From: Syntrophobacterales bacterium
GTDB lineage: Bacteria > Desulfobacterota > Desulfobaccia > Desulfobaccales > 0-14-0-80-60-11
Assembly (NCBI GenBank): GCA_023512475.1
Contig: JAILZL010000003.1
Location: 1 to 64,000 of the forward strand
DNA: 64,000 bases
Reading direction: 5' to 3'
How positions within the stretch are numbered: the first letter of the stretch is position 1; the number at the start of each line of letters is the position of its first letter. A model generated the notes under the pieces. That model ran no database searches. It had not been told where the DNA came from and saw only the letters and a program-made list of their open reading frames with translations. Made by a program: the position numbers and the translations under genes. Positions 1-64,000 of the stretch are shown here, piece after piece.

Positions 1-657
1 GTCCTCGATGGCCTCGGCCAGACAGTCCCCTCGCTCGCCTAACCGCTCCTGCCACCTAATGTTGATCCGATTGCCGCGCGAGTCGGTCCAGTGGCCGTCC
101 GGGCCGGCTTCGATCTTCCGGGCCAGCTGTGGTACCTCCACCACGGCTTCGACCTCTGCCGCATGGGTGGGCAGTTGCTCCAGGATCGAGCACACTGCGG
201 GTGCAGCAGCGTCGTCACCCAGGATCAGCAGCCGTTTAGCATCCCCGGGGTGGAAATCGATACCGGTCTGCTCTGCTCCTGGGGCGGTGGCGTCCAACCC
301 GATGACGAGTACCTGACTGCCCAACGGAGCACTGGTGGCAAACCTGTGCCCCGGGCCGTCCCCGTCGTGGCAGGCGACATCAATGACGATGCCGTTCTCT
401 ATCACCCGGCGCACGGTGTACGTGCGCATCTCGGGCCGGGCGGGATCGTCGAGCCAGAGCTGGTACCAGCCGTCTCCGACCTTGGGATCGGTGAGCGCTG
501 GGTTTGGATGCTCCCCGATGAACAGCAGTTTGATCCGCCGGTCAAGGCACGGCTGGGGGAATCGCACCTCGTCGCCGGTGAGAATGAGTCGGATGAAATT
601 GGGCTCGACGAGGCTTCGCGACGACAACCTCATGAGGTAGGGACGGTACTCAGCCAT
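1..657 (-). CDS. Siderophore-interacting protein (FAD-dependent ferric-siderophore reductase), 3' end off window
   Basis: The reading frame starts at ATG 657 and stays open for 219 codons to the left edge, so the C-terminus is missing. It resembles the siderophore-interacting (ViuB-like) flavoprotein family, which reduces ferric siderophores in the cytoplasm to release iron. The family FAD-binding signature RTYTVR lies at residues 78-83, and the NAD(P)H-domain motif GDDAAAPAV at 147-155. A GGAG ribosome-binding site lies 8 nt before the ATG. Codon use (ATT, GTA, CTA, CGA present) differs from the strongly C/G-ending genes to the right. An iron-regulator-like box lies upstream. The closest relatives I would expect are actinobacterial, so this piece may not belong to the same genome as the rest of the window. 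Confidence 0.85.
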   Translation of the reverse strand, partial: MAEYRPYLMRLSSRSLVEPNFIRLILTGDEVRFPQPCLDRRIKLLFIGEHPNPALTDPKVGDGWYQLWLDDPARPEMRTYTVRRVIENGIVIDVACHDGDGPGHRFATSAPLGSQVLVIGLDATAPGAEQTGIDFHPGDAKRLLILGDDAAAPAVCSILEQLPTHAAEVEAVVEVPQLARKIEAGPDGHWTDSRGNRINIRWQERLGERGDCLAEAIED

Positions 658-764
658 GGTGGGTCTCCAGGATTTCGAGGGGAATGACGATCGGTGAGGC
701 GGTCTCCGGATCGTTAATGATCCTGGGGCAGCGGTGTTCAGCGAGCAGCTCCGGTGAGTGCTGG

Positions 765-783
765 TGCTGTTAGTCAACCCTAA
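765..783 (-). promoter_or_regulatory. DtxR/IdeR-like iron box
   Basis: Read on the minus strand, this 19-mer (TTAGGGTTGACTAACAGCA) matches the published DtxR/IdeR consensus at 13 of 19 positions, including the central CTAAC and the outer TTAGG. It lies about 108 nt upstream of the siderophore-interacting protein start, in the 226-nt gap after pstB. Iron repression would fit that gene, but the right half-site is weak. Confidence 0.4.
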
Positions 784-883
784 GATTAGGAATCGAGCAA
801 GGGGAAGCCGGTCAGGTCAGCGCGGAGACATTCGTTGCCATGCTGGTTGAAACGCAGCGGTGTGATGGAGCTGTCGAGGTCTC

Positions 884-1696
884 TCAGCCGAAGCGGCCCG
901 AGATGTAATCCTCAGTGGCTTTTTCCTTTGGGTTGGAGAAAATTCGCTCGGTGGTGTCGATCTCGACGAGACGACCGGGCTCTCCCTGAGCTTTCAGGTT
1001 AAAGAAGGCGGTCTGATCAGAAACCCGGGCAGCCTGCTGCATGTTGTGGGTTACGATCACCACGGTGAAGCGCTCCTTGAGCTCACTGACAAGATCCTCG
1101 ATGGCTAGGGTTGAGATCGGGTCCAGGGCCGAGCAGGGCTCGTCCATGAGGAGGATCTCCGGCTCCACCGCCAGCAGGCGGGCCACGCAGAGGCGCTGCT
1201 GCTGCTCCTCGGTGAGGCTGAGGGCCGGGGTGCCGAGGCGGTCCTTGACCTCCTCCCAGAGGCCCACCGCGGCCAGAGAGCGGGTGGCGATCTCCTCCAG
1301 CTCGGCCTTCCGGGGCCGGCCGTGCAGCCGGGGGCCATAGACCACATTGTCAAAGATGGACAGCGGGAACGGGTTGGGGCGCTGGAAGACCATGCCCACT
1401 TTTTTCCTCAGCTGGGTGAGATTCACCCCCTTGGCGTAGATGTCCTGGCCGTCAATGAGCACCTGGCCGGTGAGGCGCACCCCCTCGATGAGGTCGTTCA
1501 TGCGGTTGAAGACCCTCAGCAGGGTGGATTTGCCGCAGCCCGAGGGCCCGATGAGGGCGGTGATGGCCCGGCCGGCAAAGTCGCAGCTCACGTTCTTGAG
1601 GGCGTGAAAGTCCCGGTAATACAGGTGAAGCCCCCTGACGGTGATGACGGGCGGCCCCGCCTGCGGTTCAGCCGAAGCGTCCGGAGATGTAGTCAT
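884..1696 (-). CDS. pstB: Phosphate ABC transporter ATPase PstB, probably a chimeric gene
   Basis: PstB energises high-affinity phosphate import through PstA and PstC. Walker [10 protein letters not shown] is at residues 50-58, the Q-loop glutamine at 105, Walker B at 181-186 and the H-loop histidine at 217. The ABC signature is degenerate: LTEEQ (161-165) replaces LSGGQ. The start overlaps the preceding ATPase gene by 29 nt. From about residue 190 onward (below nt 1150) the sequence changes to an actinobacterial-type PstB tail ending in DYISGRFG, with different codon use. The change falls inside the nearly invariant [10 protein letters not shown] block. I read residues 1-186 as native; the tail is either recombined or mis-assembled. 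Confidence 0.85.
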
Positions 1697-2426
1697 CGGT
1701 GCGTTGATCCCGGGGCACGGTGAAGACCTGGGAGGTCTCCCCCACCTCGATGAGGCGGCCCATGAGGAGGAAGGCGGTGCGGTCCGTGGCCCGGGCGATC
1801 TGCTTGGTATTGTTGCTCACCAGGATGATCGTATAGCGGGATTTCAGCTGAAACAGGGTCTCCTCGATCTTGGCGGTGGAGATGGGATCCAACCCGCTGG
1901 TGGGTTCATCCAGCAGGATCACCTCCGGCTGCATGGCCAGGGTGCGGGCCAGACAGAGGCGCTGCTGCTGGCCCCCGGAGAGCCTCAGGGCGGAATCATG
2001 CAGGCGGTCCTTCACCTCGTCCCACAGGCGGGCCGCCTTGAGGGCCTCCTCCGCCAGGGCCGGGAGCTCCTTGTGGGGCCGCCCGGCCAGCCGGGGGGCC
2101 AGGACCAGGTTCTCATAGATGGAGCGGGGCAGGGGCGTGGGCTTGCTGAGCACCAGCCCCACCCGGCGGCGCAGGCTCACCACGTCGGTGTCCGGGGCCA
2201 GGAGATCCAGGTCGTCGAGGTACGCCTTCCCCTCCAGGCGGGCCTCCGGCAGGAGATCGCACAGCCGGTTCAAAACCTTCAGCAGGGTGGATTTGCCGCT
2301 CTTGGCCGGGCCCATGAGACCGAAGATCTCGTTGGCCCGGATGGCGAGGGACACCCGGTCCAGGGCCTGGAAATCCTTATACCAGAAGGAGAGGCCGTCA
2401 ATCCGGATTTTGGGGGGCTGTTCCAT
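1668..2426 (-). CDS. Second PstB-type ATPase with degenerate Q- and H-loops
   Basis: This 252-residue protein is clearly PstB-family, ending in DYISGRFG. It keeps a Walker A (GPAKSGKST, 39-47), a canonical LSGGQ signature (149-153) and a Walker B with catalytic Glu (LLDEP). The Q-loop glutamine is replaced by Ser (residue 94, in VLSKPTPLP), and the switch histidine by Asn (205, in VSNNTKQ). These defects complement those of the next ATPase, which has a normal Walker side but a broken signature, so a heterodimer with one competent ATP site is likely. It starts 18 nt after pstA. An alternative is two separate homodimers, which would leave this one poorly active. Confidence 0.85.
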
Positions 2427-2444
2427 GACCGCCTGACCTGCCCC

Positions 2445-3281
2445 TCAGGAGAACCGCCGCATCAGCCGCTGCATGAGGCCGTAGGCCGCCAGGTTGATCC
2501 CCAAAATGGAGAACATCAGCACTGCGGCGGTGGCGTAGGCGTTGGGGAGGGAGATGCCCTCCCGGGCCAGAATATAGAAATGCACCGCCATGGTGCGGCC
2601 GGAGTCGAAGAGGCTCACCGGCGTGCGCAAGGCGGCGCCGGCGGTGAAGAGCAAGACCGCGGTCTCCCCCAGGGAGCGGCCCACCGACAGCATCACCCCG
2701 GTGGTGATGCCCGGCAGCGCACTGGGCAGCACGATCTTGGCAATGGTCTGCCATTGGCTCAGCCCCAGAGAATAACACACCACCCGGTACTCCTCCGGCA
2801 CCGCCTTGATGGCCTCCTCGCTGGTGCGGATGATGATGGGCAGCACCATGATGGCCAAGGTCAGGCCCCCGGAGAGCACCGACCAGCCGAACCCCAGCTT
2901 CAGCACGAAGAGCACAAAGCCGAAGAGCCCGAGGATGATGGAGGGCACCCCGGCGAGACACTCGGCCCCGAAGCGGATGATGCGGGTGAGCCAGGATTCC
3001 CGGGTGTATTCGGTGAGGTAGATGGCGGTCCCCACCCCCAAGGGGGTGGCCACCACGATGGCCAGGAAGGTGATGTAGGCGGTGGCCACCACCGTGGAGA
3101 AGATGCCGCCGCTGCGCCCCATGTCATGGGGGGGCTGGGTGAGAAAGGTCCAGCTCACCCGGGGCAGGCCCTCCACCGAGATGTTGACGATGATGACGAT
3201 GAGGATGAGGAGGGTGAAGCCGGTGAGGGCCCACAAAGCCGAGATGATCACCGCCTGGCTCACCCGGGGGTCGAGGCGCAC
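2445..3281 (-). CDS. pstA: Phosphate ABC transporter permease PstA
   Basis: This is an inner-membrane permease of the Pst phosphate importer, 278 aa with about six hydrophobic segments. The EAA-type cytoplasmic loop that contacts the ATPase is visible near SLGLSQWQTIAKIVLP. It starts with GTG 2 nt after the pstC stop, and the two ATPases follow. It pairs with PstC to form the channel. Confidence 0.95.
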   Translation of the reverse strand: MRLDPRVSQAVIISALWALTGFTLLILIVIIVNISVEGLPRVSWTFLTQPPHDMGRSGGIFSTVVATAYITFLAIVVATPLGVGTAIYLTEYTRESWLTRIIRFGAECLAGVPSIILGLFGFVLFVLKLGFGWSVLSGGLTLAIMVLPIIIRTSEEAIKAVPEEYRVVCYSLGLSQWQTIAKIVLPSALPGITTGVMLSVGRSLGETAVLLFTAGAALRTPVSLFDSGRTMAVHFYILAREGISLPNAYATAAVLMFSILGINLAAYGLMQRLMRRFS

Positions 3282-3283
3282 GC

Positions 3284-4120
3284 TTACCTCCGCCGGGTGA
3301 CGGCCGCGGCCGTGAGATTGAGGATCATGATGATGACAAAGAGGACCACCCCGGTGGCGAAGAGGGCCTCCCGATGGCGGCCGCTGGCGTAGCCCAGCTC
3401 CAGGGCGATGTTGCTGGTGAGGGTGCGCACCGGGTCGAGGAGGGAGGTGGGGAGCTTGAGAGCGTTGCCGGCCACCATGATGACCGCCATGGTCTCCCCC
3501 ACGGCCCGCCCCATCCCCAGGATGATGGCGGTGATGATGCCGCTGCGGGCCGCCGGCAGCACCACCCGCTGCACCGTCTGCCAGCGGGTGGCCCCCAGGG
3601 CCAGGGAGCCGTCCCGGTAAAGGTCCGGCACGGCGCTCAGGGAGTCAATGCTGATGCTGATGATGGTGGGGAGGATCATGATCCCCAGGATCACCGCCGC
3701 GGCCAGCAAGGACAGTCCCGGGCCGCCCAGGTGCTCCCGGATGAGGGGGACCAGCCACAGCACCCCGAGAAAGCCGTACACCACTGACGGAATCCCCGCC
3801 AGCAGCTCCAGGGTGGGTTTCAGGACCTGCTTCAAGCGCTTGGGGGCGAATTCCGCCAGCACGATGGCGCAGGCCAGCCCCAGGGGCACCCCCAGCACCA
3901 GGGCCCCCAGGGTGACCACCACCGAGGAGACGATCATGGCGCCGATGCCGAAACGGCCTTTGGTGGGGGCCCAGTGGGTGGAGAAGAGAAAATCCCCCGG
4001 CCCGGTGCCGAGGATGAGGGGCAGGCCCTCCCAGAAAATGAAAAAGGTGATGAGGGCCAGGGAGCCCACGGAGGAGAGGGCCAATACCAGGAGGAGCCGC
4101 TCGATGCCCTTGGAGGTCAT
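3284..4120 (-). CDS. pstC: Phosphate ABC transporter permease PstC
   Basis: This is the second permease of the Pst complex. I chose ATG 4120, which shares an ATGA overlap with the pstS stop. The frame is open 27 codons further upstream, but that stretch lies inside pstS and is not membrane-like. The 278-aa product has about six transmembrane segments and the coupling loop near LALGATRWQTVQRVVLP. Confidence 0.95.
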   Translation of the reverse strand: MTSKGIERLLLVLALSSVGSLALITFFIFWEGLPLILGTGPGDFLFSTHWAPTKGRFGIGAMIVSSVVVTLGALVLGVPLGLACAIVLAEFAPKRLKQVLKPTLELLAGIPSVVYGFLGVLWLVPLIREHLGGPGLSLLAAAVILGIMILPTIISISIDSLSAVPDLYRDGSLALGATRWQTVQRVVLPAARSGIITAIILGMGRAVGETMAVIMVAGNALKLPTSLLDPVRTLTSNIALELGYASGRHREALFATGVVLFVIIMILNLTAAAVTRRR

Positions 4121-4914
4121 TCCTCGTATCCCACCAGGCCCTCGGCCTCCAGGAGGCTCTGACCCCGGGCACTGAGGATGAAATCCACAAACTCCTTGCA
4201 CGGTCCGCCGGGGGGGAGCTTGCTCACCAGAAGGAAGCGGCGCACCAGTTTGTAGCGCTGGGAGCGGATATTCTCCCGGGTAGGCAGCACCCCGTCCACC
4301 TCCAGGGCCTTGACCCGGGCGTCCACCAGGCCCACGGAGATATAGCCCAGGGCATGGCGGTCGCTGGCCACAATCTCCCGCACCGCGCCGTTGCTGTCCT
4401 GCACCAGGGCGGCGGGGGTGATCTCCGCCTTGCCCATCACCAGCTCCTCAAAGGCATTGCGGGTGCCGGAGCCCTCCTCCCGGGTAATGAGGTGCACGGC
4501 ATGATCGAGCCAGCCCAGCTCCCGCCAGTTGCGGATCCGGCCCTGGTAGAGCTCCCGGATCTGGGTCAGGCTGAGGCCGCTCAGGGGATTGTCCCGGTGC
4601 ACGATGACGGCGATGCCGTCCCAGGCGATGGGGATCTCCACCAGCTCCTTCTCCGCCGGCACCAGCTCCCGGGAGGAGGCCCCCAGATGCGCCGCCCCCT
4701 GCCGGGCGGCGTAAATCCCGGCGCTGGAACCGCCCCCCTGCACGTCAATGCGGATCTCCGGATGGAGCTCCATATAAACCTCCGCCAGCTTTTCCGCAAA
4801 GGGCTGCACCGAGGTGGAGCCGGCGACGCAGATGGCCTGCCCGGAGGCCTCAGGCCGGGAGCCGCAGGCCGCCACCACGACGAGCAGGGATAGGCAGAGG
4901 ATGAAGACCCGCAT
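4117..4914 (-). CDS. pstS: Phosphate-binding lipoprotein PstS
   Basis: This is the periplasmic phosphate-binding component of the Pst system. The start at 4914 is chosen because a lipoprotein signal follows immediately (MRVFILCLSLLVVVAAC). The longer frame to 5004 is proline/arginine-rich and unlikely. Ligand-binding motifs of the PstS fold are visible: GSTSVQPF near the N-terminus, GGGSSAG, and REEGSGTRNAFE. At about 265 residues it is a compact PstS. It is first in the operon; the 200 nt between it and the divergent globin gene must hold both promoters. No phoU or phoB is present in this window. Confidence 0.93.
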   Translation of the reverse strand: MRVFILCLSLLVVVAACGSRPEASGQAICVAGSTSVQPFAEKLAEVYMELHPEIRIDVQGGGSSAGIYAARQGAAHLGASSRELVPAEKELVEIPIAWDGIAVIVHRDNPLSGLSLTQIRELYQGRIRNWRELGWLDHAVHLITREEGSGTRNAFEELVMGKAEITPAALVQDSNGAVREIVASDRHALGYISVGLVDARVKALEVDGVLPTRENIRSQRYKLVRRFLLVSKLPPGGPCKEFVDFILSARGQSLLEAEGLVGYEE

Positions 4915-5114
4915 GCATGAAGGGGGCTCAGGAATTGGCCGCCCCCCTCGGTCAACGACGGGGCGGCCCAGGGGCCATCCCCCATTATGGCAAATTGTGA
5001 GCAAACTGCAAGGACAGAAAGGCCCTTCCCGGGCGGGCTTGCCGGTAACGGCCCGGGTGATTAGCTTATTCCTACCCCGAAGCGGGAGGGAGACTTCATG
5101 GCAGGAGGGAGCAT

Positions 5115-5576
5115 ATGCCGCGGTCCCGAATCTTCACAATGGTGCTGGCAGCCTGGGCAGCTCTGGCTTTGTTGGTCTTTCCGGCCCTGGCCCAGGAGAA
5201 ACCCAAGTCCCTCTACGCCCGGCTGGGAGGCTATGACGCCATCGCCGCGGTGACGGATGATTTCTTCGGCCGCATGGAGAAAGACCCCCAGCTGTCCCGA
5301 TTCTTCAAGTACATGAGCACGGACTCCAAGCGCCGGGCCCGGCAGCTCACCGTGGACCTCCTCTGCCACATGACCGGCGGGCCCTGCTTTTACATCGGCC
5401 GGGATATGCGGACCTCGCATCAGGGCATGGGGATCACCCCCCAGGACTGGGAGCTGTCGGTGAAATATCTGAAGGAGACCCTGAATCACTTCAAGGTGCC
5501 GGCCAAAGAGCAGGAGGAGGTCCTGAAGGCCATTGAGGCCACCCGGAAGGATATCGTGGAGCCGCCTGGGAAGTAA
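5115..5576 (+). CDS. Truncated haemoglobin (group I-like) with signal peptide
   Basis: Residues 1-26 form a signal peptide ending at ALAQ. The mature part begins with the family N-terminus LYARLGGYDAI and carries the proximal haem histidine at 102 (RTSHQGMGIT). The E-helix has Gln in RARQLTVD and a TGG turn. Truncated globins bind O2, NO or CO; most are cytoplasmic, so an exported form is unusual. AGGAGG stands just before the ATG. Two cysteines (84 and 91) could form a disulfide after export. It stands alone, divergent from pst. Confidence 0.85.
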   Translation: MPRSRIFTMVLAAWAALALLVFPALAQEKPKSLYARLGGYDAIAAVTDDFFGRMEKDPQLSRFFKYMSTDSKRRARQLTVDLLCHMTGGPCFYIGRDMRTSHQGMGITPQDWELSVKYLKETLNHFKVPAKEQEEVLKAIEATRKDIVEPPGK

Positions 5577-5584
5577 GGAGGGAC

Positions 5585-5604
5585 GGCCGCACATATCTGC
5601 GGCC
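5585..5604. terminator. Hairpin between convergent genes
   Basis: A perfect 7-bp stem (GGCCGCA / TGCGGCC) with a 6-nt loop begins 9 nt after the globin stop and lies before the convergent sensor kinase end. There is no U-run on either side, so intrinsic termination is uncertain. A G-rich repeat-like stretch follows. Confidence 0.4.
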
Positions 5605-5785
5605 AGAGGGGCCGGGGGGGAGGCCCCCCTCCCCGGAGAAGGCATGACCTGGCCGAGGTGGTCAGCGCCTCCCAAAGCGTGATCGGGGAGGGGCGCCGGC
5701 GTCCGGCCTCCCCTCGCATAGCACCCGGCGCCCCGGGAAGCCGCCGCCAGGGCCCCGGCCCTGAGACCCGGCCCGGACTGGGGCT

Positions 5786-7669
5786 TCAAACGGGCTGGCT
5801 TCGGGGCAGGGTGAGGCGCACCCGGGTGCCCTGGCCCGGGGTGCTGGTCAGGGTGATCTCCCCCTGATGGGCCTGCATGATGCGCTGGCAGATGGCCAGC
5901 CCCAAGCCGCTCCCCTTGGGTTTGGTGGTAAAAAAAGGCTGGAAGAGCTTCTCCATGTCCTCCGGGGGGATCCCCCGGCCGGTGTCCACCACCTCCACCC
6001 TCACCCAGCCGTTGACAGTCCGGCTGCTGACGCTGAGGCGGCCCCCGTCCTCCATGGCTTCCAGGCTGTTTTTCAGCAGGTTGAGGAGCACCTGACGCAG
6101 GTGGCTGGGGTCGAAGAGCACCTCCCCGACGCCGGGGTCCAGGTCCAGCTCCAGCCGGATATGGTGTTCCTGGAGGCTGGGCTCCAGGAGGTGAACGGTC
6201 TCCTGAATGAGGGCGTTGAGATCCCCCGGCACCTTGTGGGGCTCGGAGAATTTGGTATATCCCCCCACCTCCACCAGAAAGTCCTCCAGGCGCTTGATCT
6301 CCGCCACGATGAGGTCCAGTTTCTGGCGGTTCTTTTCCGGGTCCTCCCCCAAGTGATCCCGCACCTGGCGGGCGAAGCCGCCGATGAGCATGAGGGGCGT
6401 TTTGATCTCATGGCTGATGTGGGCGGACATGCGACCCAGGACCGCCAGCCGTTCCGCCTGCAGGACCTTCTGCTGCAGGGCCCGGCGCTCCCGGAGGTCC
6501 CGGAAGAAGCCCACGGTGCCCACTTCCTGGTCATCCTCAAAGATGAGGCTGGCGGAGAGCTCGATGGGCACCTCCTCCCCGTTTTTGTTAAGAACCACTG
6601 TCTCATAGGCCACCAGGCGGCCCGGGCCGCCGTAGTCCGGGCTGTAGATGGCCTTTTTCACCCGTTTGGCCTCTCCCGGCGGGTAGATGTCCCGGACGTT
6701 GATCTTGCCCACCACCTCCTCCCGGGAATAGCCCATGATCTTTTCGGCCCCGGCGTTGAAGATGAGGATGTTGCCGTCCCGGTCATTGGCGATGATGCCG
6801 TCGGAGGAGGTCATGATGAGCTTTTCCTGGAACTCATGCATGCGCTCGATTTCGGCGCTTAAGGCCGCCTCCCGGCGCTGGCGCTTGATCAGGGTCCACA
6901 TGCCGTTCAACAGCAGGGTGAGCTGGCGCTCATCCGCCTCATCGTACGGCTGGCCTTTGTTGGCCACGCCCGCCAGGGCCACCACCCGGTGGTCGTCCAG
7001 GACCGGGATGAGGAGGAGCCGCCGGATCTCGGCGTGTCCCGGGGGCAGCCCCTTTTTGCCGTTGCGGTAGGCCTCATAATCATTGATGATCAGGGACTGG
7101 CGCTGCCGCACCGCCTCCCCCCACAGGCCGGCCTCGCCCAGAGGATAAACCTGGGGGGCATTGTGGACCCGGCAGGCCTCCAGGACCTCCCGGGACCAGG
7201 ACTGCACCGTCATGAGGGCTTCGTCGTCGCTGAGAAAGCCCAAAAACCCCAGACGGCTGCGGGTGAGGCTGACCCCGGCCTCCAGGGTGTAATCGGAGAT
7301 CTCCTGGAGCGTGGCCTGGGTCATGCGGCTCAGGCGCCACAGGGCCTCGAGGCGGGATTCATTGAGGCGCAGGGACTCCTCCGATTCCCGCATGGCGCGG
7401 AAAATGGGCTGGATGCCGGCCAGGCCGCCGGCCAGGAGCATCGAGACGGCCAGGCCCACCAGCTCCGTGGTCTGATCCAGCCCGGTGAACGTCCCGCCCT
7501 GCACCCATTGCATGAGGACCAGGAGGCGCCGCAGCGCCATGAGGCCCACGGCACTGGCCAGAAGCAGCCACGCCGGGCGCCAGCCGGTTTCATGGCTCAG
7601 GCGGAGCGCCAGCACCACGGCGGTCAGCTGGAAGCCAATGGAGAGGAGGAGAATGATCTGAAGGTCCAT
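5786..7669 (-). CDS. Membrane GAF-PAS sensor histidine kinase
   Basis: Starting at ATG 7669 the protein has 627 residues. It has three hydrophobic segments in the first 90 residues, then a GAF domain, a PAS domain (about 290-400, with NAGAEKIMGYSREEVVGK), a HisKA helix with the phospho-accepting His in HISHEIKTPL, and a C-terminal ATPase domain with N-box NLLKNSLEAM, DTGRGIP and GSGLGLAI. The 76 codons upstream of this Met are low-complexity and not protein-like. It should sense a cytoplasmic or redox ligand and phosphorylate a response regulator, but no regulator gene lies beside it. The 290 nt upstream contain only an AT-rich patch near 7800-7830 that may be its promoter. Confidence 0.9.
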   Translation of the reverse strand: MDLQIILLLSIGFQLTAVVLALRLSHETGWRPAWLLLASAVGLMALRRLLVLMQWVQGGTFTGLDQTTELVGLAVSMLLAGGLAGIQPIFRAMRESEESLRLNESRLEALWRLSRMTQATLQEISDYTLEAGVSLTRSRLGFLGFLSDDEALMTVQSWSREVLEACRVHNAPQVYPLGEAGLWGEAVRQRQSLIINDYEAYRNGKKGLPPGHAEIRRLLLIPVLDDHRVVALAGVANKGQPYDEADERQLTLLLNGMWTLIKRQRREAALSAEIERMHEFQEKLIMTSSDGIIANDRDGNILIFNAGAEKIMGYSREEVVGKINVRDIYPPGEAKRVKKAIYSPDYGGPGRLVAYETVVLNKNGEEVPIELSASLIFEDDQEVGTVGFFRDLRERRALQQKVLQAERLAVLGRMSAHISHEIKTPLMLIGGFARQVRDHLGEDPEKNRQKLDLIVAEIKRLEDFLVEVGGYTKFSEPHKVPGDLNALIQETVHLLEPSLQEHHIRLELDLDPGVGEVLFDPSHLRQVLLNLLKNSLEAMEDGGRLSVSSRTVNGWVRVEVVDTGRGIPPEDMEKLFQPFFTTKPKGSGLGLAICQRIMQAHQGEITLTSTPGQGTRVRLTLPRSQPV

Positions 7670-7959
7670 GTCACCAGTCCGGAGTGTACACCGGAAACGC
7701 CTGCCTCTGCTCCAAAGAACGCCGGTGTAGCCCCTGAGCCGGAGAACCGCCGGCGGCCGCCCTTTCCCCACCCGTCCGCCGGCGGCCGGAAAGAGGAAGC
7801 AATAGCCTTGTTTATTAACATAGTTATCTTTGGGAGGAAAGACAAGAACGGACCGGGCAGAGCCCCGCGGCGGCTCCGCCTGCCCAAAGGGCCGCACAGA
7901 CCCGGCCCCGGAAAGTGCGGGCGCCGCAAAGAGGCGAGGAAGGTTTTACCGGGCCCGCG

Positions 7960-8256
7960 TCACAGGCCCTCCAGGAAGGTCAGCAGGGCCTGCCAGTCCT
8001 GGGGTCTTAAATAAGCAAAGCTGGGCATGCGCCGGCTGGGGGTGCTCGTGAGCTGGCGCTCCAGGTCCGGGCGGCTTTTGCGGCGGCCCACGCCGTCCAG
8101 GGCGGGAGCCCGGGCGCCCCCCACTCCCTGCCAGGCGTGGCAGGCCCGGCAACCCAGCCGGGCGGCCAGCTCCTCTCCGGGGAGATCCTGGGGCCACCCC
8201 GAGGTGGCCGCCAGGACCAGGGCCGCCGCCACCGTCCCCACCAGGGAACGCCTCAC
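7960..8256 (-). CDS. Small periplasmic cytochrome c (monohaem)
   Basis: This 98-aa product starts at a GTG that overlaps the preceding stop (GTGA). It has a signal peptide (about 1-23), a CRACH haem-attachment motif at 36-40 and a likely axial Met at 77 (RRMPSF). It resembles class I cytochrome c electron carriers. A longer ORF upstream is only a shadow of the neighbour. It is translationally coupled to the lipoprotein gene, so the two probably act together in the periplasm. Confidence 0.8.
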   Translation of the reverse strand: MRRSLVGTVAAALVLAATSGWPQDLPGEELAARLGCRACHAWQGVGGARAPALDGVGRRKSRPDLERQLTSTPSRRMPSFAYLRPQDWQALLTFLEGL

Positions 8257-8708
8257 GGCTCCTCCCCGGCGGCGATCATCTCCTCCAGCTGCGCCCGGTC
8301 GGGGTGCTGCGGCTGGAGCTCCAGCACCCGGCGGAAGTGCTGCCCCGCCGCCTTGCGGTCGCCGTCGTAGTACAGGGTGGTTCCCAGGTGGTAATGAGCC
8401 AGCCAATAGGCCGGATCGGCGGCCAGCGCCCGGCGGTAGGCCTCCACTTCCTGCCGGCGCCATTCCGGCTCCCGGAGCTCGTAGTAGTGGAAGCGGTAGG
8501 CCAGGCCCAGGAGGGTATAGGCGGCCGCGGCCTGGGGCGGGAAGGCAACCGCCCGGGAGAGGCTGTCAATGGCCTGGGAGTACTGCTGCCTCTGGAACTG
8601 GGTTAGGCCCTTTTCCAGCCAGGTGCGGGCCTCCTCCTCGGCCCGGGGACCCTGCCCGCAGCCCCCCAGAATCATCACCACCGACAGAACTGCCAGATAT
8701 TTATGCAT
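8253..8708 (-). CDS. TPR-repeat lipoprotein
   Basis: The N-terminus is a lipoprotein signal with lipobox LGGC (Cys17). It is followed by about three tetratricopeptide-like repeats with the spacing of conserved A/G/Y residues seen in TPRs (for example YTLLGLAYRFHYY and AHYHLGTTLYYDGD). TPR lipoproteins scaffold partners at the membrane. The partner here is probably the cytochrome c encoded immediately downstream. The specific role is unknown. Confidence 0.75.
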   Translation of the reverse strand: MHKYLAVLSVVMILGGCGQGPRAEEEARTWLEKGLTQFQRQQYSQAIDSLSRAVAFPPQAAAAYTLLGLAYRFHYYELREPEWRRQEVEAYRRALAADPAYWLAHYHLGTTLYYDGDRKAAGQHFRRVLELQPQHPDRAQLEEMIAAGEEP

Positions 8709-8790
8709 GCCTAACCTCCGGGAGCGGACGCGATGCGGCCGGCAGGTCAGTGGCGCCTTCCACCCTTGGGGACCGGACTCCGGCTCCCCC

Positions 8791-9861
8791 TCAGGTCACC
8801 GGGGTCAGGGCCTCCCCCACCATGATGCAGTTTTTCCCCCGGTTCTTGCCCCGGAACATGGCCCGGTCGGCAATGCGCAACAGGGTCTCCTTGTCCTGGG
8901 CGTCCTGGGGCAGGGTGGCGATGCCATAACTGGCCGTCAGCGTCAGATTGATGCCCTCTTCTTGCAAAAAGTGGGCCCGGTTCAGGGTCTGCCGCAGACG
9001 GCGCACCAGCTCCAGGGCCGCCTCCTGGCCCAGCCCGGGGAGGAGGATGATGAACTCATCCCCGCCGTAGCGGATGAGGCTGTCTTCCGGGCCCAGGACC
9101 GAGGCCAGCACCCGGGCCACCTCCGTGAGCACCTTGCTCCCCGCCAGATGGCCGTGGGTGTCCACAATGCCTTTGAAATTGTCCAGATCCAGGAACACCA
9201 GAGAGAGCTCCCGGCCTTTGGCCACCAGATCCTCTAAGTAGCGGTCCAGCTTGACCGCCAGATAGCGGGTATTGTAAAAGCCGGTGACTTCGTCGATAAA
9301 AGTGCGGGCCTGGAGTTTTTGCAGGTTGTAGACATTGTCCACCGCAATGGCCACGTAATCCGCCAGGATGTTCAAAAGCGGCAGGTAGCGGGCGGTGAAC
9401 ACGTCTTCATCCTCCACGTTCACCACCTCAAACACCCCGATGACCTGGTGGCGGACCACCAGGGGCAGGGCGATGATGGAGCGGGTGACAAAGCCGGTGA
9501 CCTCGTCCACCCGGGGGCAGAAGCGGGGATCTTTGGGGGCGTCGGGGATGAAGATGGGCCGGCCGCTTAAGGCCACGGTGCCGGCAATGCCCTCCCCCAG
9601 CTTCAGGCGCAGGTGCTTCAGGGGTTCCGGATCCACTCCCACGGTCACTGCAAAATAGAGCTCCAGGGTTTTTTGATTTAAAAGCAGCAGCGACCAGTTG
9701 CGGGCGGGAATGAGCTGGGAGATGCGCTGCAGGACCTGGGTGAGGAGGGTCTCCATGTCGCAGACGCCCATGAGGGCCTTGGAGAACTCCAGGCAGGCCA
9801 GGATGCGCTCCAGGGCGCCCGTGTCCTCCTCATCCTTGAGAAAGCGGCGGATCTCGGCCAT
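8791..9861 (-). CDS. GAF-GGDEF diguanylate cyclase
   Basis: ATG 9861 is preceded by AAGGAGG at good spacing. A GTG at 9945, which overlaps the hdrA stop, is possible but less likely. The 356-aa protein has an N-terminal GAF domain (about 20-180) and a C-terminal GGDEF domain with an intact YGGDEF active site (266-270). It should make cyclic di-GMP. The RxxD inhibitory site normally just upstream of GGDEF is not visible; the sequence there reads GPED. It has no membrane segment. Its position directly after hdrA suggests co-transcription with the redox genes. Confidence 0.88.
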   Translation of the reverse strand: MAEIRRFLKDEEDTGALERILACLEFSKALMGVCDMETLLTQVLQRISQLIPARNWSLLLLNQKTLELYFAVTVGVDPEPLKHLRLKLGEGIAGTVALSGRPIFIPDAPKDPRFCPRVDEVTGFVTRSIIALPLVVRHQVIGVFEVVNVEDEDVFTARYLPLLNILADYVAIAVDNVYNLQKLQARTFIDEVTGFYNTRYLAVKLDRYLEDLVAKGRELSLVFLDLDNFKGIVDTHGHLAGSKVLTEVARVLASVLGPEDSLIRYGGDEFIILLPGLGQEAALELVRRLRQTLNRAHFLQEEGINLTLTASYGIATLPQDAQDKETLLRIADRAMFRGKNRGKNCIMVGEALTPVT

Positions 9862-9941
9862 GGCCGTGGCCTCCTTGCCGGCATTGTAAAGGAGCCGGCC
9901 CCGGCCTGACAAGTCCGGAAGGCCGTCTCCGGGGCGGCGTT

Positions 9942-12900
9942 TCACTCCACGGCGGCGGCGATCTCCGCCAGGATCTCCTCGTCAGTGGCGTGATGGAAGG
10001 TGATGGCCTTGTAGGGGCATTCCGCCGGACAGATGCCGCAGCCCTGGCAACGGGCCGGATCGATGTAAGCCTTGTTGCCGGCGGGTTCGACGATCGGCAC
10101 CTGAAAGGGACAGACCCGGACACAGGTGAGGCATTCGGCGCAGCGGGCCGTGATGACCTGGGCCACCGGCCCGCCCACCCACTGGCATTCCTGGGCCAGC
10201 AGGGTGAGGGCCCGGGAGGCCGCGCCCCGGGCCTGGGTGATGATCTCCTCGGCAAACTTGGGCCCGTGGGCCAGACCGCAGAGGAAAAAGCCGGCGGTGG
10301 CGAACTCCAGAGGCCGAAGCTTCTGGTGGGCCTCCAGCAGGAAACCGTCGCCATCATAGGGGAGCTTCAAGAGCTGGGCCACCTCCCGGGTGCCGGGGTG
10401 GGGCCTCAGGGCGGCGGAAAGCACCAGCCAGTTTGCGGCCAGGGTCCGGGTGTCCCGGAGCTGGGCGTCCCACACCGTGACCGCCACCCCCTCGCCCGCG
10501 GCGGTCACCTGGGGGGGCTTCTCCGGGGTGAAGCGCACGAAGCGCACCCCCGCCTCCCGGGCCTGGCGGTAATAGAGTTCCCGGAACCCGAAGGTGCGCA
10601 TATCCCGGTAGAGGATGACGATCCGGGCCCGGGGCCGGAGCTTTTTGAGGGCCAGGGCGTTTTTCACCGCCTCGCTGCAGCACACCCGGCTGCAGTACGG
10701 GTGGGCCGGCTCCCGGGAACCCACGCACTGGATCATGACCACCGTGGGGGCGGCCGGCAGGGCTGCGGGGCTGTGGGCCAGCATCTCCCCCAGCCCAAGC
10801 TGGGTGAGGACCCGGGGGTGGCGGCCATGGAGGTATTCCGTGGGCTCATACGGCGCGCCGCCGGTGGCGATGACCGCGGTCCCGAAGCGGAGCTCCTCGG
10901 TGCCGCCGGGGGTTTCCACCCGGGCGAGGAAGTTGCCGGCCTGACCCTGGACCCGGGCCAGCCGCGCCGAAAGCAGCACCCGGATCCCGGGGTGCTCCTG
11001 GACCCGACCGGCCAGAGCCGCGAGGTAGCCCACCAGATCCCAGCCCTCCAGGGTGGTCCGGAACCGGGGCATAAGCCCGCCCAGACGGTCCTCCTGCTCC
11101 ACCAGCACCACCGGCAGGCCGGCCTCCGCCAGGGTGAGGGCCGCGGTAAGCCCCGCCAGTCCGCCGCCCACCACCAGGGCCTGCCGGGTAATCGCCGCCG
11201 GGGTTTCCGTCAGGGGGGCCTGACGGGCCACCCGGGCCACCGCCATGCGCACCAGGTCCATGGCCTTGGCGGTGGCCGCCTCCGGCTGGCGTAAGTGCAC
11301 CCAGGAGTCCTGATTGCGGATATTGGCCAGGTAAAACAGATATTTGTTCAAGCCGGCACCCCGGAGGGTCTCCTGGAACAGGGGCTCATGGGTGCGAGGG
11401 CTGCAGGCGGCCACCACCACCCGGTTGAGGTTCTCCCGCCGGATGATCTCCTGCATGTGGCTGAGGGTCTCATTGGAGCACATAAACAGGCTGTCTTCGG
11501 CGTACACCACCCCCGGCAGGGTGCGGGCGTATTCCGCCACCCGGGCCACCTCCACCACCCCGGCGATATTGATGCCGCAATGGCAGACAAAGACCCCGAT
11601 GCGGGGGGCCTCGCCGGTTACCAGCCGCTCCGGGGGGTATTGCGGCCGTCGGGCCAGACTGCCCCGGGCCGGCGCCAGCAGCATGGCGGCGTGGGCCGCA
11701 GCGGCGGAGGCCTGGCTCACCGTCTCCGGAATGTCCTTGGGCCCCTGAAAGACCCCGCAGACAAAAATCCCCGGCCGCGAGGTGGCCACCGCCTCCAGCC
11801 CCTGGCCCACGGAGAAGCCCCAGCGGTTGGTGCGGATGCCGGCGGTCTCGGCCAGTTGCCGCACCTCGGCGGGGAGGTCAAAGCCGGTGGCCAGCACCGC
11901 CAGGTCAAAGACCTCCTCCTGCAGCTCTCCGGCTTCATCCAGGAAGGTGATCTCCAGATCATGGGTGCGGGGGTCTTCGGTGATGCGGGAGATATGGGAG
12001 CGCACAAAGCGCACCCCCGCCTGCTCGGCCCAGGCGCAGTAATTGTCAAACCCCTTCCCCTGGGCCCTCAGGTCAATGTAGAAGAGGGTGGGCTCCAGCT
12101 CCCGGTCGTGCTCCTTGGCGATGAGGGCCTGCTTCACCGCAAACATGCAGCAGGCGGCGGAGCAGAACTCCCGGCCGACGGCCGCGTCCCGGGAGCCCAC
12201 ACAGTGCAGCCAGGCCACCTTGCGGGGGTGGCGGCCGTTGCTGGGCCGCCGTAGCTCCCCAGCGGTGGGCCCGGTGGCGGACAGGAGCCGCTCGAACTGC
12301 AGCGCGGTCAGCACATTGGGATAGCGCCCCCAGCCCAGTTCCGGCTTGAGGCGGGCGTCCACCGGCCGGAAGCCCGGGGCCAGGATGATGGCCCCCACCT
12401 CCAGGCGCCGCTCCCGGTCCGGCTCCGTCAGGTCAATGGCCTGAGTGGGACAGAACCGCTCACAGGCCCGGCACACCCCTCTCAGGAAATAGAGGCAGTG
12501 ATCCTTGTCAATGCAATACTTCAACGGCACGGCCTGGGGGTAGCGGAGATAGGCGGCCTTGCGGTAGCCCAGGCCCTCGTTGAAAGGATCCGGCACCCGC
12601 TTGGGGCATTTCTCGGCGCAGATGCCGCAGGCGATGCACTTCTCCAGACTGACACAGCGGGCCGGCTCCACCAGGTGCACCCGGAAATTGCCGGCCTCGC
12701 CGGCGATATCCACCACCCGGGCCGGCGCGATGATCTCGATATTCAGATGGCGGCCCGCCTCCGCCAGTTTGGGGGACAGGATGCAGGTGGAGCAGTCGTT
12801 GGTGGGAAAGGTCTTGTCCAACTGGGACATGACCCCGCCCAGGGCCGGCTCCTTGTCGGCCAGATAGACGAAAAAGCCGCTGTCGGCCAAATCCAGGGCG

Positions 12901-13001
12901 GCCTGCAGGCCGGCGATGCCGCCTCCCACCACCAGAACGGCGCCCACGGGCGCCGCCTCGGTCTCAGGCCTGGCCGTCTTTTCTGTCAGACCTTCCGCCA
13001 T
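9942..13001 (-). CDS. Double-module HdrA-like flavin/iron-sulfur protein
   Basis: At 1019 residues this is two HdrA-type modules in one chain. Module 1 has a dinucleotide-binding GGGIAG at 26-31, an inserted ferredoxin with CIACGICAEKCP (122-132) and a second Cys group (CRACERFC, 177-184), and CSAACC near 280. The middle has the HdrA N-terminal signature CHCG (473-476). Module 2 has GGGLAG at 612-617 without a ferredoxin insertion, then YCSRVCCSEA. Two C-terminal 4Fe-4S motifs follow (CAECLTCVRVCP and CQGCGICPAECP). HdrA proteins hold the bifurcating or relay FAD of heterodisulfide-reductase-like complexes. HdrC and HdrB are encoded upstream. The electron donor subunit is not in the window. 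Confidence 0.88.
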   Translation of the reverse strand: MAEGLTEKTARPETEAAPVGAVLVVGGGIAGLQAALDLADSGFFVYLADKEPALGGVMSQLDKTFPTNDCSTCILSPKLAEAGRHLNIEIIAPARVVDIAGEAGNFRVHLVEPARCVSLEKCIACGICAEKCPKRVPDPFNEGLGYRKAAYLRYPQAVPLKYCIDKDHCLYFLRGVCRACERFCPTQAIDLTEPDRERRLEVGAIILAPGFRPVDARLKPELGWGRYPNVLTALQFERLLSATGPTAGELRRPSNGRHPRKVAWLHCVGSRDAAVGREFCSAACCMFAVKQALIAKEHDRELEPTLFYIDLRAQGKGFDNYCAWAEQAGVRFVRSHISRITEDPRTHDLEITFLDEAGELQEEVFDLAVLATGFDLPAEVRQLAETAGIRTNRWGFSVGQGLEAVATSRPGIFVCGVFQGPKDIPETVSQASAAAAHAAMLLAPARGSLARRPQYPPERLVTGEAPRIGVFVCHCGINIAGVVEVARVAEYARTLPGVVYAEDSLFMCSNETLSHMQEIIRRENLNRVVVAACSPRTHEPLFQETLRGAGLNKYLFYLANIRNQDSWVHLRQPEAATAKAMDLVRMAVARVARQAPLTETPAAITRQALVVGGGLAGLTAALTLAEAGLPVVLVEQEDRLGGLMPRFRTTLEGWDLVGYLAALAGRVQEHPGIRVLLSARLARVQGQAGNFLARVETPGGTEELRFGTAVIATGGAPYEPTEYLHGRHPRVLTQLGLGEMLAHSPAALPAAPTVVMIQCVGSREPAHPYCSRVCCSEAVKNALALKKLRPRARIVILYRDMRTFGFRELYYRQAREAGVRFVRFTPEKPPQVTAAGEGVAVTVWDAQLRDTRTLAANWLVLSAALRPHPGTREVAQLLKLPYDGDGFLLEAHQKLRPLEFATAGFFLCGLAHGPKFAEEIITQARGAASRALTLLAQECQWVGGPVAQVITARCAECLTCVRVCPFQVPIVEPAGNKAYIDPARCQGCGICPAECPYKAITFHHATDEEILAEIAAAVE

Positions 13002-13258
13002 AGGGCTATCGTTACCGGGCAGCCGCCCTCGGCGGCCGGGCCCGGATTTTTCCTGTAGTGAAAACGTGTTGCTCAGGAAGGGGACTCAGTGGCCCCCCTT
13101 GGAACTTCCCTCTCCTGCCAGGATGGGTCCATCAAGGCGCAAGGCGTGCCAGCCCGCCAAAAACCCCGGAGGGGCGGCTGAGGAAGCCTCTTCCCCCCAG
13201 GCAGTTGTGGCAGCGACCTCAAACCCGCGTCGCCATCTCCGCTCCGCAGCTTCCCGCC

Positions 13259-14089
13259 TCACAGCAAACCCTTGGCCGTGAGCAGCGGCCGGGGATCCAC
13301 CAAGTGGCGGGCCAGCCACTGAGGCACCTCCGGATGCCCCAGGGCCAGGGCGATGAGCTCAGTGAAGTACAGGATGGGCAGATCGTACGCCTGCCCGGCC
13401 TGCCGGGAGATGCGGGCCTGGGGCAGATCCAGGTTGGCCTGGCACATCTGGCAGGAGACCACGAGGCACTCGGCCCCGGCTCTCAACGCCCGGTCATAAA
13501 GCCGCCGCACCAGCCGGTCAATGAGATCCGGCCGGGCCACCGCCAGCCCGGCGCCGCAGCAGTCGGTCTTGAAGGACCAGTCCAGGGGTGTGGCCCCCAA
13601 CACCGCCAGGAGCTTTTCCATATTGCCCGGATTCTCAGGGCTGGCCGCGTCGGTGATGGCGGGGGGCCGGTTCACCAGGCAGCCGTAATAGCACACCGCC
13701 TGGAGGCCGGTCAGGGGCCGGACGAGACGGTGGGTGATGAGCCGCAGGAAAGCGGGCTGGGTGAGGAGATCCAGCAGATCCCACACCCTGAGGGTCACGG
13801 CCTCGCCCCGGGCCGCCAGGGCCTTGGCCCCGGCCTTGAGGCGGTTGAAGCACAGGGCGCAGGGCGCCACCACATCCAGGCCAATCCTTTGGGCCAGCCT
13901 GAGGTTGCGCAGCGGCAAGGCCCGGGCGGCCTGCTCATCCAGGCTGTGGGCGGCGCTGGCCCCGCAGCAGTTCCAGTCCGGCAGCTCCGCCAGGGTGAGC
14001 CCCAGCAGTTCCGCCACCCCGGCGATGGAGGCGGCATAATCGCTGGCGGTTCCCTCCAGGGAGCATCCGGGATAATACGACAGCTTCAT
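13259..14089 (-). CDS. HdrB-like subunit (CCG-domain protein)
   Basis: This 276-aa cytoplasmic protein has two cysteine-rich CCG-type domains. The first has YYPGCSLEGTA and WNCCGASAAHS, the second CYYGCLVNRP, DCCGAGLA and CQMCQ. In heterodisulfide reductases these hold noncubane 4Fe-4S clusters that cleave a disulfide. It lies between hdrC and hdrA. The 257-nt gap before hdrA contains no convincing gene. The physiological substrate in this organism is unknown; CoM-S-S-CoB itself is not expected outside methanogens. Confidence 0.88.
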   Translation of the reverse strand: MKLSYYPGCSLEGTASDYAASIAGVAELLGLTLAELPDWNCCGASAAHSLDEQAARALPLRNLRLAQRIGLDVVAPCALCFNRLKAGAKALAARGEAVTLRVWDLLDLLTQPAFLRLITHRLVRPLTGLQAVCYYGCLVNRPPAITDAASPENPGNMEKLLAVLGATPLDWSFKTDCCGAGLAVARPDLIDRLVRRLYDRALRAGAECLVVSCQMCQANLDLPQARISRQAGQAYDLPILYFTELIALALGHPEVPQWLARHLVDPRPLLTAKGLL

Positions 14090-14150
14090 GGCTACATCCG
14101 TCTCGTCCGGGGTCTCCCCCGGTATCGCCAGGGGGCGGAGCCGGGTTCCC

Positions 14151-14714
14151 TCACCAGCGGCGTAAAATTGCCGCCACCTCCCCGGCGCCGGTAAGGCGCT
14201 TGGGGGGAGCCAGCCTGAGTCGCCGCCGCCGCAGAAGCTCCAGGGCGGTGGCCACTTCCCCCGCCGCGGCGCTGCGGCGAAGCTTCTTCAGCCAGCGGCC
14301 GCCCTTCAGGGCATACAGAGCCATGACCAGGGGCTCGGAGAGGCGGCCGCCGCCCCATTTCACCGCACTCAGGAAGGCGCGGTGGAAATCCCGCACCTCG
14401 GGCTCGGGCACGGCCAGCCCCCGGGCCACGGCCTGTTCCTTCAGCCAGTCCATCACCCCGGCGATGTCGATGCCATTGGGGCAGCGGGTGGTGCAGGTCT
14501 CGCAGGAGGAGCACACCCAGATGGTGCGGCAGCCCAGAAGGTCCGCCTCCCGCCCCGCCAGGGCCAGGCGGATGACCTGATCCGGCGGCAGATCCATGGC
14601 AAAGACCAAGGGGCAGCCGTTGCTGCACTTGCGGCACTGGTAGCAGGCATCCACCGCCAAACCGGCGGTGGCCAGAGCTGCGGCCAGGTCCTCTGTAAAG
14701 TCACTCGGAGGCAT
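14151..14714 (-). CDS. HdrC-like 4Fe-4S subunit
   Basis: This 187-aa soluble protein has two classic 4Fe-4S motifs, CYQCRKCSNGCP and CSSCETCTTRCP, in the first 90 residues and a helical C-terminus. HdrC passes electrons from HdrA to HdrB. It is the first gene of the hdrCBA set. An AT-rich promoter region and a short GGGGG/CCCCC hairpin (14724-14738) lie just upstream of its ATG. No clear Shine-Dalgarno sequence is visible. Confidence 0.88.
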   Translation of the reverse strand: MPPSDFTEDLAAALATAGLAVDACYQCRKCSNGCPLVFAMDLPPDQVIRLALAGREADLLGCRTIWVCSSCETCTTRCPNGIDIAGVMDWLKEQAVARGLAVPEPEVRDFHRAFLSAVKWGGGRLSEPLVMALYALKGGRWLKKLRRSAAAGEVATALELLRRRRLRLAPPKRLTGAGEVAAILRRW

Positions 14715-14738
14715 AGTGAGCTTGGGGGAAGCGCCCCC

Positions 14739-14800
14739 TTTATTCTAATTCTACTAAAACAGTATATATTATTTTGAATATTAAGATAAGGCTTTATTTC
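14739..14800 (-). promoter_or_regulatory. AT-rich promoter region of hdrCBA
   Basis: This is a sharply AT-rich island (TATATATT-type stretches) in an otherwise GC-rich window, placed just upstream of hdrC and downstream of the preceding operon. I cannot choose a single -10/-35 pair with confidence. Confidence 0.45.
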
Positions 14801-14821
14801 CACCGGTAAAGGGGGCCCGGG

Positions 14822-14843
14822 GAGAAAGCGCTCCTCAGAGCGC
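14822..14843 (-). terminator. Terminator-like hairpin after the PHP gene
   Basis: On the minus strand the stem is GCGCTC, loop TGAG, stem GAGCGC, then TTTCTCC. It lies 32 nt after the PHP stop and before the hdrC promoter. The U-run is short. Confidence 0.5.
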
Positions 14844-14874
14844 CGGGCGGGGAGAAAGGTTTCGGGTCTCAGGC

Positions 14875-15744
14875 TCAGCCCGGGGCGGCCCGGAGGGCGG
14901 CCCGCCTGGCTTTCAGGCCAGCCACCAGGTCGTAGGTGAGCTTGGCCTGAATGCTCACCCGGCCCAGCTCCACCTCCGGCTTGTTGTCGCCGTGAAAGTC
15001 CGAGCCGCCGCTCACCGCCAGGTTGAGTTCCCGGGCCAGGGCGAGGTAGAGGGCCTCCTGTTCCGGGGTATGTTCCGGATAGTAGCATTCCACTCCGGCC
15101 AGCCCCAGCCCGGCCAGCTCTGCGAGGACGGAGCGCAATTCCCCCGGGTCGGCGGGATGAAGGGTGAAGGGGTGGGCCAGGACCGCCACGCCCCCGGCCT
15201 CCCGGATCATGGCGATGGCCTCCGCCGGCGGGAAGCGGAACTTGCTCACATAGGCCTTCCCGTCATTGCCCAGGTAAACATCGAAGGCCTCCTGGATGCT
15301 GGCCACATAGCCCGCCTCCCACAGAGCCCGGGCGATGTGGGGCCGGCCCACCTGGCCGCCGCCGCTCACCGCCTCCACCTGGGCCAGAGTCAGGGGGATC
15401 CCCAGGGCATTGAGCTTGGCGATGATCTGGGGATTACGGTCCGCTCGGGCCTGCTGCAGCACCGCCAGGCGCTGGGCCAGCAGGGGGCTGTGCCAGTCCA
15501 GGAAATACCCCAGGATGTGCATGGAGCCCCGGGGGTGCCGGGCGCTGATCTCCACCCCGGGGATGATCTCCAGTCCCAGCTCGGCCCCGGCGGCCACCGC
15601 CTCCGCCAGCCCGGCGATGGTGTCGTGGTCGGTGAGGGCCAGGGCTGTCAGACCCCGGGCCTTGGCCAGACGCACCACCTCCCGGGGCGGCAGGGAGCCG
15701 TCCGAGGCGGTGCTGTGGGTATGCAGATCCACCAACTGGGGCAT
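14875..15744 (-). CDS. PHP-domain phosphoesterase (TrpH/YciV-like)
   Basis: Start ATG 15744 gives MPQLVDLHTHS. The PHP metal-binding motifs are HTHS near the N-terminus, LTDHDT, GVEIS, LAHPF and a late GSDFHG. The family includes the 3',5'-nucleotide bisphosphate phosphatase and 5'-3' exonuclease RNase AM. The product is cytoplasmic, about 289 aa, with the usual inserted domain. It follows the unknown 15753-16313 gene by 8 nt. Confidence 0.85.
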   Translation of the reverse strand: MPQLVDLHTHSTASDGSLPPREVVRLAKARGLTALALTDHDTIAGLAEAVAAGAELGLEIIPGVEISARHPRGSMHILGYFLDWHSPLLAQRLAVLQQARADRNPQIIAKLNALGIPLTLAQVEAVSGGGQVGRPHIARALWEAGYVASIQEAFDVYLGNDGKAYVSKFRFPPAEAIAMIREAGGVAVLAHPFTLHPADPGELRSVLAELAGLGLAGVECYYPEHTPEQEALYLALARELNLAVSGGSDFHGDNKPEVELGRVSIQAKLTYDLVAGLKARRAALRAAPG

Positions 15745-15752
15745 CCTGACGG

Positions 15753-16313
15753 CTAGGCCGGCTGCTGGGTCAGGGACAGGAGGCAGCCGCGCCAAAAATA
15801 GGCCAGCTTCTCGGACATGGGGGCCATGAGGGCCTCGGTCTGGGAGGCGTCCTCCAGGGGAGTCTGAAAGAGGTGCCCCAAAAAGGCGGTGAGGGTGCGG
15901 GCGAAGCTCTTGTCCTGACGCTGGAAATCCTCCAGGAAGCCCTGGCGGTACTCCTGATAGCGCTCGTTGAGGGTGTCCTGCACCTGGTGGAACCGGGCCT
16001 TCAGCTCCTCCTGGTCCGCCGCCTGGGAGTGTTTATAGATGATCTCCCGGAAAATGTACTCGATCATGGCGTCGTGGAAGCGGTTCAGGGGCGGAGTGGC
16101 CGCCTCCAGATCGCCCTGCCGGGAGGTGAGGTAGACCTCGGTGACGAAAAACATGGCGAAGATGAGGGCCTCCAGAATCTTCACCGGCCGCCGTCCCAGC
16201 CCCTGCTCCTTGAGGAGCCGGCCCAGGTCGCCCACCACTCCCAGGGACAAGGTTTTCAGCAGTTCCGTTTCGGCCATCTCCCGGCCGGTGGGCACTTCCC
16301 CTGTGCTGCTCAT
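15753..16313 (-). CDS. Hypothetical helical protein
   Basis: I do not recognise this 186-aa protein. It is predicted mostly helical, with one moderately hydrophobic stretch (VKILEALIFAMFFVTEVYL, about 44-62) and a charged middle (DQEELKARFHQVQDTLNERY) that could be coiled coil. There is no signal peptide. AAGGAGG precedes the ATG at good spacing, so it is probably a real gene. It is transcribed between pdxJ and the PHP gene. Confidence 0.7.
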   Translation of the reverse strand: MSSTGEVPTGREMAETELLKTLSLGVVGDLGRLLKEQGLGRRPVKILEALIFAMFFVTEVYLTSRQGDLEAATPPLNRFHDAMIEYIFREIIYKHSQAADQEELKARFHQVQDTLNERYQEYRQGFLEDFQRQDKSFARTLTAFLGHLFQTPLEDASQTEALMAPMSEKLAYFWRGCLLSLTQQPA

Positions 16314-16365
16314 GCGTCCTCCTTCTTGGGTGCCCGGCGGGGCCGGGCGGCAAAAATAAGACCGG

Positions 16366-16399
16366 GGCAGAGGGGCCCCGGGGTGGTGGCCCCTCTGCC
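16366..16399. repeat. Perfect 12-bp inverted repeat
   Basis: GGCAGAGGGGCC pairs exactly with GGCCCCTCTGCC across a 10-nt loop, in the 233-nt gap between pdxJ and the unknown gene. There is no U-run. The 16-mer CCGGGGCAGAGGGGCC at its left edge recurs exactly at 52109-52124, and related copies occur in other gaps, so it may be a dispersed REP-like element as well as a hairpin. Confidence 0.6.
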
Positions 16400-16546
16400 G
16401 GATCAGGGCCTGGGCCGGGAAGAAGGGGAGAGGGGCGGGCCTTCCGCCGTCCCGTCCTCCCCGGGTGCCACCGCCTCACCCGGGCGGCGGGCCTTCCCAC
16501 CCTCTACGGAGCGGCAGCTCCGCGGAAAAGGAGGGACCCGGGCGCC

Positions 16547-17263
16547 TCAGCCCGAGATCAGGGCCAGCATCTCCCGCACCGCCCGCTCCATGCCCACCAG
16601 CACCGCCCGGCTGATGATGCTGTGGCCGATGGAAAACTCCTCAAACTCCGGGCGGCCCCGGAAGGGCAGGATGTTGACATAGTTGAGGCCGTGGCCGCAT
16701 TTGACCCTCAGACCCTGGCTGCGGGCATGGCGGGCGGCGTCCAGGAGCTGTTCAAACAGCCTGAGGGCCTCGGCTTCGGTGTCGGCCTCGGCATAGGTGC
16801 CGGTGTGCAGCTCCACCCAGGTGGCCCCCACGTCTCTGGCGGCATTCAGCTGGGCATAATCGGCGTCCACAAAGAGGCTGACGGTGAGCCCGGCGGCCTG
16901 CAGACGCAAGAGGTACTCCCGGAGAAAATCCTTCTGGCCCACCACGTCCAGACCGCCCTCGGTGGTGAGCTCCTGGCGTTTCTCGGGCACCAGGGTCACC
17001 AGATCGGGGCGGACCTCGGAAGCAATGCGGAGCATCTCCTCGGTGGCGGCCATCTCCAGATTGAGGCGGGTCTTCACCGTCTGGCGCAGGAGCCGGAGGT
17101 CCCGGTCCTGAATGTGCCGGCGGTCCTCCCGGAGATGCACGATGATGCCGTGGGCCCCGGCCAGCTCCGCCAGGGCGGCGGCCGTCACCGGATCCGGCTC
17201 CTTCCCCAGGCGGGCCTGCCGGAGGGTGGCCACGTGATCCACATTCACTTCCAACTTCGCCAC
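16547..17263 (-). CDS. pdxJ: Pyridoxine 5'-phosphate synthase
   Basis: PdxJ condenses 1-deoxyxylulose 5-phosphate with 3-amino-2-oxopropyl phosphate to form pyridoxine 5'-phosphate (vitamin B6). The 238-aa TIM-barrel protein has the family N-terminus [28 protein letters not shown], and a late [10 protein letters not shown] phosphate-binding segment. The start is GTG 17263 with GGAGG upstream. It follows ybeY by 87 nt. Confidence 0.95.
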
Positions 17264-17350
17264 GGGTGCGCCTCCTGTGCCATGGGAATGGGGGCAAAAA
17301 GGCTTTCAGGGAGCCGGGGACTTCGCTTCGGCCGCCTCCCACGGCAGGCC

Positions 17351-17827
17351 TCAGGAACCGGCCTCCCCGGCCGGGCGCCGCAGCACCTCCATGAGCTCCC
17401 AGGCCTTGGCCTCCATGGCCGCTTCCTCCCCCGGGGACTCATGGTCGTAGCCCAGCAAGTGTAATATACCGTGTATGAGATAAAAGTCGAGGAGTTCTTC
17501 CCAGGGCCAGCCCGCCTCCTCGGCCTCCCGGAGGGTGGTCTCCAGGGAGATGACCACCTCGCCCAGCATCGGGGGCGGGCCCCCGGAGGTTACCGGGGGC
17601 GCGTGTCCGGTCCCGGGCCCGTCCAGGGGAAAGGCGATGACATTGGTGGGTCCCCGGCGGCCGAAGGTGCGGCGGTTCAGGGCGGCCATGGCCCGGTCCG
17701 AGACCAGGGTGATGGAGAGCTCCGCCTCAGACCATCCCAAGGCGTTTAAGATCCTCCCGGCCTTTGTCCGCACCGTTTGCGGCTCGAGCCTGATCTTTCG
17801 CTGGCGGTTGTTTATCCAGATGGTCAT
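17351..17827 (-). CDS. ybeY: Endoribonuclease YbeY (rRNA maturation)
   Basis: This is a zinc-dependent endoribonuclease needed for 16S rRNA 3' maturation and ribosome quality control. The metal-binding motif HGILHLLGYDH is intact. At 158 residues it has the usual length. Its start lies 101 nt inside the 3' end of the upstream HD-hydrolase gene in another frame, a long but plausible overlap because the N-terminus MTIWINNRQRKI is family-like. Confidence 0.93.
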   Translation of the reverse strand: MTIWINNRQRKIRLEPQTVRTKAGRILNALGWSEAELSITLVSDRAMAALNRRTFGRRGPTNVIAFPLDGPGTGHAPPVTSGGPPPMLGEVVISLETTLREAEEAGWPWEELLDFYLIHGILHLLGYDHESPGEEAAMEAKAWELMEVLRRPAGEAGS

Positions 17828-20141
17828 TGGCCCGGGTCTTCTCCGCCGGCTGAGGATACTGGATGCGGTGGTGGCAGATGCCGTTCAGGACCTTGATGCA
17901 GTGCTTGGCGATGAGGTGCAGTTCCTTTAAGGTGAGCTCGCATTCGTCCAATTGACCGTCGGCAAAGATGTTGTTGATGATCTTCTGCACCATGCCCGTC
18001 ACCCGGGCCGGGGTGGGGTCCGTCAGGGTGCGGGAGGCCGCCTCCAGCTGATCGGCGATGAGCACCAGCCCCGCTTCCTTGGTCTGGGGCCGGGGCCCGG
18101 GGTAGCGGTAATCCTCCATATGCACCTGGGAGGGGTCCGGAGCCAGGGCCTTGGCCTTCTGATAAAAGTAGCTGATGAAGCAGGTGCCGTGGTGCTGGCG
18201 GATGATGTCCGCGATCTGCTCCCCCAATTGGTGCTTCCGGGCCAGTTCCGCGCCCTCCTTCACATGGGCGATGAGGATGAGGCTGCTCATGGAGGGGGCC
18301 AGCTTTTCATGGCGGTTCTCCACCCCGATCTGGTTCTCCACGAAATAGAGGGGCTTTTTGATCTTGCCGATGTCATGGTAATAGGCCGCGGCTTTGGCCA
18401 GCAGCGGATTGGCGCCGATGGCGGCTGCGGCGGCCTCCACCATCTGCCCCACCACCAGGGAGTGGTGATAGGTGCCCGGCGCCACCAGCATCAGCTCCTT
18501 GAGGAGTGGCTGGTCCAGGTTCAGCAGCTCCAGGAGGCGGATGTTGGAGGAGTAGCGGAACCCCATCTCCGCCAGGGGCGTCAGCCCCAGGGCCAGGATG
18601 CCGGTGAACACCCCCCCGCCGATGGCCAGGGCCTGTCCCAGGAGCAACTCCTTCAGGGTGAAAGGGAAGTCCAGGAGCTTGAAGGCGGTGAGCATCACCA
18701 GGTTCACCAGGGCCACGGCCAGTCCGGCCCGGATGAGGTCGGCCCGCTGCCGGCAGGTGCGCACGCCCCAGATGCCCACCAGACCGGCGCTGAGGAAATA
18801 AAGGAAAATGGGAAAAGGCTTGTCCAGGAGCAGGGCAGCCAGGGTGGCGGACAGAAAGGCCACCCCCAGGCCGGTCTCCAGGCCCAGAAACAGGGCGGCG
18901 AGAATGGGGGCCAGGGCCACCGGCCAGCCGTACACCAGGTGGGTCCCCAGCTCCGGACGGCTGGCGGCCAGGAGCTCCCCCAAGCCCAGAAAGAGGCGGC
19001 ACAGCCCGGTGTGAGCCGCCAGCAGGACCGCCAGAAAGAGGAGGTCCCGGAACTGGGTGGAGAAGCGCTTCAGGGAGAGACGGGCCAGATGATAGGAGAT
19101 GCCCACCAGGAGGGTGAAGCTCACAAAGACCCCGAAAAAGATCACCACCTGGCGCCGGGGGGAGGACACCCGGCTCAGGGCCTGAATTTTGGCCAGGTGG
19201 TTGGGGGTGAGTCGCTCTCCCGCCCGCACCAAAAGCTCCCCCCTCTTCACCGGGAAGAAAGCCGGCTTCACCTGGCGCACCGCGGCCTGCCGCCGCTCCT
19301 GGGTCTCCGCCAGGTTCAGGGTGACGTTGGGGGTGAGGAGGAACTGCACCAGATCGCACACCAGCCAGCGGTCCGCGGGGGAGAGGGTGCCGCCGATCTC
19401 CCGGCAGACCTTAGCCACCGGCTGGCGCAGGTTGTCCACCTCCACAAAGGGGAAAGGCGGGGTCAGGACCTGCTCCTTGCGGGAGGGGAGGCGGCGCAGG
19501 GTGATTTCCTTGGGCTCCGGGGTGGGCAGGGTCCGGGGGCCGATGACCCCCTGCCGGCAGAATTCCTCCACCAGACGCTTGGCCAGGGCCTCCAGGGCGG
19601 GGGCGAAATCCTCCCGGGCCAGCAGCAGGAAAGTGGGTCCGGGCAGGCTCACCCCCAGGAGGCGGTCAAACTCCGGCTTCAGTTTTTCCAGGAGCTCCTG
19701 ATAAGCGCTGCCGGAGGTCCGGCCGGTGGCCCCCAGAAGCTGCAACTGTTCCCGCATGAAGGCCATGGCCCGGTGGAGGCGCTCATTGATGTGTTCCGCC
19801 GCCTCTTCGTCCAGATCCAGCACCGGCGGCACCTGGGCCAAGGCCTCCTGCTGGCGCTTGGCGGTGGTGTCCGCATCTTCCGCCAGCAGATCCTGGGGGG
19901 CCTTGACGTCCTCCCGGGCAATCTGGCCCACCTGATAGTGGTGCAGGGGCCGTTGGGGCGGCGGCGCCAGGAACAGGGCCAAAACCAGACTGAGGCCCGC
20001 CAAGAGGAGGAGCTTGCGCCAGCCGTCCCAGCCCAGGGAGGGATGGAATCGGGGCGGGACCAGCCGGGTCAGCCAGGCAGGCAGACCCGGGCGGCCCCTG
20101 GCAGGGCGGCTGGAAGGTGAGACGGGTTCGCGCTCAGCCAC
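17727..20141 (-). CDS. 7TM-HD domain phosphohydrolase (PgpH/YqfF type)
   Basis: Start GTG 20141, with GGAGG just upstream, overlaps the phoH stop by 8 nt and gives about 804 residues. An N-terminal membrane anchor is followed by a large extracytoplasmic region, then about seven transmembrane helices. The cytoplasmic HD domain has YHHSL, YYHDIGKIKKP and RQHHGT. In Listeria PgpH this family degrades cyclic di-AMP; the substrate here is not established. The phoH-HD-ybeY order is conserved in many bacteria. The last about 33 residues are polar and share DNA with ybeY. Confidence 0.9.
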   Translation of the reverse strand: MAEREPVSPSSRPARGRPGLPAWLTRLVPPRFHPSLGWDGWRKLLLLAGLSLVLALFLAPPPQRPLHHYQVGQIAREDVKAPQDLLAEDADTTAKRQQEALAQVPPVLDLDEEAAEHINERLHRAMAFMREQLQLLGATGRTSGSAYQELLEKLKPEFDRLLGVSLPGPTFLLLAREDFAPALEALAKRLVEEFCRQGVIGPRTLPTPEPKEITLRRLPSRKEQVLTPPFPFVEVDNLRQPVAKVCREIGGTLSPADRWLVCDLVQFLLTPNVTLNLAETQERRQAAVRQVKPAFFPVKRGELLVRAGERLTPNHLAKIQALSRVSSPRRQVVIFFGVFVSFTLLVGISYHLARLSLKRFSTQFRDLLFLAVLLAAHTGLCRLFLGLGELLAASRPELGTHLVYGWPVALAPILAALFLGLETGLGVAFLSATLAALLLDKPFPIFLYFLSAGLVGIWGVRTCRQRADLIRAGLAVALVNLVMLTAFKLLDFPFTLKELLLGQALAIGGGVFTGILALGLTPLAEMGFRYSSNIRLLELLNLDQPLLKELMLVAPGTYHHSLVVGQMVEAAAAAIGANPLLAKAAAYYHDIGKIKKPLYFVENQIGVENRHEKLAPSMSSLILIAHVKEGAELARKHQLGEQIADIIRQHHGTCFISYFYQKAKALAPDPSQVHMEDYRYPGPRPQTKEAGLVLIADQLEAASRTLTDPTPARVTGMVQKIINNIFADGQLDECELTLKELHLIAKHCIKVLNGICHHRIQYPQPAEKTRANDHLDKQPPAKDQARAANGADKGREDLKRLGMV

Positions 20142-21150
20142 GGTGGGCCTCCCCTTTGGCCTCGGCCGGGCGCTGGCGCCGGCCTTCATAGGCCCGGATG
20201 ATATCCTGCACCAAGGGGTGGCGCACCACATCCCGCTCGGTGAAATAGACAAAGGCGATGCCTTCGATGCCCGCCAGCAGCTCCTTGGCTTCCACCAGCC
20301 CCGACAGCACCCCGTGGGGCAGATCCACCTGGGTGACGTCGCCGGTGATCACCGCCTTGGAGCCGTACCCCAGCCGGGTGAGGAACATGAGCATCTGCTC
20401 CGAGGTGGTGTTCTGGGCTTCATCCAGGATGACGAAGGAATCATTCAGCGTCCGGCCCCGCATGAAGGCCAGGGGGGCCACCTCGATCACCCCCCGCTGG
20501 ACCAGGCGGGTGGCCTTGTCGAAGTCCATCATGTCGTGCAGGGCGTCATACAGCGGCCGCAGATAAGGATTGACCTTCTCGTAGAGGTCGCCGGGGAGAA
20601 ACCCCAGCTTTTCCCCGGCCTCCACCGCCGGCCGGGCCAGCACGATGCGGATGCATTCATGATTGAGGAGCGCGGCCACCGCCATGGCCATGGCGAGGTA
20701 GGTCTTGCCGGTGCCTGCCGGGCCCACCCCGAAGACGATGTCGTGCGTCCGGATGGCCTCGATATAGCGCTTCTGGGTGAGACTCTTGGGGGCAATGCGC
20801 CGCTTGGTGGCCGAAAGAATGACCGTGTCGAGAAAGATGTCCCGCAAAGAGGCGTTGGCTTTATCCTGGAGAATCTTCACTGCGTGCTGCACATCCTGGG
20901 GTTTGAGATCATAGCCCGCCGCGATGACCTCCTGCAGCTCCGTGAGGGCCCGGCGGGCCAGGTGCACCGCCGCGACCGGCCCCTCCAGGGTCACCTGTCC
21001 CCCCCGGGAGGAGAGCCGCACTCCCAGCATACGGCCGATGAGGCGCAGATGCCCCCCCTGCTCCCCGAACAACGCCTGGGCGACGGCGTTATCCTCGACG
21101 GAGAGCTGCTCGCTGATGGAGTGGCCGGAGGAGAGGGCGGGTGGTTTCAC
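20134..21150 (-). CDS. phoH: PhoH-like ATPase
   Basis: This is a cytoplasmic P-loop ATPase of the PhoH/YbeZ family, which partners YbeY in RNA processing. Walker A is GPAGTGKT and Walker B is [10 protein letters not shown]; the family [11 protein letters not shown] is near the end. I chose GTG 21150 (338 aa) because the upstream extension lies in yjbQ. It sits 10 nt after yjbQ. Confidence 0.92.
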
Positions 21151-21160
21151 GGGGGAGAAG

Positions 21161-21589
21161 TCAGGCGGCGAGACCCAGCACCTGGCCCTGAATCTGCCGG
21201 CGGCGGGGGCGGTTGTCAAAATCGCACAGGACGATCTGCTGCCACGTGCCCAGATGCAGGTGACCATGCTGCACCGGCAGAGTGAGGGAGGGCTTCAGGA
21301 ACGCGGCCCGCACATGGGCGTAACCGTTGCCGTCCCCCCAGCGCCGGTCGTGCTCGTACTCCAGGTCCCGGGGGAAGAGGCGCTCGAGGGCCCGGCGCAG
21401 GTCATTCACCACCCCCGGCTCATACTCGATGGTGGTCAGGGCCGCAGTGGAACCGGCGATGAACAGGGTGAGGAGGCCGTCGGCGATCCCGCTCTGCCGC
21501 ACCGCCTCCCGGACCGAATCGGTGAGGTCCACGATGTCTGTCCCCGCAGTGGTGGGGACCTCCAGACTGAAGGTGCTCACGGTGAACAC
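21161..21589 (-). CDS. YjbQ family protein (UPF0047)
   Basis: The 142-aa protein carries the YjbQ motifs FIAGSTAALTTIEYEP, GDGNGYAHVRA and GTWQQIVLCDFD. Some members have weak thiamine-phosphate synthase activity, but the physiological role is unclear. The start is GTG 21589; a second GTG three codons later is possible. It heads the phoH/ybeY/pdxJ operon. An AT-rich patch near 21615-21660 may hold the promoter. Confidence 0.85.
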   Translation of the reverse strand: MFTVSTFSLEVPTTAGTDIVDLTDSVREAVRQSGIADGLLTLFIAGSTAALTTIEYEPGVVNDLRRALERLFPRDLEYEHDRRWGDGNGYAHVRAAFLKPSLTLPVQHGHLHLGTWQQIVLCDFDNRPRRRQIQGQVLGLAA

Positions 21590-22268
21590 AAAGGCAACTG
21601 GTCAACTCACCAAAATCACGAATTCATTTTATCATAAATGGGTGCAAGAGATAATCAAGGGGGAAAAGGGGAATCCCGGCCAGAGAGGGGAAAAAAGGGG
21701 GTCGGGAGCCGCGCGTCCCGGCCGCAGGCCTCGGGGCAGCAGGCGCAGGAAGCCCGGAACCTGCCCCATCCGGCGAAGAGCCCCCCTTTCTCCGGAGCTG
21801 CTGCCCGTTTGCCGCGCCCCCACCTTCCGTAAGGCTTAGCTGCAGGGTGTTCGGGGGAGGGACCAGGGGTTATAGACCTCTGCCCCTTCCCCGGGCCCCT
21901 CCCCCCCCTTTAAACGGGATTCGGCTTCGCACATCTGGGAAAACCGGCCAGCCTCATCCCGCCAAGCCCCCCGGAAGAGAGTTTTCAACAGCATGTGAGG
22001 GCCTGATGGGTCTGCACGGGCGGCATTCCGGGGGACAACCTGGCCGGGGCCGGAACCCTACCCCGCGTCCCCGGCCGCCCCGCCTCATCGGTGCCCTCTG
22101 CCCCCTCCACCGCGATACCTCTCCTGCGTCCCCGGCCGCGCTCGCTGCCCCCGGCCCCAGCCGCCCAGGTCTCCCTGCCGGGACCGCCAAGCCGCCTCCC
22201 GTCCCTGGCCAAGGGCCTGCAAGTCCCATGCGGGCATGCCGGTCAGCGGCGGATATGCCGGTCCGAGG
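21590..22268. other. Non-coding spacer (about 680 nt)
   Basis: I see no convincing gene. It holds the AT-rich putative yjbQ promoter at the left, and a G/C-tract stretch at 21850-21915 including ACCTCTGCCCC (21876-21886), part of the intergenic repeat family. The rest is C-rich on the plus strand and low in complexity. Confidence 0.6.
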
Positions 22269-22832
22269 TCACTGCAGCAGCCGCTGGCTGAGACGGGCCG
22301 CCTTGTCCGGGGCCAGGCAGGTGAGGATTGCCCCGGCCTCCTTGCCCTTGAGGCGCCGCAGGAGCTGCACCGCAATGTCCTCGTCCATCTTTTCCAGGAG
22401 TTTGCCCGCCTTGTCCGGAGGCATGGCCTCCAGGGTGGCGGCCAGGTGCCGCTGGTGTTCCCCCTTGATGCGCTTCTCCTCTTCAATGGCTTCCAGGATG
22501 CGGCTTTGCAGGGCTTGGAGTTCCCGCAGGCGCTGCTCCACCTCCTGACGCACCTGGCGCAGTTGCTCCTCCCGCAGGGCCACGGCGGCTTCCCTGGCGG
22601 AGAGGGACTGGCGTTCCCGGTGCAGGAGGGAGGCCACCCGTAACAGGGCGCCGGGCTCGGCCGGCGAGGATTCCGCCGGGGTGGCGGCTTCGCTGACCCG
22701 GGGACCCGCGAGGAGCCAGCCCCCTGGGGGGCTCAGCCAGACCCCGGTGAGGGCTATCTTGGCGAGGAGGCCGGCAAGAAGGAGGCTCCCCATCATCCCT
22801 CCGGCTTGGTGGATGTCGGCTTCGGGTGTCAT
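22269..22832 (-). CDS. MotE/MgtE-N-like flagellar protein
   Basis: The 187-aa protein has one N-terminal membrane segment (about 15-35), a coiled-coil middle (about 75-125), and a C-terminal MgtE-N-like helical domain (PPDKAGKLLEKMDEDIAVQL). This arrangement matches MotE/FlbB-type periplasmic chaperones, which sit next to fliJ in many flagellar operons and stabilise the stator protein MotC or the outer motor scaffold. It is the last gene of the flagellar block, 570 nt after fliJ. Confidence 0.75.
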   Translation of the reverse strand: MTPEADIHQAGGMMGSLLLAGLLAKIALTGVWLSPPGGWLLAGPRVSEAATPAESSPAEPGALLRVASLLHRERQSLSAREAAVALREEQLRQVRQEVEQRLRELQALQSRILEAIEEEKRIKGEHQRHLAATLEAMPPDKAGKLLEKMDEDIAVQLLRRLKGKEAGAILTCLAPDKAARLSQRLLQ

Positions 22833-23402
22833 GGACCTCTCCCTCCCTGCGGGGGCCGCCAGCGGCCGGGAATCCGGCCCGCCAGCGGCTCCCCTGGCAA
22901 TGCGTCATTTTCCGGCTGTCGCCGGCGGCGCCCCGCCCCCGGGGGACGAACCCGCCGGGAAAAACCTTGTCGCCCTTCCGGCCATTCACCCCTCCCCTGC
23001 GCCCCGGCCCCTCCGCCTCCCTCACTGGCCGCAGGCGGTGCCCCGGCCCCACCCGCAGCCCTCCCTCTGTCCCAGCCCTTGCCCGGCCCCGGTGTTCCGG
23101 CCCCCGCCGCCTTCCCTGTCCTGCCTGCCGGGGTATTCCCCTTTTTAGGCCATGTGCATGCCCCGGCTGCTCAGGCCCGCCGCCTTCCCCTGTCCTGCCT
23201 GCCCCGGTGTTCCGGCCCCGGCTTCCCCTGTGCCCCGGTCCTGCCTGACACCCCGGGTCGCTCATGGCCGGATGCCCGGCCCTTCCCCGTGGCCCGCCCT
23301 CACCCCGGGCCCCCGCTCGTCCTGGAGGTGGCCCGTTCCTCGGCCCCCACGGCGCGGCCTGGGTCGGTCAGGCCCTGGGCGCGCCCCGGCGTGAGGCCTG
23401 AT
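22833..23402. other. Non-coding spacer inside the flagellar block
   Basis: These 570 nt between fliJ and the motE-like gene are C-rich on the plus strand. No frame gives a recognisable protein. The stretch contains the direct repeats listed next. Confidence 0.55.
23087..23219. repeat. Imperfect direct repeats in spacer
   Basis: The 18-mer CCCCGGTGTTCCGGCCCC occurs exactly at 23087-23104 and 23202-23219. Between them a 27/28-nt unit (starting CCCGCCGCCTTCCC, differing by one C) occurs at 23103-23129 and 23176-23203, a period of about 73 nt. This suggests a partial local duplication. Confidence 0.7.
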
Positions 23403-23861
23403 TCAGCCCTCGCTCCCGGGGCGGAAGCGGGACAGCACCACCGCCTCCGTTTCCTGTTCCTGGCGCCGGGCCAGTTCCCGTCGGAACCGGGCCCAGGCCT
23501 TGTCCCGGAGCCGCTCCAGGAGATAGCTCTCCTGGTGGTGCTGCACAAGGGTCTGGCGCTCCCGGTCGGCCTCCGCCTCGTCCTGGTCCAACCGTTCCCG
23601 CCAGCCGCCCACCGCCCGGGAGAGGTGCTCCAGGTAGCGCAGGTGCAGGAGAAAGTCCTGGGCGCTGCGGGCGGGGGCGGCGTCCCCGGCCAGGGCCGCC
23701 AGCCGGTCGGCCATCAGTTTCTGCGTCTCCGCCAGGGCCCGGCGGCTGGCGGCCGCCCGGGTCAGCGCCTGGGCCAGCCTCAGGCGGGCCGCCTCCTCCC
23801 GCAGCCGGGAGACCCGGAGCACGGTGGCCAAAGGGAAACGGAAACGGGCTGGGGGCCTCAT
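23403..23861 (-). CDS. fliJ: Flagellar export chaperone FliJ
   Basis: This 152-aa, almost entirely helical coiled-coil protein has the charged pattern of FliJ, the stalk-like factor that joins the FliI ATPase ring to the export gate. Its ATG overlaps the fliI stop (ATGA). Sequence conservation in FliJ is low, so position carries much of the call. Confidence 0.85.
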   Translation of the reverse strand: MRPPARFRFPLATVLRVSRLREEAARLRLAQALTRAAASRRALAETQKLMADRLAALAGDAAPARSAQDFLLHLRYLEHLSRAVGGWRERLDQDEAEADRERQTLVQHHQESYLLERLRDKAWARFRRELARRQEQETEAVVLSRFRPGSEG

Positions 23862-25183
23862 GGGGCGAAGATCTCCTGCAATTGGGCCAACGCCTGGTCA
23901 AAGGGCGCGGCTTCCCCGGTGTCCTGCCGGAGAAAGCGATTCAGGGCGGCGATTTTGTCCAGCGCGAGGTCAATCTCCGGGTTGGAACCCCTGGCGTAGG
24001 CGTTGATGTTGATGAGGTCCTCCGCCTGGCGGTAGGCGGCCAGGACCCGCACCGCCTGCTCCCTGAGGCGCCGGTGCTCCGGGCTGGTGATCTGGGGCAT
24101 GAGCCGGCTGATGCTCCCCAACAGGTCGATGGCCGGATAATGCCCCCGGTCGGCCAGGTCCCGGGAGAGGACCAGGTGGCCGTCCAGAATGGCGCGGGAG
24201 GCGTCGGCGATGGGTTCCAGGAGATCGTCCCCCTCCACCAGGACGGTGTAAATGCCGGTGATGCTGCCCCGGCCCTGGCAGGTGCCGGCCCGCTCCAGCA
24301 GCCCCGGCAGGCGGGCGAAGACCGAGGGCGTGTAGCCCCGGGCGGTGGGCGGCTCCCCCACCGCCAGCCCGATTTCCCGGGCCGCCATGGCAAAGCGGGT
24401 GAGGGAATCCATGAGCAGGAGGACGTCCGCCCCCTGGTCCCGGAAATACTCGGCAATGGCGGTGGCCAGATACGCCCCCCGCAGGCGCACCAGGGGCGGG
24501 GAATCGGAGGTGGCCGCCACCACCACGGCGCGGGCCAGTCCTGCCGGCCCCAGACTTTCCTCGATGAAGTCCTTCACCTCCCGGCCCCGCTCGCCGATGA
24601 GACCGATGACGCTCACCTCCGAGGCGGTGAACCGGGCCATCATCCCCAGAAGGGTGCTCTTCCCCACCCCGGAGCCGGCAAAGATGCCCACCCGCTGGCC
24701 CTTCCCTAATGTCAGGAGGCCGTTGATGGCCCGGATGCCCACGTCCAGGGGCTGACGGATGGGCTCCCGCAGGCAGGGGTTGGGGCTGGGGGCATACAGG
24801 GGGTAGCTTTCCGGCACCTGCTGCAGGGGGCCCCGGCCGTCCAGGGGCTCCCCCAGACCGTCCAGCACCCGTCCCAGCAATCCCGGCCCCACCCGCACCC
24901 GGGCCTGGCGGTCCTCCAGGATCACCGGGATCCGGGGCCGCACCCCCCGGGCCTCGCCATAGGGCATGAGGAGCACCTGGTCCTGGCGGAAACCCACCAC
25001 TTCGGCCCCAAAGGGGCGGGCGGGGACCGGGGGTACCACCCGGCAGATGCTCCCCACGGCGCACTCCGGCCCCCGGCTGCGCAACACCAGCCCCACCAGT
25101 TCCTCCAGCCGGCCCACCCAGGCCCAGGGCTCGGTGTGGGCCACCCGCTCACAGAGGTTGTGCCAGTCAATCCCGGTGGTCAT
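23858..25183 (-). CDS. fliI: Flagellum-specific ATPase FliI
   Basis: This is the ATPase of the flagellar type III export apparatus, homologous to F1-beta. Walker A GIFAGSGVGKST and Walker B LLLMDSLTRFA are intact, and GERGREVKDF follows. Its length of 441 aa is normal. It overlaps fliH by 17 nt and fliJ by 4 nt. Confidence 0.96.
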   Translation of the reverse strand: MTTGIDWHNLCERVAHTEPWAWVGRLEELVGLVLRSRGPECAVGSICRVVPPVPARPFGAEVVGFRQDQVLLMPYGEARGVRPRIPVILEDRQARVRVGPGLLGRVLDGLGEPLDGRGPLQQVPESYPLYAPSPNPCLREPIRQPLDVGIRAINGLLTLGKGQRVGIFAGSGVGKSTLLGMMARFTASEVSVIGLIGERGREVKDFIEESLGPAGLARAVVVAATSDSPPLVRLRGAYLATAIAEYFRDQGADVLLLMDSLTRFAMAAREIGLAVGEPPTARGYTPSVFARLPGLLERAGTCQGRGSITGIYTVLVEGDDLLEPIADASRAILDGHLVLSRDLADRGHYPAIDLLGSISRLMPQITSPEHRRLREQAVRVLAAYRQAEDLININAYARGSNPEIDLALDKIAALNRFLRQDTGEAAPFDQALAQLQEIFAP

Positions 25184-25886
25184 CCGGGGTCGCCTCCAGC
25201 GCCGCGTCGATGGCCCGCACCACCCGCTCCCAGCGGGTTTCCAGGGTGCCGTCCAGTTCCCCCAGGGCGGTCTCCAGCCGGAAGCCTCCCGGGGTCAGAG
25301 TGGCATCCGCCACCAGCTCCACCGCCGGCGGCCAGCTCTCCCGGGCAGCCCCGGAGAGCGCCTCCAGGTCCCCGGGATGCAGATGGAGCCGGAGGCCCTC
25401 CCGGTGGGAGAGGGCCTGAAAGGCCTGCTGCAGGAGGGAGCGGATCAGCCCGGGATGGAGGCGGAGCTCCCGGCCCACCACCTGGCGGGCCACCGCCAGG
25501 GCCAGGCGCACCATGTCCTCCTCCCGCTCCCGGTAGAGCCGCTCCCTGGCCTGGGCCAGTTCGGTGAGCAGATCCCGCAGCCGCCCGGTGACCTCTTCCA
25601 GCCCCTTCAGCCCCACCTCCCGGCCGTCCTCCTGCCCCTGGCGGAAGCCTTCCTCGTAGGCCTGCCGCTCAATGTGCTGCCGGTTCGCTTCCGCCTGGGC
25701 CAGGATCTCCCGGACCCGGGCCTCCAGGTCCCCGGGGGGAAGGGGCGGGGGGCCGGCGTCCCGGCCGAAGTCCGGGGAGAAGGGCTCGCACACCGTGGCG
25801 GCCGGCCGGTCCTCCTCCGTCAGTCCCGGCAGGCGGAAGGGATGCAGGTCCGAGGGCGGGGTGCGGAAAATCTTATATGAAGACAT
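25167..25886 (-). CDS. fliH: Flagellar assembly protein FliH
   Basis: FliH is the stator-like regulator of FliI. This 239-aa protein has a glutamate/arginine-rich helical middle (about 60-130) and the FliH C-terminal pattern (PGGFRLETALGELDGTLETRW). It overlaps fliG by 14 nt. Confidence 0.9.
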   Translation of the reverse strand: MSSYKIFRTPPSDLHPFRLPGLTEEDRPAATVCEPFSPDFGRDAGPPPLPPGDLEARVREILAQAEANRQHIERQAYEEGFRQGQEDGREVGLKGLEEVTGRLRDLLTELAQARERLYREREEDMVRLALAVARQVVGRELRLHPGLIRSLLQQAFQALSHREGLRLHLHPGDLEALSGAARESWPPAVELVADATLTPGGFRLETALGELDGTLETRWERVVRAIDAALEATPDDHRD

Positions 25887-26886
25887 CTTCTCCGCCCTTG
25901 TTGGACAGGACCAGTTGTCCTTCGCCCTCCAGCCGCTTGGCGATCTGGATGATCTTCTGCTGCGCCGCCTCCACGTCCCTCAGGCGGGCCGGCCCCATGA
26001 TCTCCAGCTCTTCCTGGAGCATCTCCGAGGCCCGGCTGGACATGTTGCGGAAGAACTTGGCCTTGAGTTCATCGGAGGCCGCCTTCAGGGCCAGGGCCAG
26101 ATCCTGGGTATTGACCTCCTTTAAAAGGGCCATGATGCCCCGGTCCTCCACGTTCAGGAGGTCCTCGAAGGTGAAGAGGTAGCGCCGGATCTCCTCCGCC
26201 AGGTCCATAAGGTCCTCCTCCTCCAGCCTCTTGAGGATGGCGGACTCCTGGGTGCGCTCCATCTGGTTGAGGATCTCCGCCACAGACTGGGCCCCGCCCA
26301 CCAGCCGGCTCCCCACCTCCTCCACCAGGGCGATCTCCTCCCGGAGGGCGGCATCAATTTCCTCAATGATGGCGGGAGAGACCTGGTCCAGGCTGGCGAT
26401 GCGCCGCACCACCTCCATCTGCAGGGTGTCGGGGAACTGGGCCAGGACCTTGGCGGCTTGGTGGCGCTCCAGATGGGCCAGCACCAGGGCGATGGTCTGG
26501 GGATGCTCGTTGCGCAGAAAGGACGCCACAGTGCGGGGATCCAGCTTCTTGATCTTGACGAAGAATTCCGGACTCTGCTCCAGGTCCAGCTTGTCCAGGA
26601 GCATTTCCTGGCGGCGCCCGTCCAGGGTCCGGGCGATGGTGTTCTTGAAGAACTGATCCCCCTTCACCACAATGGCTTCGGGGTTTTCCATGCGCTGGCG
26701 GAATTCCTCCAGGATGGCCGCCATCTGTTTGGTGGGGACCACCTCCAGGCGGGAGATGTGCTGTCCCAAAAGCTGGATCTCGGCGTCATCCAGCCGTTTG
26801 AGGATCTCCCCGGCCCGATCCTCCCCCAGGCAGAGGAGGAGCAGGGCCGCCTTGTCCACCCCGCTCAGTTTGTCCGCTTTCGCCAT
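25873..26886 (-). CDS. fliG: Flagellar motor switch protein FliG
   Basis: FliG couples the stators to the rotor and sets switching. The 337-aa protein contains the EHPQTIALVLAHL motif of the middle domain and the C-terminal charged torque helix region (ALKAASDELKAKFFRNMS). It ends in a short charged tail. It overlaps fliH; the fliF gene lies 410 nt upstream, an unusually wide gap. Confidence 0.96.
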   Translation of the reverse strand: MAKADKLSGVDKAALLLLCLGEDRAGEILKRLDDAEIQLLGQHISRLEVVPTKQMAAILEEFRQRMENPEAIVVKGDQFFKNTIARTLDGRRQEMLLDKLDLEQSPEFFVKIKKLDPRTVASFLRNEHPQTIALVLAHLERHQAAKVLAQFPDTLQMEVVRRIASLDQVSPAIIEEIDAALREEIALVEEVGSRLVGGAQSVAEILNQMERTQESAILKRLEEEDLMDLAEEIRRYLFTFEDLLNVEDRGIMALLKEVNTQDLALALKAASDELKAKFFRNMSSRASEMLQEELEIMGPARLRDVEAAQQKIIQIAKRLEGEGQLVLSNKGGEDVFI

Positions 26887-27295
26887 GGCTCTCTCAGGCG
26901 GGCAGGGACCCCCTCAGACTGAGCCGCGGTGTCCTGCCCCGGATTGAAATGGCCCCTCGGGGACAGCCGCCTCCCGGGGTGCGGTCCGTCCGCCCTTTCC
27001 CTATGCTTCTATTCTGGCCTCTCCACCGGGGGGAACCTGATTCAACCCGGCAGTCCTCCCCCCGGTTGCCGCCCTTCCTGCCCCGGGCGTCATCCTCCGG
27101 GGCCGGGTGCTTCCGGCCGGCCGCAGGCGGGCTCCCTGCCACCGCCCCTGGCGCCCGGCCCGCCTCCCTCCCCCTCCATCCCCCTCCCGGCTGCCTCCGT
27201 CTCCGCTTCCAGCCATTTTCCAGGGCTGCCGCCCCCGGGGTGGGGCTTGGTCGCCACCGACCGCCCCGTCCCCCTCCGCCCCGCTTTTCCGGCGG
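26887..27295. other. Non-coding spacer between fliF and fliG
   Basis: These 409 nt show no recognisable gene in any frame. The plus strand is C-rich; the minus (coding) strand is G-rich. fliF and fliG are usually adjacent, so the gap is notable. Confidence 0.55.
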
Positions 27296-28942
27296 TCAGC
27301 GTTCCTGGAGCCAGAGCCGGAGCACTTCCACCGCCCGCTCGGGATAGGCTGCCACCAGTTGGGCCACCTTTTCCTGGCCCTCCACCGCATCGGGCAGCTG
27401 GGCCGGAGGCGGGGCGGCGGGGCGCAGGGCCGGCTGGGTGCTTCCGGGGGGCAGTTCCCCCGCCGCTTCCGGGGCCGGCAGCGAGGCCGGCTGGGGGAGC
27501 TCCAGGAGGTGGGGCCGGGCCGTCCGGCGCCTCCGGTGCAGGAGCACCATGAGGGCGAAGAGCACCAGGAGCAGGATTGCGCCCACCTTCAGGGAGCCCC
27601 ACCAGCCCTCCTGCCAGCCCCCGGCGGTGGCGCTGGCGCCCACCCCTTCCGGCACCTGGGCCGCCAGGGGGGCGCAGGTGATCTCCAGCTGGTCCCCCCG
27701 CTCGGCATCGAACCCCACCGCCTTCTTGGCCAGATTGGCAAACTGGCGCAACTCCTCCGGCGGCCGGGGGGTGAAGGCCTTGGTCTTGTCCGGGTAGGTG
27801 CCGTCCACCACCACCGCCAGGGAGAGGCGCCTGATCTTGCCCGGTTGGTCCACCACCTGGCGCAGCACCCGGTTCAGCTCGTAGTTGCGCACCTCACTCT
27901 GGCGCTCGCTGACGGTGCTGCCCGGAGGCTTGGGCGGGGCCGGGGCGGTGAGGGGCGGCGGCCCCTTGCCCGGCGGCGGGGGGGTGACGGTCCCCTGACC
28001 CAGCTCGAACCGGGCCTCGGGGTTGCCCCCTTCCATCCCCCGGGTGGAGCGCTCCAGGTTCTTCTGCTCGCTGCGCACCAGGTCCTTGTTGGGGGTGAAG
28101 GTCTCCTCCCGGATGTCGATCTTTTGGAAATCCAGCTCCGCGGTCACCCGGATGACGGATTTCTGCGGTCCCACCAGCTGGTCGAAGAGGGACTGGAGCT
28201 TGCGCTCGTAGCCCTCCTCCACCTGGCGCTGGAAACTCATCTGGGCGGTGCTTAAGCCGCCGGGGGTGAGGGCGTCCGGGGGTTTGCTCAGGATGCGGCC
28301 ATCCAAATCCACCACCGTCACCTGGCTGGGGCTGAGGCCGGGGACCGCGGTGGCCACCAGGTGCACGATGCCGTCGATCTGCTGCGGGCTGAGGCGGCGG
28401 CCGGGCCGCAGTTTCACCGCCACCGAGGCGCTGGCCCTCTGCTGGTCCTCCAGAAACAGGGACTCCTTGGGGGTGACGATGTGCACCCGGGCTTCGGCGA
28501 TTTCGGGCATGCCCGTCAGGGTGCGGGCCAGCTCCCCCTGGAGGGCCCGCTGATAGTTGAGGCGCTGGACAAAATCCGTCACCCCCAGATTCTGCCGGTC
28601 AAAGATCTCAAACCCGACCCCGCCCCCCTTGGGGATGCCCTCGCTCGCCAGGAGGAGGCGCAGTTCGTATACATCCTGTTTGGGGACCAGGATGGAGGTG
28701 CCCCCTGCCTCCAGGCGATAAGGCACTTTTTTGTTGCGCAGCTTGGCGACGATGGCCGCCGCATCCTCCTGGGAGAGATGGGCAAAGAGGACCCCGTACT
28801 CCCCCGGGCTGCTCATCAGCAGGAGAAAGACCAGGGCCAGAACCCCGGCGCCGGCCAGAGCCCCGGCCACCAGCCGGTGGGGCAAGGGGAGGGCCAGGAA
28901 CCGCTGCTTGAGCTGCTCCAGGTATGCAATCAGCGCGCCCAT
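27296..28942 (-). CDS. fliF: Flagellar MS-ring protein FliF
   Basis: FliF forms the membrane ring that seeds flagellar assembly. The 548-aa protein has transmembrane segments at about 20-42 and 440-465, ring-building motifs (NYQRALQGELARTL, ASASVAVKL, VTVVDLDGRIL), and a C-terminal cytoplasmic tail ending in the FliG-binding helix (AYPERAVEVLRLWLQER). It starts 7 nt after fliE. Confidence 0.96.
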   Translation of the reverse strand: MGALIAYLEQLKQRFLALPLPHRLVAGALAGAGVLALVFLLLMSSPGEYGVLFAHLSQEDAAAIVAKLRNKKVPYRLEAGGTSILVPKQDVYELRLLLASEGIPKGGGVGFEIFDRQNLGVTDFVQRLNYQRALQGELARTLTGMPEIAEARVHIVTPKESLFLEDQQRASASVAVKLRPGRRLSPQQIDGIVHLVATAVPGLSPSQVTVVDLDGRILSKPPDALTPGGLSTAQMSFQRQVEEGYERKLQSLFDQLVGPQKSVIRVTAELDFQKIDIREETFTPNKDLVRSEQKNLERSTRGMEGGNPEARFELGQGTVTPPPPGKGPPPLTAPAPPKPPGSTVSERQSEVRNYELNRVLRQVVDQPGKIRRLSLAVVVDGTYPDKTKAFTPRPPEELRQFANLAKKAVGFDAERGDQLEITCAPLAAQVPEGVGASATAGGWQEGWWGSLKVGAILLLVLFALMVLLHRRRRTARPHLLELPQPASLPAPEAAGELPPGSTQPALRPAAPPPAQLPDAVEGQEKVAQLVAAYPERAVEVLRLWLQER

Positions 28943-28949
28943 GGCCGGG

Positions 28950-29234
28950 TTACAAGCTCATGCGGCTCAATTCTTCATAGGCCTGGAGGACCTTGTTGCG
29001 CACCTGGACCAGCACCTTGACCCCCAGGGAGGCCCGCTCCAGGGCCAGCATGACCTCGTGCAGGTCCTTTTCCCCCAGCAGGGACTGGCGGACAGCCTGA
29101 TCGGCTTCCCGTTGCCAGGAGATCACCTCCGTCAGCAGGCGCCGGAACTCCCCCGCGGCAGGCGGGGTGCCCGCCGGTGCCGGACCCGGGCCGGCAACCA
29201 TTTCCCCCACCCCTGTCTGCGGCAGAATCTTCAT
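28950..29234 (-). CDS. fliE: Flagellar hook-basal body protein FliE
   Basis: FliE joins the MS ring to the proximal rod. The 94-aa product has a proline-rich N-terminus and the conserved C-terminus ASLGVKVLVQVRNKVLQAYE with MSL at the end. It is directly upstream of fliF. Confidence 0.92.
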   Translation of the reverse strand: MKILPQTGVGEMVAGPGPAPAGTPPAAGEFRRLLTEVISWQREADQAVRQSLLGEKDLHEVMLALERASLGVKVLVQVRNKVLQAYEELSRMSL

Positions 29235-29594
29235 GCTTCCTCCTTCTGGGGCTTCATCCCGCCCCTGATGGCGCCCGGAGACCGCAGGGCCTTGTGGGAC
29301 CTTCCCGGCCCAGGGGGGAGAGCGGCCCGGAACCCGCCGGCCCCTCGGCCCTCCCCCTCATCGTCGGGCCCGGAGCCAGGCGAAAGCTCTGCGGATGTCT
29401 GAGCGGCACCCCCTGGCCCCTCCGCCCCCTTGATCGTCGGCCCCCGGGGTGCGGCCGGGCGCGCCCGAGGTGGCAAACCGTCTCCTCCCGCGTCGTGGCC
29501 GGCCCTGGGTCCCCGGGGTGCTGCCCCTCCGCGACCGGCCCTTTCCCCTTCCGCCCCGCCCACCGGCCGCCCGGCCTCTTCTTTTGTCACCGGA
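29235..29594. other. Non-coding spacer between flgC and fliE
   Basis: These 360 nt are without a recognisable gene and C-rich on the plus strand. flgC and fliE are normally adjacent. Confidence 0.55.
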
Positions 29595-30014
29595 CTAGCG
29601 CCCGATCTCCAGGGACTTCTGCAGCATGGCCCGGGCCGCCTTGAGCACCGCCACATTGGCCTCAAAGGCCCGGCTGGCCAGGGTCAGGCTCACCATTTCG
29701 GTCACCGGGTTGACATTGGGCCACAGCACCATGCCCTGCTCGTCGGCGTCGGGGTGGCTGGGATCATATTCCGGCCGCAGCCCGTCGCGGGTGCGGGTCA
29801 CCCCGGCCACCGCCACGGAATCGACCCCGGACAACAGGCGGGCGAAGTCCTCCGGCGGCCGGGTCTCCAGCACCACGTGCTTCTTGAGGTAGGGGCCGCC
29901 TTCCGGGGTGCGGGTGGTGTGCACGTTGGCCAGATTTTCGGCGATGACGTTCAGGCGCTGCCGCTGGGCGCTCAGGCCTGCGGCGCTGATCTCCATGCTG
30001 GCAAACAGGGTCAC
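29595..30014 (-). CDS. flgC: Flagellar proximal rod protein FlgC
   Basis: The 139-aa rod protein has the N-terminal rod signature (LNVIAENLANVHTTRTPEGG) and the C-terminal FEANVAVLKAARAMLQKSL. It starts with GTG overlapping the flgB stop (GTGA), with AAGGAGG upstream. Confidence 0.95.
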   Translation of the reverse strand: MTLFASMEISAAGLSAQRQRLNVIAENLANVHTTRTPEGGPYLKKHVVLETRPPEDFARLLSGVDSVAVAGVTRTRDGLRPEYDPSHPDADEQGMVLWPNVNPVTEMVSLTLASRAFEANVAVLKAARAMLQKSLEIGR

Positions 30015-30391
30015 GGTCTGCCTCCTTCAAGGACGGTGCGCAGCCCCTCCAGCTTGCGGTTGAGGAGCTGCACCGCGCTCTGGAACTGGAAGAGGTTCTC
30101 CCCCAGCCGCACCATTTCCTGATCCAGATCCACGGGCTCCCCCCGGTTCTCGATCAGGCCGGCCGCCACAGGCGGGGTGAGATGGCCCGGGTGGGTTCGC
30201 ATCGGGGTCAGAGGGCCGCCCCTGTCGGCATACTGGCGCAGCACCTCCTGGAAGGGGAGCTCCCGGGCGGTGTAGCCGGGCGTGTCCAGGTTGGCGATGT
30301 TGCCGGCGATGACCTCCTGGCGGCGGCTGCGCAGGGTCAGGCTGTGCGCCAGCAGCCGGGTCACGGGCTCGGCAAGGGGATCCCAGCTCAT
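30011..30391 (-). CDS. flgB: Flagellar proximal rod protein FlgB
   Basis: ATG 30391 is preceded by AGGAGG at good spacing. The 126-aa protein has the rod motif AGNIANLDTPGYTAREL and a C-terminal helix. It is the first structural flagellar gene of the block; a 739-nt spacer separates it from the sigma-54 activator upstream. Confidence 0.95.
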   Translation of the reverse strand: MSWDPLAEPVTRLLAHSLTLRSRRQEVIAGNIANLDTPGYTARELPFQEVLRQYADRGGPLTPMRTHPGHLTPPVAAGLIENRGEPVDLDQEMVRLGENLFQFQSAVQLLNRKLEGLRTVLEGGRP

Positions 30392-31130
30392 GGGACACCT
30401 CCTGGGCAAAGATTGCCGGTCTCACCGGACGGTGGCGGGGGGTCAACCCCCGCCGGCCCCGCTCCGTCGCCCCCTTCCGTTTCCCGGAGCGGGGCGCCCG
30501 CCGGTGTGTGGGGGGCCTGAGGGCCGCACCGCCCTACAGGCCAAACAGCTCCTTCCTCCAGGGGAGACGCCCTCCGCTATGGGGGAGGCTTTACGGCCGC
30601 CGGCTTTGTGCCGGGCGCTGCCGAGGCTTGGGGCTGCCCTCCCTCCCGGCCGGGCGGCCGACGGCTCCTGTCCCGGAGACCGCGTCCTCTTTCCCCTCCC
30701 CTGGCACTGAACCTGGTTGCTGCAGGCGCCGGCTGCTCCCACATGGGGCCTTCCTTCCCCCCCGGGCCTGTTTCGCCCCGCCCCGGACCGGTTTCGGCCC
30801 GCCCCGCCTGGCCGGAATCTCCGGATGGCCTGCGTTGGCCCCTCCCTGCCCTCCGGCCCCACCCCCGGGTGGATAAGGAATCAGGGGTGGGGATCAGGGG
30901 ACTCCCGGCCACCTTCCGCCTCTTCTCCCGCCCCGCCCTTCCTCCCGCAAGGGGAGTAGGCTGCCTGAGGGACCGGCCCCGGCGATGCCCCGCTTCCCGG
31001 GCCGCCCCTTCGCCCCTTTGGGGTCCGGGGCGGTCCGCTTTGTCCTCCCAAAAGAACAGGCTGCGGACGGCCAGCCGACCCCAGGGATTCCGGTTCGCCC
31101 GCCCCCCTGACTCTTTTCCCCAAGCAAATT
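30392..31130. other. Non-coding spacer upstream of flgB
   Basis: These 739 nt separate the activator gene and flgB. A minus-strand frame from 31134 is open for 185 codons but is a Gly/Arg-rich low-complexity string that I do not accept as a gene. I searched for a GG-N10-GC sigma-54 promoter upstream of flgB and found only a variant two bases short. Confidence 0.55.
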
Positions 31131-32504
31131 TCACGCCACCTGGGGGCGGCAGAGGGACGGGCGCTGCTGTTCCTGCCGGTACTCATGCAATTTGTTCCTC
31201 AGGGTGCGGACGCTGATCCCCAAAAGCTTGGCGGCGTGGGTGCGGTTGCCGGAGGTCTCCTTCAAGGCCTGGAAGATCATGCTCTGCTCCATCTCCCTCA
31301 GGGTGACGGGCCTGGCCGGGGCCAGAGGCCGGGACTCGGGGCCGGGGGCAGCCGGCGGCACCTCCCCGAAGATGTCCCGGGGGTGCACGTAACGGCTGGT
31401 GGCCAACAGCACCCCCCGGGCCACGGCGTTCTCCAGCTGCCGCACATTGCCCGGCCAGGCGGCGGCCTCCAGGGCCCGCACGGCGGTGGCGGTGAAGGAA
31501 AGGGGCCCCTTGCCGAAGAGCTGGGAGTAGCGCTCCAGGAAATACTGGGCCAAAAGGGGGATGTCCCCGGGCCGCTCCCGCAGGGGCGGCAGGGTGAAGG
31601 TGATGACCTGGAGGCGGTAATAGAGGTCCTCCCGAAACTCCCCCTTCTGCATCAGCTCGGTGAGGTCCCGGTTGGTGGTGGCCACCACCCGCACGTCCAC
31701 CGGGATGGGAGTGCGGCCGCCCACCCGGTCGATTTCGTTTTCCTGCAGCACCCTCAGGAGCTTGGCCTGCAGGTGGGGATGCATCTCGCTGATCTCATCC
31801 AGAAGCAGGGTGCCGTGCTGGGCCAGCTCGAATTTGCCCAGCTTGCGCATGATGGCACCGGTGAAGGCCCCCTTTTCGTGCCCGAAGAGCTCGCTTTCCA
31901 GCAGGCCCTCCGGCAGGGCGGCGCAGTTCACCGCCACAAAGGGCCCCGCGGCCCGGTCGCTCTCCTGGTGCAGCAAGCGGGCCAGCACCTCCTTGCCGGT
32001 GCCGGACTCCCCCTGGATGAGCACCGTGGCCCGGGTGGGGGCCACGGCCCGGGCCATCTCCACCAGCCGGAGCATGGCCGGGTCCTGGGTGATGAGGGCC
32101 CGGGGCTTGCCCCGGTCGCCGGGTCGGGGGCGTCCCGGGGCGGCGTGGTCCGGAGGAGCCCCGAGATAGGGGCGCAGCAGTTCCGCCAGGCGGTCCGGGG
32201 GCGGCGGAAATCCCAGGTAATCCTGGGCCCCCTCCCGCATGGCCGCTACCGCGCCCGCCACCGTGGGCCGGGGGGAGAAGACAAACACCGGCACCGCCGG
32301 CGCTGCGCCTTTCAGGGGCGCCAGGGACGGCACCAGGGCCTCCGCCAGGAAGATGGCCAGGAATTCCTGCTCCCGCAACAGCTCCCCCGCCGCCTCCGGG
32401 CTGGGGACCTGCCGGGTCTCCACCTGATGCGCCTGACTCAGCAGGGCTTCCACCTCCCGCCATAGCGGTTGGGGGTCGACAATCAGCAGGGCCTTCTTGG
32501 ACAT
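31131..32504 (-). CDS. Sigma-54-dependent activator with pseudo-receiver (FleQ/FlrC-like)
   Basis: Start ATG 32504 gives 457 residues. The N-terminal about 115 residues have a receiver-like shape, but the phosphoacceptor Asp is absent (IFLAEALVP), the acidic pair is reduced to VDP, and the conserved Lys is lost. The AAA+ domain has GESGTGKE, an intact GAFTGA sigma-54 loop and LLLDEISEM. A Fis-type helix-turn-helix is at the end (GNRTHAAKLLGISVRTLRNKL). FleQ-type regulators with inactive receivers control flagellar genes, and flgB lies downstream. Confidence 0.88.
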   Translation of the reverse strand: MSKKALLIVDPQPLWREVEALLSQAHQVETRQVPSPEAAGELLREQEFLAIFLAEALVPSLAPLKGAAPAVPVFVFSPRPTVAGAVAAMREGAQDYLGFPPPPDRLAELLRPYLGAPPDHAAPGRPRPGDRGKPRALITQDPAMLRLVEMARAVAPTRATVLIQGESGTGKEVLARLLHQESDRAAGPFVAVNCAALPEGLLESELFGHEKGAFTGAIMRKLGKFELAQHGTLLLDEISEMHPHLQAKLLRVLQENEIDRVGGRTPIPVDVRVVATTNRDLTELMQKGEFREDLYYRLQVITFTLPPLRERPGDIPLLAQYFLERYSQLFGKGPLSFTATAVRALEAAAWPGNVRQLENAVARGVLLATSRYVHPRDIFGEVPPAAPGPESRPLAPARPVTLREMEQSMIFQALKETSGNRTHAAKLLGISVRTLRNKLHEYRQEQQRPSLCRPQVA

Positions 32505-32520
32505 TGCCTCATCCTTCCGG

Positions 32521-33750
32521 TCACCGTGACCCTCCGGCCTGCATCTGGGCCAGCTCCACCTCCAGGAGCCGCACCCGCCCCAGCTGCTGCCAGAGGGGGT
32601 CATCATCCTGCATCTGGGCCTGAAAGGCCTCCTGGGCGGCCAGCCACTGCCCCTGGCGCAGGTGCTCCAGGCCGACCCGGTCATAATAGAAGCCGGGCCC
32701 CAGCCGGTCCCGGGCCTTCTCCAGCAGGGCGTGGTGGAGCGCCGCCGCCTGGGGGGCACCCTCCCCCCCCTGGGACATCTCCGCCAGCTCCTCAAGGAGG
32801 TGGAGGGTGAGGGAGGGGGGGAGGCTTTGGCCACTGAAGGCCTCCCACAGGCGGAGGCGCACCCCCGGCGGCAGAGGCAGCCCCGGGGAGGGGGCGGTCG
32901 TCTCCCGGGCCGGGGCGCCCTCCAGGGTGAGGGGCCACGCCCGGAGGGCCGCCTCGGTCTCTGCGGAGGTGGTCTCCAGGTGGACCAGCGTCGCCATCAA
33001 CCCGGCCAGACCCTCCTCCGCCCAGGAGAGCTCCAGGAGCCGGGCGGTGGCCTCCAGCCGGAGGGGCTCCTCCCCGCCGGCGGCCACCCGTTCCAGGAGC
33101 TGGCGGGCCTCCCCGGACAGCCCCCGCTCCCGAAAGAGCCGGGCCAACAGCAGCCTGGCCTCCGCCGGCCGGAGCCCCGGAGGGGTGAGCTCCCACAAGT
33201 CCAGCACCTGCTCCGCCGCCGCCGGGGGCAGGGGGCTCTCCTGGGCCAGCTCCCGCTCCACCGCCCGCCAGCCTTCCCGCAGCGCCAGACGCACCGAGGG
33301 GTCCTGGCCGGCCTCCGGGTGCCGCAGGAGGCGGTGCAGGAACCGGCGACAGGCGGGGAGTTTCGGCATGTCCGCCAGCTCCTGGTAAAAATCCAGCACC
33401 AGTCTCTCCCGCCCGGCGGCGACGGCAGCCTCACGCCCGGCCTGCACCTGCTCCAGGAGCCGGTAAAGCCAGCGGGCCTGAGAGAGCGCCCCATGCTCCC
33501 GGGCCAGCCGGGCGGCGGTGATCAGGAGGGGGGCGCCCTCCCCCTTCATCCCCCGGACTTGGGCCTCCCGGAAGGCGTCCTCCCAGCGGCGGGGGTGGGG
33601 GACCGCCTTTTCGGGCGAGGCCGGGGCCGCGGGCACAGCCGCGGCCGGCAGGGGCGGGGGGATATGCCGGGTGCGGCTGTGGCCCAGGCCCTCCGCCGGC
33701 CCCAGGAACAGCCACAGCGCTGCCGCCGCCAGTCCCAGCAGACCCCGCAT
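32521..33750 (-). CDS. Exported helical-repeat protein, unknown
   Basis: ATG 33750 begins a signal peptide (MRGLLGLAAAALWLFLGPAE), so this about 409-aa protein should be exported. The rest is rich in Ala, Leu, Glu and Arg with a TPR-like or solenoid helical pattern (ARWLYRLLEQV, RPAEARLLLARLFRERGL, GEARQLLERVAAGGEEP). I do not recognise a family. It lies between two sigma-54 activators and 1 nt after the small exported protein gene, so the two are probably one unit. A motor- or sheath-associated periplasmic role is possible but unproven. Confidence 0.7.
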   Translation of the reverse strand: MRGLLGLAAAALWLFLGPAEGLGHSRTRHIPPPLPAAAVPAAPASPEKAVPHPRRWEDAFREAQVRGMKGEGAPLLITAARLAREHGALSQARWLYRLLEQVQAGREAAVAAGRERLVLDFYQELADMPKLPACRRFLHRLLRHPEAGQDPSVRLALREGWRAVERELAQESPLPPAAAEQVLDLWELTPPGLRPAEARLLLARLFRERGLSGEARQLLERVAAGGEEPLRLEATARLLELSWAEEGLAGLMATLVHLETTSAETEAALRAWPLTLEGAPARETTAPSPGLPLPPGVRLRLWEAFSGQSLPPSLTLHLLEELAEMSQGGEGAPQAAALHHALLEKARDRLGPGFYYDRVGLEHLRQGQWLAAQEAFQAQMQDDDPLWQQLGRVRLLEVELAQMQAGGSR

Positions 33751-33751
33751 A

Positions 33752-34084
33752 TCAGCGCTCCTGCCCCCGGGCCTTGGCCTGCCCCTCCAGCAGCCGAAGC
33801 AGGCGCTCCTGCTGCTCGATGAGGGTGAGGTTGGTTTTGACCAGGTATTGACAGGAGAGGGCGATCTTTTCCAGGAGGGCTTCCTGGCGGTCGCCATAGG
33901 TGACCCCGGAGGTGCGTTCCAGCCGGCTTAAGGCCTCGAAGAACTCCCGGGAGAGGATGACGTGGACGCTGCCCCGGTCAGGCGGGGGGCCGGCCGCGGC
34001 CGGAGCCCCGGCCGGGGCGGGGCTCAACAGCAGCCACACCCCCATGATCATCGGCCAGAACCGAAAGGAAAGCCGTTGCCGCAT
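33752..34084 (-). CDS. Small exported protein, unknown
   Basis: Start ATG 34084 gives 110 residues. There is a signal peptide (about 1-30, WPMIMGVWLLLSPAPAGAPA), then a charged helical domain (EALLEKIALSCQYLVKTNLTLIEQQERLLRLLEG) that may form a coiled coil. The family is not recognised. It is coupled to the downstream helical-repeat gene, 1 nt apart. The 258 nt upstream show no gene. Confidence 0.65.
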   Translation of the reverse strand: MRQRLSFRFWPMIMGVWLLLSPAPAGAPAAAGPPPDRGSVHVILSREFFEALSRLERTSGVTYGDRQEALLEKIALSCQYLVKTNLTLIEQQERLLRLLEGQAKARGQER

Positions 34085-34342
34085 CCCGTGCCTCCTGTCC
34101 GCTTCCAAGAAGCAAGAGGCATACCAGGGCGGCCGCCACCGGGCCCGGCAACGGCAGACCGGGGCGAAATCCGGGAGGGGAGGGGGGGAAGGGGAGGGGG
34201 CAGAGGGGGTACGCGGCCTCCGGTCCGGTCCCCCACGCCTCCCGGCCTGTCAAAAATCCCCAGACGCGTCAATTTCTTGACGAAGACACCCGCAGGAGAG
34301 GCCGCGGCCCGGGACACCCAGGAGGAAGGGGGCCGGGGGATC

Positions 34343-35761
34343 TCAGGTGAATTGTTTGGGCAAGGGGGGCAGGTCCGGAGGCGCGGCGATCTTCTGCTTT
34401 TTCATCTTCTCGATGAGGGTGGTGCGGTTGAGGTGCAGGAGCTGGGCGGCCTTGCTTTTCACCCAGCGGCTCTTTTCCAGGGCCTTGAGGATGAGGCGGC
34501 GTTCGAAATCCTGCACCGCCTCGGTGAGGGAGAGGCCCTCCGGCGGAAAGTCCGGCGGCGGCTCCGGGAGATGCACGGGCGGCAAGGGCTGGAAACGCTC
34601 CGGCAGATCCCCGGGCCTTATGATATCCCCTTCGCAGAGGATGACCAGCCGCTCCATGAGGTTTTCCAGCTCCCGCACGTTTCCCGGCCAAGGGTAGCGG
34701 AGGAGGAGCTCCAGGGCCTCGGGGCTGAGGCGTTTGAGGGGCTGCTTGCGCCGGCGGCAGAATTCGCTGAGGAAATGGGCCGCCAGCAGCGGGATGTCCG
34801 CGGTGCGCTGCCGGAGGGGCGGGATCTTCACGGGGATGACATTGAGGCGGTAAAACAAATCCTCCCGGAACTGGCCGGCCGTGACCAAGGCTTCCAGGTC
34901 CCGGTTGGTGGCGGCGATCACCCGGATGTCCACCCGGATGGTCTTCACCCCGCCGATGCGCTCAAAGGCCCGGTCCTGCAGCACCCGCAGGATCTTGACC
35001 TGCAGGGTGGGGCTCATGTCGGCGATCTCGTCCAGGAAGATGGTGCCGCCGTTGGCCTGCTCGAAGCGGCCGATGCGGGTGCGCACCGCATGGGTGAAGG
35101 CCCCCCGCTCATGCCCGAAAAGCTCGCTTTCCAACAGCTCCTCCGGGATGGCGGCGCAGTTCACCGGGATGAGGGGGCCGTGGCGCCGGGGGCTGTTGTA
35201 GTGCAGGGCCCGGGCGATGAGTTCCTTGCCGGTGCCGGACTCCCCCAGGATGAGCACGGTGGAGTCGCTGTCCGCCACCTTGCGCACCAGTTCGAACACC
35301 TGTTGCATGGGCTCGCTGGCGCCGATGATGTTGGCGAAGCCGAAGCGCCGGCAGAGCTGTTTTTTGAGGCGCAGGTTTTCCTGCTGCAGGCGCCGGTGCT
35401 CCAGGGCCCGGCGCACCAGAAGAGTCAGCTCCTGACGGTCCACCGGTTTCTGGAGATAATCGTAGGCCCCCAGGCGCATGGCCGCCACCGAGTTCTTCAC
35501 CGTGGCAAAGCCGGTGAGGATGATGCACTTGGTCTCCGGCCAGTGGCGCACCAGATGGGACAGAAGATCCATGCCGCTCAGACCCGGGAGGATCAGGTCG
35601 GTGAGGACCAGATCGAAGGGGCTCTCCCGGAGGCGGGCCAAGCCGGTTTCGCCATCGGCCACCGCCTCCACCTCATAGCCCTCCTGCCGCAGAATCCCGG
35701 CCAGGGACTCCCGTTGGCTGGGGTCATCCTCCACCAGCAAAATGGCGCTCCGGGTGGCCAT
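34343..35761 (-). CDS. NtrC-family response regulator
   Basis: Start ATG 35761 is preceded by GGGGAG. The 472-aa protein has a complete receiver (acidic EDD at 11-13, phosphoacceptor D55 in LVLTDLILPG, KP at the end of the domain), an AAA+ domain with GESGTGKE and a variant sigma-54 loop GAFTHA, and a C-terminal helix-turn-helix (SKAAQLLHLNRTTLIEKM). It should activate sigma-54 promoters after phosphorylation. No kinase is adjacent; the orphan kinase at 5786 is a candidate only by guess. The 264-nt divergent gap to 36026 contains AT-rich stretches on both sides. Confidence 0.93.
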   Translation of the reverse strand: MATRSAILLVEDDPSQRESLAGILRQEGYEVEAVADGETGLARLRESPFDLVLTDLILPGLSGMDLLSHLVRHWPETKCIILTGFATVKNSVAAMRLGAYDYLQKPVDRQELTLLVRRALEHRRLQQENLRLKKQLCRRFGFANIIGASEPMQQVFELVRKVADSDSTVLILGESGTGKELIARALHYNSPRRHGPLIPVNCAAIPEELLESELFGHERGAFTHAVRTRIGRFEQANGGTIFLDEIADMSPTLQVKILRVLQDRAFERIGGVKTIRVDIRVIAATNRDLEALVTAGQFREDLFYRLNVIPVKIPPLRQRTADIPLLAAHFLSEFCRRRKQPLKRLSPEALELLLRYPWPGNVRELENLMERLVILCEGDIIRPGDLPERFQPLPPVHLPEPPPDFPPEGLSLTEAVQDFERRLILKALEKSRWVKSKAAQLLHLNRTTLIEKMKKQKIAAPPDLPPLPKQFT

Positions 35762-36025
35762 GCTCCCCTTGTACCCCAATTTCCGCCGTGCGTCAAGAAT
35801 CTGACAGGGGTTTCCCTGAGAAAGAGATTCGCTATGGCCGGAAAATGGAGTGGATAAAGAGCAGACGCCGGTCAGGTCATAATGGGTGGCCCTCTGTCTT
35901 GCCGGTTCCGATCCCGGGGCCCTTCCCCTCCTCTCCGGTACTACACATTGTGAGTAATTTGGCCCCCCTGTCCTCCTCCCGAGAGAAACCCACATATTTC
36001 CCCATATTTATCCATAGAGAAATTT

Positions 36026-36658
36026 GTGCCGAGGAAAGATCAGGGGGAGTTGACGGCGCCCCAAAATCTTGTTATGGTGGCCCAGCTTGAGGGGGTGGAA
36101 GAGGTGCTGCCGACCTTCCTGTTCATTCTCGGGGCCTATGCGGCCTATGCCCTGCTCCGCCTGATTTTCCGGCGCCCGGCCGGAGGCCGGCGCGGGTCCC
36201 GGCCCGGCCGTCTCCCGTGGATCTCCGTGGCCGCCGGCGCCGGCTCGGTGCTCTGTCTGATGTGGCTCCTGGCCACCGGCGCGCCGGAGAATCCGGGAAA
36301 GGACCTCCGGCTGGCGGGCATTGTGGGCCTCCCCGGGGAGGGTTACCGGCAGCTGCAGCCGGAAGTGCGGCTGGAGCCCCCGGCCCCGCCGTTGGCCGCG
36401 GCGGCCCCGCCCACCTTTGTGCTGGTGCATCCCGAAACCCCTGCGGCCCTGATGCTGCCGGAGAAGACTTCCGCCACCGTGAAGCCCCGGCCCGCGAAGC
36501 CCAAGAGTCTCCGGGCTGCTGCGTCCGGGAAGAAGGTGTCTCCGGCCAAGGCCAGCCCCAAGGAGAAGACCCAGGGCAAAGACAAGGGGGTGGCCAAAAA
36601 CTCCGGGAAGTCCAAAAAAACCGGACCCGCCGGGATCAAAACCGCCCGCACCGGGTAA
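36026..36658 (+). CDS. Two-TM protein with histone H1-like basic tail, unknown
   Basis: The frame starts at GTG 36026; ATG 36074 is an alternative. Two hydrophobic segments (LPTFLFILGAYAAYALLRL and WISVAAGAGSVLCLMWLL) are followed by a proline/alanine-rich linker. The final 64 residues contain 16 Lys and 3 Arg against 2 acidic residues, like histone H1 or AlgP tails. Such tails bind nucleic acids or other polyanions. The family is not recognised. murJ starts 118 nt downstream on the same strand. Confidence 0.65.
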   Translation: MPRKDQGELTAPQNLVMVAQLEGVEEVLPTFLFILGAYAAYALLRLIFRRPAGGRRGSRPGRLPWISVAAGAGSVLCLMWLLATGAPENPGKDLRLAGIVGLPGEGYRQLQPEVRLEPPAPPLAAAAPPTFVLVHPETPAALMLPEKTSATVKPRPAKPKSLRAAASGKKVSPAKASPKEKTQGKDKGVAKNSGKSKKTGPAGIKTARTG

Positions 36659-36776
36659 AGCCCTCGCTTCCGGCGGCCATGCCCCGGTCTGTTTCTTCCC
36701 CCTTCCCGAACCCTGCTTTTGTGCGCCGGGTGGCCGGGGATGAGAATGTGTCCGTAATCCACCCGGGATCCTTCCG

Positions 36777-38375
36777 GTGATTTCCGTGAGTGCCGCCCCG
36801 CCCACCCGGAGCATCGCCCGGGCCGCCGGCAGTATGAGCCTGGCGGTTCTCATCAGCCGGCTGCTGGGCTTGGTGCGGGAACAGGTCTTTGCCGGGTTTT
36901 TCGGCGCCGGCCGGGCCATCGACGCCTTCGTGGTGGCCTTCCGCATCCCCAATCTGCTGCGGGACCTCTTTGCCGAGGGGGCCCTGAGTACCGCCTTTGT
37001 CACCGTCTTCTCCCAGTACGACGCCAAGGAGGGGCCGGAGCGCACCTGGCGCCTGGCCAATAATGTTCTGGCCTGCCTGATGCTCGTGGTGGGCAGCCTC
37101 ACCCTGGCAGGCATCTGGTTCTCCCCCGCCCTGGTGCAGCTCATGGCCCCGGATTTCGGCCGGGTGCCGGGGAAACTGGAGCTCACCGCCCTCATGACCC
37201 GCATCATGTTCCCTTTTTTGCTCCTGGTGTCCCTGGCCGCCCTGGTCATGGGCATTCTCAACGCCAAGGGGAGGTTTTTCGTCCCGGCTCTGGCGTCCAG
37301 CTTCTTCAATCTGGGCTCCATCATCGCCGGAGTGGGGCTGAGTTTCCTCACTCCCCGGGTGGGCCAGCCCCCCATTGTGGGCATGGCGGTAGGCACCCTC
37401 ATCGGCGGCCTCCTGCAGCTCCTGGTGCAGGTGCCCCTGCTGGGGCGGGTGGGTTTCCGCCTGCAGGTGGTGTGCGATCCCTGGGATCCGGGACTGCGCC
37501 GCATTTTCCGCCTGATGCTCCCGGCGGTGCTCGGGCTGTCGGCGGCCCAGATCAACATTTTCATCAACACCTTCTATGCCGCCCGCTGCCCGGAAGGCTC
37601 CATCTCCTGGCTCAACTACGCCTACCGCCTGGACCACCTGCCCCAGGGGCTCTTCGGGGTGGCCTTGTCGGTGGCCACTTTGCCCCTGGCCTCCCGCCTG
37701 GCGGCCCGGGAGGATCTGGCCGGCCTGAAGGAGGCCTGCCTCTCCTCCCTCTCCCTGGCCATGCTCCTCACCGTGCCCGCGGCGGCCGGGCTGGCGGTGC
37801 TGGCCGAGCCCATCTGCGCCCTCATTTACCAATACGGCCGCTTCACCGCCTATGACACCCAGCAGACCGCCGCCGCCCTGGTCTTTTACACCCTGGGCCT
37901 TCTTGCCTTCTCCGGCAGCAAGATTCTGGTGCCCGTGTTTTACGCCCTGAACAACACCGCCATCCCGGTGGCGGGGAGTTTCCTCACCGTGGCCGCCAAT
38001 CTGGTCTTCATCCACCTCACCTTGGAGGCGCTGCAGCACCGGGCCATCGCCTTGTCCATGTCTCTGGCGAGCAACGTGAGCTTTCTCTTCCTTTTGACCC
38101 TGTTGCACCGGCGCCTGGACGGCCTGCCCCTGAAGGAGCTGCTGATCACCCTGGCCAAGGTGGGGCTGGCCACCCTGCTGATGGCCCTGGCCGCCTACAC
38201 GGCCCATCGCACCCTGGCGGGACTGCTCCCCCCTGGGGTGGTGGGGCGCCTCCTGGCCGTGGCCGCCGCTATCGCCGCCGGCGTGGGGGTGTATGGGACG
38301 CTGATCCTCCGCCTGCACATCCCCGAGGCCAAAGAGGCCCTGCGCCTGCTTCTCAGGCGGCCGGAAGGGGGCTGA
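36777..38375 (+). CDS. murJ: Lipid II flippase MurJ
   Basis: MurJ moves lipid-linked peptidoglycan precursor across the inner membrane. The 532-aa protein has about 14 hydrophobic helices and the family motifs LVREQVFAGFFGAG, RIPNLLRDLFAEGALS and LPQGLFGVALSVATLP. The N-terminal extension is short. It is downstream of the basic-tail protein. Confidence 0.95.
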   Translation: MISVSAAPPTRSIARAAGSMSLAVLISRLLGLVREQVFAGFFGAGRAIDAFVVAFRIPNLLRDLFAEGALSTAFVTVFSQYDAKEGPERTWRLANNVLACLMLVVGSLTLAGIWFSPALVQLMAPDFGRVPGKLELTALMTRIMFPFLLLVSLAALVMGILNAKGRFFVPALASSFFNLGSIIAGVGLSFLTPRVGQPPIVGMAVGTLIGGLLQLLVQVPLLGRVGFRLQVVCDPWDPGLRRIFRLMLPAVLGLSAAQINIFINTFYAARCPEGSISWLNYAYRLDHLPQGLFGVALSVATLPLASRLAAREDLAGLKEACLSSLSLAMLLTVPAAAGLAVLAEPICALIYQYGRFTAYDTQQTAAALVFYTLGLLAFSGSKILVPVFYALNNTAIPVAGSFLTVAANLVFIHLTLEALQHRAIALSMSLASNVSFLFLLTLLHRRLDGLPLKELLITLAKVGLATLLMALAAYTAHRTLAGLLPPGVVGRLLAVAAAIAAGVGVYGTLILRLHIPEAKEALRLLLRRPEGG

Positions 38376-38502
38376 CGGGGCCAGGGCTCCTCACCAGGGG
38401 AGGCGGCAACACAGATGGCTCTGACAGGCCGGGGAAAAACACCCCTCCCCAAGATGAGGCCGGCCGGTTTTCTCGGTTTGGCGAAGCCACCTCCCTTTTT
38501 AT

Positions 38503-38532
38503 GGGGTTGGGGGAGGGGGTGGGGGGACGGGG
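38503..38532 (+). other. G-quadruplex-type sequence
   Basis: Five G-tracts (4, 5, 5, 6 and 4 G) are separated by loops of only 1-2 nt, on the coding strand about 70 nt upstream of the nth start. This fits an intramolecular G4 motif. It adjoins a repeat-like stretch at 38538-38558. Confidence 0.7.
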
Positions 38533-38604
38533 TCTGCGACCTCTGGCCCTCTTCCCCGATTAACCTTGTTCAACCGACTGCCAGGGAGATATAAGGAGGG
38601 CACC

Positions 38605-39264
38605 ATGGCAGGAACGCAAAGGCCCCTGAAGGAGAAAGCGGCAGCCATTTGGGAACTGTTGGAGCGGTACTACCCCACGGCCCACTGCACCCTGGATTTC
38701 CACACTCCCTGGGAACTGCTGGTGGCCACGGTGCTGTCGGCGCAGTGCACCGATGAGCGGGTCAACCAGGTGACCCCGGAGCTGTTCCGGAAATACCCGG
38801 ATGCCGCGGCCATGGCCGCCGCCCCCCTGGAGGAGCTGGAGGCGGCCATCCGGCCCACCGGCTTCTATCACAACAAGGCCAGGGCCCTCAAGGCCATCTG
38901 CCGGGGGCTGGTGGAGCAGTTCGGCGGGGAAGTGCCCCCCTCCCTGGAGGAGCTGGTGAAACTCCCGGGCATCGGCCGCAAGACCGCCAACGTCATTTTG
39001 GGAAACGCCTTCGGCATCCCGGGCATCGTGGTGGACACCCACCTGGGGCGGGTGGCCCAGCGGCTGGGGCTCACCCGGGAGAAGGACCCGGTGAAGATTG
39101 AGTCCGAGCTCATGGAGCTCATCCCCCGGGAGAAATGGACCAGGTTTTCCCACCAGATGATCTGGCACGGCCGGCAGGTCTGCACGGCCCGGAAACCCCG
39201 GTGTCCGGAGTGCCCACTTTTGCCATTTTGCGACTTCGGCCAGGCGCAGCAGAAACGCGGTTGA
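38605..39264 (+). CDS. nth: Endonuclease III
   Basis: This base-excision repair DNA glycosylase/AP lyase removes oxidised pyrimidines. ATG 38605 follows AAGGAGGG. The helix-hairpin-helix LPGIGRKTANVILG holds the catalytic Lys, and VVDTHLGRVAQRLGL the catalytic Asp. The C-terminal cluster loop is C-x6-C-x2-C-x5-C. Its 219 aa are normal for the family. Confidence 0.96.
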   Translation: MAGTQRPLKEKAAAIWELLERYYPTAHCTLDFHTPWELLVATVLSAQCTDERVNQVTPELFRKYPDAAAMAAAPLEELEAAIRPTGFYHNKARALKAICRGLVEQFGGEVPPSLEELVKLPGIGRKTANVILGNAFGIPGIVVDTHLGRVAQRLGLTREKDPVKIESELMELIPREKWTRFSHQMIWHGRQVCTARKPRCPECPLLPFCDFGQAQQKRG

Positions 39265-39320
39265 CAGCCGCGGCCGTTGATGGCATAAGGGCGGGAAAGA
39301 ATGAGAAAAGGGGGGGAGTG

Positions 39321-39731
39321 ATGACCAAGGCCACCTTCGGCAAGCTGGCAGGGGTGCTGCTGGCTCTGGCTTTGACCAGCGGCTGCGCCGCCGTGGCCCT
39401 CATGGGGGTGGGGGCCGCCGCCGGACTGGGGACCTACAAATACATCGAAGGCACCATGGAGCAGGATTATCCCCGGGCCATGCAGGAGACCTACAACGCC
39501 TGTCTGGCCGCCTGCCGCAGGCTCAATCTCCGGGTGACGGCGCAGCAGTACGGCGCCCTGGAGTCCCGTATCGAGGCGGTGCAGATGCCGGACACCACGG
39601 TGAAGATCACCCTGGAGGCCAAGCCCAACAACATCACCACCGTCAAGGTGCGCTTCGGGCTGTTGGGGAACGAGCCCCAGTCCATCAAGTTCCACCAGGA
39701 GGTCATGCGGGAGCTGGGCATCCGGGGCTGA
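39321..39731 (+). CDS. DUF3568-type lipoprotein
   Basis: The 136-aa product has a lipoprotein signal ending LTSGC (Cys22), a glycine-rich linker and a small alpha/beta domain (YNACLAACRRLNLRV, DTTVKITLEAKPNNITTVKVRFGLLG). This matches the uncharacterised DUF3568 family, common in Desulfobacterota-like genomes. A GGGGGGAG ribosome-binding site precedes it. Confidence 0.75.
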   Translation: MTKATFGKLAGVLLALALTSGCAAVALMGVGAAAGLGTYKYIEGTMEQDYPRAMQETYNACLAACRRLNLRVTAQQYGALESRIEAVQMPDTTVKITLEAKPNNITTVKVRFGLLGNEPQSIKFHQEVMRELGIRG

Positions 39732-40056
39732 GGGGCTGACAGGAGCGGGACAGGATGGGGGCAAAGGTCCGGGCAGGCGGGAGGAAACCCGGTTGCGTGC
39801 CTCCGGCGGGAGTCGCTGGCGATCCTGGCACAGCGGCTCTGAGGAAGAGGGTGCCAGGGCGTGGCTGCTCGCCCGCCAGGCGGCGAGGGGGGAACCCCAA
39901 GCCCCCATATCCAGGAACAGGGCCGGGAAAAGGCCCTTTTTTATTCAGGAAGGCGGGCCGGGCGCGGCGCGGTGCCTCATTCCACAGGATCCCGTTCCCG
40001 CCCCCCGATACGGAATCAAGACAGTCCAGGTCCCCCTGTCCCCTTGCCCCTCCGTC
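39732..40056. other. Convergent intergenic region
   Basis: These 325 nt lie between the DUF3568 gene and the end of pheS. Apart from the terminator at 39919-39943 I see no gene or RNA. Confidence 0.6.
39919..39943 (+). terminator. Rho-independent terminator
   Basis: Stem AGGGCC, a 7-nt loop GGGAAAA, stem GGCCCT, then a run of T. It lies about 190 nt after the DUF3568 stop and closes the plus-strand unit. Confidence 0.75.
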
Positions 40057-41127
<1,071 letters not shown>

Positions 41128-41179
41128 TCAATGCGGGGGGTGGGAAGCGGCTGCCCTGCCCCTCCCCGGGCCCCCACCG

Positions 41180-41219
41180 GGAGCGGGGGTGCGGAGTGGG
41201 GGAGCCGGGCCCCCGCTCC
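41180..41219. repeat. GC hairpin in the rplT-pheS gap
   Basis: GGAGCGGGGG pairs with CCCCCGCTCC over a 20-nt loop. It lies 20 nt after the rplT stop. Without a U-run it may act as a processing or pausing element rather than a full terminator. Confidence 0.5.
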
Positions 41220-41239
41220 TCCCCTCACAGCATGTTTTC

Positions 41240-41593
41240 TTACATGGTCTGGCGGGCCAGCTCCGCCACCCGGGCGAAGCCGGCGGGATCGTGCACCGCC
41301 AGGTCGGCCAGGACCTTGCGGTCCAGGGCGATGTTGGCTTTTTTGAGGCCGCCGATGAACTTGCTGTAGGAGAGGCCCAGGGGCCGCAGGGCGGCGTTCA
41401 GGCGTATAATCCAGAGGCTGCGGAACTCCCGCTTGCGCACCTTGCGGTCCCGGTAGGCATAGGCCAGGGCCCGCTCCACCGTCTCCCGGGCGGTGCGGTA
41501 GAGGCGGCGGCGCCCCCCCACATAGCCCTTGGCCATCTTCAGGTATTTTTTCCGCCGGGCCCGGGAGGCCACGGCCTTCTTGACGCGGGGCAT
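41240..41593 (-). CDS. rplT: Ribosomal protein bL20
   Basis: This is a 23S rRNA-binding assembly protein of the large subunit. The 117-aa product has the L20 N-terminus ([19 protein letters not shown]), [17 protein letters not shown] and [18 protein letters not shown]. It follows rpmI by 15 nt. L20 represses its own operon in bacteria that have been studied. Confidence 0.97.
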
Positions 41594-41608
41594 GACGACC
41601 CTCCTCGC

Positions 41609-41806
41609 TCACAGGTAAGGTAACAGGCGCTGCATGCGTTTCTGGTCCGCGGGGTGGACGTAGGCCGGCGTCCGGAGCTGGCGTTTGCGCTTCCGGGGCT
41701 TGCCGGTGAGCAGATGGCGCAGGCCCGGCTGTTTGAGCTTCAGGCGCCCGGAGGCGGTGGGCCGCAGCCGTTTGGCGGCCCCGCGATGGGTCTTCAGTTT
41801 CGGCAT
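41609..41806 (-). CDS. rpmI: Ribosomal protein bL35
   Basis: This 65-aa, very basic protein has the L35 signature KLKTHRGAAKRLRPTASGRLK. It sits between infC and rplT, as in most bacteria. Confidence 0.96.
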   Translation of the reverse strand: MPKLKTHRGAAKRLRPTASGRLKLKQPGLRHLLTGKPRKRKRQLRTPAYVHPADQKRMQRLLPYL

Positions 41807-41893
41807 CTCAGTCCCTCAGGTGGGATGGCAGGCCGGCGGAGGAGACCACAGATCTGCCGGTCCCTTCCGACTGCTCCTGCGTCCGGAATCGGG

Positions 41894-41960
41894 GGCCCGC
41901 AGGGCAAAAACGGGACCCTCCAAACCTTTAATTTATAAACCGCCTCGGCCCGCAGGGCAA
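41894..41960 (-). promoter_or_regulatory. Duplicated hairpin element in the infC-rpmI leader
   Basis: On the minus strand the 14-mer TTGCCCTGCGGGCC occurs exactly twice (41947-41960 and 41894-41907), 53 nt apart. Each contains a GCCC/GGGC mini-hairpin. Between them is an AT-rich stretch (TTTATAAATTAAAG) that may be an internal promoter. Two similar structures ahead of rpmI-rplT fit an L20 autoregulatory site, by inference only. Confidence 0.45.
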
Positions 41961-41976
41961 CGGTATTTTTCGGTGG

Positions 41977-42486
41977 CTATTTGGGTGCGACGATCATAAA
42001 CAGAGTGCGGCCTTCCGCTTTGGGTTCCTGTTCCACCACGGCCACATCCGCCAGCTCCTCGGCCATGCGGCGCAGGATGGCATAGCCCCGGTCCTGGTGG
42101 GCCATCTCCCGGCCCCGGAAGATCATGGTGATCTTGGCCTTGTCCTTCTCGGCCAGAAACCGGCGGATGTTTTTCAGCTTGAAGGCCATGTCGTGTTCTT
42201 CAATCTTCGGCCGGATCTTGACTTCCTTCACCTGGATGGTGGTCTGCCGGCGCCGGGCCTCCTGCTGCTTTTTGGCCTGCTCGTACTTGAACTTGCCGTA
42301 GTCCATCACCCGGCAGACCGGCGGGGTGGCCATGGGGGCCACTTCCACCAGGTCCAGGTTGTGCTCGGCGGCGTAGGCCAGGGCTTCCTTTAAGGGCACA
42401 ATGCCCACCTGCTGGCCGTCGGGGCCGATGAGCCGGACCTCCGGCGCCCTGATCTGCTGATTGATCCGCACACGCTGTTTCTGGAT
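41977..42486 (-). CDS. infC: Translation initiation factor IF-3 (ATC start)
   Basis: IF-3 controls start-codon selection on the 30S subunit. The body is typical (RINQQIRAPEVRLIG, MDYGKFKYEQAKKQQEARR, KITMIFRGREMAHQDRG). No ATG is available. A GTG at 42471 lies 22 nt from the ribosome-binding site, whereas ATC at 42486 is in frame and 7 nt after AGGAGG, giving I-Q-K-Q-R before the GTG. infC genes classically use AUU/AUC/AUA so that IF-3 represses itself, so I place the start at ATC. Confidence 0.93.
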   Translation of the reverse strand: MQKQRVRINQQIRAPEVRLIGPDGQQVGIVPLKEALAYAAEHNLDLVEVAPMATPPVCRVMDYGKFKYEQAKKQQEARRRQTTIQVKEVKIRPKIEEHDMAFKLKNIRRFLAEKDKAKITMIFRGREMAHQDRGYAILRRMAEELADVAVVEQEPKAEGRTLFMIVAPK

Positions 42487-42499
42487 GACCGCACCTCCT

Positions 42500-44425
42500 T
42501 TAAGGATTTGGGGGCCGCCCCGGTTCCGGCACCCGGCTCTCCGCCACCAGCCGGGGGATGAACTCCGGAAGCGGGATATCCTTGAGCTCGGTGCCGTCCC
42601 GGAGCCGCGGGGAGAGCGTGCCCTGGGCCGCCTCCCGGTCCCCGATCACCACCATGTAGGGGATTTTCTGCCCCTGCGCCTCCCGGATTTTATAGCGCAG
42701 GGTCTCGGGCCTCAGATCCACCTCCACCCGGAGCTCCGCGGCCCTGAGTTTCTCCGCCACCTCCAGCGTGTAGGGGTGGACCCGCTCGGTGATGGGCAGA
42801 AGGATCACCTGCACCGGGGCCAGCCACATGGGGAAGGCACCGGCATAGTGCTCGATGAGCACCCCCAAAAAGCGCTCCAGGGAGCCCAGGATCACCCGGT
42901 GGAGCATCACCGGCCGGTGGCGGCCGCCGTCGGCGCCCACATAGGTGAGATCGAAGCGCTCCGGCAGGGTGAAGTCGCACTGGATGGTGGCGCACTGCCA
43001 GCGGCGGTTAAGGGCGTCCTTCAGCTTGATGTCGATCTTGGGCCCGTAAAAGGCGCCCTCGCCCTCGCAGACGGCATACGCCAGACCCTTGCGCTTCAGG
43101 GCCCCCATCAGGGCGGTGGTGGCCAGCTCCCAGTCGGCGTCGGTGCCGATGGACTTCTCCGGCCGGGTGGAGAGCTCCACCTCATAGTCAAAGCCAAAGA
43201 TGGCCATGACATCGGCCACAAAGTCCAGCACCCCCAGGATCTCACTTTCCACCTGCTCCGGGGTGCAGAGGATGTGGGCATCGTCCTGGGTGAACTGGCG
43301 CACCCGGGTGAGGCCGTGGAGCACCCCGGAGCGCTCATGGCGCAGGACCGTGCCCAGCTCAAAGAAGCGCAGGGGCAACTCCCGGTAACTGCGCACCCGG
43401 GATTTGTAGATGAGCATGTGGGCCACGCAGTTCATGGGCTTGATGCCGTAGGTGGTGCCCTCCACCTCGGTGAAGTACATGTGCTCCCGGTAGTTCTCCA
43501 GGTGGCCGGAGCGGGCCCAGAGCTCGGCCTTGAGCATCTGGGGGCCCATGACCATCTGGTAGCCCCGCTTCAGGTGCTGGCGGCGCTCGAAATCCTCCAG
43601 CAGGCTGCGGAGGATTGCCCCTTTGGGGTGGTAGATGACCAGCCCCGGACCGGCCTCCTCCTCGATGGTGAACAGCCCCAGTTCCCGGCCCAGCCGGCGG
43701 TGGTCCCGGCGCTTGGCCTCCTCCAGGAGGGCCAGGTGCTGCTCCAGCTCCTCCCGGGTGGGGAAGGCGGTGCCATAGATGCGCTGCAGCATGGGCCGGC
43801 GCTCGTCCCCCCGCCAGTAAGCCCCGGAGATGGCCGTGAGCTTGAAGGCGGTGAGGTAGCCGCTGGAGGGCACGTGCGGCCCCCGGCAGAGGTCCACAAA
43901 ATCCCCCTGGCGGTACAGGCTCACCCGCTCCTGGTCGATCTCCTGGAGCAGCTCCACCTTGTAGACCTCGCCCTGGCTTTGGAAGAGCCGGATGGCCTCC
44001 TCCCGGGGCACCTCCTCCCGGACGAAGGGGAGGTCCTGAGCCGCCAGTTCGGCCATCTTGGCTTCGATTTTGGGCAGGTCCTCGGGGCTGAAGGGTTCCG
44101 GCACGTCAAAATCGTAGTAAAATCCCGATTCAATGGCCGGCCCGATGGCCACCTTGGCCTCAGGAAAGAGGGCCCGCACCGCTTCGGCCATGAGGTGGGA
44201 GGTGGAATGCCGGAGAATTTCCAGGCCTTCGGGGGTGTGATCCCACACCGGGGTCAGGGTACAGTCCCGGGTCAGGGGCCGGGTGAGGTCGGTGAGCTCC
44301 CCGTCCACCTTGACGGCCACCACGTGATGGTTCCCGGACACCCCCAGCTCCGCCAAGGCTTGGGCGGCGCTCAGGCCGGGCTCACAGCGGCGACTGGGGC
44401 CGTTTTCCAACCGGATCGTAATCAT
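42500..44425 (-). CDS. thrS: Threonyl-tRNA synthetase
   Basis: The 641-aa enzyme has an N-terminal TGS domain ([16 protein letters not shown]), the editing domain ([23 protein letters not shown]) and the class II catalytic core with the zinc-binding Cys in MNCVAHM, and HVLRHERSG-type motif 2 ([14 protein letters not shown]). The anticodon domain is C-terminal. The TAA stop runs into the infC ribosome-binding site. No Shine-Dalgarno is visible before ATG 44425, because an attenuator-like U-run occupies that place. Confidence 0.95.
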
Positions 44426-44436
44426 GAGGGTGCAAT

Positions 44437-44477
44437 AAAAAAGGCATCGCGGTGGTCCGTGGGAGTTACCGGATGCC
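44437..44477 (-). terminator. Attenuator-like terminator in the thrS leader
   Basis: On the minus strand GGCATCCGG pairs with CCGCGATGCC (one bulged C), followed by six T and then ATT, ending 12 nt before the thrS ATG. A 32-codon open frame (44564 to 44466) ends with its TAA just after the 5' arm. It contains no Thr codons. A terminator placed between promoter and gene implies attenuation; the sensing element is not identified and the T-box core is absent. Confidence 0.7.
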
Positions 44478-44565
44478 GTTTAGCTCATTTTGTCGGTCTG
44501 AATGTCGGCAAAAATGCTGCTGACCCCGCCAAAATTCCGGGTCCCCCCGGCCGGATTCAGCCATA

Positions 44566-45885
44566 ATGTGGCATAAACACCTGAGATTGTCAAGGATGTT
44601 TGCAGGCTGTCCACCCCGGGGCCTCCAGGGCCGCGGTTGCGATCCCGCCAAGCCGGTTCACAGGGCGGGCGGGGCCGGCGCCGGTCCGGGGTCCTTCCCC
44701 TCCGACCTCAGGCGCAGGGGGGCCCGGTTATGCTCCGGGGCCGTCCTGGTGCTGGCCCTCCTGCTTCTGGCGGCCTGCGGTGCCAGCCCCCAGCCCGGGA
44801 AGCTGGAGGGGCTCCTGACCGAGTCCTGGCAGGGGTATGTGCGCCGCTTTATCCACCCCGAAGGCCGGGTGGTGGTGCCGGAGCGCCGGGGCGGCACCAT
44901 CTCCGAGGCCCAGGCCTATGCCCTGCTGCGGGCGGTGTGGGCCGGGGACGAGGCCACCTTTGCCCGGGTGGCCCGCTGGACCCGGACCCACCTCTCCCGG
45001 GAGGCGTGTTGTGGCGACCACCTCCTGGCCTGGCATTGGGGCCCCCGGGAGGACGGCACCTGGGGGGTGCTGGACGCCAACACCGCCTCCGACGCCGATC
45101 TGGACTACGCTCTGGCCCTGGTGCTGGCCCACCGCCGGGGCTGGCGGCCTCCGGAGGGCCCGGACTACCTCACCCGGGCCCGGCGGGTGGCGGCGGATAT
45201 CTGGCGGCGGGAGGTGGTCCACCTGCCGGATGGCACTCCGGTTCTGGCGCCGGGGAACTGGCATGAGGCGGCGCCCCCCTATCTCCTCAACCCCTCCTAT
45301 TTTTTCCCCGCCGCCTGCCGGCTGTTGGCCGAGGCCACCGGGGAGGGCCGCTGGCAGGAGCTGGCCGCCGCCACCTACCCCCTCGTGGCCCGGCTGGGAC
45401 AGGGGGTGGGGGGCCAGGCCGGGGTGGGGCTCTTCCCGGACTGGGCCCTCCTGATGGCCGACGGACGGGTGGGCGCCGCGCCCGGCCGGGAGAGCCACTT
45501 CGGCTGGGAGGCGGTGCGCCTGCCCTGGCGCCTGGCTGTGGACCGGCTGTGGTACGGCCGGGAGGAGCCGGTGCGTCTGCTCGCGGCCGGGTTTCTGCCC
45601 TTTTTCCGGGAGCGCTGGCAGCGGGAGGGCCGCCTGGTGGCGGTGTATGCCTATGACGGCCATCCCCGGGTGAGTTATGAGAGCCCGGTGCTTTATGCCG
45701 GGGTGCTGGCCGGGGCCCTGGCCGCGGGGGACAGGGAATGGGCCGGAGCCCTGGCCCGGCGCATCATGGCCTTTTACCGGCAGGATGAACAGGGCGGATA
45801 CTTCGAGGCCCCGGACAACTATTACGCCCAGAACTGGGCGTGGCTGGGTCTGGCCTTGTACGCCGGTAAGGTGCAGCCCTTCTGA
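44566..45885 (+). CDS. Glycoside hydrolase family 8 lipoprotein
   Basis: GH8 enzymes (cellulases such as BcsZ, chitosanases, xylanases) cut beta-1,4 links. The proton-donor region reads ISEAQAYALLRAVWAGDEATF, and the catalytic-base region DANTASDADLDYAL. A lipobox LLAAC at about residue 71 implies anchoring in a membrane. The start is uncertain: ATG 44566 or 44596 both leave a long, odd extension before the signal segment, so the true start may be non-standard. It stands alone, divergent from thrS; a cellulose or exopolysaccharide link is possible. Confidence 0.85.
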   Translation: MWHKHLRLSRMFAGCPPRGLQGRGCDPAKPVHRAGGAGAGPGSFPSDLRRRGARLCSGAVLVLALLLLAACGASPQPGKLEGLLTESWQGYVRRFIHPEGRVVVPERRGGTISEAQAYALLRAVWAGDEATFARVARWTRTHLSREACCGDHLLAWHWGPREDGTWGVLDANTASDADLDYALALVLAHRRGWRPPEGPDYLTRARRVAADIWRREVVHLPDGTPVLAPGNWHEAAPPYLLNPSYFFPAACRLLAEATGEGRWQELAAATYPLVARLGQGVGGQAGVGLFPDWALLMADGRVGAAPGRESHFGWEAVRLPWRLAVDRLWYGREEPVRLLAAGFLPFFRERWQREGRLVAVYAYDGHPRVSYESPVLYAGVLAGALAAGDREWAGALARRIMAFYRQDEQGGYFEAPDNYYAQNWAWLGLALYAGKVQPF

Positions 45886-46051
45886 CGCCCCCGTGACCTG
45901 GCCCCGGCGGGCGTGACGGTTCGGGTGGGCCACACACCGCTCGCCGGTGCCCTCCGTCAGGGAGCACCTCCCCGCACAGATGGAACCCTCTCCGGGCGAC
46001 ATCCCGGGGAGCCTCCTCATTCTCCCCGGCACCCTGCCCGTCGGCTGCCGC

Positions 46052-47371
46052 TCACCTTGACCGCCCCCGCCTGAGGGCCTCGGCGTAGATTTCCACCGTA
46101 TGCTTCACCTGCACCCGGGCCCCGGCCTGGGAGAGGAGGTCCGTGAGCTGCAGCATGCAGGCGGGGCAGCCGGTGGCCACCGCCTGGGCCCCGCTCTTCA
46201 GGAGATTCTCCCGTTTGCGCCCTCCGATGGCCTGGGAAAGCTCGTAGTGCTGCAGGGTGAAACTGCCGCCGCAGCCACAGCACCGGTCCGCCTCGGCCAT
46301 CTCGATGAGCTGATAGCCCGGACTGGCTTGGAGAAGCGCCCGGGGGGCGGCCGCCACCCCCAGGGATTTCTTCAGATGGCAGGGGTCATGGTAGGTGAGG
46401 AGTACGGGCTCCGTCCCGTCGGGGGGGCGGGTGGTCTCCAGGCCCACGTGCTCCGCCAGGAACTGGCTGACATCCAGGGTCCGCGCCGCCAGGCGGGCGA
46501 TCTCCTGCCGTTCGCCCTCCGGGTGGTCCTGGGTCATCAGGGGCCACAGCTTCCGGAGGGTGGCGGCGCAGGTGGCGCAGGCGGTGACCAGGTAATCATC
46601 CGACCGGGAGCCGAAGAGGGCCAGATGGTGGCGCACCAGCCGGTGAAAGGCCTCGGTGTCGCCGCCGGACAGGGCCGGGATGCCGCAGCAGCCCTGCTCC
46701 GGGGGCAGATAGACCCCTACCGCGTGATGCTCCAGGACCGCGAGGGCGTCGTGCCCCACCTGGGGGAAGACCTTGTCGATGAGGCAGCCCACGAAAAAGG
46801 CCACCTTCAGCCCGGTGGCTCCGGGGGCGGTGTCCCGGGCCGGCACCGAGCGGTGCAGGGGCTGCGGAGCCAGGGGCTTGAGGTGGCGCTCCCCCAGGAG
46901 GGGGGAGAGGAAGCGGGAGCAGGAGGACCCCAACAGGTCGTCCACCGGCCGGATAAAGATGCCCTGGAACCTGGTCCCCCAGGAAAGGAGGCGGTGAAAC
47001 AGCCCGGGCCGGGCCAGCAGGCCCCGGAAAAGGAGGCGCTTCCAGGGGGGCAGGCCCAGATACCCCGCCAAGATGGCCCGGGCCTGGATGAAGATGTCCA
47101 GAACCTTCACCCCGCTGGGACAGTGGGCGGCGCAGGAGCCGCAGAGCAGGCAGCGGCTGAGGCGGTCCTGCACCCCCTGGGGGCGGGAGAGGAGCTCCCG
47201 GGCCAAGCCGTCCAGGAGGGCCAGCTTGCCCCGGGCCACGTCGGCCTCCCGGCCGGTTTCGGCAAACAGGGGGCATACCGCCTGGCACATGCCACAGCGC
47301 ATGCAGGCGGCGATCTGGTCATCCAGTTCCCGGACTAACCGGGCCAGAGCTGTGAGGTTGGACCTGCTCAC
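46052..47371 (-). CDS. GlcF/LldE-type (Fe-S) oxidoreductase subunit
   Basis: The 439-aa protein has two N-terminal 4Fe-4S motifs (CMRCGMCQAVCP and CLLCGSCAAHCP) and two C-terminal CCG domains (FFVGCLID, QGCCGIPALSG; CHLKKSLG, DRCCGCGGSF). This is the architecture of the iron-sulfur subunit of glycolate or D-lactate oxidase-type complexes. The flavoprotein subunit is not adjacent, so the substrate is unknown. It could serve a 2-hydroxyacid dehydrogenase encoded elsewhere. Confidence 0.88.
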   Translation of the reverse strand: MSRSNLTALARLVRELDDQIAACMRCGMCQAVCPLFAETGREADVARGKLALLDGLARELLSRPQGVQDRLSRCLLCGSCAAHCPSGVKVLDIFIQARAILAGYLGLPPWKRLLFRGLLARPGLFHRLLSWGTRFQGIFIRPVDDLLGSSCSRFLSPLLGERHLKPLAPQPLHRSVPARDTAPGATGLKVAFFVGCLIDKVFPQVGHDALAVLEHHAVGVYLPPEQGCCGIPALSGGDTEAFHRLVRHHLALFGSRSDDYLVTACATCAATLRKLWPLMTQDHPEGERQEIARLAARTLDVSQFLAEHVGLETTRPPDGTEPVLLTYHDPCHLKKSLGVAAAPRALLQASPGYQLIEMAEADRCCGCGGSFTLQHYELSQAIGGRKRENLLKSGAQAVATGCPACMLQLTDLLSQAGARVQVKHTVEIYAEALRRGRSR

Positions 47372-47678
47372 GCTTCGGATCTATGACCTGACAACGGAAT
47401 CCGGGGAATTCGGGATCAGGCACTCCCTCGTGTGCATCCCGCCAGTCAAGGGGCCACTCTCAGGCCTGGCCCACCCTCGCCGTGCGCTCCTTCCTTTCCG
47501 TAAGTGAATCCCCTGGGAGAGCCCGGATGGCATGCTCGGGAGGAATTCGGCCTCTGGTAAGGATGCAAACTCTCCCTCCCCCGGGAGGACGGGGCTTCGT
47601 GCCCCGGTCCCCCTGCCCGGCGTGCCGGGAGCCTTCTGGCGGCAGCTCTGTCTGCCCGGCCGGCAAGCTGTCGGGCGG
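47372..47678. other. Intergenic region upstream of the GlcF-like gene
   Basis: About 300 nt between the GlcF-like start and the tmRNA terminator. No gene or RNA was recognised; it should contain the promoter of the GlcF-like gene. Confidence 0.6.
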
Positions 47679-47702
47679 AAAAAAATAAGGGCCTGCGGCC
47701 CT
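47679..47702 (-). terminator. tmRNA terminator
   Basis: On the minus strand AGGGCC, loop GCA, GGCCCT, then TATTTTTTT, beginning 13 nt after the tmRNA 3' end. Confidence 0.85.
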
Positions 47703-47714
47703 CGAAGTTTCCAT

Positions 47715-48064
47715 TGGTGGAGGCGGCGGGAGTCGAACCCGCGTCCGCAAATAGTCCCTTTAAGCGTCTACATGCTTAGCCGGCGTTTTCATTTCGCTCC
47801 CAGGGACTTCCACCGGCGGAATTCCCTGACGCTAGCCTGCCTGAGGGTTTTCGTCCGGTGAGCCGCAGACCTGCTCACCAGCTTTGCCGGAATTCCTGCA
47901 CCCGGGGCTCCCTTCCGGCAAGGAGTTCCCGGATGCTGGCCTTAAGCGGCCAGAGCGTAGCCGTAGTTGTCGGCACTTAATGGTTTCCCATCCGTTTTAC
48001 GAGCGGACAGGACCTCGGCATGCAACTTAAAGTTCCCTATTCACGTCGAAGCCGTTTCGCCCCC
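47715..48064 (-). ncRNA. ssrA: Transfer-messenger RNA
   Basis: tmRNA rescues stalled ribosomes with SmpB. The 350-nt RNA begins GGGGGCG and ends CGCCTCCACCA; these ends pair as the acceptor stem, and a TTCGACTCC T-arm is present. The tag frame (47974 down to 47942) resumes at GCC and encodes ADNYGYALAA followed by TAA. The terminal LAA matches the usual protease-recognition end. Confidence 0.97.
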
Positions 48065-48071
48065 TTGTCAT

Positions 48072-48099
48072 ATTATAACCATGCCGCGGCGGAATGCAA
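48072..48099 (-). promoter_or_regulatory. tmRNA sigma-70 promoter
   Basis: TTGCAT (48099-48094), a 16-nt spacer, then a perfect TATAAT (48077-48072) lies 7 nt upstream of the predicted tmRNA 5' end. Confidence 0.85.
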
Positions 48100-48110
48100 G
48101 GGCCCTTTGG

Positions 48111-48578
48111 TCAGGTGGCGGCCAGCGCCCGGGTGGCCAGAGCCACGGTGTCTGCGGGCTTCACCTGATACCAGGCCTGGGAAATCCGCCCCTCTTCATC
48201 GATGAGGAAGGCGGAGCGGATGATCCCCTGGGTGGTGCGGCCGTAGATCTTCTTCTCCCCCCAGACCCCGTAGGCTTGCGCCACCCGGTGATCCGCATCC
48301 GAAAGGAGAGGGAAGCCCAAGGCGTACTTGGCGTCAAATTTCTTCTGGGCCGCCGGGGGGTCCGGGCTGATCCCCAAGGCGGCCACCCCCAGGGACTCCA
48401 GTTCGCTTCTGGCGTCCCGGATGGTGCAGGCCTGGGTGGTGCACCCCGGGGTGTCGGCCTTGGGGTAAAAGTAGAGAAGCAGTTTACGGCCCCGGAAATC
48501 CATCAGACTCACCGGTCGGCCGTCCTGATCCGGAAGCTCAAAAGGGGGCGCAAGATCCCCGGGCTGCAAGCGGGTCAT
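48111..48578 (-). CDS. bcp: Thioredoxin-dependent peroxiredoxin (Bcp/PrxQ)
   Basis: This enzyme reduces peroxides. The active-site segment DTPGCTTQACTIRD has the peroxidatic Cys and a resolving Cys five residues later, as in two-Cys Bcp proteins. Start ATG 48578 is preceded by AGGAG; ATG 48599 is possible. The 155-aa length is typical. The stop lies just upstream of the tmRNA promoter. Confidence 0.93.
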   Translation of the reverse strand: MTRLQPGDLAPPFELPDQDGRPVSLMDFRGRKLLLYFYPKADTPGCTTQACTIRDARSELESLGVAALGISPDPPAAQKKFDAKYALGFPLLSDADHRVAQAYGVWGEKKIYGRTTQGIIRSAFLIDEEGRISQAWYQVKPADTVALATRALAAT

Positions 48579-48766
48579 CGTCTGCTCCTGATGGCTCATG
48601 AGAGAGGGGCTTGCCCCTTGCCCTTTCAGGTAAGATTTCCGGGAGGATTTGTAAACCCCGGGCGCCCAAAATCCGCCGGCCAATGATATGCTAGAGCAGT
48701 TTTGAAGAGAGCAACGGCCGCCCGGTGGGGCGCGGCCGGAATCCCACGGCAGGTGAGGGCCAGGAC

Positions 48767-49642
48767 ATGCAACCAGCCATCGGCTTCATCGGGATGGGTA
48801 TCATGGGGATGCCCATGGCGGCCAATCTGCTCAAGGCCGGATTTACGCTCAAGGTGTATAACCGCACGGCGGCCAAGGCCCAGCCCCTGATCGAGGCGGG
48901 GGCGACGCTGGCTGCCAGCCCCCGGGAACTGGCCCAGGAGGTGGACCTCCTCATCCTCATGGTCACCGGTCCGGAGGCCGTCCAGGATGTCCTCTGGGGC
49001 AGGGAGGGGGCCTTCCGGGAGCTGGGGCCAGGGAAGACCCTCATCAACATGAGCACCGTGTCCCCCCGCTTCAGCCGGGAGCTCAACTCAGTCCTGAGCG
49101 GCGCCGGCACGACCTTCATCGATGCCCCCGTTTCCGGGTCCAAGAAGGCGGCGGAGGAGAAGGCCCTCATCATCCTGGCCAGCGGCCCCCAGGAGGCGGT
49201 GGCACAGGTCACCCCGGTGCTGGCCACCCTGGGCAAAAAAGTGGTCTACTGCGGGGAGGCGGGTCAGGGTTCCATGATGAAGATGAGTATCAACCTGCTT
49301 TTGGGCCTGATGATGGCCGGGCTGGCGGAGGCGGTGGCCTTCGGCCGGGCGGGGGGGCTGAGCCCGGAGGCCATCCTGGAGGTGGTCCACGCCGGACCCC
49401 TGAGCTGCGGCCTCTTTCAGCTCAAGACAGAGATGCTCCTCTCCGGGGAGTTTCCGCCCCAGTTCCCTCTGAAACACATGACCAAGGACGCCAAGTTCAT
49501 CATTGACACCGCCTTTGAAACCGGGGCGGGGGCGCCTTTGGGGCATCTCCTGCTGCACCTTTACCGGCGGGGGTTGAGCCACGGTCTGGGGGAGGAGGAC
49601 TTCGCCGCCATCTACCGGGTGCTGGAGGCGCCGCCAGGGTGA
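48767..49642 (+). CDS. Beta-hydroxyacid dehydrogenase (HIBADH/GLYR family)
   Basis: This NAD(P)-dependent reductase is of the 3-hydroxyisobutyrate, tartronate-semialdehyde and succinic/glyoxylate-reductase group. ATG 48767 gives the Rossmann start IGFIGMGIMGMPMAANLLKAG-type motif. The substrate motif DAPVSGSKKAAEEKAL and the catalytic Lys in GQGSMMKMSINLL are present. Substrate is undetermined. mobB follows with a GTGA overlap. Confidence 0.9.
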   Translation: MQPAIGFIGMGIMGMPMAANLLKAGFTLKVYNRTAAKAQPLIEAGATLAASPRELAQEVDLLILMVTGPEAVQDVLWGREGAFRELGPGKTLINMSTVSPRFSRELNSVLSGAGTTFIDAPVSGSKKAAEEKALIILASGPQEAVAQVTPVLATLGKKVVYCGEAGQGSMMKMSINLLLGLMMAGLAEAVAFGRAGGLSPEAILEVVHAGPLSCGLFQLKTEMLLSGEFPPQFPLKHMTKDAKFIIDTAFETGAGAPLGHLLLHLYRRGLSHGLGEEDFAAIYRVLEAPPG

Positions 49643-50202
49643 GTCGGGAGCGTCCTCCTCGCAATGTCATCTCCCTGGTGGGGCCCTCGGGGTCGGGGAA
49701 GACGGAGATCATCTGCCGCCTGGTGCAATGGCTGACGGCCCGGGGCCTCAGGGTGGGGGTGCTGAAGCACAGCCACCACCTCCGGCCGGCGGTGACCCCG
49801 GAGGCCGAGGTCTACCGGCAGGGCGGGGTGCGGGTCTTCGCCCGGCCGGCCCCCGGGGCGGTGGAGATTTACGGCTTTCCGGAGGGGGAGCCGGAACCGG
49901 GGCCTCTGGTGGCCCGGCTGGCCGCCCAGGTGGACCTGCTGCTGGTGGAAGGTTACAAGACCGGAGAGCTCCCCAAGATCCTCCTGACCGGCCCGGGAGT
50001 GGAGGAGGTGCTGCCGGGCCGGCAGGGGGTGGTGGCCCTCATCAGCCGGGAGGCAGCCGGGGGGGAGCTGCCGGTGTTCCGGCCGGACGAGGTGGAGGCG
50101 GTGGGGCATTTCGTCCTGGCCTATCTCAAGGGACGGCAGGGCTCTCCGGGAGGCCCTCCGCCTCCTCCGGGGCCGGCAGACGGGCCAGGTCGGCCAGGCT
50201 GA
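49639..50202 (+). CDS. mobB: MobB-like molybdopterin-guanine dinucleotide adapter
   Basis: This P-loop protein assists MobA in making the Mo/W-bis-MGD cofactor. It has Walker A GPSGSGKTE, LKHSHH and LLLVEGYKTGELPKI. The start GTG 49639 overlaps the upstream stop. The last 77 nt overlap, tail to tail, the Rrf2 gene on the other strand; the C-terminus there is a proline/glycine-rich string that may be dispensable. Confidence 0.88.
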   Translation: MSRERPPRNVISLVGPSGSGKTEIICRLVQWLTARGLRVGVLKHSHHLRPAVTPEAEVYRQGGVRVFARPAPGAVEIYGFPEGEPEPGPLVARLAAQVDLLLVEGYKTGELPKILLTGPGVEEVLPGRQGVVALISREAAGGELPVFRPDEVEAVGHFVLAYLKGRQGSPGGPPPPPGPADGPGRPG

Positions 50203-50575
50203 TGTTTTTCAGCCGCGCCAGCATGGCCTGGGTGGCCTCGGCCCAGACCATGCGGGTGGGGCAGGACTGCGCCCGGTCGCACACTTCCGGCCGGGCGGTG
50301 CATTCCACCAGCCTGAGGCCTTCCTCCAGCACCGACACAATGTCGGCCACAGTGATCTCCGCAGGCGGCCGGGCCAGCTGATGGCCCCCTTTGGGGCCCC
50401 GGACGCTTTGCACCAGTCCAGCCTTTTTGAGGGGGATGATGATCTGCTCCAGGTATTTCACCGACACCCCCTGGCGCCGGGCGATGTCGCTTAAGTGGAT
50501 GGGCCCCTGGGAATAATGGCGGGCCATGTCCACCAAAAGCCGGGTGCCGTAGCGGCTGCGGGTGGAGAGCCTCAT
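50126..50575 (-). CDS. Rrf2-family transcriptional regulator (IscR-like)
   Basis: ATG 50575 overlaps the thiE stop (ATGA). The 149-aa protein has the Rrf2 winged helix (YGTRLLVDMARHY, ISDIARRQGVSVKYLEQI-like, VRGPKGGHQLA) and three cysteines spaced C-x6-C-x5-C that could hold a 2Fe-2S cluster. Rrf2 proteins sense Fe-S status, NO or redox. It is last in a thiM-thiE-rrf2 unit. Confidence 0.9.
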   Translation of the reverse strand: MRLSTRSRYGTRLLVDMARHYSQGPIHLSDIARRQGVSVKYLEQIIIPLKKAGLVQSVRGPKGGHQLARPPAEITVADIVSVLEEGLRLVECTARPEVCDRAQSCPTRMVWAEATQAMLARLKNISLADLARLPAPEEAEGLPESPAVP

Positions 50576-51228
50576 GGGGCCAAGCCCTCCGGAGAAGAGG
50601 CGGCGGGGGCGACCGGAGCCCCGCCGGTGGCAAAAAGACTCTGGAAACGCCGGATGGCCGCCTCCATATCCGGCTCGCTGAGCACGGCGGAAATGGCGCA
50701 CAATCCATCAGCTCCGGCAGCCACCACCTGCGGGGCGTTGGCGAGGGTGATGCCGCCGAGGGCGACAAGGGGCAAGGAAACCTCGGCCCGGATCTCCCGC
50801 AAGAGCCTGAGGCCGCCGGCGGCGCCCGCATCCGGCTTGGTGCGGGTGGGAAAGATGGGGGACACTCCCAGGTAGTCGGCCCCGTCCTGGACCGCCTGCC
50901 GGGCTTCGGCCAGGGAGCTGACGGTGACGCCGATGATGCGGTGGGGCCCCAAAAGCCGCCGGGCCACCGGGCAGGGCAGGTCCTGCTGCCCCAGATGGAC
51001 CCCGTCCGCCTCCACTGCCAGGGCCACATCCACCCGGTCGTTGACCAGAAAGAGGACCCCCCGGCAGAGCTCCCGTAGGCGGCGCGCCTCGGCATAGAGG
51101 GTCCGGGTGTCCGCATCCTTGTCCCGATATTGCACCACCCTGACCCCCGCCGCCAGGGCGGCCTGGACATCCGCGGCCAGCCCCCGGCGGCTTAGGGGCC
51201 GATGGGTGATGAAGTAGAAACCGCGCAT
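50572..51228 (-). CDS. thiE: Thiamine-phosphate synthase
   Basis: ThiE joins the thiazole phosphate and HMP pyrophosphate to form thiamine phosphate. The 218-aa TIM barrel has VHLGQQDLP, GVTVSSLAEA and SPIFPTRTKPDAG motifs. It overlaps thiM by 37 nt and the Rrf2 gene by 4 nt. Confidence 0.95.
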   Translation of the reverse strand: MRGFYFITHRPLSRRGLAADVQAALAAGVRVVQYRDKDADTRTLYAEARRLRELCRGVLFLVNDRVDVALAVEADGVHLGQQDLPCPVARRLLGPHRIIGVTVSSLAEARQAVQDGADYLGVSPIFPTRTKPDAGAAGGLRLLREIRAEVSLPLVALGGITLANAPQVVAAGADGLCAISAVLSEPDMEAAIRRFQSLFATGGAPVAPAASSPEGLAP

Positions 51229-52019
51229 CCTGCCACCTTTTTCAGGCGCTCCACGGTGGGGCCGTTCAGGTGGTAGAGATAGTCATACAGGCATTCCTTG
51301 AAGCTGCCCGGGCCCAGACAGCCCTGGGCGGCGCACTCCCCGGCGATGCCGAAGCACACCAGGGCCGCCGCCGCGGCCACCGTCCGGTCGGGTTCCACCG
51401 CCGCAAAGGCACCGATCACCGAGGCGGCCATGCACCCCGTCCCCACCACCCGGGCCATCATGGGGTCGCCGTTTCTCACCCGCCAGAGCACCTTGCCGTC
51501 CGTCACCAGGTCCTCGGGGCCGGTGACCACCACCGTCAGGTGGCGCTCCCGGGCCAGGCGGGCGGCCAGTCCGGGCAGGTCCCCGGCCACCGCAGCGGCA
51601 TCCACCCCCCGGGTGATGACCGCCTCCCCCGCCAGCCGGGCCACCTCCGAGGCGTTGCCCTTGAGGATGTCAATCTGCACCTCTTCCAAGAGCTCCCGGC
51701 ATTTACGGTCCCTCAGGGGGGTGGCGCCCACCCCGCAGGCATCCAGCACCACCGGAATGCCCCGGGCATTGGCCGCCCGGGCCGCCAGCTTCATGGACTC
51801 CACCAGCTCCGGGGTGAGGGTGCCCAGGTTGAGCACCAGGGAGTCGGCCAAGGCCACCATGTCCGCCACCTCCTCCCGGGCATGGGCCATGACCGGCGAT
51901 CCCCCCAGCACCTTGACCACATTGGCGCAGTCGTAGATGGTCACCCAGTTGGTGAGGTGATGGACCACCGGCTGTTTCTGCCGGACACGCCTCAACAGCA
52001 GGGCGGCGTGGACCTCCAT
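51192..52019 (-). CDS. thiM: Hydroxyethylthiazole kinase
   Basis: ThiM phosphorylates 4-methyl-5-hydroxyethylthiazole for salvage into thiamine. ATG 52019 follows GGAGGGGGAC; a TTG four codons earlier is possible. Motifs include HHLTNWVT, VVLDACGVGAT, ILKGNASEV and the catalytic GTGCMAAS. The 150-nt upstream region is AT-rich near 52035-52070, and no THI-box TPP riboswitch is visible. Confidence 0.95.
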   Translation of the reverse strand: MEVHAALLLRRVRQKQPVVHHLTNWVTIYDCANVVKVLGGSPVMAHAREEVADMVALADSLVLNLGTLTPELVESMKLAARAANARGIPVVLDACGVGATPLRDRKCRELLEEVQIDILKGNASEVARLAGEAVITRGVDAAAVAGDLPGLAARLARERHLTVVVTGPEDLVTDGKVLWRVRNGDPMMARVVGTGCMAASVIGAFAAVEPDRTVAAAAALVCFGIAGECAAQGCLGPGSFKECLYDYLYHLNGPTVERLKKVAGCAVSTSSPIGP

Positions 52020-52169
52020 GTCCCCCTCCAAACTTGATAATTACATTCTATATTAAATCAATTTTAAACCCAAGGGAAAAGCGGGCCAGGCCGGGAAGGG
52101 CCGGAGACCCGGGGCAGAGGGGCCGCGCCGCTCCCACCGGAAACCCCGGGGGAGGGGCAAGGGAGGCTC

Positions 52170-53477
52170 TCAGCGGCCCTGGCCGGCGAGGAGGACCTTA
52201 ACCGTTTTGAGGAGGACGAGGAGATCGAGGAGCAGGGAACGGTGGAGCAGGTAAAAAAGGTCGTATTGCAGCATCAGGGCATGGGCCGCCACCGTGTTGG
52301 CATGGCCGGAGTGCACCTGGGCCCAGCCGGACAGCCCGGGTTTGGCCAGCAGCCGCAGGCGGTAAAAGGGAATCTCCCGGGCCAGCAGCTCGGTGAAATA
52401 CGCCCGGATGGGCCGCGGCCCCACAAAGCTCATGTCGTTTCGCAGCACATTGAAGATCTGGGGGAGCTCATCCAGCCGCAGACGCCGCAGCACCCGGCCC
52501 ACCCGGGTGATGCGGGGGTCATGATCCCGACACCATTGCGGCCCGGCCTCCTCCGCCTCCACCACCATGGTGCGCAACTTGTAGAGACGGAACGGCACCC
52601 CTCCCTGTCCCAGGCGTTCCTGGACAAAGAAGACCGGCCCTTTGCTGTCCAGCTTGATGGCCAAAGCGCACACCGCCAGCACTGGCAGGGCCACAGGCAG
52701 AAGGAGGAGGGCCAGCCCCAGATCCAGCAGGCGCTTGGCGGCAGCCCCGAGCCGGCCGGCAGGGCGCCGCCGGTGGGCCTGCTGCAGCAGCCAGGCGGCG
52801 TCAAGGCCGAAGAGAGGTACCCGGCCGGTGAGGTTCTGGAAAAAGGTGGCGGCATCCCACACCGGCACTCCCTGAAGACGGAGCCGCACCAGGGCCTCGG
52901 AACCCGGGGTGACATCCTTGCCATACACCACCAGGTCCGCTCTGCAGGGGCGGCAGACCCCGGGATCGGCCTCCAGGCGGGCCAGATCGGGCTCCCGGGC
53001 CAGCACCTCAAAGGAGCCGGCTTCCCGGGCGAGGAGGCGGCTGATCTCGGCGAGCAGGGGGTCCCGGCCCACCAGCAGCACCCGCTCGGCCGGGAAGAAC
53101 ACCTTCTCTGCCACCCCGTGCCAGGCGCAGGCCACCGCCGCGGTCAACAGGAGGAGGGCCAGGACCGGGGAGGGTGAAGCCAGGGGCACAACGGGGAACG
53201 CCAGCCCGAAGGCCAGCAGCAATCCGCCGCTCACGAGCAGGGCCAGGATTTCCGGTCGTTTCAGGGTGTCTGCGGTCCGATGGGCCCACAGCAGGAGCCC
53301 GCCGCCGGCCAGACCGAGCAGGAGCCAGATCTCCGGCCCCGGCCGGACCCACAAACCCGCCAGCCGCGCCGGCCCGCGGCCGGTCAGGACCAGGAGGGCC
53401 CCGGTGAGGAGCAGGGCGTCCCCCAGGAGCAGGAGAAGCATTCTGCGCCGACCGTTGGTGAGAAGGTATGCCCACAT
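52170..53477 (-). CDS. Polyprenyl-phosphate sugar phosphotransferase (WbaP-like)
   Basis: This enzyme starts surface-polysaccharide repeat units by moving a sugar-1-phosphate to undecaprenyl phosphate. The 435-aa protein has N-terminal membrane helices, a degenerate nucleotide-binding middle, a further membrane re-entrant helix, and the catalytic domain with KGPVFFVQERLG, LYKLRTM, LDELPQIFNVLRNDMSFVGPRP. Transcribed last in a four-gene glycan cluster. Confidence 0.93.
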   Translation of the reverse strand: MWAYLLTNGRRRMLLLLLGDALLLTGALLVLTGRGPARLAGLWVRPGPEIWLLLGLAGGGLLLWAHRTADTLKRPEILALLVSGGLLLAFGLAFPVVPLASPSPVLALLLLTAAVACAWHGVAEKVFFPAERVLLVGRDPLLAEISRLLAREAGSFEVLAREPDLARLEADPGVCRPCRADLVVYGKDVTPGSEALVRLRLQGVPVWDAATFFQNLTGRVPLFGLDAAWLLQQAHRRRPAGRLGAAAKRLLDLGLALLLLPVALPVLAVCALAIKLDSKGPVFFVQERLGQGGVPFRLYKLRTMVVEAEEAGPQWCRDHDPRITRVGRVLRRLRLDELPQIFNVLRNDMSFVGPRPIRAYFTELLAREIPFYRLRLLAKPGLSGWAQVHSGHANTVAAHALMLQYDLFYLLHRSLLLDLLVLLKTVKVLLAGQGR

Positions 53478-53536
53478 AATTTTCCCTCCCGTCCTTCGCC
53501 GCGTTGCGGGCTATCCGGGCCGGACGGCGACCCACC

Positions 53537-54775
53537 TCAGGCGGCGGCCGGGGCCTCCGCGGCCGCCTGCTGCCAGGCGATCCCGGGAAGCTTGCCCTTA
53601 AGCAGATGTCCATACAGGTCGGCCGTGGCGGCCACCATGTTTTGGAGGCTGAAGCGCTCCTGCACCTGGGCCAGGGTGGCCGGAGTCGGCCGGCAAACGG
53701 CCGGCAGCCGGGGGAGCTGGGGGAGCTCCTCCAGGATCAGTCCGGCCAGGGCCTCGGTATCCCCGGGGGGGGCAAGCCGGAAGTGCAATCCCGGAATCTC
53801 CCTGAGACCGTAACAGTCATAGCCCACGACCGGCACCCCCATGACCGCGGCCTCAATCACCGAGCCGGGCACCCCCTCAAAGGGCATGGAGGTGAGGAGA
53901 TAGAAATCAAACAGGGGATAAAAGGAGGCGGGATCCGACTGCCAGCCGGTGAACACCACCTCCGCCGCGAGCCCCTGCCGGGTGACCTCGGCCAAAAGCC
54001 GTTTCTTGTAGCGCTGCTCTCCCGGGGTCTTGGCGTCGCCCACAATGACGTAACGCACCGGCACGCCGGCGTCTTTCAGCCGGGCCACCACCCGGAGGCC
54101 GTCCAGATGGCCCTTCCAGGGGACCAGCCGGGAGACGTTCCCCAGGATGAGGGCCTCGGGGGGCCAGCCCCGGGCGGCCCGGCGGGCCCGGCGCTCTTCC
54201 GCCGTGAGCCGGGGCGCGGCCAAAAACGGGGTCAGGTCCTTGCCGTAGTACACCACCACCCCCTTATCGGGAGGGCAGGCGCCGTGGCGCCGGTAAGCCT
54301 CCGCCAGTTCCCGGCCCACGAAGATGAATTCGTCCGTGCAGCGGGCGGCCCGTCTCTCCAGGCCCCGGAAGATCCGGAAGCGCCACCAGGGCTGGGTGGG
54401 GGCAAAACTGGCGCCGTACACCGAATGCAGGATGAGGGGCACCCCGGCTCGGGAGGCCGCCAGTCGTCCCAGCACCCCGGCCTTGGCCAGGTGGGTGTGG
54501 ACCACGTCCACCTGCAGGCGCCGCAGGTGCCGGTAGAGGCTCGCCAGGGCCTGAAGGTCGTTTACGGGATGGACATACTTGCGCAGGGAAGGAATGCGGG
54601 TCACCCGGATGCCCTCACCTCGGCGGGCCTCCAGAAGCGCCGGGTCGGCATGGCGGCCCACCAGCAGCTCCACCCGGCAGCCCCGACGGAGCTGGTCCGC
54701 CATCAGGGCGGAGACCCAGGCGGTGGTGTTCACCGGCAGGAAAGTGGTCACAATGTGGGCAATCGTGGGGGGCAT
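53537..54775 (-). CDS. GT4-type glycosyltransferase
   Basis: The 412-aa protein has the two-domain GT-B layout of family 4 (WaaG/PimA-like): an N-terminal HIVTTFLPVNTTAW start, HTHLAKAG, a C-terminal YVIVGDAKTPGE, and the nucleotide-sugar motif FEGVPGSVIEAAVMGVPVVG with a conserved Glu. It transfers a sugar from an activated donor during polysaccharide assembly. The substrate is not known. Confidence 0.9.
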   Translation of the reverse strand: MPPTIAHIVTTFLPVNTTAWVSALMADQLRRGCRVELLVGRHADPALLEARRGEGIRVTRIPSLRKYVHPVNDLQALASLYRHLRRLQVDVVHTHLAKAGVLGRLAASRAGVPLILHSVYGASFAPTQPWWRFRIFRGLERRAARCTDEFIFVGRELAEAYRRHGACPPDKGVVVYYGKDLTPFLAAPRLTAEERRARRAARGWPPEALILGNVSRLVPWKGHLDGLRVVARLKDAGVPVRYVIVGDAKTPGEQRYKKRLLAEVTRQGLAAEVVFTGWQSDPASFYPLFDFYLLTSMPFEGVPGSVIEAAVMGVPVVGYDCYGLREIPGLHFRLAPPGDTEALAGLILEELPQLPRLPAVCRPTPATLAQVQERFSLQNMVAATADLYGHLLKGKLPGIAWQQAAAEAPAAA

Positions 54776-54788
54776 CAGGCGTTCCTCC

Positions 54789-57743
54789 CTACCGTCCCAG
54801 GCGCGGGAACAGTTGCTGGATACCGGTGCTACCGGAAGAGGGGGCGGGAGAGATCGGGGTGACGGTGGCCGCGGAGGGATCCAGGAGGCCGGCGATCTCC
54901 AGGCGCAGATTCTCCAGCTCCTGCATGGTCACCGGAAAGCTGCTGGAGCGCAGATCCCGGGTCAGGTAGGTTACTTTGCTCTGGATGGCCGTATAGCGGT
55001 TGGCCGGGATTTTTCCCTGCTGATAGGCCTCCTTCAGGAGGAGGAGGTACTGATAATCCTGCAGTCCCCGGCGCAGGGCCTCCAGCCTGAGGGTGGGCAC
55101 CGGCAGACCGTTACGGGGGTGGGGGTAGTAAAACGTGCCCCGGCGCCAGTAATCCGCACTCCCGGGAGGGGTGGTCCAGGGGTTGGCGGGCCAGTAATTC
55201 ACCCCCCACAGGAGGTACCCCTGAAAGGGATAGCTGTGCAGAATCCAGCCGATGAGCCGCTGATGCACCAGGGGATGATCGATGGCGTGCAGGCGGTTGG
55301 CATACAGCCACTGTTTCTGCCCCTTGGCGGCCTGGGCCAGAATCTGGCTCTCCTGGTATTGCCCCGCCGGGGTGGCCCAGATATTGATGACCTTGGGGAA
55401 TTCCGGGGCGGGATTCCAGCCGGCGCACAAGGTCTTGAGGCCGGGGGTGTATTCCCGGGCCAGGGCGTAGGCCTGATAAACGGCGGCGTATTTCTCGGGC
55501 TTGGGCTCGTCAATGAGATAGTTGAGGGCCCGCCCCAGCCAGCCGTAGCGCACCAGATACTGGTGATACAGGGGATAAAAGGTCCTGGCCTGGCTGGCAA
55601 AGGGGCCGGCGGGGTCCTGGGCGGTCTCCCAGTTCCGCACTTTGGGAATCATGAAATAGCGGAAGCCGGCGTTGTTCAGGGCAAAGCTCACCAGCTCGTG
55701 GTAATCCGGGAAGCTCTCCACCGGCCGCTGGGGGCTGACCTCGGCCACGGGCAGAGGGTAGGCTCCCCCCAGGGCGTTGATCTTGTATTCCCTCAGGCTG
55801 CGGTAGTAGGTCTTGATCAGCTCCAGATACTGGGCCGTGCCGCTGACCCCGAATTGGGAATAGAATTCCAGGGGGTAGTTCCAGAAGCCCCCGAAAATGG
55901 TAAGAGGGAGATCCTTGGGCAGGGCAAAGCCGAACACCCTCAGGTTCAGCACCTGGCGGTAAGTGCGGGTCTTGTCGGCCAGCACCACTTCGAAGGGATA
56001 CTGGCCCCGCTGGGCCTCGGGCGGGATTTTCAGCACCAGGACAAACTCCGGGGCACTGCCCGGGGAGGTGAGGCCGTGTTCCACCGGCAGCAGGGCCTCC
56101 GCCGGGATGGAGCTGACCTGGGCCGGCGCCCGCACCACCTGATAGAAGCGCCAGGTCAGATTGGGCAGGGTGAGCTTGCTGAGGCCCCGCACCGAGGCCT
56201 GGAAGGAGGCGGGGTCAAGGGGCCCCAGACGGAAATGGAGCACCAGAAACTCATTGGCGGCCCCGGCCACCGGCAGGGTGGGGGGCTGGGAGCCGGCCTT
56301 GAGCTCCACCACCGGGAACTGGCCCGAGGGCTCAGGCAGGGCGGCGCAGGTGACGGAACCGCCCCACAGCGCCGCGGTCAGGACGACCAGGCACAGGAGG
56401 GGCAGACTGCCGCGGACACGAAGGGGTTGAGGGAGCATGGAAGGCCTCCGTCGCCAGATTTGGGGGATATGAGGTCCCCTTGCCCCAGGCACCGGCTGCC
56501 GCCCGCCCCGGGTGAGGAATCCCTGCACGGCTACGGGAAACATGAGGAAATAAAACATGGTGCGATGGCGCATGGCGGCCCCGACATTGGCCTGCAGGAG
56601 GCTGCTGCTGCAGAAACCCACCACCAGATACACCCCCAAAAGCAGGGCGAAGTTCCGGCGGGTGCGGCTGAGCTCCCGAAAGCCCCGGAGGAAATACCCG
56701 CACACCGCCAGCAGCAGGCAGGAATCCAGCAGGCCCAGGGCCTGTTTGGCCGAGGCCACCTGCCAGGGCAGGGGCGAAAACATGAAATAGAAGGTGGACA
56801 GGGGCATGACCCACAACAGGTCGGCATAGGAAGAGTAACGCACCCCTTTCATATAGGCGGAGGCCGCCTCTTCGGAACTTTCCAGCCGGTCGTTGAGGTT
56901 TTCGATATCGGCGAACTGCACCGCCTGCACCGCCAGTTTGAACTGCGTCAGGCTGGGGGCCACAAGATACAGGAGGCCGCCGCCCGCCAGAAAGAGCAGC
57001 AGGAGAAACCCCACCTTCAGGGGCCGGGACAGGGGCCGGGGCGGAACCCGGCGGCGCCGCTCCAGGAAGAGAAACACTCCGCCCACCACCCCGCACAGGA
57101 GCAGAAGCGGGGGCCGCAACAGGGTCAGGTAGCCCATGGAGAACAGGGCCAGGAGCGCTTTTGCCCGGTTGCCGGGCCGATCCGGGTTAAGCTGCAGTTC
57201 CGCCAGCAGGCGGAAGAGCAGGGTGAGGAAAAAGATGATCATCATATCCCGGTTCAAGGTGCCGGCCAGGACCCAGCCGTACGGGTAGAGGGCGCCGAAG
57301 ATCACCGTGGCGTCTGCCACCCGGCGGGAGAACAGCAGCCGGCCCAGACGGTGCAGGTTGAGGAGGGAGCCCACCCCCAAAAGGACGTTGAGGAGCTGAC
57401 CCACCAGGGGGGAGCTCCCGAAGAGGGTGTAGAGGAGGGCCAGAGGCAGGGTGTAGGCCCAATAGGGCGCCAGGAGATCATCGGGCGGCGGCACCAGATG
57501 CCGGTGGATCGCCTGACTGATCCGGCTGGCCACGGCATGGTAGAGGCGGGCGTCGTATTGCCCCAGATCCAGGCCCAGTTTCCAGTTGAGGAGGATAAAG
57601 GTCAGGCAGCAGGAGAAAAAGACCAAAAACATGCGGGCCACCGGATCCCGGCGCCGGAGGAGCAGGGCGGTGAGTCCCGCCAGAAGAAGGCTGGCGGCCG
57701 CCGCCAATCTCAGAAAGGCATCCCAGGGGGAATCCATGCACAT
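54789..57743 (-). CDS. Membrane glycosyltransferase-like protein fused in frame to a DUF4091 domain
   Basis: This open frame has 984 residues. Residues 1-430 form a polytopic membrane protein resembling GT-C transferases, with an early loop DARLYH and about ten helices. Residues about 640-950 are DUF4091-like (LIDEPKPEKY, RLEALRRGLQDYQYLLLLKE), probably extracytoplasmic carbohydrate-active. At Met436 (nt 56438) there is GGAGG at ideal spacing, then a signal peptide-like segment (MLPQPLRVRGSLPLLCLVVL). This suggests two genes joined without a stop, or an internal start giving two products. A sequencing error removing a stop is also possible. Confidence 0.75.
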   Translation of the reverse strand: MCMDSPWDAFLRLAAAASLLLAGLTALLLRRRDPVARMFLVFFSCCLTFILLNWKLGLDLGQYDARLYHAVASRISQAIHRHLVPPPDDLLAPYWAYTLPLALLYTLFGSSPLVGQLLNVLLGVGSLLNLHRLGRLLFSRRVADATVIFGALYPYGWVLAGTLNRDMMIIFFLTLLFRLLAELQLNPDRPGNRAKALLALFSMGYLTLLRPPLLLLCGVVGGVFLFLERRRRVPPRPLSRPLKVGFLLLLFLAGGGLLYLVAPSLTQFKLAVQAVQFADIENLNDRLESSEEAASAYMKGVRYSSYADLLWVMPLSTFYFMFSPLPWQVASAKQALGLLDSCLLLAVCGYFLRGFRELSRTRRNFALLLGVYLVVGFCSSSLLQANVGAAMRHRTMFYFLMFPVAVQGFLTRGGRQPVPGARGPHIPQIWRRRPSMLPQPLRVRGSLPLLCLVVLTAALWGGSVTCAALPEPSGQFPVVELKAGSQPPTLPVAGAANEFLVLHFRLGPLDPASFQASVRGLSKLTLPNLTWRFYQVVRAPAQVSSIPAEALLPVEHGLTSPGSAPEFVLVLKIPPEAQRGQYPFEVVLADKTRTYRQVLNLRVFGFALPKDLPLTIFGGFWNYPLEFYSQFGVSGTAQYLELIKTYYRSLREYKINALGGAYPLPVAEVSPQRPVESFPDYHELVSFALNNAGFRYFMIPKVRNWETAQDPAGPFASQARTFYPLYHQYLVRYGWLGRALNYLIDEPKPEKYAAVYQAYALAREYTPGLKTLCAGWNPAPEFPKVINIWATPAGQYQESQILAQAAKGQKQWLYANRLHAIDHPLVHQRLIGWILHSYPFQGYLLWGVNYWPANPWTTPPGSADYWRRGTFYYPHPRNGLPVPTLRLEALRRGLQDYQYLLLLKEAYQQGKIPANRYTAIQSKVTYLTRDLRSSSFPVTMQELENLRLEIAGLLDPSAATVTPISPAPSSGSTGIQQLFPRLGR

Positions 57744-57748
57744 CCCTC

Positions 57749-58930
57749 TCAGGCCACCGGGTTCAGGCCGGCCGGGCCGACCGGGGCGGCCTCGGTGTAC
57801 AGCCAGGTGAGCCGGGCCACGATGGTATTCAGGGCGAAGTGCCGGGCGATGCGGCTCCGGGCGGCCTCGCCCAGAAGGCGGCGTTGAGGCGCTTCCAGAG
57901 TCAGGAGCCGGGTCACCGCCCGGGCCAGGGCTTCCGGGTTCCGGGGGGGCACCGTCAGGCCGGTGTCCCCCACCAGCCGGGGGGAGTCCCCCACCCGGGT
58001 GACCACGCAGGGGACGCCCGCGGCCATGGCCTCCCCCACCGCGTTGGCGCAGCCCTCTCCGAAGGCGGAGGACAGCACAAAGACATCCAGGGCCGCGGCC
58101 AGGCGGGGAATGTCCCGGCGTTCGCCCAGCAGAAAGAGGCGTCCGGGCGGCAGGGCGCTCTCCCGGACCAGGGCCTCCACCTGCGGCTGCTCCGGGGTGA
58201 GGCCGGTGCCGGCCAGCAGGAAGGAGACCTGCGGCACCGCCGCGGCCACCCGCGCCGCCGCGGCCAGGAAGGTGGCGTGATCTTTCTGGGGGTCCAAGCG
58301 GGCAAACATCCCCACCAGGAGATGATCCGGGGCCAGGCCCAGGTCCCGGCGCACCTCCCGGTAGGCCCCGGGGTCAGGCCGGAAGCGCTCCAGATCAAAG
58401 CCGTTGGGCACCACCAGCATGCGCTCGGGGTCGTATCCCAGGCGGCGATGATAGTCGGCGCCGGCCCAGGAGTTCACCAGAATGAGGTCCACCCGGCGGG
58501 ACAACCGGGCCGACAGCCGCACGGTCCAGGCGGTGGTGCGCCGGTAGCGCCCGAATTCCATCACGGACTGGCGCAGATTCCAGAAGATCCGGGGGACGCC
58601 CGCCAGTCTGCCGGCCAGGAGGCCCAGAAGATCGGCATGATACAGATAGGTCTGGAGCACCTGGGGCCGCAGGCGCCTCAAGAGGGCCACCAGCCGGGCC
58701 AGGCCTGCGGGGTGAGGCCGGCCCTTGGCCATCCCCAGGTGATGCACCGGCAGGCCGGCCTCCTGCAGGAGGCCCCCCACCGGCCCCGGGGGGACCAGGG
58801 AGACGACGGTGCTCCGGATCAGCCGGGGGTCAAAACGGGTGACGGTTTTGTACAGGTGCATCTGGGCCCCGCCCACCGCCAGACTGGTGATGAGATGGAC
58901 CACAGAGACGGGTTCCGGTTCACAGGGCAC
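57749..58930 (-). CDS. GT4-type glycosyltransferase
   Basis: The 393-aa GT-B enzyme has ITSLAVGGAQMHLYK at the N-terminus, VPNGFDLERFRPD, GMFARLDPQKDHATFL, and the donor site FGEGCANAVGEAMAAGVPCVVT. It is the first gene of the glycan cluster and ends 5 nt before the fused membrane/DUF4091 gene. Sugar specificity is not predictable. A possible promoter lies in the AT-rich stretch near 58990-59010. Confidence 0.92.
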   Translation of the reverse strand: MPCEPEPVSVVHLITSLAVGGAQMHLYKTVTRFDPRLIRSTVVSLVPPGPVGGLLQEAGLPVHHLGMAKGRPHPAGLARLVALLRRLRPQVLQTYLYHADLLGLLAGRLAGVPRIFWNLRQSVMEFGRYRRTTAWTVRLSARLSRRVDLILVNSWAGADYHRRLGYDPERMLVVPNGFDLERFRPDPGAYREVRRDLGLAPDHLLVGMFARLDPQKDHATFLAAAARVAAAVPQVSFLLAGTGLTPEQPQVEALVRESALPPGRLFLLGERRDIPRLAAALDVFVLSSAFGEGCANAVGEAMAAGVPCVVTRVGDSPRLVGDTGLTVPPRNPEALARAVTRLLTLEAPQRRLLGEAARSRIARHFALNTIVARLTWLYTEAAPVGPAGLNPVA

Positions 58931-59166
58931 GGGCGACCTCCCTCCCAGGGACTCACCTCCGTTGCTTCACTTGTCGAACCGGCTTGGACGGAACTTTAAT
59001 AAAATTGTGGCGGGCAGGAGGTAACCTGATGGAAATCCGAAAGAAACGGGGGAGGAAAGACAAGGGGAGGGGGTCCGGGGAAGGCGAAGGTTTTCGGCCC
59101 CCTGGGGGGAGGGAAGGCCGGATAAGGCGGAAAACGGCCGGCCGGGACGCCCCGGCTGAAGGGGGG

Positions 59167-59195
59167 CCGGGCCGGGGAGGGGGAGCCCGGCCCGG
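59167..59195. terminator. Perfect 10-bp GC hairpin after ftsZ
   Basis: CCGGGCCGGG pairs with CCCGGCCCGG over a 9-nt loop, 11 nt past the ftsZ stop. There is no U-run on the minus strand, so it may stabilise the 3' end or act with Rho. Confidence 0.55.
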
Positions 59196-59206
59196 ACCTG
59201 GGAAGT

Positions 59207-60415
59207 TCAGTCCACCTTGCGCAGAAAGGCGGGGGTGTCCAGTTCGCTCTCTTCGTACTGCAGGTCCGGATGGACGATGTATTTCTTGCCCGGCATGGAA
59301 CTTAAGGCCGCGGCGCGCTTTTCCGGGCCGGGCTCGGCCCCGGGACGGGGCAGGTCCTTGCCCCGGCGGATGAAGGTGGGAATTTCCAGCTCATCCACCG
59401 CCTCCACGGGTTCGGGGGCCGGGGGCCGCCAGAGGTCCTCCTGGCTCACCTCGGCGCGGCTGCCGATGCCGGTGGCGATGACCGTCACCTTAAGGTCTTC
59501 CTGGAGGCTCTCGTCATAGACCAGGCCCCATTTGATGAGGGCGTCCTCGTGGGCCTCGTTCTGGATGATCATGCACACCTCCCGGAGCTCCTCCATGGTG
59601 AAGGTCTCCGGGCTGCTGGTGATGTTGATGAGGATGCCCCGGGCGCCCCGGATGGAGATGTCCTCCAGAAGCGGGTGGGAGATGGCCTTGTTGGCCGCCT
59701 CCATGGCCCGGGCGCTGCCGGAGGCCGTCCCGGTGCCCATGAGGGCCATGCCCCCCTCCTTCATGATGGTGCGCACATCGGCGAAGTCCACCTTCACAAA
59801 GCCGGGCACCAGGATGAGATCGGAAATGCCCCGCACCGCGGCGCCCAGGACTTCGTTGGCCAAGGCAAAGATGTCGGCGGTGCGGGAATTTTTGGAGCCC
59901 AGGGCGAAGAGGCGGTCGTTGGGGATGGTGATGATGGTGTCCGCCACCCGACGCAGCTCGTCAATGCCCTTGTCCGCCAGACGGGCCTTCATCTTGCCCT
60001 CGAACTCGAAGGGCTTGCTCACCACCGCCACGGTGAGGGCGCCCACCTCCCGGCTGATCTCTGCCACCACCGGGGCGCCGCCGGTGCCGGTGCCGCCGCC
60101 CATGCCGGCGGCGATGAACACCATGTCCGCGCCGGCCAGCACCTGCTTGATGCGCTCCCCCTCCTCCCGGGTGGCCTCCCGGCCCACCTCGGGATTGCCT
60201 CCGGCCCCCAGGCCCCGGGTGACATTGGGGCCCAGCTGGATCTTGACCGGGGCCAGGCTGCGCTCCAGGGACATGGCATCGGTGTTGGCGGCGATGAAAT
60301 CCACTCCCACCATGTTGGCCTTGATCATGTCGTTGATGGCGTTGCCGCCGGCTCCGCCGATGCCGATGACCTTGATCTTGGCGGAGAGTTCGCTGGGCAC
60401 CAGCTGAATCTTCAT
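59207..60415 (-). CDS. ftsZ: Cell division protein FtsZ
   Basis: FtsZ is the tubulin-like GTPase of the division ring. The 402-aa protein has the GTP-binding signature GGGTGTGGAPV, the T7 loop region (FVKVDFADVRTIM) and the conserved C-terminal peptide LDTPAFLRK that binds FtsA and ZipA-type anchors. It is 88 nt after ftsA. Confidence 0.97.
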   Translation of the reverse strand: MKIQLVPSELSAKIKVIGIGGAGGNAINDMIKANMVGVDFIAANTDAMSLERSLAPVKIQLGPNVTRGLGAGGNPEVGREATREEGERIKQVLAGADMVFIAAGMGGGTGTGGAPVVAEISREVGALTVAVVSKPFEFEGKMKARLADKGIDELRRVADTIITIPNDRLFALGSKNSRTADIFALANEVLGAAVRGISDLILVPGFVKVDFADVRTIMKEGGMALMGTGTASGSARAMEAANKAISHPLLEDISIRGARGILINITSSPETFTMEELREVCMIIQNEAHEDALIKWGLVYDESLQEDLKVTVIATGIGSRAEVSQEDLWRPPAPEPVEAVDELEIPTFIRRGKDLPRPGAEPGPEKRAAALSSMPGKKYIVHPDLQYEESELDTPAFLRKVD

Positions 60416-60503
60416 GTTCCTCTTCCCCCCTCGGGAAAGCCCCGGCGCCGGAGGCCGGGCGCGTCCGGCGGAGAGACCCGCCGGCTCCCCCGCTGATCTG
60501 TTC

Positions 60504-61742
60504 TTACACCACTTCCTGGAACCATTTCTTCACCCGGCCCCAGAGGTTGCCCCGGGACCCGGCCCGCCGCCCCCGCAGACGGCTGCTGGCGGCGCTGCCC
60601 TGCTGCAGCCGGTGACCGTAGAGCACCAGCCCCACCCCGGTGGCATAGGCCGGATCCCGCATGACGTCGGTGAGGCCGCCCGTCACCAGGGGATAGCCCA
60701 CCCGGGCCGGGAGATTCAAAGTATCCTCCACCAGTTGCTCCAGCCCGGGAATCAAAGACGAACCGCCGCAGATGACCGCGCCGGCCAGCACCGGGTGCGC
60801 CGGTCCGGCCCGGTGAATCTCCTTGGCAATGAGGCCCAGGAGCTCTGACAGCCTCAGGTGAATGATCTCCGCCAGCTCCCGGCGGGCGATGCTCCGGGGC
60901 CGGCGCCCCCCCAGGCCGGGGATCTCGATGGTCTCCTCCTGCGCCCCCAGGGCGTTGAGGCAGCAGCCGTATTCCCGTTTCAGGGCCTCGGCGTGGTTGA
61001 GAGAGGTCTGCAGGCCCACGGCGATGTCGTTGGTGATGTTGTTGCCCGCCACCGGGATGACGGCGCTGTAGCGCAGGGAGTTGCCGGCGAAGATGGCCAG
61101 GTCCGTGGTGCCGCCGCCGAAATCCAGCAGGGCCACCCCCAGGGCCTTCTCCTCCTCGGTGAGGACCGCCTCGCCGCACACCAGCCCCTGCAGGGCGATG
61201 CCGCTCACCTCCAAGCCCGCCTTGTTGGTGCATTTGACGATGTTGTTCAGGGCGTTCAACGCCGCGGTGACGATGTGCACCCGGCACTCCAGCCGGACGC
61301 CGTGGATGCCCACCGGATCCTTGATGCCGTCCTGGCCGTCGATGAGGAATTCCTGCACCAGGGTGTGGATCACCGCCCGGTCGGAGGGCACCGAGACCAT
61401 GAGCTTGGCGGATTCCACCACCCGTTCCACCTCCAGGGGGGTGACCTCCCGGTCTTTGATGACGATGACCCCGTGGCTGTTGTGCCCCTGGATGTGGGCG
61501 CCCGCCACCCCGGTATAGACGGAGCGGATTTCGCAGCCGGCCATGGTTTCGGCTTCCTCCACCGCCTTGCGGATGGCCCGGACGGTGGTGTCGATGTTGA
61601 CCACCACCCCTTTTCGCAGCCCGCCGGCCGTGGGCGCGGTGCCGATGCCCACGATGTCCAGCTGCTGGTCCCGCACCTCCCCCACCACCGCGCAGACCTT
61701 GGTGGTGCCGATGTCCAGTCCGACGATGAGTTCCTGTGTCAC
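60504..61742 (-). CDS. ftsA: Cell division protein FtsA
   Basis: This is an actin-like ATPase that tethers FtsZ to the membrane. The 412-aa protein has the N-terminal VGLDIGTTKVCAVVGE phosphate-1 motif, LLDFGGGTTDLAIF and GGSSLIPG. It ends in an amphipathic helix (GRVKKWFQEVV). The GTG start overlaps the ftsQ stop (GTGA). Confidence 0.97.
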   Translation of the reverse strand: MTQELIVGLDIGTTKVCAVVGEVRDQQLDIVGIGTAPTAGGLRKGVVVNIDTTVRAIRKAVEEAETMAGCEIRSVYTGVAGAHIQGHNSHGVIVIKDREVTPLEVERVVESAKLMVSVPSDRAVIHTLVQEFLIDGQDGIKDPVGIHGVRLECRVHIVTAALNALNNIVKCTNKAGLEVSGIALQGLVCGEAVLTEEEKALGVALLDFGGGTTDLAIFAGNSLRYSAVIPVAGNNITNDIAVGLQTSLNHAEALKREYGCCLNALGAQEETIEIPGLGGRRPRSIARRELAEIIHLRLSELLGLIAKEIHRAGPAHPVLAGAVICGGSSLIPGLEQLVEDTLNLPARVGYPLVTGGLTDVMRDPAYATGVGLVLYGHRLQQGSAASSRLRGRRAGSRGNLWGRVKKWFQEVV

Positions 61743-62641
61743 CTCTCCATTCCTACCTGGGATTCGTCCCCGCCCTTGAGAGTGAGGAGCACCCGCATGG
61801 GATAGTCCAGGTTGATGAGACTGACCTGGCTGACGTAGCCCCGATGGACCAGCACCGGCCAGACCCGGGCGAATTTCTCCACCTTGGCGCTGAAATCCCC
61901 CAGACCCAGGTGCACCCCGCTTTTGAGGCCGTTGACATAGACGGTGAAGCCCTTGACCGGGTCGACGTGAATCTCCGAAACCTGGCTGAGCTGCAGGGGA
62001 GGCGGGGCCTCCCGGAGAGCGTCCATGACCTCCAGGATCCGGGCAAAGATGACGGGCCCTCCTTGGCCCGGGGTGAAATCCTCCCTCTGCAAGCCGGTGA
62101 TCACGGGAAAGTCCAGAGGGTCGCCAGGGGAGAGGGGCTTGAACAGATGGCCCTGACGGTCGGCGTAGTAGAGCTCCCCCAATTGCACCAGGGCCACCGG
62201 CTCCCGCTCGGTGATGCGGACCGTCAGCCCCGAAGGCCAGCGGCGGCTGACTTCGGCCCGGGCGATCCAGGGATGCGCCGCCAGCACCTGCTCCGCCCGT
62301 TGGGGGCGGAAGACCAGAAGGTTGGTCTCCGGCCCCACCTGCAGCAGGTCCCGGATGAGCTCCGGGCTGAGGCGCCGGGTGCCGCTGATGTCAATGTTAT
62401 TGACATCTTTAATACAAAAATAGGAACTGGTCAAGAGATGATAATAGAGTAGCACGAGCCCCACGCTCAGACCGGCCAGACTCAGGAGCCCCACCTTCAG
62501 CAGCAAAAGCCGCAGCCAGAAGCGGCCCCGGCTCTCCGGCGGGCGGCGGCGGAAGGTGTTCTTGCGCCGCCGGCTCCAAAGCCGGCTCAGGAGGCCCCGG
62601 CGCCGGGGCGGCGGGCTCAGCCCATATGGACTCCAGGACAT
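61739..62641 (-). CDS. ftsQ: Cell division protein FtsQ
   Basis: FtsQ is a bitopic scaffold of the divisome. ATG 62641 is preceded by GGGAGCGG. A basic N-terminus (about 1-50) is followed by one transmembrane helix (about 52-72) and the periplasmic POTRA domain (DISGTRRLSPELIRDLLQ) and beta domain. It overlaps the murC 3' end by 25 nt. There is no murB between murC and ftsQ. Confidence 0.93.
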   Translation of the reverse strand: MSWSPYGLSPPPRRRGLLSRLWSRRRKNTFRRRPPESRGRFWLRLLLLKVGLLSLAGLSVGLVLLYYHLLTSSYFCIKDVNNIDISGTRRLSPELIRDLLQVGPETNLLVFRPQRAEQVLAAHPWIARAEVSRRWPSGLTVRITEREPVALVQLGELYYADRQGHLFKPLSPGDPLDFPVITGLQREDFTPGQGGPVIFARILEVMDALREAPPPLQLSQVSEIHVDPVKGFTVYVNGLKSGVHLGLGDFSAKVEKFARVWPVLVHRGYVSQVSLINLDYPMRVLLTLKGGDESQVGMER

Positions 62642-64000
62642 GGTTCCGCTCCCTTGGCGGGGGCAGGGGAGGAACGCCTCCTGCCCCCCGACAGGCGCCG
62701 GAGAACCTCCTCCCCCAGGCGCCAGATGTCCCCGGCCCCCAGGGTGAGGAGGACATCTCCGGGCCGCAGGCACTCCAGGAGGGCTTCGGCCAGGGTGGGC
62801 TGGTCCGGGGCAAAGTAAGCCGCCGGATGCCCGTGGGCCCGGACGCCCTCCCAGATCAGCCGGCCGGAGACCCCGGGCCGGGGCGGCTCGCTGGCGGCGT
62901 AGATCTCGGTGATGAATACCAGGTGGGCGGCCTCAAAGACCGGAAAGAAATCCGGCAGGAGCGCCTCCGTGCGGCTGTAGCGGTGCGGCTGGAAGGCGGT
63001 GAGCAGGCGCCGGCCGGGAAAGGCCTGGGCCAAGGCCCGGAGGGTGGCGGCGATCTCCGTGGGGTGATGGCCGTAGTCGTCTATGACCGTGATCCCCCGC
63101 ACTTCCCCTTTCACCTCCAGGCGGCGCTTCAGGCCCCCCAGGTCCGCAAGCCCCCGGGCCACCGCGCCGAAGGGCAGCCCCAGCTCCAGGGCCACGCCCG
63201 CCGCGGCCAGGGCATTGAGGACGTAGTGGGGGCCGGCCAAGGGCAGGCGCACCTCACCCAGCAGGCGCCCCCGCTGCCAGAGACGGAAACGCTGGCTCAG
63301 GCCCCGGGTCGCCAGGCGGTCGGCCCAGAGGTCCGCCCCGGGGGTGAGGCCATAGGTGAGGCGCCGGTGACGGAAGTCCCGGAGGAGTTCCTGGAGGTGC
63401 GGATCCCCCTCCCAGGCCACCACCAGGGCCCCTGCCGGCAGGTTGGCCAGATAGCCGGCGAAGACCTCTTTTACATGTTCCAGATCCCGGTAGAAGTCCA
63501 GGTGCTCCCGGTCCAGGTTGGTGATGATGCTGATGTCGGGGGTGAGATGGGTGAAGGACCCGTCGCTTTCGTCGGCTTCGGCCACAAACCACTGCCCCGC
63601 ACCCAAAACGGCGTTGCTCCCCAGGCTGTCCCACACCGCGCCCACCAGCACCGTGGGATCCAGGCCCCCGGCCCGGAGCACCGCGGCGGTCATAGCGGTG
63701 GTGGAGGTCTTGCCGTGGGCCCCGGTGACGGCGATCTGACGGTAGGGGTCCATGAGCCGGGCCTGCATCTCGCCCCGGCGCAGCACCGTAAGACCCCGGG
63801 CCCGGGCCGCGGCCAGCTCGGGGTTGTCCTCCTTCACGGCGCTGGTGTGCACCACCACCTTGGCGTCGCCCACCTGCTCCGGGGCGTGGCCCTGGTAGAT
63901 GCGCACGCCCAGGGCCTCCAGGCGCCGGGTGATGTCGTTGTGGGCCACATCGGAGCCGGTGACCGGGTGTCCCCGGCGCACCAGGAGCTCGGCCAGCCCG
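62617..64000 (-). CDS. murC: UDP-N-acetylmuramate-L-alanine ligase, 5' end off window
   Basis: MurC adds L-Ala to UDP-MurNAc in peptidoglycan synthesis. About 460 residues are visible; the frame continues past the right edge and the first about 20 residues are missing. The ATP-binding GAHGKTSTT, EADESDGSF, NLDREHLDFY and DDYGHHPTEI motifs are intact. It is upstream of ftsQ-ftsA-ftsZ in the same operon. Confidence 0.96.
   Translation of the reverse strand, partial: GLAELLVRRGHPVTGSDVAHNDITRRLEALGVRIYQGHAPEQVGDAKVVVHTSAVKEDNPELAAARARGLTVLRRGEMQARLMDPYRQIAVTGAHGKTSTTAMTAAVLRAGGLDPTVLVGAVWDSLGSNAVLGAGQWFVAEADESDGSFTHLTPDISIITNLDREHLDFYRDLEHVKEVFAGYLANLPAGALVVAWEGDPHLQELLRDFRHRRLTYGLTPGADLWADRLATRGLSQRFRLWQRGRLLGEVRLPLAGPHYVLNALAAAGVALELGLPFGAVARGLADLGGLKRRLEVKGEVRGITVIDDYGHHPTEIAATLRALAQAFPGRRLLTAFQPHRYSRTEALLPDFFPVFEAAHLVFITEIYAASEPPRPGVSGRLIWEGVRAHGHPAAYFAPDQPTLAEALLECLRPGDVLLTLGAGDIWRLGEEVLRRLSGGRRRSSPAPAKGAEPCPGVHMG

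Follow-up and report, generated by a model that had tools for sequence, protein, structure and literature searches.

The window, which is the whole 64,000-nt stretch of DNA analysed here, carries a terminator-type hairpin directly before the start codon of thrS. This raises the question of whether the hairpin decides if thrS and the genes behind it are transcribed and, if it does, what reads it. The earlier note on this DNA named no strand; the hairpin, its U6 tract, the leader and thrS all lie on the minus strand, where thrS heads the following gene string:

42500 to 44425, minus strand: thrS, threonyl-tRNA synthetase, 641 aa (TIGR00418, 710.9 bits)
41977 to 42486, minus strand: infC (IF3), read from the AUC at 42486-42484 that follows AGGAGG
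41609 to 41806, minus strand: rpmI-like frame, named L35 by eye
41240 to 41593, minus strand: rplT (L20)
40057 to 41127, minus strand: pheS

In E. coli, this operon supplies textbook examples of gene control, with ThrRS acting on thrS, IF3 on infC and L20 on rpmI; the control considered here, if real, would be an extra layer upon it. The infC start is best read as the AUC after AGGAGG. The list of open reading frames has a GTG further in, and by eye the corresponding codon in relatives is AUC, AUA or CUG, all starts of the rare kind that IF3 discriminates against.

The hairpin region is composed of these parts:

44477 to 44443, minus strand: terminator-type hairpin, GGCAUC-CGGU-(14 nt)-ACCG-C-GAUGCC
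44477 to 44472 and 44448 to 44443, minus strand: outer arms, GGCAUC and GAUGCC
44471 to 44468 and 44453 to 44450, minus strand: inner arms, CGGU and ACCG, with a bulged C at 44449
44442 to 44437, minus strand: U6 tract, kept in the leader alignment

The earlier note had described a 9-bp stem and a U6 lying 12 nt before the ATG. Hairpin and U6 stand as described; the stem has 10 pairs (6 + 4, with the bulged C) and the gap measures 11 nt. Those 11 nt between U6 and the thrS ATG at 44425, AUUGCACCCUC, lack a Shine-Dalgarno. The anatomy of an intrinsic terminator is present, namely a GC-rich hairpin with a U-tract directly after it, placed between a predicted promoter and a gene. Folded alone, the hairpin reaches -16 kcal/mol (z -3.61), a value equalled by 1 of 200 shuffles, and the stability of the whole 141-nt leader is not unusual (z -1.40; 15 of 200 shuffles). 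A stock terminator scan, which admits loops of 3-8 only, returned 0 sites.

The predicted promoter upstream of the hairpin has two elements:

44588 to 44593, minus strand: -35 element, TTGACA
44565 to 44573, minus strand: extended -10, with TG at 44573-44572, C, and CACATT at 44570-44565, after a 17-nt spacer

The form TTGAC[AT] occurs at this place in 26 of the 27 leaders from the window's order, L009 being cut by a contig end. The spacer is conserved, and TG is present in 24 of the 26 promoter-bearing leaders (absent in L004 and L136). Across 31 genomes, 11 of the 13 zero-mismatch matches to TTGACN7RGTNTTTATG are thrS leaders; when one mismatch was allowed in the window's genome, thrS was the sole match. 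Transcription is predicted to start at about 44558 (44560-44556), a position that we count as a prediction because CACATT, a weak -10, matches TATAAT at 3 of 6 positions only. In the leaders of the order, 81-106 nt of leader precede the hairpin. A transcription start downstream of the hairpin, the outcome against which the earlier note had set its reading, is unlikely given the conserved predicted promoter upstream. On the plus strand, a divergent gene at 44566-45885 matches glycosyl hydrolase family 8 (Pfam); its frame, taken from a provisional start, overlaps the promoter region of thrS. Three leaders of the order (L008, L013 and L023) have 129-170 nt from the U-tract to the thrS start, versus about 12-23 nt in the other 24; their promoter-hairpin distance is unchanged.

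The placement of the promoter bears on the ribosome track proposed in the earlier note:

44466 to 44564, minus strand: 32-codon frame (ATG 44564 to TAA 44466), judged not a leader gene

According to that proposal, a ribosome terminating on this frame blocks the hairpin. Both the window and the congener L003 have this frame open, with the stop at the same place, and the promoter scan offered an alternative 20 nt upstream (TGGACA 44613 / GACAAT 44586) that would put the 32-codon ATG inside the transcript. The -35 of this alternative is not kept in L002 or L003. From the conserved promoter, the ATG (44564-44562) falls between the -10 and the predicted start; the frame is broken in L002 by a stop 9 codons in, and between L001 and L003 the codons in its middle are shifted. 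Since the ATG precedes the predicted start, L002 is broken, L003 is shifted and the alternative -35 is not kept, the 32-codon frame is probably no leader gene, and the two congeners compared gave no sign that it is more than chance. We regard hairpin blocking by a ribosome on this frame as highly improbable. The letters do bear out that the frame has no Thr codon, an absence that carries no weight.

An alignment of thrS leaders from relatives had been proposed in the earlier note; thrS loci were compared across the phylum. A thrS match was found in 59 of the 59 phylum genomes searched, and 30 of them, the window's own included, yielded loci. Within the order, 27 of the 29 genomes searched match the N-terminal part of thrS, which added loci L136 and L137. 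A further 80 named contigs were added, 5 of which are copies (L031-L035, of L004, L008, L016, L017 and L025) and were excluded from counts; L050 and L091 were too short for the 105-locus hairpin count. Of these 105 loci, 85, window included, have a GCAUC...G[AG]UGC hairpin with a U-tract no more than 450 nt before thrS (26 of 27 in the order and 59 of 78 outside it), and 20 lack it under this rule. The same rule matched 5 times in 1.33 Mb, the rest of the same loci, which sets the expectation at 0.18 versus the 85 observed. An earlier, stricter rule found the hairpin in 73 of 104 loci. A helix rule blind to letters found a helix with a T-tract in 81 of 104, 69 of them with GCATC; in six loci of the order (L002, L005, L012, L016, L018 and L025) it chose another helix. 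In the class to which G052 belongs, GGCATCN4-14GATGCC+YYTTY, sought anywhere in the genome, is present in 231 of 244 genomes and 78 of 79 genera, and this short-loop form, among the matches listed, usually occurs once or a few times per genome; by our own reading, the reversed pattern used as a control matches 3 of the 244 rows.

The hairpin pattern has two matches in the window's genome, one at thrS and the other within an open coding frame of contig C6. A hairpin regulon in this genome was considered and rejected, the sole non-thrS match being the one within that coding frame. Other genomes of the order do have additional hairpin or promoter pattern matches.

The attenuator before thrS that the earlier note proposed is supported because the hairpin, the U-tract and the upstream predicted promoter are conserved. 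We judge it rather probable that the hairpin acts as a transcription attenuator of thrS, and also of infC, rpmI, rplT and pheS if these are co-transcribed. The support drawn from sequence consists of the hairpin, the U-tract, the promoter placement, the single place in the window's genome, the ancient linkage to thrS and a near-invariant 5' arm. That the hairpin is kept across much of the phylum suggests that an operon for protein synthesis is under an on/off control of ancient origin.

Outside the order, a tRNA gene shares the locus. In 71 of 78 loci (e.g. L044, L046 and L051), thrS is directly preceded by tRNA-Val(GAC), and in 56 of these 71 the hairpin sits between the two genes. This arrangement, with the hairpin directly following tRNA-Val(GAC), is what would be expected of a plain terminator or insulator that formerly closed tRNA-Val transcripts and today only allows a constant level of unregulated readthrough, a view also favored by the failure to find either a sensor or a cis antiterminator. 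Within the order, however, no tRNA was found upstream of thrS in any of the 27 loci, some of which have short upstream stretches, and the hairpin is kept nonetheless. Of the 43 tRNA matches in the window's genome, 30 were typed; the tRNA-Val(GAC) among them sits on a different contig from thrS, with an unrelated hairpin and T-run behind it. Because the hairpin is kept where tRNA-Val is absent, and tRNA-Val has a different hairpin, the conserved hairpin goes with thrS and not with the tRNA. A plain terminator also need not conserve letters; terminator stems typically conserve pairing and not sequence. Among terminator-like hairpins of loci L020-L110, the arms read GCATC/GATGC in 55 of the 74 that lie before thrS versus 6 of the 388 elsewhere, and all six of the latter are the thrS hairpin itself, recorded on the other strand (L038, L083, L088 and L099) or outside a 250-nt limit (L030 and L048). 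We consider the plain terminator rather unlikely, and the attenuator remains our preferred reading.

The two arms of this attenuator hairpin have not changed alike. Covariation is seen in the pairs that adjoin the core (position 5: UA 10, UG 5, GC 26, AU 15 and GU 1). Arm changes were scored in the 83 of 105 loci that have at most 2 changes from GGCATC/GATGCC, a limit that 20 of 913 control windows also pass. The 5' arm was changed inside GCAUC in 2 of the 83 scored hairpins (L014 and L084), and in L014 the core pair is broken (GGCACC/GAUGCC). An A to G change in the 3' arm, which keeps a U-G pair, occurs in 15 of the 83 and, by eye, in at least 5 lineages. Among the 22 unscored loci, the 5' arm is changed by eye in L047 and L079, and the 3' arm in L022, L024, L025 and L075. 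Because the 5' arm hardly varies while the 3' arm drifts by wobble, pairing alone is insufficient to explain the conservation, and something other than the pairing partner probably reads the 5' arm as well. Letters of one arm that are conserved phylum-wide at one gene point to a conserved reader of that arm.

Candidates for this reader were sought in the leader itself. Pairing of the 5' arm with the 89 nt upstream gave a mean z of -0.19 in the 27 leaders and 0.04 in 60 loci, and with the 95 nt downstream 0.48 and -0.30, respectively. A cis antiterminator was rejected in these 87 loci, the arm-flank duplex energies being no better than those of dinucleotide shuffles; attenuators worked by a ribosome or a protein need none. 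An alternative CCGU/ACGG pairing seen by eye in f1 leaders amounts to 4-6 bp only and is not general. tRNA-Thr was likewise rejected as the arm's pairing partner: the 3 tRNA-Thr genes found among the 30 of 43 tRNA matches typed contain neither GCATC nor GATGC.

ThrRS is another conceivable reader, as the hairpin could mimic tRNA-Thr and be bound by ThrRS as in E. coli, acting here on termination. The identity of the gene fits, and a central NGU (GGU, CGU or UGU) occurs in 10 of 27 distinct short loops (of 87), where the shuffled mean is 3.5 and 0 of 2000 shuffles reach as high. In a second sample, 5 of 61 distinct inner segments, among the matches listed, have a central NGU, below the shuffled mean of 8.2. 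Mimicry of the tRNA-Thr anticodon was set aside on this account: the NGU excess of one loop sample is suggestive, but it was not repeated in the other. Moreover, conservation lies in the stem and not in the loop, NGU is absent from the window's apical loop, and close relatives lack it as well (GAGUUUC in L049, L061 and L068; GAGAUUC in L055), in loops that are related by descent. An operator bound by ThrRS is thus improbable in our estimation. The E. coli operator, in which ThrRS binds leader hairpins to control translation according to the excerpted text of PMC3858243, shares with the present element the gene and a structured leader. The present element differs in having a terminator ahead of the start codon and, in the window, a loop that is no anticodon mimic; neither GCATC nor GATGC occurs in the 300 nt before the E. 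coli thrS gene.

A T-box or another known riboswitch or leader family would supply a sensor directly. The 3' arm of the hairpin contains NACCGCG, which we take to belong to the T-box core, but this is the wrong arm. The earlier note found no T-box core, and that holds, with no Rfam T-box match in the window or in the leaders tested. At gathering score, Rfam matched nothing in the window besides tmRNA, which lies at 47715-48064 on the minus strand (RF00023, 189.6 bits). Among thrS leaders, 6 loci searched at E up to 10 and 8 more at E up to 5 gave no family at threshold, and the only relaxed match was RF02194 in the L088 leader, on the opposite strand and below threshold. We hold a known family of this kind to be the least probable of the readings considered. 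The thrS T-box of Firmicutes is a terminator-type control, so that terminator-type control of thrS is common to both; no T-box was found here. Its presence before Firmicutes thrS is given in the excerpted text of PMC2494555. The L20-Deltaproteobacteria leader (RF03126) belongs to the same gene string and lies downstream of thrS in L046 and L069; it is a different element in a different place, and it was not found in the thrS leaders tested. The earlier note had assigned no sensor, and neither an Rfam family at threshold nor a cis antiterminator was found in the leaders tested.

The leaders of the order offer a further candidate, in the form of very short frames that end just before the hairpin. 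A frame of 5-11 codons whose start (GUG, UUG or AUG) has AAU or AAC as the next codon, and whose stop lies 7-18 nt ahead of the arm, is present in 19 of 27 leaders and 8 of 11 genera, versus an expectation of 0.48 from shuffles (4-15 codons, stop 5-20 nt before the arm), a contrast to be read with the knowledge that the motif was picked after viewing the sequences and that the leaders share ancestry. If every NUG start (AUG, GUG or UUG) is admitted, the count is 22 of 27 versus 6.5 expected. The frame is kept though its start codon, its stop (UAA, UAG or UGA) and its length (5, 6, 7 or 11 codons) vary. In nine aligned f1 leaders from four genera, AGGAG, CGTGAA, TATGTAA and CGGCA are intact amid variable stretches, and AGGAG lies about 16 nt before the GUG, far for a Shine-Dalgarno. 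The UGUAA of these leaders was considered as an anticodon loop and rejected; it has no flanking stem by eye, and its variation to UAG and UGA is better explained by a stop codon. Translation of the short frame in the order is no more than likely, since the motif was chosen post hoc and the leaders are related. The peptide shows no conservation among the leaders of the order, and Thr codons are not enriched in the 19 strict frames (3 of 138).

The strict short frame is missing from the window's genus and from L004, L006, L010, L020 and L021. Two other frames lie before the hairpin in the window:

44485 to 44532, minus strand: candidate leader frame UUG...UGA of 15 codons, LAGSAAFLPTFRPTK, with two ACA and its stop 7 nt before the arm
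44480 to 44488, minus strand: alternative mini-frame AUG-AGC-UAA, 2 nt before the arm, with AUG-NNN-UAA in all 3 genomes of the genus

L001 and L002 both have the 15-codon frame open at this position. Its homologue in L003 (MSAGSAASLTTIFQ...) has an AUG start, runs into the hairpin and contains adjacent ACG-ACA. Given 2 Thr codons in 15 in the window and this adjacent pair in L003, threonine sensing stays possible in this genus. A short frame ending just before the hairpin is a better candidate for a leader peptide than the 32-codon frame.

These elements can be combined into a proposed mechanism. Transcription would begin at about 44558 and produce a leader of about 80 nt, after which the hairpin and U6 would end most transcripts before thrS; the on state would be readthrough into thrS and the genes behind it. 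As with termination itself, we infer that keeping the GGCAUC 5' arm from pairing would yield more readthrough. In the order, the occupant of the arm would be a ribosome on the short frame that ends 7-18 nt before it. Such a ribosome is the most likely agent there, in an assignment that we make tentatively, the translation step being its weakest link. Since Thr codons are few and the peptide is not conserved, the frames would report translation initiation or ribosome supply, and not threonine. At 7-18 nt past a stop codon, the arm would lie on the border of a terminating ribosome or slightly outside it, and the ribosome may thus work by clearing the upstream RNA instead. Elsewhere in the phylum, where a tRNA stands in front, another factor would have to read the arm. 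The full proposal is a phylum-wide attenuator of the ThrRS-IF3-L35-L20-PheRS operon whose GGCAUC would be read in trans by a protein or RNA, which in the order would also be tuned by a ribosome on a very short frame (often AUG-UAA), and which would sense initiation capacity, perhaps by way of the operon's own IF3, and not threonine; taken as a whole, we put it forward as a speculative possibility.

Leader-peptide attenuators such as E. coli pheM-pheST, thr and trp consist of a promoter, a short frame and an intrinsic terminator, followed by synthetase or biosynthesis genes. The present element is like them in its predicted promoter, candidate short frame, terminator-type hairpin and aminoacyl-tRNA synthetase gene, and the E. 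coli leader gene pheM lies within the same gene string. Unlike them, it has no run of regulating codons in the 19 frames counted above and no conserved alternative pairing, and its hairpin is more widespread than the short frame. Searches of the open-access literature found no report of such a thrS element or of thrS control in these bacteria, and the excerpted texts of PMC2965389, PMC2494555, PMC3858243, PMC11109978, PMC2864571 and PMC3766115 contain no such thrS element.

Five loci without a GGCAUC hairpin upstream of thrS (L053, L058, L059, L062 and L072, two of them Desulfomonile) share a possible GGGAAUG...CAUUCCC hairpin that ends a few nucleotides before the thrS ATG and possibly represents a different control of thrS.
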